Positions 1 through 14,610 of a DNA stretch of 14,610 nucleotides are shown piece by piece. The notes beneath the pieces were generated by a model, which saw only the letters and a program-made list of their open reading frames with translations, did not search any database and was not told the DNA's origin. How positions within the stretch are numbered: the first letter of the stretch is position 1; the number at the start of each line of letters is the position of its first letter. Source of the DNA: Acidimicrobiales bacterium (lineage in GTDB: Bacteria > Actinomycetota > Acidimicrobiia > Acidimicrobiales > UBA8190); assembly GCA_030042575.1 (NCBI GenBank), contig JASHZK010000266.1:1-14610 (forward strand), written 5' to 3'. Made by a program: the position numbers and the translations under genes.

Positions 1-975
1 ACCTCGAATTCCGACGGCTACGCCCTCACTTCCACCGGCGTCGTCTACGGCTGGGGGGTGAACAGCTACGGCGAGCTGGGCGACGGGCACGTGACGCCAT
101 ATGAGACCGAGGCGGTCAAGGTCGACTTCCCGGCCGGGGTCGAGATCACCACGCTTGCCGATCCGATGCCTTTCGACGCCGGCCTGGCCGTCGATTCGGC
201 CGGCCGTGCTTGGGGCTGGGGCCTCGATGCCGACGGCGACCTGTGCGGGACCGGCCTCATCGAGAACCGCCCGCGGCAGCTTCCGCTGTTCGATGTCACC
301 CTGGCGACCGGTGCCCGAACCCATGCCCTTTTCGACTCCCATGGCACCGTCTACGCCTGCGGGAGCGGCGACGCCGGCGAGCTCGGCACCGGATCGACCA
401 CCTCCACCACCACGCCCGTGGCCGTGACCGGGCTGCCGAATCGGATCGAGGTCACCACCCTCACGTCGTCGTGGGAAGGATCGGGAGCGCTGCTGGCCAA
501 CGGCGACTACTACGACTGGGGGTACAACGCGGCTGGCCAATTGGGCGACGATTCCACGGCCAACAGTGCCGTGCCGGTCGAGGTCGCCCTTCCCAGCCCG
601 GTCACCCAGGTGTTCCAAGGCGGAAGCGGGGCCAAGAACGGACAGACGGTCGCCATCTTGAAGGACGGATCCGTCTGGGCCTGGGGAAACAACGAAAGGG
701 GCCAGCTCGGAATCGGCACCCGAGCCAATTCGGACGTCCCTGTCCAGGTGCACGTCCCGAAGGGCATCAGCTTCCACAAGGTGAGCTCCGGCGGCTCCGC
801 CAGCTATGCCATCGACCAGGCCGGACGCTTATGGGCGTGGGGCGACAACCGCAGCGGCCAGCTCGGCACCGGCTACGACAACAGGGCCGACACTCTGCCC
901 GTCGACGTCGGCGTCCATCTCGCCCAAGTATCCTCGACGGCTCAAAACGTCGCCGGGCTCCAAGGGCGTCTTTGA
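1..975 (+). CDS. RCC1/BNR-repeat beta-propeller protein (5' end outside the window)
   Basis: The frame is open from base 1 and ends at TGA 973-975, so 324 residues of the C-terminal part are visible. A GTG at 58 is a possible start, but the RCC1 motif 'YGWGVNSYGELGDG' runs across it, so the real start lies upstream of the window. Six RCC1-type units are visible, spaced about 48-55 residues, each with a W/C-G core followed by a G-x-L-G or similar turn: near residues 18, 72, 120, 173, 228 and 280 (for example 'AWGNNERGQLGIG' and 'AWGDNRSGQLGTG'). RCC1 repeats fold as a seven-bladed propeller, usually a protein-binding scaffold; in bacteria many are secreted or surface proteins of unknown role. 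No catalytic residues can be assigned. The next gene begins 24 bases downstream on the same strand, so the two may be co-transcribed. Confidence 0.9.
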   Translation, partial: TSNSDGYALTSTGVVYGWGVNSYGELGDGHVTPYETEAVKVDFPAGVEITTLADPMPFDAGLAVDSAGRAWGWGLDADGDLCGTGLIENRPRQLPLFDVTLATGARTHALFDSHGTVYACGSGDAGELGTGSTTSTTTPVAVTGLPNRIEVTTLTSSWEGSGALLANGDYYDWGYNAAGQLGDDSTANSAVPVEVALPSPVTQVFQGGSGAKNGQTVAILKDGSVWAWGNNERGQLGIGTRANSDVPVQVHVPKGISFHKVSSGGSASYAIDQAGRLWAWGDNRSGQLGTGYDNRADTLPVDVGVHLAQVSSTAQNVAGLQGRL

Positions 976-999
976 CCGACGAGGCGAGGAAACGGGCCA

Positions 1000-2520
1000 A
1001 TGTCTTCGACCACGAGCATCGCCTCCAGCCGCCTCACCGATCGCGACCTGGGCTGGTTGCGCTACCTCTACCGCAAGGCCACGACCCCCGACAGCTGGGA
1101 CCGTGACGGCCGTCCGCACGAGCACTGGGACACGATCAGCGACCCCCCCATGTTGTGTTGGCATCGCTTCGACCTCATCGACTCGAGTTACGCCGTGGCC
1201 ATGATGGCCGACATCACCCCGGCCTGGCGCGAGGTCTACGGCCGTGTCCTCGACGAGCTCATCTTCCGGCACACAGGCTGGTGGGCGGCCAAGGACTGGC
1301 TGACCCAGATCGGCCACGACCCCGAGCGCGCCCGGTACCCGGACCTGTATCGCTTCCTCATCCCCGAGCAGTTGTGGGGGGACTACGACGTGCCGGGCTG
1401 GACGGCCAACGGCATCGAGCCGTGGGGGCTCCAGATGGATCCCATCGGGGCCACCGGCAACCTCTTCTTCAAGGGGTTTTTCCTGGTCATGCTGGGACTG
1501 CACCTTCGCACCACCGGCGACGAGCGGTGGAACCGGCCCTTCGCCATGATCCGTGACGGCGACAACACGTTCACGTGGTTCCACTCGGCCATCGCCGAAC
1601 ACCTGCACCGGCAGTGGAGCGAAGCTCCGGCGGGGTGCCACTGCGAGAACACCAAGGTGTGGCCGTTCTGCCTGGCCGGGGCCGGCCTCGGCCTCAAGCT
1701 GCACGACCTCTTGCGAGGTACCGAATACCACGAGGTCTTTCGCAGCTGGTGGCGCGACACGTGCCGGGCCGAGTACCTCCACCTCGACGGGGCCGAGCTG
1801 CCCACCATGGTCACCTTCTACTACGACCCCGTCCTCGACGTTCACCACGAGGTGCCCGTGATGCTGGGCTGGATCCCCTCCGTCTACCTGGCGCCCCAGG
1901 TGCCCGACGACGCACAGCGCCTGTTCCGGGCGGGCCAGACCCAGACGGGAACGTGGGAGAACACCGGCGCCGTCAGCGCGGCACCCAACCGCTTCTCCGC
2001 CCTGAATCTCTGGCTGGCCAAGGAGTGGGCCCTCGACTGGTACGTCGAACCGCTGGCGGCGGCGATCGAAGAGACCTGCGAGCCGACCTGGGACGCGAGC
2101 CGGGGTGAATTCACGTGGGGATTCCAGCTCGACGAGCCACATCCGCGCGGTCAGTACAACGGGACGATGGCCGCCGCCCAAGTGGCCTCGGAGGGCGCGT
2201 GGTGGAGGCTGGCCAACGTGGGTCCCGGCCAGCGGTTCAAGGAGCCAACGGTCGTCGGTGTGGACTTCCCCGCCGTGGCGCTGAGCCAAGCGCGCTGGGA
2301 TCCCACCCTGTCGTCGCTCACCGTCACCCCCGTGGGCATCGGCTCGGGCCCTCGGGCCCGCACGACGTTCCGGGTCACCACCATCGAGGAGCCCTCACGG
2401 TGGTGGGCCGAGGGTCCCCTGGCCGACGAGGTCGTGATCCGCACCCGGGCCGAAGACCTCGAGGTCGAGGTGCCCGTGCGTGGACAACCGGTCGTGCTAC
2501 GAGGCCCGCAGCGCCGCTGA
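1000..2520 (+). CDS. Linalool dehydratase/isomerase (LDI)-family-like protein, 506 aa
   Basis: The ATG at 1000 is preceded by AGGA at 987-990. The protein is soluble, rich in Trp and His, and looks like an alpha/alpha-barrel enzyme. Its closest match from memory is the linalool dehydratase/isomerase domain family: a 'CENTKVWPFC' motif at 215-224 gives two cysteines nine residues apart, flanked by Glu216 and Asn217, which resembles the catalytic cysteine pair of LDI. A motif 'GNLFFKGFFLVMLGLH' at 153-168 matches the family's helix before '(T)TGD'. LDI of Castellaniella interconverts myrcene, linalool and geraniol; most actinobacterial relatives are uncharacterised, so a terpene substrate is only a possibility. 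The protein is about 100 residues longer than the classical enzyme; residues 430-506 look like an added beta-rich C-terminal domain. No signal peptide is seen. It follows the RCC1 gene by 24 bases. The family call is fairly likely; the activity is not established. Confidence 0.68.
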   Translation: MSSTTSIASSRLTDRDLGWLRYLYRKATTPDSWDRDGRPHEHWDTISDPPMLCWHRFDLIDSSYAVAMMADITPAWREVYGRVLDELIFRHTGWWAAKDWLTQIGHDPERARYPDLYRFLIPEQLWGDYDVPGWTANGIEPWGLQMDPIGATGNLFFKGFFLVMLGLHLRTTGDERWNRPFAMIRDGDNTFTWFHSAIAEHLHRQWSEAPAGCHCENTKVWPFCLAGAGLGLKLHDLLRGTEYHEVFRSWWRDTCRAEYLHLDGAELPTMVTFYYDPVLDVHHEVPVMLGWIPSVYLAPQVPDDAQRLFRAGQTQTGTWENTGAVSAAPNRFSALNLWLAKEWALDWYVEPLAAAIEETCEPTWDASRGEFTWGFQLDEPHPRGQYNGTMAAAQVASEGAWWRLANVGPGQRFKEPTVVGVDFPAVALSQARWDPTLSSLTVTPVGIGSGPRARTTFRVTTIEEPSRWWAEGPLADEVVIRTRAEDLEVEVPVRGQPVVLRGPQRR

Positions 2521-2567
2521 CGACCCGAGGAGCGCAGCTTGCCGGCCAGCACCCTCCCTGTTAGGGT

Positions 2568-2597
2568 TTGAGCAGGCGATTAAAGCGTCTGTATAAT
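2568..2597 (+). promoter_or_regulatory. Sigma70-type promoter of the tetR-SDR operon
   Basis: TTGAGC at 2568-2573 and a perfect TATAAT at 2592-2597 are separated by 18 bases. The predicted start is near 2604, so the Shine-Dalgarno sequence GAGGAG (2603-2608) would sit at the extreme 5' end of the transcript, six bases before the ATG at 2615. An AT-rich consensus box stands out in this GC-rich DNA. Confidence 0.7.
2573..2591. promoter_or_regulatory. Candidate TetR operator (19-base imperfect palindrome)
   Basis: CAGGCGATTAAAGCGTCTG is an odd-centred inverted repeat around base 2582 in which seven of nine symmetric pairs match. It fills almost exactly the space between the -35 and -10 boxes of the promoter that drives the adjacent TetR gene. 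That is the usual place for an autoregulatory TetR-family operator. The link to this regulator is inferred from position only. Confidence 0.45.
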
Positions 2598-2614
2598 TAC
2601 CCGAGGAGTACGGG

Positions 2615-3253
2615 ATGGTCAGGACCGGAAGCGCCCGGCGGCCTGACGAGCGTTCGGCCGACACCCGCAGAGCCCTGGTGGAGGCGGCGCTCGACGTTCT
2701 GCGGAGCGAAGGCTTCGCCGGGGCCACGGCCCGGACGATCGCCGGCCGGGCCGGCTGCAACCAGGGGCTCGTCTTCTACCACTTCGGTTCGGTCGTGGAT
2801 CTGCTCTTGGCCGCGCTCGATGAGGTCAGTGCTCGACGCCGAGAGCGCTATGAGTCGGCCTTGGCCTCGGTGCACCGGGCCAGCGAGCTCGTCGAGCTCG
2901 CCGCCCGCATCTTCAGCGAAGACCTCGACTCGGGAGACGCCGCCGTGTTGGTGGAGATGATCGCCGGAGCGTCGTCGACGCCGGGGTTGGGGGCGGCCGT
3001 GAAGGCACGGATCGACCCCTGGAGCGAGTTCGCCGCCTCGGCGCTCCACTCGGCCTTCGGCGATGCGCCTGTGCTCCGGGCCGTCGAGCCGGCAGAGGTC
3101 GCCCACGCCGTGGTGGCGCTCTATCTGGGTCTGGAGCTGCTGTCTCATCTCGACGGCGACCGGGGGCCGGCGCTCGCTGTCTTCGACCGTGCCCTGCGCC
3201 TGGCGCCGTTCATGGACCTGCTCGTCACGAAACAGCACGAGGAACTGCCATGA
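2615..3253 (+). CDS. TetR/AcrR-family transcriptional regulator, 212 aa
   Basis: The ATG at 2615 has GAGGAG six bases upstream. Residues 15-62 form the typical TetR N-terminal DNA-binding domain: a first helix 'TRRALVEAALDVLRSEGF', then the helix-turn-helix 'ARTIAGRAGCNQGLVFYHF' and 'DLLLAAL' leading into helix 4. The remaining 140 residues are helical, as expected for the ligand-binding and dimerisation domain; the ligand cannot be read from sequence. Length is normal for the family. The stop overlaps the start of the SDR gene (ATGA at 3250-3253), so the two are translationally coupled and the regulator probably controls the SDR and itself. An imperfect palindrome in the promoter spacer is the likely operator. 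The upstream LDI-like gene ends 94 bases before and has no similar site in front of it. Confidence 0.92.
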   Translation: MVRTGSARRPDERSADTRRALVEAALDVLRSEGFAGATARTIAGRAGCNQGLVFYHFGSVVDLLLAALDEVSARRRERYESALASVHRASELVELAARIFSEDLDSGDAAVLVEMIAGASSTPGLGAAVKARIDPWSEFAASALHSAFGDAPVLRAVEPAEVAHAVVALYLGLELLSHLDGDRGPALAVFDRALRLAPFMDLLVTKQHEELP

Positions 3254-4212
3254 CCGAGAAGACCCTCCTGTCCAAGGCGCCCAGGCCCCGCCCGTCAGCG
3301 GGCGACTCCGGCCTCGACGCCGTCACCGGCGCCTTCAGCTATTCCGGCAGCGTGATCGCTCGTCGGCTGCTCCAGGCGGGCCGCCAAGTGCGAACGTTGA
3401 CCGGCCACCCCGGGCGCCGGGGCCATCAGCCGGACATCGAGGTCTTCGGCCTCGACTTCGACGAACCGGCCCGGCTGGCCGCCGCCCTCCAGGGCGTGAA
3501 CACGCTCTACAACACCTATTGGGTCCGTCTCGCCCGTGGGTCGGTCGATCACGCCCTGGCCGTGGAGAACTCCCGCACCCTGTTCTCGGCTGCCTGCCGG
3601 GCGGGAGTGCAGAAGATCGTGCACGTCTCGATCCTCCACCCGTGCGCATCGTCGCCCTATCCGTACTTCCGGGGCAAGGCCCTGGTGGAGCGGGCACTGG
3701 CCGAGTCGGGGCTCTCCTACGCCGTGCTCCGACCCTCCGTGCTCTTCGACGAGCGGGGCGTCTTGCTCAACAACATCGCCTGGCTGCTCCGCCGGCTGCC
3801 GCTCTTCGCCGTCGGAGGAGACGGCGGCTATCGCGTCCGCCCCATCCACGTGGAAGACCTCGCTGGTCTCGCGGTGGAGGCCTCCACCTGGCCCGAGGAC
3901 CGCGTGGTGGACGCCGTCGGGCCCGAACGCCCGACCTTCGTCGACTTGGTGGGCCAGATCCGTGACGCCGTGGGCAGCCGTGCCCGCATCGTCCGGGTGC
4001 CGGGACCGGCGCTGCTCCTCATGTCGAGGGCGCTGGGGGCGGTCATGCACGACGTCCTTTTGACCGCCGACGAGTACCGGTCGATGGCGGGCGGACTGGC
4101 CGACTCGCTCGCCCCGGCGACCGGAGCGACGCCGTTGTCGACCTGGCTGGAAGAACACGCAGCCGCGCTCGGCAGGCGCTACGCCAACGAGCTTGACCTT
4201 CATTTCCGCTGA
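3250..4212 (+). CDS. NmrA-like / atypical SDR NAD(P)-binding protein, 320 aa
   Basis: The ATG at 3250 overlaps the TetR stop and has GAGGA at 3239-3243. After a Pro/Arg-rich tail of about 23 residues there is a Rossmann motif 'VTGAFSYSGSVIARRLL' (TGxxxxxG type), then 'TLTGHPGRRG' at the dinucleotide-phosphate-binding strand, 'GVNTLYNTYWVR', 'VQKIVHVSILHP' and 'YPYFRGKALVERAL' with a Tyr/Lys pair. 'LRPSVLFDERGVLLNNIAWLLRR' and 'RPIHVEDLA' are characteristic of the complex I NDUFA9-like/NmrA-type atypical SDR group. Such proteins bind NAD(P) as sensors, chaperone-like factors or reductases; the substrate is unknown. The normal 'TGATGYxG' is here 'TGAFSYSG', a form I recall in a conserved subset, so it is not a defect. 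Under TetR control, a stress or xenobiotic response role is possible but not shown. Confidence 0.85.
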   Translation: MTEKTLLSKAPRPRPSAGDSGLDAVTGAFSYSGSVIARRLLQAGRQVRTLTGHPGRRGHQPDIEVFGLDFDEPARLAAALQGVNTLYNTYWVRLARGSVDHALAVENSRTLFSAACRAGVQKIVHVSILHPCASSPYPYFRGKALVERALAESGLSYAVLRPSVLFDERGVLLNNIAWLLRRLPLFAVGGDGGYRVRPIHVEDLAGLAVEASTWPEDRVVDAVGPERPTFVDLVGQIRDAVGSRARIVRVPGPALLLMSRALGAVMHDVLLTADEYRSMAGGLADSLAPATGATPLSTWLEEHAAALGRRYANELDLHFR

Positions 4213-4264
4213 TCAGGTATTGCCGCTCACCAAGGTGGGAGCGCCTGTGGACGGCGGCGATCGC

Positions 4265-5446
4265 TCATGCGTCTCTCGTCGTCATCCGCCAGGCGCCCAG
4301 CACCGTCCAGCCCACGAGCCAGGCCACGATGACGATCACGCTCACGAATCGCGGTTCGGGGACGAGTTGGCGCATGCCCGGGCCCCCACTGAACGGCAGC
4401 GGGAGCCCCCCCGGCTCGATATGAGCCATGGCCAGGCCGACCACGGCGCGTTCGAGGTTGATCAGATGGGCGATCACGTGCACGGAGAAGATCGGGGTCA
4501 GGATGATCTCGAGCACGATCATGAGGATCACCGGTACGGTCCGCTGTCCCATCAGGGACGCCAGGCCCAGGCCCACGACGAGTCCGATGACCGCCTCGAG
4601 CTCGAGCCAGAGCCCGGTCCTCACCATGAGCGAGGTGGGCGGAAACAGGAACTGTCCGCTGTAGTCCGTGTAGTTCTGCCGGGCGATCTGCACGGCCTGG
4701 GCGCGGAGTTCGCTCGGCGTGCAGGGCGAGGCCGGCTGGGGGGCAGACTGGCCCACGGCCCCCCCGCTCTTCTGGATGATCACCCCACCTCCGGGTCCTC
4801 CGCCCACGCAGGAGGGACTCACCGGCGGGTTCGCCGGTGAGAAGTCGATGGCGAAGTTGTTGATCACCTCCTGGGGATGGTGGGAGGCAAAGGCCTCGAG
4901 GCCGGCCCGGGAGAGCCCGACGGGGACGTGCACGCCGTCGTATTCGAAAGATGTGGGAGCGGCAAAGACGCACACGGCGCAGACGACGGCAAAGCCGATG
5001 GCCACCAAGGGCGCCACGATGGCCAACCCGGCGGGGATGCGAGCGAGGTAGAGCGCCGTTCGGGAGCGGCCGGTGATCACATGGTGGCGGAACATCCCTT
5101 CGGTGAGATCGGCGGATCCCGCCGTGGCCCCCAGCGTGGCGGCGACGATGAAGCCGAAGGTGTACATCACCCCGGCGACGAGGCCGGTGTAGACGTCGTA
5201 GCCCCCGGCCGGTCCATAGGTCTTCGGAGCGAAGGCGTGGGTGAGCAGGCGCACCAGGAGGAAGATTGTCGGGATCCCGATGTTCACCACGACCAGCGTG
5301 ATCATGAGGCCCCGGCGCTTGCGCAGTTCCTTGAACTTGGCGCTGATCATGGCTCGGTTGGGGACCCAGGAGCCCCGGTGGTCGGGGGGCGCCGCCAGGT
5401 TGCGCAACGGGCCGACCGGCGCCGATGTGTCGGTGACCGTCGTCAT
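4265..5446 (-). CDS. ABC transporter permease (ABC-2 type), 393 aa
   Basis: The start is set at the ATG at 5446-5444, which overlaps the ATPase stop (ATGA) and has a GGGAGA Shine-Dalgarno sequence upstream; the longer open frame to 5485 has no such support. The N-terminus is cytoplasmic ('FKELRKRRGLM'), followed by about six membrane segments: 'LVVVNIGIPTIFLLVRLL', 'GLVAGVMYTFGFIVAATLG', 'IVAPLVAIGFAVVCAVCVF', 'AVIGLVVGLGLASLMG', 'ILMIVLEIILTPIFSV' and 'VIVIVAWLVGWTVLGAW'. A large outer loop between segments three and four is rich in Gly, Pro and Ser and has two Cys ('SCVGGGPGGG' and 'SPCTPSEL'). This fits the membrane half of a BcrA/DrrA-type exporter. It is the last gene of the PadR operon and converges with the SDR gene across a 52-base gap. 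Confidence 0.88.
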   Translation of the reverse strand: MTTVTDTSAPVGPLRNLAAPPDHRGSWVPNRAMISAKFKELRKRRGLMITLVVVNIGIPTIFLLVRLLTHAFAPKTYGPAGGYDVYTGLVAGVMYTFGFIVAATLGATAGSADLTEGMFRHHVITGRSRTALYLARIPAGLAIVAPLVAIGFAVVCAVCVFAAPTSFEYDGVHVPVGLSRAGLEAFASHHPQEVINNFAIDFSPANPPVSPSCVGGGPGGGVIIQKSGGAVGQSAPQPASPCTPSELRAQAVQIARQNYTDYSGQFLFPPTSLMVRTGLWLELEAVIGLVVGLGLASLMGQRTVPVILMIVLEIILTPIFSVHVIAHLINLERAVVGLAMAHIEPGGLPLPFSGGPGMRQLVPEPRFVSVIVIVAWLVGWTVLGAWRMTTRDA

Positions 5447-6420
5447 TCGGGCTCTCCCAACCGGCTGGTGACCTGCAAGAACCACGACTCGAGGCTCGCC
5501 TGCACGGGCTGCAAGCGGTAGAGGGCGATGCCACTTTCCACCAGGAGGCGGCTGATCTCGGCGACCACCGCTCGTCCGGTCCCCGAGGGCAGGGTGACGT
5601 CCAGCCCCGCCGGTTGGGCGGTGATCTGCGCGCCCATCCCCGCCTGTTCGACGAGCCCCCGGGCCCGATCAGGTTCCGAGCACTCGATCTGCAGGACCAC
5701 AGACGTGCCGGCCAAAAGCTCCGAGATCGGTCCCTGTCGAATGACCTTGCCGCGGTCGACGATGGCCACGGCGTCACAGGTGCGCTCGACCTCGTCGAGG
5801 AGATGGGAGGAGAGCACCACCGTCCTGCCCTCGCCGACGAGGGCGGTGATCATCTCCCTCATGTCGTGTATGCCGGCGGGGTCGAGCCCGTTCATCGGTT
5901 CGTCGAGCAGCAGGAGCTCGGGATCGGCGAGGAGACAGGCGGCCACCCCGAGGCGCTGGCGCATACCCATGGAGTACTTCGCCACTTTGTCGTCGGCCCG
6001 CTGAGCCAGCCCCACGCGCTCGAGTGCCGGACCGATGCGTTGGCGCGCCGCCTGCTCACGCGAGCTCGCCAGCATCTCCAGGTTCTGCCTGCCCGTCAGG
6101 TGGCTGTGGAAGCGGGGCTCGTCGACGATGGCGCCCACCCTGGCCAGGGCCCTGGCCCGCTCCTTGGGAAGGCGGTGGCCCAGCATGGACATGGTGCCGG
6201 CGTCGGCGTGCGTCAGCCCCAACAAGACCCTGATGAGGGTGGTCTTGCCGGCACCGTTGGGGCCCAGGTAACCGAAGGCGCAGGCTCGGGGCACGAGCAG
6301 TTCCACGCCGTCGACGGCGACGTTGTCACCGAACCGCTTGGTCAGTCCGTGGGTCTCCACGGCCCAGTCACGGCCGGCCGGTGCGTCGCCGAGCACTGGA
6401 GCGAGGGTTGTGGAGCTCAT
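5443..6420 (-). CDS. ABC transporter ATP-binding protein, 325 aa
   Basis: The start is the ATG at 6420-6418 ('MSSTTLAPV'); the frame stays open to 7239 but runs there through the membrane-protein and PadR genes. Walker A 'GPNGAGKT' is at 53-60, the signature 'YSMGMRQRLGVA' at 149-160, Walker B 'LLLLDEPMNGLDP' ending near 181 and the H-loop 'SSHLLDE' with His206. The Q-loop region reads 'VGAIVDEPRFHSHLTGRQNL', the variant usual in BcrA/DrrA-type exporters. The last 80 residues form the small C-terminal domain typical of this subfamily. It energises the permease encoded immediately downstream, overlapping it by four bases. The upstream membrane protein stops 29 bases before; the ribosome site is weak (GAAAGAA). 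Confidence 0.95.
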   Translation of the reverse strand: MSSTTLAPVLGDAPAGRDWAVETHGLTKRFGDNVAVDGVELLVPRACAFGYLGPNGAGKTTLIRVLLGLTHADAGTMSMLGHRLPKERARALARVGAIVDEPRFHSHLTGRQNLEMLASSREQAARQRIGPALERVGLAQRADDKVAKYSMGMRQRLGVAACLLADPELLLLDEPMNGLDPAGIHDMREMITALVGEGRTVVLSSHLLDEVERTCDAVAIVDRGKVIRQGPISELLAGTSVVLQIECSEPDRARGLVEQAGMGAQITAQPAGLDVTLPSGTGRAVVAEISRLLVESGIALYRLQPVQASLESWFLQVTSRLGEPE

Positions 6421-6449
6421 TGGATTCTTTCGTGAGTCGGCTTGGCTGG

Positions 6450-7028
6450 TCAGAGGTAGCTCGGCAACCCCACGCTGTCGTCGAAACCGCGCCGGCGGCG
6501 CCGGGTGGCCCACGGCCTCCACAGCCACAGCGTCAAGGCCAAGCCGATGAGACCTGCGGCCACGAAGAGCAGCCCCACGACGGCGAACACCGCGCTGTGG
6601 GAGAAGGCGACGGGACTGGGCAGGTTCGGCCCGATGAAGACCCCATGAGGGCCTCCGAATGGGCTGGCGGAGATGTGGCCGATCGACACCCGGGCGACAG
6701 AGGCCTGGCGGCCGCCGCCGAGGGCGGCCAAGCCCCCCAGCGTGACCACGAAGGACACGGCGGCCAGGAGCACGAGGGCCCAACGAGACCAGCGGGGTCT
6801 TTCCTGGGGTCGCTTGGCGCCGGGGACGACGCCCCGGGCCGAGGCCCACGACGCGGCAAACGACCGGGCGTCGAAAAAGCCGTTGCCGAGCACCGCCTCC
6901 GGGGACACGCCTTCGGCTTGGGCCTCGGCCAGATCCGCCTCCAAGTCGGCGGCCATCTCGCCTGCGACCGCATCGGGGACGCCGAGCCGCCTCCACTCTT
7001 TGCGACACTCGTCGACGAAGCGGAGCAT
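6450..7028 (-). CDS. Small membrane protein with HAAS-like N-terminus, 192 aa
   Basis: The start is the ATG at 7028-7026, which shares one base with the PadR stop (TGATG); an AGAGGTGG Shine-Dalgarno sequence lies in the end of the PadR gene. The N-terminal 60 residues ('FVDECRKEWRRLGVPDAVAGEM... DLEADLAEAQAEGVSPEAVLG') resemble the helical HAAS/permease-prefix domain that commonly follows PadR regulators. Two membrane segments follow: 'WALVLLAAVSFVVTLGGLAAL' near 100-120 and 'VFAVVGLLFVAAGLIGLALTLWLW' near 145-170, with a basic tail 'RRRRRG'. The outer loop between them is about 30 residues. Proteins of this kind are thought to act with the PadR regulator or the exporter, but no biochemical role is known to me. 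Family assignment is from pattern and context. Confidence 0.75.
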   Translation of the reverse strand: MLRFVDECRKEWRRLGVPDAVAGEMAADLEADLAEAQAEGVSPEAVLGNGFFDARSFAASWASARGVVPGAKRPQERPRWSRWALVLLAAVSFVVTLGGLAALGGGRQASVARVSIGHISASPFGGPHGVFIGPNLPSPVAFSHSAVFAVVGLLFVAAGLIGLALTLWLWRPWATRRRRRGFDDSVGLPSYL

Positions 7029-7378
7029 CAACCCACCTCTTCTTTGATCCGACCCAACACGGAGTCGACGGCCTCCCGCGTCGCCTGCCACTCGGAGATG
7101 CCGGCTGCCAAGGCCTTCCTGCCCTGGCGCGACAGGCTGTAGTACTTGCGGGGCGGGCCCCCGTTGCTGATGGCTCGGCGGGTGTCGACCAGGCCGTCGC
7201 GCTCGAGTCTTCCCAGAAGCGGGTAGATCGAGCCCTCACCGACGATCGACAGGCCGCGAGCGGCGAGGCGCTTGGTCATCTCGTAGCCATAGGCGGCGCC
7301 TTCGTCCATCACGGCCAGGAGGCACAGGTCGAGGACGCCCCGCAGGAGCTGGCTCCTGCGGCTCCCGGGCACTGCCAT
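7028..7378 (-). CDS. PadR-family transcriptional regulator, 116 aa
   Basis: A compact winged-helix regulator: 'LLRGVLDLCLLAVMDEG', 'AYGYEMTKRLAARG', 'GEGSIYPLLGRLERDGLVDTR' and 'GGPPRKYYSLSRQGRKAL' are the conserved PadR blocks, and the C-terminal helix for dimerisation is short (PadR-s2 size). Three in-frame ATG codons exist (7414, 7387, 7378). The one at 7378 is chosen because the promoter -10 box ends seven bases upstream, so transcription would begin at or one base before it; the other two fall inside the promoter. It is the first gene of a four-gene operon with the HAAS-like protein, ATPase and permease, and most likely represses this exporter until a compound is bound. The inducer is unknown. 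Confidence 0.92.
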   Translation of the reverse strand: MAVPGSRRSQLLRGVLDLCLLAVMDEGAAYGYEMTKRLAARGLSIVGEGSIYPLLGRLERDGLVDTRRAISNGGPPRKYYSLSRQGRKALAAGISEWQATREAVDSVLGRIKEEVG

Positions 7379-7385
7379 GCGAAGC

Positions 7386-7414
7386 ATGATAGCGGAACGT
7401 ATCTTGCCATGCAA
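7386..7414 (-). promoter_or_regulatory. Promoter of the PadR-ABC operon, probably leaderless
   Basis: On the minus strand TTGCAT (7414-7409) and TATCAT (7391-7386) are separated by exactly 17 bases. The predicted +1 falls at 7379 or 7378, which is the A of the ATG chosen for the PadR gene. A leaderless mRNA, common in actinobacteria, is therefore likely. No Shine-Dalgarno sequence is present in front of that ATG, in agreement. Confidence 0.65.
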
Positions 7415-7415
7415 G
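7403..7415. promoter_or_regulatory. Candidate PadR operator (CTTGC-CAT-GCAAG)
   Basis: A perfect inverted repeat with five-base arms and a three-base centre covers the -35 box of the PadR operon promoter. Binding there would block RNA polymerase. PadR proteins usually autoregulate through dyads at their own promoter; the known consensus (ATGT/ACAT-type) differs, so the assignment rests on symmetry and position. Confidence 0.4.
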
Positions 7416-7528
7416 GGTACGGGAAGTGGGCGGGCGGGGTGGATCGTCCCTGCCCTGGTTCGGTGAGTCTTGCCCCTGAGGCCGTGCGGCGCCTTCCACT
7501 CGCGAGGCTCTTGGGACGGGTCAGTGGC

Positions 7529-7906
7529 TCAACATGACCGACCTTCGAGGGCGCTGCGGGCGATGTCTCGCACGTTGAACGGTGCCGTCACCGCCAGTGC
7601 CTCCAGCCAGGTCCGAAGTGGTGATGCGCCTACGATCCTGATCACGCTGCGCAGCGCCTCGGCGCGCACGTAGATGTCGGGTCCGAACTCGGCCGCCACT
7701 CGAAGCGCCGGTACCGCTTCTCGTGCATGCAGCATCCCCAGGGTCTTGGCTGCTGTCACCGCCCGGTCGCCGTCGGGATGCCTCAGCGCCCAGACCAGTC
7801 CGTCCGTACGGGAGAGATCGTCAGGGGGTTCGACGGGCTGGTGGCAGACTACGCACGGGCCTCTCGGTTGGTCGTTCAGCGCGTAACAGTGAAAGCACCA
7901 GAACAC
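7529..7906 (-). CDS. Zinc-ribbon plus HEAT-repeat protein, 125 aa
   Basis: The frame opens with GTG at 7906-7904 and is preceded in frame by TGA at 7918-7916. Residues 4-21 form a likely zinc-binding knuckle: Cys4-x2-Cys7-x10-Cys18-x2-Cys21. From about residue 36 there are two to three HEAT/PBS-lyase-type helical repeats ('AVTAAKTLGMLHAREAVPALRVAAEF', 'YVRAEALRSVIRIVG'). Such short HEAT proteins act as protein-binding adaptors. It is the last gene of the run that begins with the hydrogenase-like operon, so a helper role in assembly or regulation of that complex is possible but not shown. The ribosome site is poor (GAGAGA about 17 bases upstream), and the upstream mini-frame of 16 codons starting at an ATGA overlap (7963) may couple translation. 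I see no clear terminator hairpin in the 150 bases between it and the PadR start. Confidence 0.72.
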   Translation of the reverse strand: MFWCFHCYALNDQPRGPCVVCHQPVEPPDDLSRTDGLVWALRHPDGDRAVTAAKTLGMLHAREAVPALRVAAEFGPDIYVRAEALRSVIRIVGASPLRTWLEALAVTAPFNVRDIARSALEGRSC

Positions 7907-7959
7907 GCGACGGGCTCAGTTCTCTCGCGTTTGTCCAAGCTGGTGAGCCACGTGACCGC

Positions 7960-8250
7960 TCATGGGACCGGGTTGGTGTCTTCCCATTGCCACCGCCAGT
8001 CGCCGAGCTCGAGGGCCCGGCGGATGAGCCAGTAGACCTGTCGGGTGGGGTGGTCGGGGTGATCTCGGAGGCGGGCCATCACGATCCGGCGGGCGCTCGA
8101 GATGACCTCCAGCTCCTCGCCCGCCATCGTGGCCAACTCTTCTGCGGCTTCGTTGATCCCGCTCAGCCCGCTGTCGGCCAGCTCGTAGGCCCGGAGCAAA
8201 AGCAGCTCCACTTGCCGGGGAAGCGATGGAGGGTCGCCCTGGGCGTTCAC
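7960..8250 (-). CDS. Hypothetical small helical protein, 96 aa
   Basis: The GTG at 8250-8248 overlaps the stop of the preceding 44-codon frame (GTGA). The product is soluble, acidic to neutral and predicted to be helical: 'PRQVELLLLRAYELADSGLSGINEAAEELA', 'ELEVISSARRIVMARLRDHPDHP' and 'QVYWLIRRALELGDWRWQWED'. I recognise no family. The frame has high third-position GC, and this strong signal continues upstream of the GTG to about 8310, so the true reading frame may begin earlier through a frameshift from the 44-codon frame. Its stop overlaps an ATG (ATGA at 7960-7963). It lies in the apparent operon of the Ehr-like complex, between the HyfB-like gene and the zinc-ribbon/HEAT gene. Confidence 0.6.
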   Translation of the reverse strand: MNAQGDPPSLPRQVELLLLRAYELADSGLSGINEAAEELATMAGEELEVISSARRIVMARLRDHPDHPTRQVYWLIRRALELGDWRWQWEDTNPVP

Positions 8251-8381
8251 GGACACCTGGCGTCGCCACAGGCCCGCCGACGTCTGTCCCCAGCCGGCCA
8301 GCTGTACTCGTAGGAGCCGAGCACCTCCCGCTCGTGGCCCTCGGTCGCCTCGTTTCCTTCGTACCACGGGATCGGTTTCAC
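8247..8381 (-). CDS. Small ORF, 44 aa, directly downstream of the HyfB-like gene
   Basis: The GTG at 8381-8379 begins five bases after the HyfB-like stop, and GAGG overlapping the end of that gene lies seven bases upstream, a good ribosome site. The product starts 'MKPIPWYEGNEATEGHEREV' and continues 'LGSYEYSWPAG'; this first part has normal composition and high third-position GC. The last dozen residues ('DRRRRACGDARC') look like an out-of-frame reading, with A or T in several third positions. Either this is a short protein translationally coupled to the 96-residue gene, or it is the N-terminus of one protein of about 139 residues whose frame was shifted near 8288-8291. No family is recognised. 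Confidence 0.5.
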   Translation of the reverse strand: MKPIPWYEGNEATEGHEREVLGSYEYSWPAGDRRRRACGDARCP

Positions 8382-8385
8382 GGGT

Positions 8386-10413
8386 CTACCTCATCGTCGC
8401 CACGATCACCAGGAGGACCAACAAGGCGACGAGCATGTAGCCGACGTAGGCGTCGAGTCGTCCCGACTGCAGGCGTTTGGTTCCCGTGGCCAGCCACAGC
8501 CAGACGGCCCGGGCTGGGCGGTACAGGTAGGCCAGCACGGGCTCTACCACCATCGTCTCCACAGCCACGTGGCCGTGGAGGTCCTCGTCTGCCTCGGGTT
8601 CGACGTGGACGAGGCTGCGGCGCGATCCCAGGACGTTCGACAGCACGTGGCGGAGCACGTTGGCGTACCCGAAGGCGCTGTACTCGTCGGCCCCGGCCAC
8701 TCCGGACGTGGCCGAGCGCCATGCCGGCACCCGTCGTACCCGCAGCAGGCCACGGCGGGACAAGACCACCGTGGCCGACGTGACCGTGGCGAAGGCGATG
8801 GGCATGACCACGAAGAGCCACGACGGCGACAGGATCGAGAAATCCGGGAATACCGGTTGGAGCACCCAGGGCGAGCGCAGCGCCGAGAGCGCCGTGTGTC
8901 CGCCGAGCACGACGGCCAGGCCCCGGCCCAGGTACCGGATCACCCATGGAGCAGCCGCCGACAGGGCCAGACAGGGGAGGGCCAGCAGCCCGAGCCCGAG
9001 GACGCCGAGGGGATTTCTGTCGTCGGCCGAACGCGGGTGCGTCGTCTCGGGCGACCGTCCGAGGACGGTGAGCCCGATGAGCCGGATGAAGGCCAGGGCG
9101 GCCAGGCCCAGGCTCAGCGCCACCAGGGCACCGGCGAAGGCCATCGACAGGCGGACGGCGAGCTGGTGGACGCGGAATTCCTGCAGCAGTGCCTCGAGCA
9201 TGAACCATTCCGACACGAAGCCGATCGTCGGTGGCAGTCCGGCCATGGTGAGCGAGCCGAGGCCGAATGCCGCTCCGCTCACGGGATGCCGGCGCCCGAT
9301 CCCCCGCAGCGTCTCGAGGTCGTCTGTGCCGAAGTCGGATTCCACGAAGGCCGAGGCGCCGAAGAGGGCGGATTTGGCGACTGCATGGGCCAGGATCTGG
9401 AGGCTGGCGGCCAGCAGCCCCACCGCCGCCACCCCCGGGTGGCCCGTCGCCTCCCCGGCGAGTGCCACGCCGTAGCCGACGAGGATGAGGCCGGCGTTCT
9501 CGACACTCGAGTAGGCGACGACCCGGTTGAGCCGGCCCTGTACCGCCCCGAAGGCGATACCTCCGAAAGCGGTGAGGCCACCGATCACCAGCACGGCCAC
9601 GGCCAGCCACAGTGGTGGCGCACCCAGGATCCCGAGGAAGCGCCACAGTCCGTAGAACCCGACGTTGGCGGCCAGGCCGGCCATGGCGGCCCGGGCCGGG
9701 CCGGGGGCGGCCGGGTACCCCGAGGGGAGCCACACGTGGAAGGGAACCAGCCCGACCTTGGCCGCGCATCCGACCACGACGAGAGCGAAGGCGGCGTCGG
9801 TGGTGGGGGAGTGCGCCAGGTGGTGCCAAGCCGACAGCGAGGTGCTGTGAGCCTTCCCGCTCAGCAGCAGGAAGCCGATCAGCAGGGCGCCGCCGCCGAC
9901 CTTGCCGATGCCGAGGGTGAGCCAGCTGGCTCGGCGCGTCCCGGGCTGTCGGCGCTGGATGCTGGTGAGCGCGTAGAAACCGAGGGTCAGCGCCTCCCAG
10001 GCGAAGAGGAAGGTGAAGGCGTCAGCCGCCAGCACGATCACCGTGACGGCACCGAGGACGAGCAGGTAGGCGGCGGCTGTGGCGTGGCCCCGTACTCTGT
10101 CGGGAGGAAGCGCCCAGGCGACGAAGCAACTCGATATGGCCACGCCGAGACCACCGGTGAGGGTGAGAAAGAGCCCGGCCAGGGGATCGAGCTGGACCAG
10201 GGTGTGGTCCACGGCGAGGGTCGTGCCCAGATCGAAGACGTGCCGGGCGCCGAGGACGCTTCTCACCCCCACGGCGCACACCAGGGCGCTACCGACGGCA
10301 CCCGCCCCATATGGAGCCAGGCGCCCCCATCGCCGTCGCGCCCCCACGAGCAGGTCGACGCCGGCTCCGGCGGCCCAGACCGCCAAGGCGGCGATCAGGA
10401 GGACGCCGTTCAT
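8386..10413 (-). CDS. hyfB: HyfB/HycC-like proton-translocating membrane subunit, 675 aa
   Basis: The ATG at 10413 overlaps the stop of the ferredoxin-NuoB fusion (ATGA), with GGAGGA four bases upstream. Many membrane helices and the Proton_antipo_M core are evident; 675 residues is the HyfB size (hydrogenase-4 component B), larger than NuoL-like subunits of Mrp type. Charged residues of the antiporter half-channels are present: Glu140 ('FAWEALTLGFYALT'), Lys219 and His226 ('AKVGLVPFHVWLP'), Lys347 ('HAVAKSALFGASAF') and Glu402 ('GFVSEWFMLEALL'). A C-terminal extension after 'GADEYSAFGYANVLRHVL' ends in one more helix, as in HyfB. In the family it moves protons (or Na+) driven by redox chemistry in the peripheral arm. 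Here that arm lacks its usual cofactor ligands, so the driving reaction is unclear. Confidence 0.9.
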   Translation of the reverse strand: MNGVLLIAALAVWAAGAGVDLLVGARRRWGRLAPYGAGAVGSALVCAVGVRSVLGARHVFDLGTTLAVDHTLVQLDPLAGLFLTLTGGLGVAISSCFVAWALPPDRVRGHATAAAYLLVLGAVTVIVLAADAFTFLFAWEALTLGFYALTSIQRRQPGTRRASWLTLGIGKVGGGALLIGFLLLSGKAHSTSLSAWHHLAHSPTTDAAFALVVVGCAAKVGLVPFHVWLPSGYPAAPGPARAAMAGLAANVGFYGLWRFLGILGAPPLWLAVAVLVIGGLTAFGGIAFGAVQGRLNRVVAYSSVENAGLILVGYGVALAGEATGHPGVAAVGLLAASLQILAHAVAKSALFGASAFVESDFGTDDLETLRGIGRRHPVSGAAFGLGSLTMAGLPPTIGFVSEWFMLEALLQEFRVHQLAVRLSMAFAGALVALSLGLAALAFIRLIGLTVLGRSPETTHPRSADDRNPLGVLGLGLLALPCLALSAAAPWVIRYLGRGLAVVLGGHTALSALRSPWVLQPVFPDFSILSPSWLFVVMPIAFATVTSATVVLSRRGLLRVRRVPAWRSATSGVAGADEYSAFGYANVLRHVLSNVLGSRRSLVHVEPEADEDLHGHVAVETMVVEPVLAYLYRPARAVWLWLATGTKRLQSGRLDAYVGYMLVALLVLLVIVATMR

Positions 10414-11222
10414 CTCGTCCTCCGATCGTCCGGGAGCAGTCCCAGCGCCAAAAGCAGGCCATGGAGGAGGCTGAAGGGGCTCGGGGGCGACCCTGGGACG
10501 TACACGTCGGGCGGGACGAGCGCCCCGATCCCGCCCAGCGACGCATAGGTGGGCCCCACCAGGCCGCCGCTGACGGCGTCGGTGCCGGCGGCCACGAGGA
10601 CCTTCGGGTCGGGCATCGCCTCCAAGGTCCGTCGCAGCTCCTCGGTCATCCCGGCCGTGCCCACCCCGGTGACGAGGAGGATGTCGGCATGGCGCGGGCT
10701 GGCGGTGAAGAACATGCCCAAGCGCTGTATGTCGTAGATCGGTCCGGTGAGCGCCGAGATCTCGGCCTCCTCGGCGCCGTCGGATCCGCCGTCGACATGA
10801 CGGATGTGGATGGAGCGGCGCAGACCACGCACGCGGCGGGCGAGCTCGGACCGGACGGCACGGGTCTCCTCCTCGGTTCCCGGGCTCGGCGGTACCACCA
10901 GTGCTGTTCGGGTCAGGCCGGCCGTCTCGGTGTCGGGCACGAAGGCGAAGAGGTCAGGTCGACCTTCGACACAGCGGCCGCACAAGATGCAGCGTCCCCG
11001 GTCGACGCGCACCGTCTGGGCCGAGTCGTCGTCCACGAAGATCGCCCCCGTCGGGCACAGTCCTGCCGGTATCTCGGGGTCACCACCGGTCTGTCGGTCC
11101 ACGGCCGGTGCCGGCGAGAGCACGGTGATCGCCCCGTCGAACAAGGCGCCGTAGCCGTCTGGACGCCGGGGATAACGGGTCGTGACGACGCCGTCGCGCA
11201 GTCCTCGCAGCACCCACGGCAT
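10410..11222 (-). CDS. Ferredoxin-NuoB/HycG-like fusion, N2 cysteines absent, 270 aa
   Basis: The start is the ATG at 11222-11220 ('MPWVLRGLRDGVVTTRYP', a conserved opening of HyfH-like ferredoxins); it shares one base with the HyfG-like stop (TGATG). Residues 1-95 are a ferredoxin domain with Cys56 ('CPTGAI') and Cys78, Cys81, Cys84 ('CILCGRC'). The first CxxCxxC triplet is missing and the last cysteine of the second motif is Arg88, so exactly one [4Fe-4S] site can form. Residues 138-260 align with NuoB/HycG ('HVDGGSDGAEE', 'YDIQRLGMFFTASPRHADILLVTG', 'PDPKVLVAAGTDA', 'VYVPGSPPSPF'). All four cysteines of the N2-like cluster are replaced: Asp148, Glu151, Asp215 and Ser245. In relatives this subunit passes electrons to the NiFe or quinone site; here that path appears lost. 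The fusion order is ferredoxin first. Confidence 0.88.
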   Translation of the reverse strand: MPWVLRGLRDGVVTTRYPRRPDGYGALFDGAITVLSPAPAVDRQTGGDPEIPAGLCPTGAIFVDDDSAQTVRVDRGRCILCGRCVEGRPDLFAFVPDTETAGLTRTALVVPPSPGTEEETRAVRSELARRVRGLRRSIHIRHVDGGSDGAEEAEISALTGPIYDIQRLGMFFTASPRHADILLVTGVGTAGMTEELRRTLEAMPDPKVLVAAGTDAVSGGLVGPTYASLGGIGALVPPDVYVPGSPPSPFSLLHGLLLALGLLPDDRRTR

Positions 11223-12712
11223 CAGCCCGAGACCCCCGCCATGGAAAGGCCGAAGCTGGCCTCGATGAAGACGAAATCGGTGAAGATGTCGCCCCGGAAC
11301 GCTTCGTGGAAGATCGCCAAATTGTGGAACGAGGCGGTGCGAGGCTTCACCCTCGTGAGCCGTCCCTCGGTGACCTCGACGAGGTAGAGCAGCTCGCCCT
11401 GGGGCGCCTCCACGGAACTGAGCACGCTGCCGTCCACAACCGGTGTGGGCCGTCGCCATTCGTCGTCCGACGTCTCGTCGAGTTCGTCCAGGGCCTGGCG
11501 CACGAGATGAAGGGCCTGTCCGATCTCGTCCAGGCGGACGCGCTGGCGGGCCAGGGCGTCCCCCTCCCGATGACCGGTGGCCACCTCGAAGCCGAGGTGG
11601 CCGTAGGCGCCGTAGGGGCGGTCGGCGCGGACGTCGCCGGGGAGGCCGGACCCACGGCCCACCGGACCGACGGCCCCGTGGTCCGTGGCCACCTGGGTCG
11701 GAACGGCGCCCGTTCCCCGCAGGCGGTCCAAGAAGGACGGGGTCGTCATCAAGGCGTGGAGGTCGGCGCGCAGGGCTCCCTGCAGGGCGCCGAGCTCTCC
11801 GTTCGCCTCGCTCGGGGCCAGACGCGGTGGGCCCGACACCCCTCCGGGGACGACCACCCCGCGACCGAAGCGATGGCCGCACAGTCTCGCCCGGAGTCGC
11901 ATGAGCCGCTCCTTGTGCACGTGCAGGCGGGCATTGGCCACCGCCTGACCGGCGCCCTCGGTGTGGCGGATGACCGAGTCGAGATGGGTGGCGATCCGCT
12001 CCAGCTCGGCATGTGCGACCCGCAGCAGCGCCGCGGGGCGAGGAACGGAGATGTCGGCCAGTTGCTCGAGCGCCTGGGAGAAGGCGAGGGCGTGAGCGAC
12101 GGTGGCGGTGCCCTCGACACGCTCGGCCAGCAGCACCGCATCGGCCGGCTCCAGGTCCTGGAACCGCCGTTCGATCCCCCGGTGCTTGTGGTACACCCGC
12201 GTGCGGAGGTGCGGGATCTCCTCGCCCACCGTCTCTACCAGGTACTCGACGGCCTCGAAGACACCTGAGCGCACGGGCCCATAGGGGATGGTGAAGACGC
12301 CCTGTCCGACGACGTGGGCGGGGAGACCGGTCACGTCGAGCTCGACCGAGACCGGCCCCCTCCGTGCGCCAGGCCGGGGCAGATCCTCACCCGACCGGGG
12401 CAGCACCAGGGGGTCGAGGCGACGATGACCGCTCGGCACCAGGCCGAACAGGTCGTGGATCTCCCGCTCGTACCACGCCGCCGCCGCCACCAGCGGGGTG
12501 AGGGCCGGGTACGAGCGGACGCCGGGGGGAAGTTGGCAGGCGAGAACCGTGAGGTCCCGGTCGGAGGCCAGGACCGCCTGGAGCGCCGTGGAGCCGTCGT
12601 CGGCGGCCGTGGCCACAAGAGCGACGAAGCGCCGGCCGGACCGGACCTCCTGAGCGACCGCCTCGGCCAGCTCTTGCGGAGCCATCCGCACGGTGAGGGC
12701 GGCGCCCGTCAC
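11222..12712 (-). CDS. HyfG/HycE-like (NuoC-NuoD) large subunit without NiFe ligands, 496 aa
   Basis: The GTG at 12712-12710 overlaps the HyfF-like stop (GTGA); an ATG nine codons later is an alternative. Residues 1-115 are the NuoC-like 30-kDa domain ('YPALTPLVAAAAWYEREIHDLFGL'). Residues 135-496 match the hydrogenase large subunit/NuoD domain ('YGPVRSGVFEAVEYLVETVGEEI', 'RVYHKHRGIERRF'). The L1 motif, normally RVCGIC, reads R198-V-E-G-T-A203, and the C-terminal SLDPCxxC reads S486-F-G-L-S-M-A-G493. All four NiFe-binding cysteines are thus replaced (Glu200, Ala203, Ser490, Gly493), while the flanking sequence aligns without gaps. It cannot be a hydrogenase of the known type. This is the mark of the energy-converting-hydrogenase-related (Ehr) group, to which I recall the Mycobacterium tuberculosis Rv0082-Rv0087 proteins belong. 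The chain ends three residues after the L2-equivalent motif. Confidence 0.9.
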   Translation of the reverse strand: MTGAALTVRMAPQELAEAVAQEVRSGRRFVALVATAADDGSTALQAVLASDRDLTVLACQLPPGVRSYPALTPLVAAAAWYEREIHDLFGLVPSGHRRLDPLVLPRSGEDLPRPGARRGPVSVELDVTGLPAHVVGQGVFTIPYGPVRSGVFEAVEYLVETVGEEIPHLRTRVYHKHRGIERRFQDLEPADAVLLAERVEGTATVAHALAFSQALEQLADISVPRPAALLRVAHAELERIATHLDSVIRHTEGAGQAVANARLHVHKERLMRLRARLCGHRFGRGVVVPGGVSGPPRLAPSEANGELGALQGALRADLHALMTTPSFLDRLRGTGAVPTQVATDHGAVGPVGRGSGLPGDVRADRPYGAYGHLGFEVATGHREGDALARQRVRLDEIGQALHLVRQALDELDETSDDEWRRPTPVVDGSVLSSVEAPQGELLYLVEVTEGRLTRVKPRTASFHNLAIFHEAFRGDIFTDFVFIEASFGLSMAGVSG

Positions 12713-14142
12713 CGCAGCTCCCGGGCGGCCCGAGTGAGGAGGTCCGACAGCTGGCCGGGGGGATGGACACCGAGGACGGCCAGGGCCACCAGGCCGAGGA
12801 GCATGGCCATCACGATCCAGCGGCTCGTCTCCCCCCGGACGGCGCCCTCGGGCGCCGTTCCCAACATGGCCTGTCCGGCGAACCACGTGAGGCCGAAGGT
12901 CCCCAGGGTGACGAGGACCACGAGCACGGCGACCACGGCGTCGCGCGGGTCCGACAGCCCTCCGGAAACGATCAGGAACTCGCTTCGGAAGATGCCGAAA
13001 GGCGGCATGGCGCAGAGCCCGAGCACGGCCAGGACCAGCATGGGACCGCTCCAGGGCAGCAGCCCGATCCCACCTCGCATCCGCCCGATCTCCTTGGTGC
13101 CGAACTTGCGTATGGCGCTGCCGGCACCGAAGAAGGCCGTGCCCTTGGCCGCGGCGTGGGCCAGCACGTGGAGCAACACCCCCACGACGGCGATCGGGGC
13201 GGAGAAGCTCATGCCGATGGCGACGACGCCCATGTGCTCGATGCTCGAATAGGCGAAGAGGCGTTTGAGGTCTCGCTGGTTGGCCAGGTACAGCGCGGCC
13301 AGCCCCAGTGAGGCCAAGCCGAAGCCGAGCATGACGTTGCGGGGGAACACCGGACCGATGGCGCCCACGGCGACCTGGTAGAAGCGCAAGATGGCGTAGA
13401 AGCTCACGGCCAGAAGCGATCCGGAGAGCATGGCTGACACCGGAGTGGGCGCCTCCGAGTGGGCGTCAGGCAGCCAGGTGTGGACCGGGACCAGCCCCAT
13501 CTTCGTCCCGTAGCCCAGCACGGCCAGGACGAAGGCAAGGCGGACCATCTGGGGCGGGAGGTGGCCGGCGGCGCTCAAGAGCTTGGGGTAGAAGAGCTCG
13601 TAGGACCCCCCGAGCACCGTGGAACCGGCGTAGTACATGACGACGGTGGCGAACAGGGCGATGCCCAGTCCCATCGAGGCGATGATCACGTACTTCCAGG
13701 CGGCCTCGGCCGCCCCGTCGGTGTCGTCGATGGCCACGAGCAGTGCCGAGACGATAGTGGTCACCTCCACGGCCACCCACAGCAAGGCCAGACCGTTCAC
13801 GAGGGGAGCCATGACCATGGCCCAGGCGAAGACGTTCAGCCCGGCGAAGAAACGCCGGCGATAGCGCGTCCCCTCCTCGGCCCGGACGTAGCCGACGGCG
13901 AACACGGCGGTGGAGAAGTAGAGGAAGGTCACCGCCAGCAAGAAGACGACGGACAACGAGTCGACCCGGAGCCAGCCCGACAGCGCCGTCGTCGTCGACG
14001 CCGGCACCAGCGCCACGGCCATGACGAACGTGACGGCGCTGCTGGCCAGGGTCAGACTCTGGCCCACTCGGACCGGAGCCCACCACGAGAGCAGGCTGGC
14101 GACCGGCGGCACGGCCAGGAGCACGAGCAGGTCCCAGCCCAC
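12709..14142 (-). CDS. hyfF: HyfF-like proton-translocating membrane subunit, 477 aa
   Basis: The GTG at 14142-14140 lies one base after the HyfE-like stop. The protein is almost entirely membrane helices with the Proton_antipo_M core. Conserved residues are visible: Glu126 ('LLWVAVEVTTI'), Lys150 ('AWKYVIIASMG'), Lys214 and His221 ('GTKMGLVPVHTWLPDAHSEAPTPVSAMLSG' region), Lys333 ('LAHAAAKGTAFFGAG') and Glu388 ('FGIFRSEF'). Glu126 instead of the non-charged residue of inactive paralogues, together with the two lysines, indicates a working half-channel pair. Length is slightly below the Escherichia coli HyfF value of about 526. 'YSSIEHMGVVAIG' is the usual HyfF/MrpD signature after helix eight. 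Its stop overlaps the start of the HyfG-like gene, so translation is coupled to the peripheral arm subunits. Confidence 0.92.
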   Translation of the reverse strand: MGWDLLVLLAVPPVASLLSWWAPVRVGQSLTLASSAVTFVMAVALVPASTTTALSGWLRVDSLSVVFLLAVTFLYFSTAVFAVGYVRAEEGTRYRRRFFAGLNVFAWAMVMAPLVNGLALLWVAVEVTTIVSALLVAIDDTDGAAEAAWKYVIIASMGLGIALFATVVMYYAGSTVLGGSYELFYPKLLSAAGHLPPQMVRLAFVLAVLGYGTKMGLVPVHTWLPDAHSEAPTPVSAMLSGSLLAVSFYAILRFYQVAVGAIGPVFPRNVMLGFGLASLGLAALYLANQRDLKRLFAYSSIEHMGVVAIGMSFSAPIAVVGVLLHVLAHAAAKGTAFFGAGSAIRKFGTKEIGRMRGGIGLLPWSGPMLVLAVLGLCAMPPFGIFRSEFLIVSGGLSDPRDAVVAVLVVLVTLGTFGLTWFAGQAMLGTAPEGAVRGETSRWIVMAMLLGLVALAVLGVHPPGQLSDLLTRAARELR

Positions 14143-14143
14143 T

Positions 14144-14610
14144 TCAGCCCCGCAGCCGATCGAGCACTTCGGTGGACAGGGTCTGGGTCCGGCCGTGGTG
14201 GACGCGGATCAGGACACCGAACACGACCACGGCGACGAGCAGGTCGAACAGGAAGGCCACCTCCAAGATGAGCGGGAGTCCGGCGGCCAGGACGACGCTC
14301 GCCAGTGACACCCCGTTCTCCAGCGAGAAGAACCCGACGGCTTGGGAGACGACGTCGGAACGCAGGATCACCAGGAGGAAGGCGACGAGGATCACCGCCG
14401 CCGCCAGCCCCAGCGTGGGAGCAGGCAGCGTCCGGGAGTGGACGGGGAGGCTGCCCACGACGAAGAAGCCGACGGCGGCGGCCACCAGCCCGAGGAGGAT
14501 CATGGAGGCGATGCCGAGTCGGTGGCTCCCGACCAGGTCGACGCGTTCCTCTCGCAACAGGCGGAGCATGATCCGCGGCACGGCCACCACCTTGAGCGTG
14601 AAGGCGAGCG
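14144..14610 (-). CDS. hyfE: HyfE-like membrane subunit (5' end outside the window)
   Basis: The frame stays open to the window edge: the codons before the GTG at 14590 read 'LAFTLK', the end of a membrane helix in HyfE, so the start lies beyond 14610. About 155 residues are visible of a usual 215 or so. Segments near 'ASMILLGLVAAAVGFFVVG', 'LGLAAAVILVAFLLVIL' and 'LPLILEVAFLFDLLVAVVVFGVLI' are membrane helices. The NuoK-type acidic residues are present: Glu91 in 'FFSLENGVSLA', Glu110 and Asp116 (counted from the GTG at 14590). In the family it links the antiporter subunits to the NuoH-like anchor. A NuoH-like (HyfC/HycD) subunit is absent from the visible operon and would be expected just upstream. 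Confidence 0.88.
   Translation of the reverse strand, partial: LAFTLKVVAVPRIMLRLLREERVDLVGSHRLGIASMILLGLVAAAVGFFVVGSLPVHSRTLPAPTLGLAAAVILVAFLLVILRSDVVSQAVGFFSLENGVSLASVVLAAGLPLILEVAFLFDLLVAVVVFGVLIRVHHGRTQTLSTEVLDRLRG

Follow-up and report, generated by a model that had tools for sequence, protein, structure and literature searches.

A ferredoxin–NuoB fusion with a conserved N2-less pattern in an actinobacterial complex-I-type operon family linked to fluoride-riboswitch-type leaders

Our analysis of a ferredoxin–NuoB fusion protein and its homologues indicates that it keeps the cysteines of one ferredoxin cluster site and has none of the four cysteines of cluster N2, and that this N2-less pattern is evidently conserved and is not decay in one genome. 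On balance we favor the reading in which the fusion serves as small peripheral subunit in a membrane complex of the complex I family without N2 and NiFe ligands, probably a fluoride-induced proton or cation translocator that acts in HF stress. The window (the whole stretch of DNA that was analyzed, 14,610 nucleotides) is the entire contig C7. The MAG to which it belongs is fragmented: it has 2.39 Mb in 422 contigs and is 58.9% complete. The minus-strand operon of the window encodes, in order, HyfE-like, HyfF-like and NuoCD-like proteins, the ferredoxin–NuoB fusion and a HyfB-like protein, with the following features:

14144..14590, minus strand: HyfE-like membrane subunit (NCBIfam hydrogenase 4 membrane subunit, 54.4 bits, below the cut-off of 136; its place in the operon is conserved)
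12709..14142, minus strand: HyfF-like antiporter subunit (family and solved-chain matches)
11222..12886, minus strand: NuoCD/HycE-like large subunit without NiFe ligands (exact start unsure)
10410..11222, minus strand: ferredoxin–NuoB fusion, 270 amino acids (stop codon within the coordinates)
10971..11057, minus strand: lone four-Cys [4Fe-4S] site of the fusion, codons 56–84 (C56, C78, C81 and C84; 120 of 120 listed homologues)
10770..10781, minus strand: D148 and E151 of the fusion in place of the CxxC of N2, codons 148–151 (by alignment)
10578..10580, minus strand: Asp of the fusion in place of the third N2 Cys, codon 215 (by alignment)
10488..10490, minus strand: Ser of the fusion in place of the fourth N2 Cys (PGSPP), codon 245 (by alignment)
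8386..10413, minus strand: HyfB-like antiporter subunit (family and solved-chain matches)

The translation of the fusion begins MPWVLRG, and the whole protein contains four cysteines, at positions 56, 78, 81 and 84. We take these to be the fourth cysteine of ferredoxin motif 1 together with the CxxCxxC of motif 2, which would make up one crossed cluster. When the fusion is aligned to solved chains, D148, E151, D215 and S245 fall opposite the four cysteines of HycG (7z0s_G) and MbhJ (6cfw_J). A previous sequence-only reading of this DNA had described a ferredoxin part with just these four cysteines, the other four being absent, and a NuoB part in which the N2 cysteines are replaced by exactly these residues; both descriptions hold, and the complex that it pictured, with one cluster site and no N2, is supported by the sequence. 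The Pfam families Oxidored_q6 and Fer4_15 match the fusion above their cut-offs, and Fer4_13 and Fer4 fall just below; in one source, proteins of this kind carry the name 'Ni,Fe-hydrogenase III small subunit/ferredoxin'. A predicted model of the fusion (pLDDT 73) supports the NuoB fold and no more.

The best 120 of at least 5013 homologous matches (the query is one of the 120, and the others are 60–73% identical to it) all keep the four ferredoxin cysteines as well as D148, D215 and S245, and an N2 cysteine is present in none of the 120; position 151 carries E (106), D (10), A (2) or V (2). The earlier reading had attributed its all-or-none pattern to selection and had proposed that homologues be checked for the same four retained cysteines and for constant loss of the N2 positions; among these 120 listed homologues this is what we find, in more cases than chance would give. 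It had also suggested that close relatives with a full N2 set would point to recent decay or sequence error. Such relatives do exist: the MAG has an N2-complete paralogue on contig C389, and a search with this paralogue gave a sister family in which all four N2 cysteines are present in 121 of 121 sequences (the query and its database copy are included). They form a separate group, however. In a midpoint-rooted tree of 49 sequences chosen from the N2-less, sister and other sets, the 18 N2-less and the 10 sister sequences each lie on one side of a 100/99 branch, and the N2 loss is therefore not due to recent decay or to an error in the sequence. The fragmented and incomplete state of the MAG, and the presence in it of an N2-complete paralogue, might have favored decay, an assembly error or a pseudogene, but the same residues are found in every one of the 120 listed homologues, the frame is open, the operon is conserved and the tree group is well supported; we put the probability of any such defect at next to nothing, and decay or sequence error of the fusion is ruled out by the homologue set.

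The large subunit of the window has RVEGTATVAH in alignment with RVCGICGFAH of HycE, and its C-terminal CxxC is absent. The first NiFe cysteine is a Glu in 78 of the 79 large subunits that were read (loci L004–L083, >44% identity; the remaining one is unaligned), and the second is replaced by A (67), S (4), V (3), L (2) or T (1), is still C in one protein and is unaligned in one. The 49-kDa motif GPQHPAAH, whose His is presumably part of the quinone site, aligns to GPVRSGVF in the window's protein. The single-sequence model of the large subunit (pLDDT 37) is too poor for use. A hydrogenase or formate hydrogenlyase identity is excluded, since the NiFe ligands are missing. This loss in the large subunit and the tie of the operon family to the fluoride riboswitch (below) are two points absent from the sequence-only reading.

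In relatives the operon has the conserved order NuoH-HyfE-HyfF-NuoCD-FdNuoB-HyfB, with a NuoH-like first gene (PF00146) and with no NADH module among the conserved genes. The window's contig ends before NuoH, and the start of its operon and the leader lie beyond the contig end; when the NuoH and riboswitch of this operon were sought in the MAG, only the paralogous operon on C389 was recovered. A scan of named genomes gave 195 loci of the N2-less family, of which the best 80 all have actinobacterial names, including Streptomyces, Amycolatopsis, Leifsonia and Actinocatenispora. The fluoride riboswitch RF01734 is found above its gathering score before NuoH in four of the seven loci given to Rfam (L041, L079, L024 and L022), and an RF01734 element is present in L027 as well. 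An aptamer model made from nine Rfam-called aptamers was run over 82 sources, and a same-strand match within 450 nt was found for 54 of 60 NuoH starts (located by motif); 35 of these matches have E <0.05, 12 have E 0.05–0.53 and 7 have E 0.7–3.7, where the 19 with E >0.05 rest on position and many are weak singly. A motif of four P1 pairs plus the core adds three starts (57/60). Used alone, this motif marks 48 of the 60 starts; the corresponding figures are 42 for the 5554 remaining windows from these loci, among which are riboswitches belonging to other genes, and 0 for 1200 shuffles. The three remaining starts (L016, L031 and L038) have a degenerate form, recognized by eye.

The P1 stem of these elements co-varies. 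Picked without any requirement for pairing, 52 elements were found, of which 3 were ambiguous, and 8 starts gave none; in 49 of 49 unambiguous elements all four P1 pairs are formed, with C-G, G-C, U-A and A-U swapping among them (196 of 196 cells paired; the maximum in 2000 column shuffles is 156). In 43 of 53 cases, as against 7.6% of shuffles, the strand that follows the core is able to pair with the Shine-Dalgarno region (at least 7 pairs, G-U allowed), which suggests that the element acts by translational control; when only exact complements to the stretch behind the aptamer were accepted, 9 of 56 were positive. The acidimicrobial elements often have a different P1 and longer inserts, and they are mostly below the Rfam cut-off of 34 (L009, 24.5; L005, 21.7; and L004, 19.6 bits). 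Other genes found downstream of the best 150 model matches are MutS-like (15), CrcB (6), DUF190 (6), dynamin-like GTPase (6), phosphoglycerate-mutase-like (3) and enolase (1) genes, and 43 matches fall in no named cluster; MutS, DUF190 and dynamin were confirmed with Pfam on single examples, CrcB was assigned by PF02537, and enolase and the mutase were named by reading.

In the tree, 36 sequences lie on one side of a 97/96 branch, and we call this group the fluoride clade. N2 appears to have been lost from it in steps. The sister family, L120 and L122 have four N2 cysteines; L121 and L123 have three, with Asn as the fourth; L116–L119 keep the first two in their usual places, with displaced cysteines close to the third position and a Ser at the fourth; and the window's group, L087 and L136 have none. 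Wherever the ferredoxin of a member was read, it shows the one-cluster pattern: the 120 listed homologues, L087, L120–L123, L136, L141, L142, L015, L077 and L155 (sister proteins are covered only as far as they are named here). L137 and L138, with T/C/D/D at the N2 positions, are outside the clade, and there is no riboswitch on their contig. That the lone cluster site stays while N2 fades is our main ground for thinking that the complex can do without electrons where N2 used to be, and the same stepwise fading argues against the lone cluster as a simple wire to that site. Some members may still do redox work, given the full N2 set of the sister family.

When 120 genomes sampled from the class were searched with the sister NuoB, the scores were mostly those of ordinary NuoB-like proteins, so a stricter, blind sample of the phylum was used, in which 26 of 396 genomes match the sister NuoB at E <= 1e-32; 25 of these were searched with RF01734, the MAG itself being left out. 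By their sequences, ten fall in the fluoride clade, and in eight of the ten a riboswitch scoring above the cut-off lies upstream of NuoB, on its contig and strand and 5–7 kb before it; six of the eight (L141–L146) were read through to NuoH. Of the remaining two, G067 is the genome from which locus L038 comes, and G180 has the motif in its leader. Ten further genomes have a HycG-like or related NuoB and a two-cluster ferredoxin, and none of these has a riboswitch on the NuoB contig (two have sub-cut-off matches elsewhere); nor is there one on the NuoB contig in any of the five others, of which G438 has two elsewhere. In G369 one riboswitch heads a dynamin-like GTPase gene that is followed directly by NuoH, and another, just upstream, heads CrcB and a DUF190-like gene.

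In the MAG itself, the paralogous N2-complete operon has a sub-cut-off fluoride match (21.9 bits, E 0.012; L155:6207-6273, minus strand) immediately ahead of its NuoH, and up to E 2 no other Rfam family matches that contig. Two more matches in the MAG, at 33.9 bits (cut-off 34), stand before genes that on reading are universal-stress-protein-like and MutS-like. At locus L015 an N2-complete operon stands behind a sub-cut-off match (23.3 bits), beside an N2-less operon. We infer that the window's own operon is under fluoride control.

The membrane arm looks maintained, to judge from its residues (the transmembrane labels used here follow alignment to solved chains). In the HyfB-like subunit the TM5 Glu, TM7 Lys, TM11 His and Lys, and TM12 Glu are kept in 73 of 73 proteins; in the HyfF-like subunit the TM5 Glu and TM7 Lys are kept in all 67 that aligned (4 did not) and the TM12 Glu in 71 of 71. 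The TM8 Lys of HyfB is replaced by Asn in 72 of 73 and by Thr in the other, and it is also replaced in seven of seven other fluoride-clade operons, whereas it is Lys in three of four control operons. The TM8 Lys of HyfF is mostly replaced by Ala, but it is Lys in just one of the four controls, so HyfF is not distinctive in this respect. The HyfF TM5 Glu is absent from four of the seven other fluoride-clade operons. With the TM8 Lys replaced in both subunits and this Glu missing in those four, the ion path may not be the standard one.

In the mechanism that we favor, fluoride would switch on translation of the operon through the riboswitch-type leader. HF would diffuse into the cell and release H+ and F-, acidifying the cytoplasm, and the translocator would help to restore pH or membrane energy during this stress; it would move ions by secondary transport, as in Mrp, and not by electron flow through the old N2/NiFe path, and the lone cluster would be structural or regulatory and not a wire. 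From the kept transmembrane charges we infer a redox-free, Mrp-like ion exchange, in a complex in which one cluster site remains. In the accessible part of PMC11139923, fluoride stress is tied to acidification, and Na+/H+ antiporters are the next most common targets of fluoride riboswitches after the exporters. Several observations count against the translocator: the sister family has a full N2 set, the ion path may not be standard, the role would not be unique in the carriers that also have exporters such as CrcB (below), the window's leader lies beyond the contig, the acidimicrobial elements are mostly under the cut-off, and 19 of the 54 model matches lean on position.

Three other explanations deserve weighing. 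The complex could be a redox enzyme with another acceptor, in which single electrons from ferredoxin would enter at the lone cluster and go on to a partner protein or a new cofactor held by the Asp/Glu/Asp/Ser pocket. The invariance of the four-Cys site in all 120 listed homologues agrees with this, as do the carboxylates conserved at N2 positions, as a metal site might be; the NiFe ligands are lost, though, the quinone-site motif has gone from GPQHPAAH to GPVRSGVF, and N2 is partial or absent in several lineages, and we regard such an enzyme as unlikely. That the lone site outlasts N2 across the clade would also be understandable if the cluster were a sensor of redox state or of iron-sulfur damage that gates the ion channel, a regulatory role near to the one suggested by the earlier reading, but the site could be only structural, and of the three this is the one in which we place least belief.

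The remaining explanation makes the complex itself the fluoride exporter, with F- efflux coupled to protons or sodium through the antiporter-like subunits and NuoH. A clade of complex-I-type machines would then have become fluoride-induced, its membrane arm freed from N2/NiFe redox chemistry and driving F- out against ion gradients. This would explain some near-complete genomes that carry the operon with neither Fluc nor CLC. CrcB is absent from 21 of 50 carrier handles (two of the 21, G067 and G493, are the same genome), and from six of the ten carriers whose known completeness is at least 93%; it was not found in our MAG either, which at that genome's completeness says little. A CLC search of 22 CrcB-less handles (our MAG included) found none in four, G206, G226 and G235 (96–99% complete, all of one genus) and G003. 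On the other hand, 29 of the 50 carriers have CrcB, 18 of the 22 CrcB-less handles have some CLC, whether of the fluoride type or another, and no F- site is known in this protein family; an exporter is a live but improbable rival, and we retain the translocator.

Reports of fluoride riboswitches in front of 'formate hydrogen lyase' genes go back to 2010, and these genes are called a common target of the riboswitch, in the accessible parts of PMC2864571 and PMC11139923. The printed name does not suit the actinobacterial complexes read here because, by sequence, they lack NiFe ligands. In the titles and abstract openings that were surveyed, there is no link between the fluoride-riboswitch 'formate hydrogen lyase' and NiFe-less or N2-less complexes. 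As far as these partial sources go, the association of the riboswitch with 'formate hydrogen lyase' and the Ehr complexes were each known separately, and what is new is the joining of the fluoride riboswitch with NiFe-less complexes and with N2 loss. Such a target is hard to square with the aerobic life of bacteria like Streptomyces and Amycolatopsis, and the present reading turns that puzzle into a testable idea, that of a fluoride-stress ion machine. Natural relatives of complex I with full, partial and no N2 should also be useful in asking how much of the membrane arm works without electron flow.

In Ehr complexes a redox chain down to N2 is the usual expectation. No such chain to N2 is found here; a chain of this kind forms no part of the Ehr definition in the available text of PMC6349859. 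The window's complex is like the Ehr complexes described there, which have group-4-hydrogenase-like subunits and Mrp-type antiporter parts and no NiFe ligands; of such subunits, HyfB, HyfF, HyfE, NuoCD and NuoB are all encoded in the window, and NuoH is present in relatives. Unlike Ehr, it has lost the N2 cysteines too, has one ferredoxin cluster site, has its ferredoxin fused ahead of NuoB and, in relatives, has a fluoride-riboswitch-type leader. The formate hydrogenlyase and hydrogenase-4 complexes (Hyc and Hyf) have the same kind of membrane subunits and supply the nearest solved chains, HycG for the small subunit, HycE for the large subunit and HycC for the HyfB-like subunit, but the window's complex is without their NiFe ligands, N2 and second ferredoxin cluster site. 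With respiratory complex I it shares NuoB, NuoCD, NuoH and the antiporter folds, and it differs in having no N2 cysteines, a changed GPQHPAAH motif and no NADH module in the conserved operon. The Mrp Na+/H+ antiporters have homologous antiporter subunits (matches to 6z16, 7qru and 7d3u), to which the window's complex adds NuoH, NuoCD, NuoB and ferredoxin parts.

The genome to which the window belongs carries a second operon of the fluoride clade (the NuoB tree group whose operons lie behind predicted fluoride riboswitches), at locus L155 (G000:C389:1-6786), and its NuoB is N2-complete, that is, it has all four N2-cluster cysteines. The one-cluster ferredoxin is encoded there by a gene of its own, unfused, and the NuoH gene is preceded by a fluoride-riboswitch match that scores under the Rfam cut-off. 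In each of two other loci, L015 and L077, an N2-less and an N2-complete operon share one stretch of DNA. Acidimicrobial leaders often contain variant fluoride aptamers that likewise score below the cut-off, for example these two:

L005:5352-5431, CCGG/CCGG P1 stem, longer inserts
L009:5308-5376, CCGG/CCGG P1 stem, longer inserts

In loci L041, L079, L022, L039 and L144, among others, the operon is surrounded by clustered genes headed by predicted riboswitches; these encode MutS-like pairs, CrcB, DUF190, enolase and a dynamin-like GTPase. Two further features of the window are as follows:

7529-7906, minus strand, putative small protein with a zinc ribbon and HEAT repeats, by reading
4227-7414, minus strand, PadR-type regulator (PF03551) and adjoining ORFs, outside the operon

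Homologues of the small protein were found within the fluoride-linked stretches L169, L035 and L079. The ORFs adjoining the regulator read as a putative ABC-transporter ATPase and permease.

One close homologue of the ferredoxin-NuoB fusion, P0091, is labelled as a Thermoplasmata archaeon; the sequence comes from a partial 1187-base contig of a MAG, and a binning error may explain the label.

In L137 and L138 (genomes G337 and G438), whose NuoB proteins form a distinct group, no riboswitch was found on the NuoB contig. The residues at the four N2 positions are T/C/D/D, and this group, which does not belong to the fluoride clade, is a further case in which N2 has been lost in part.
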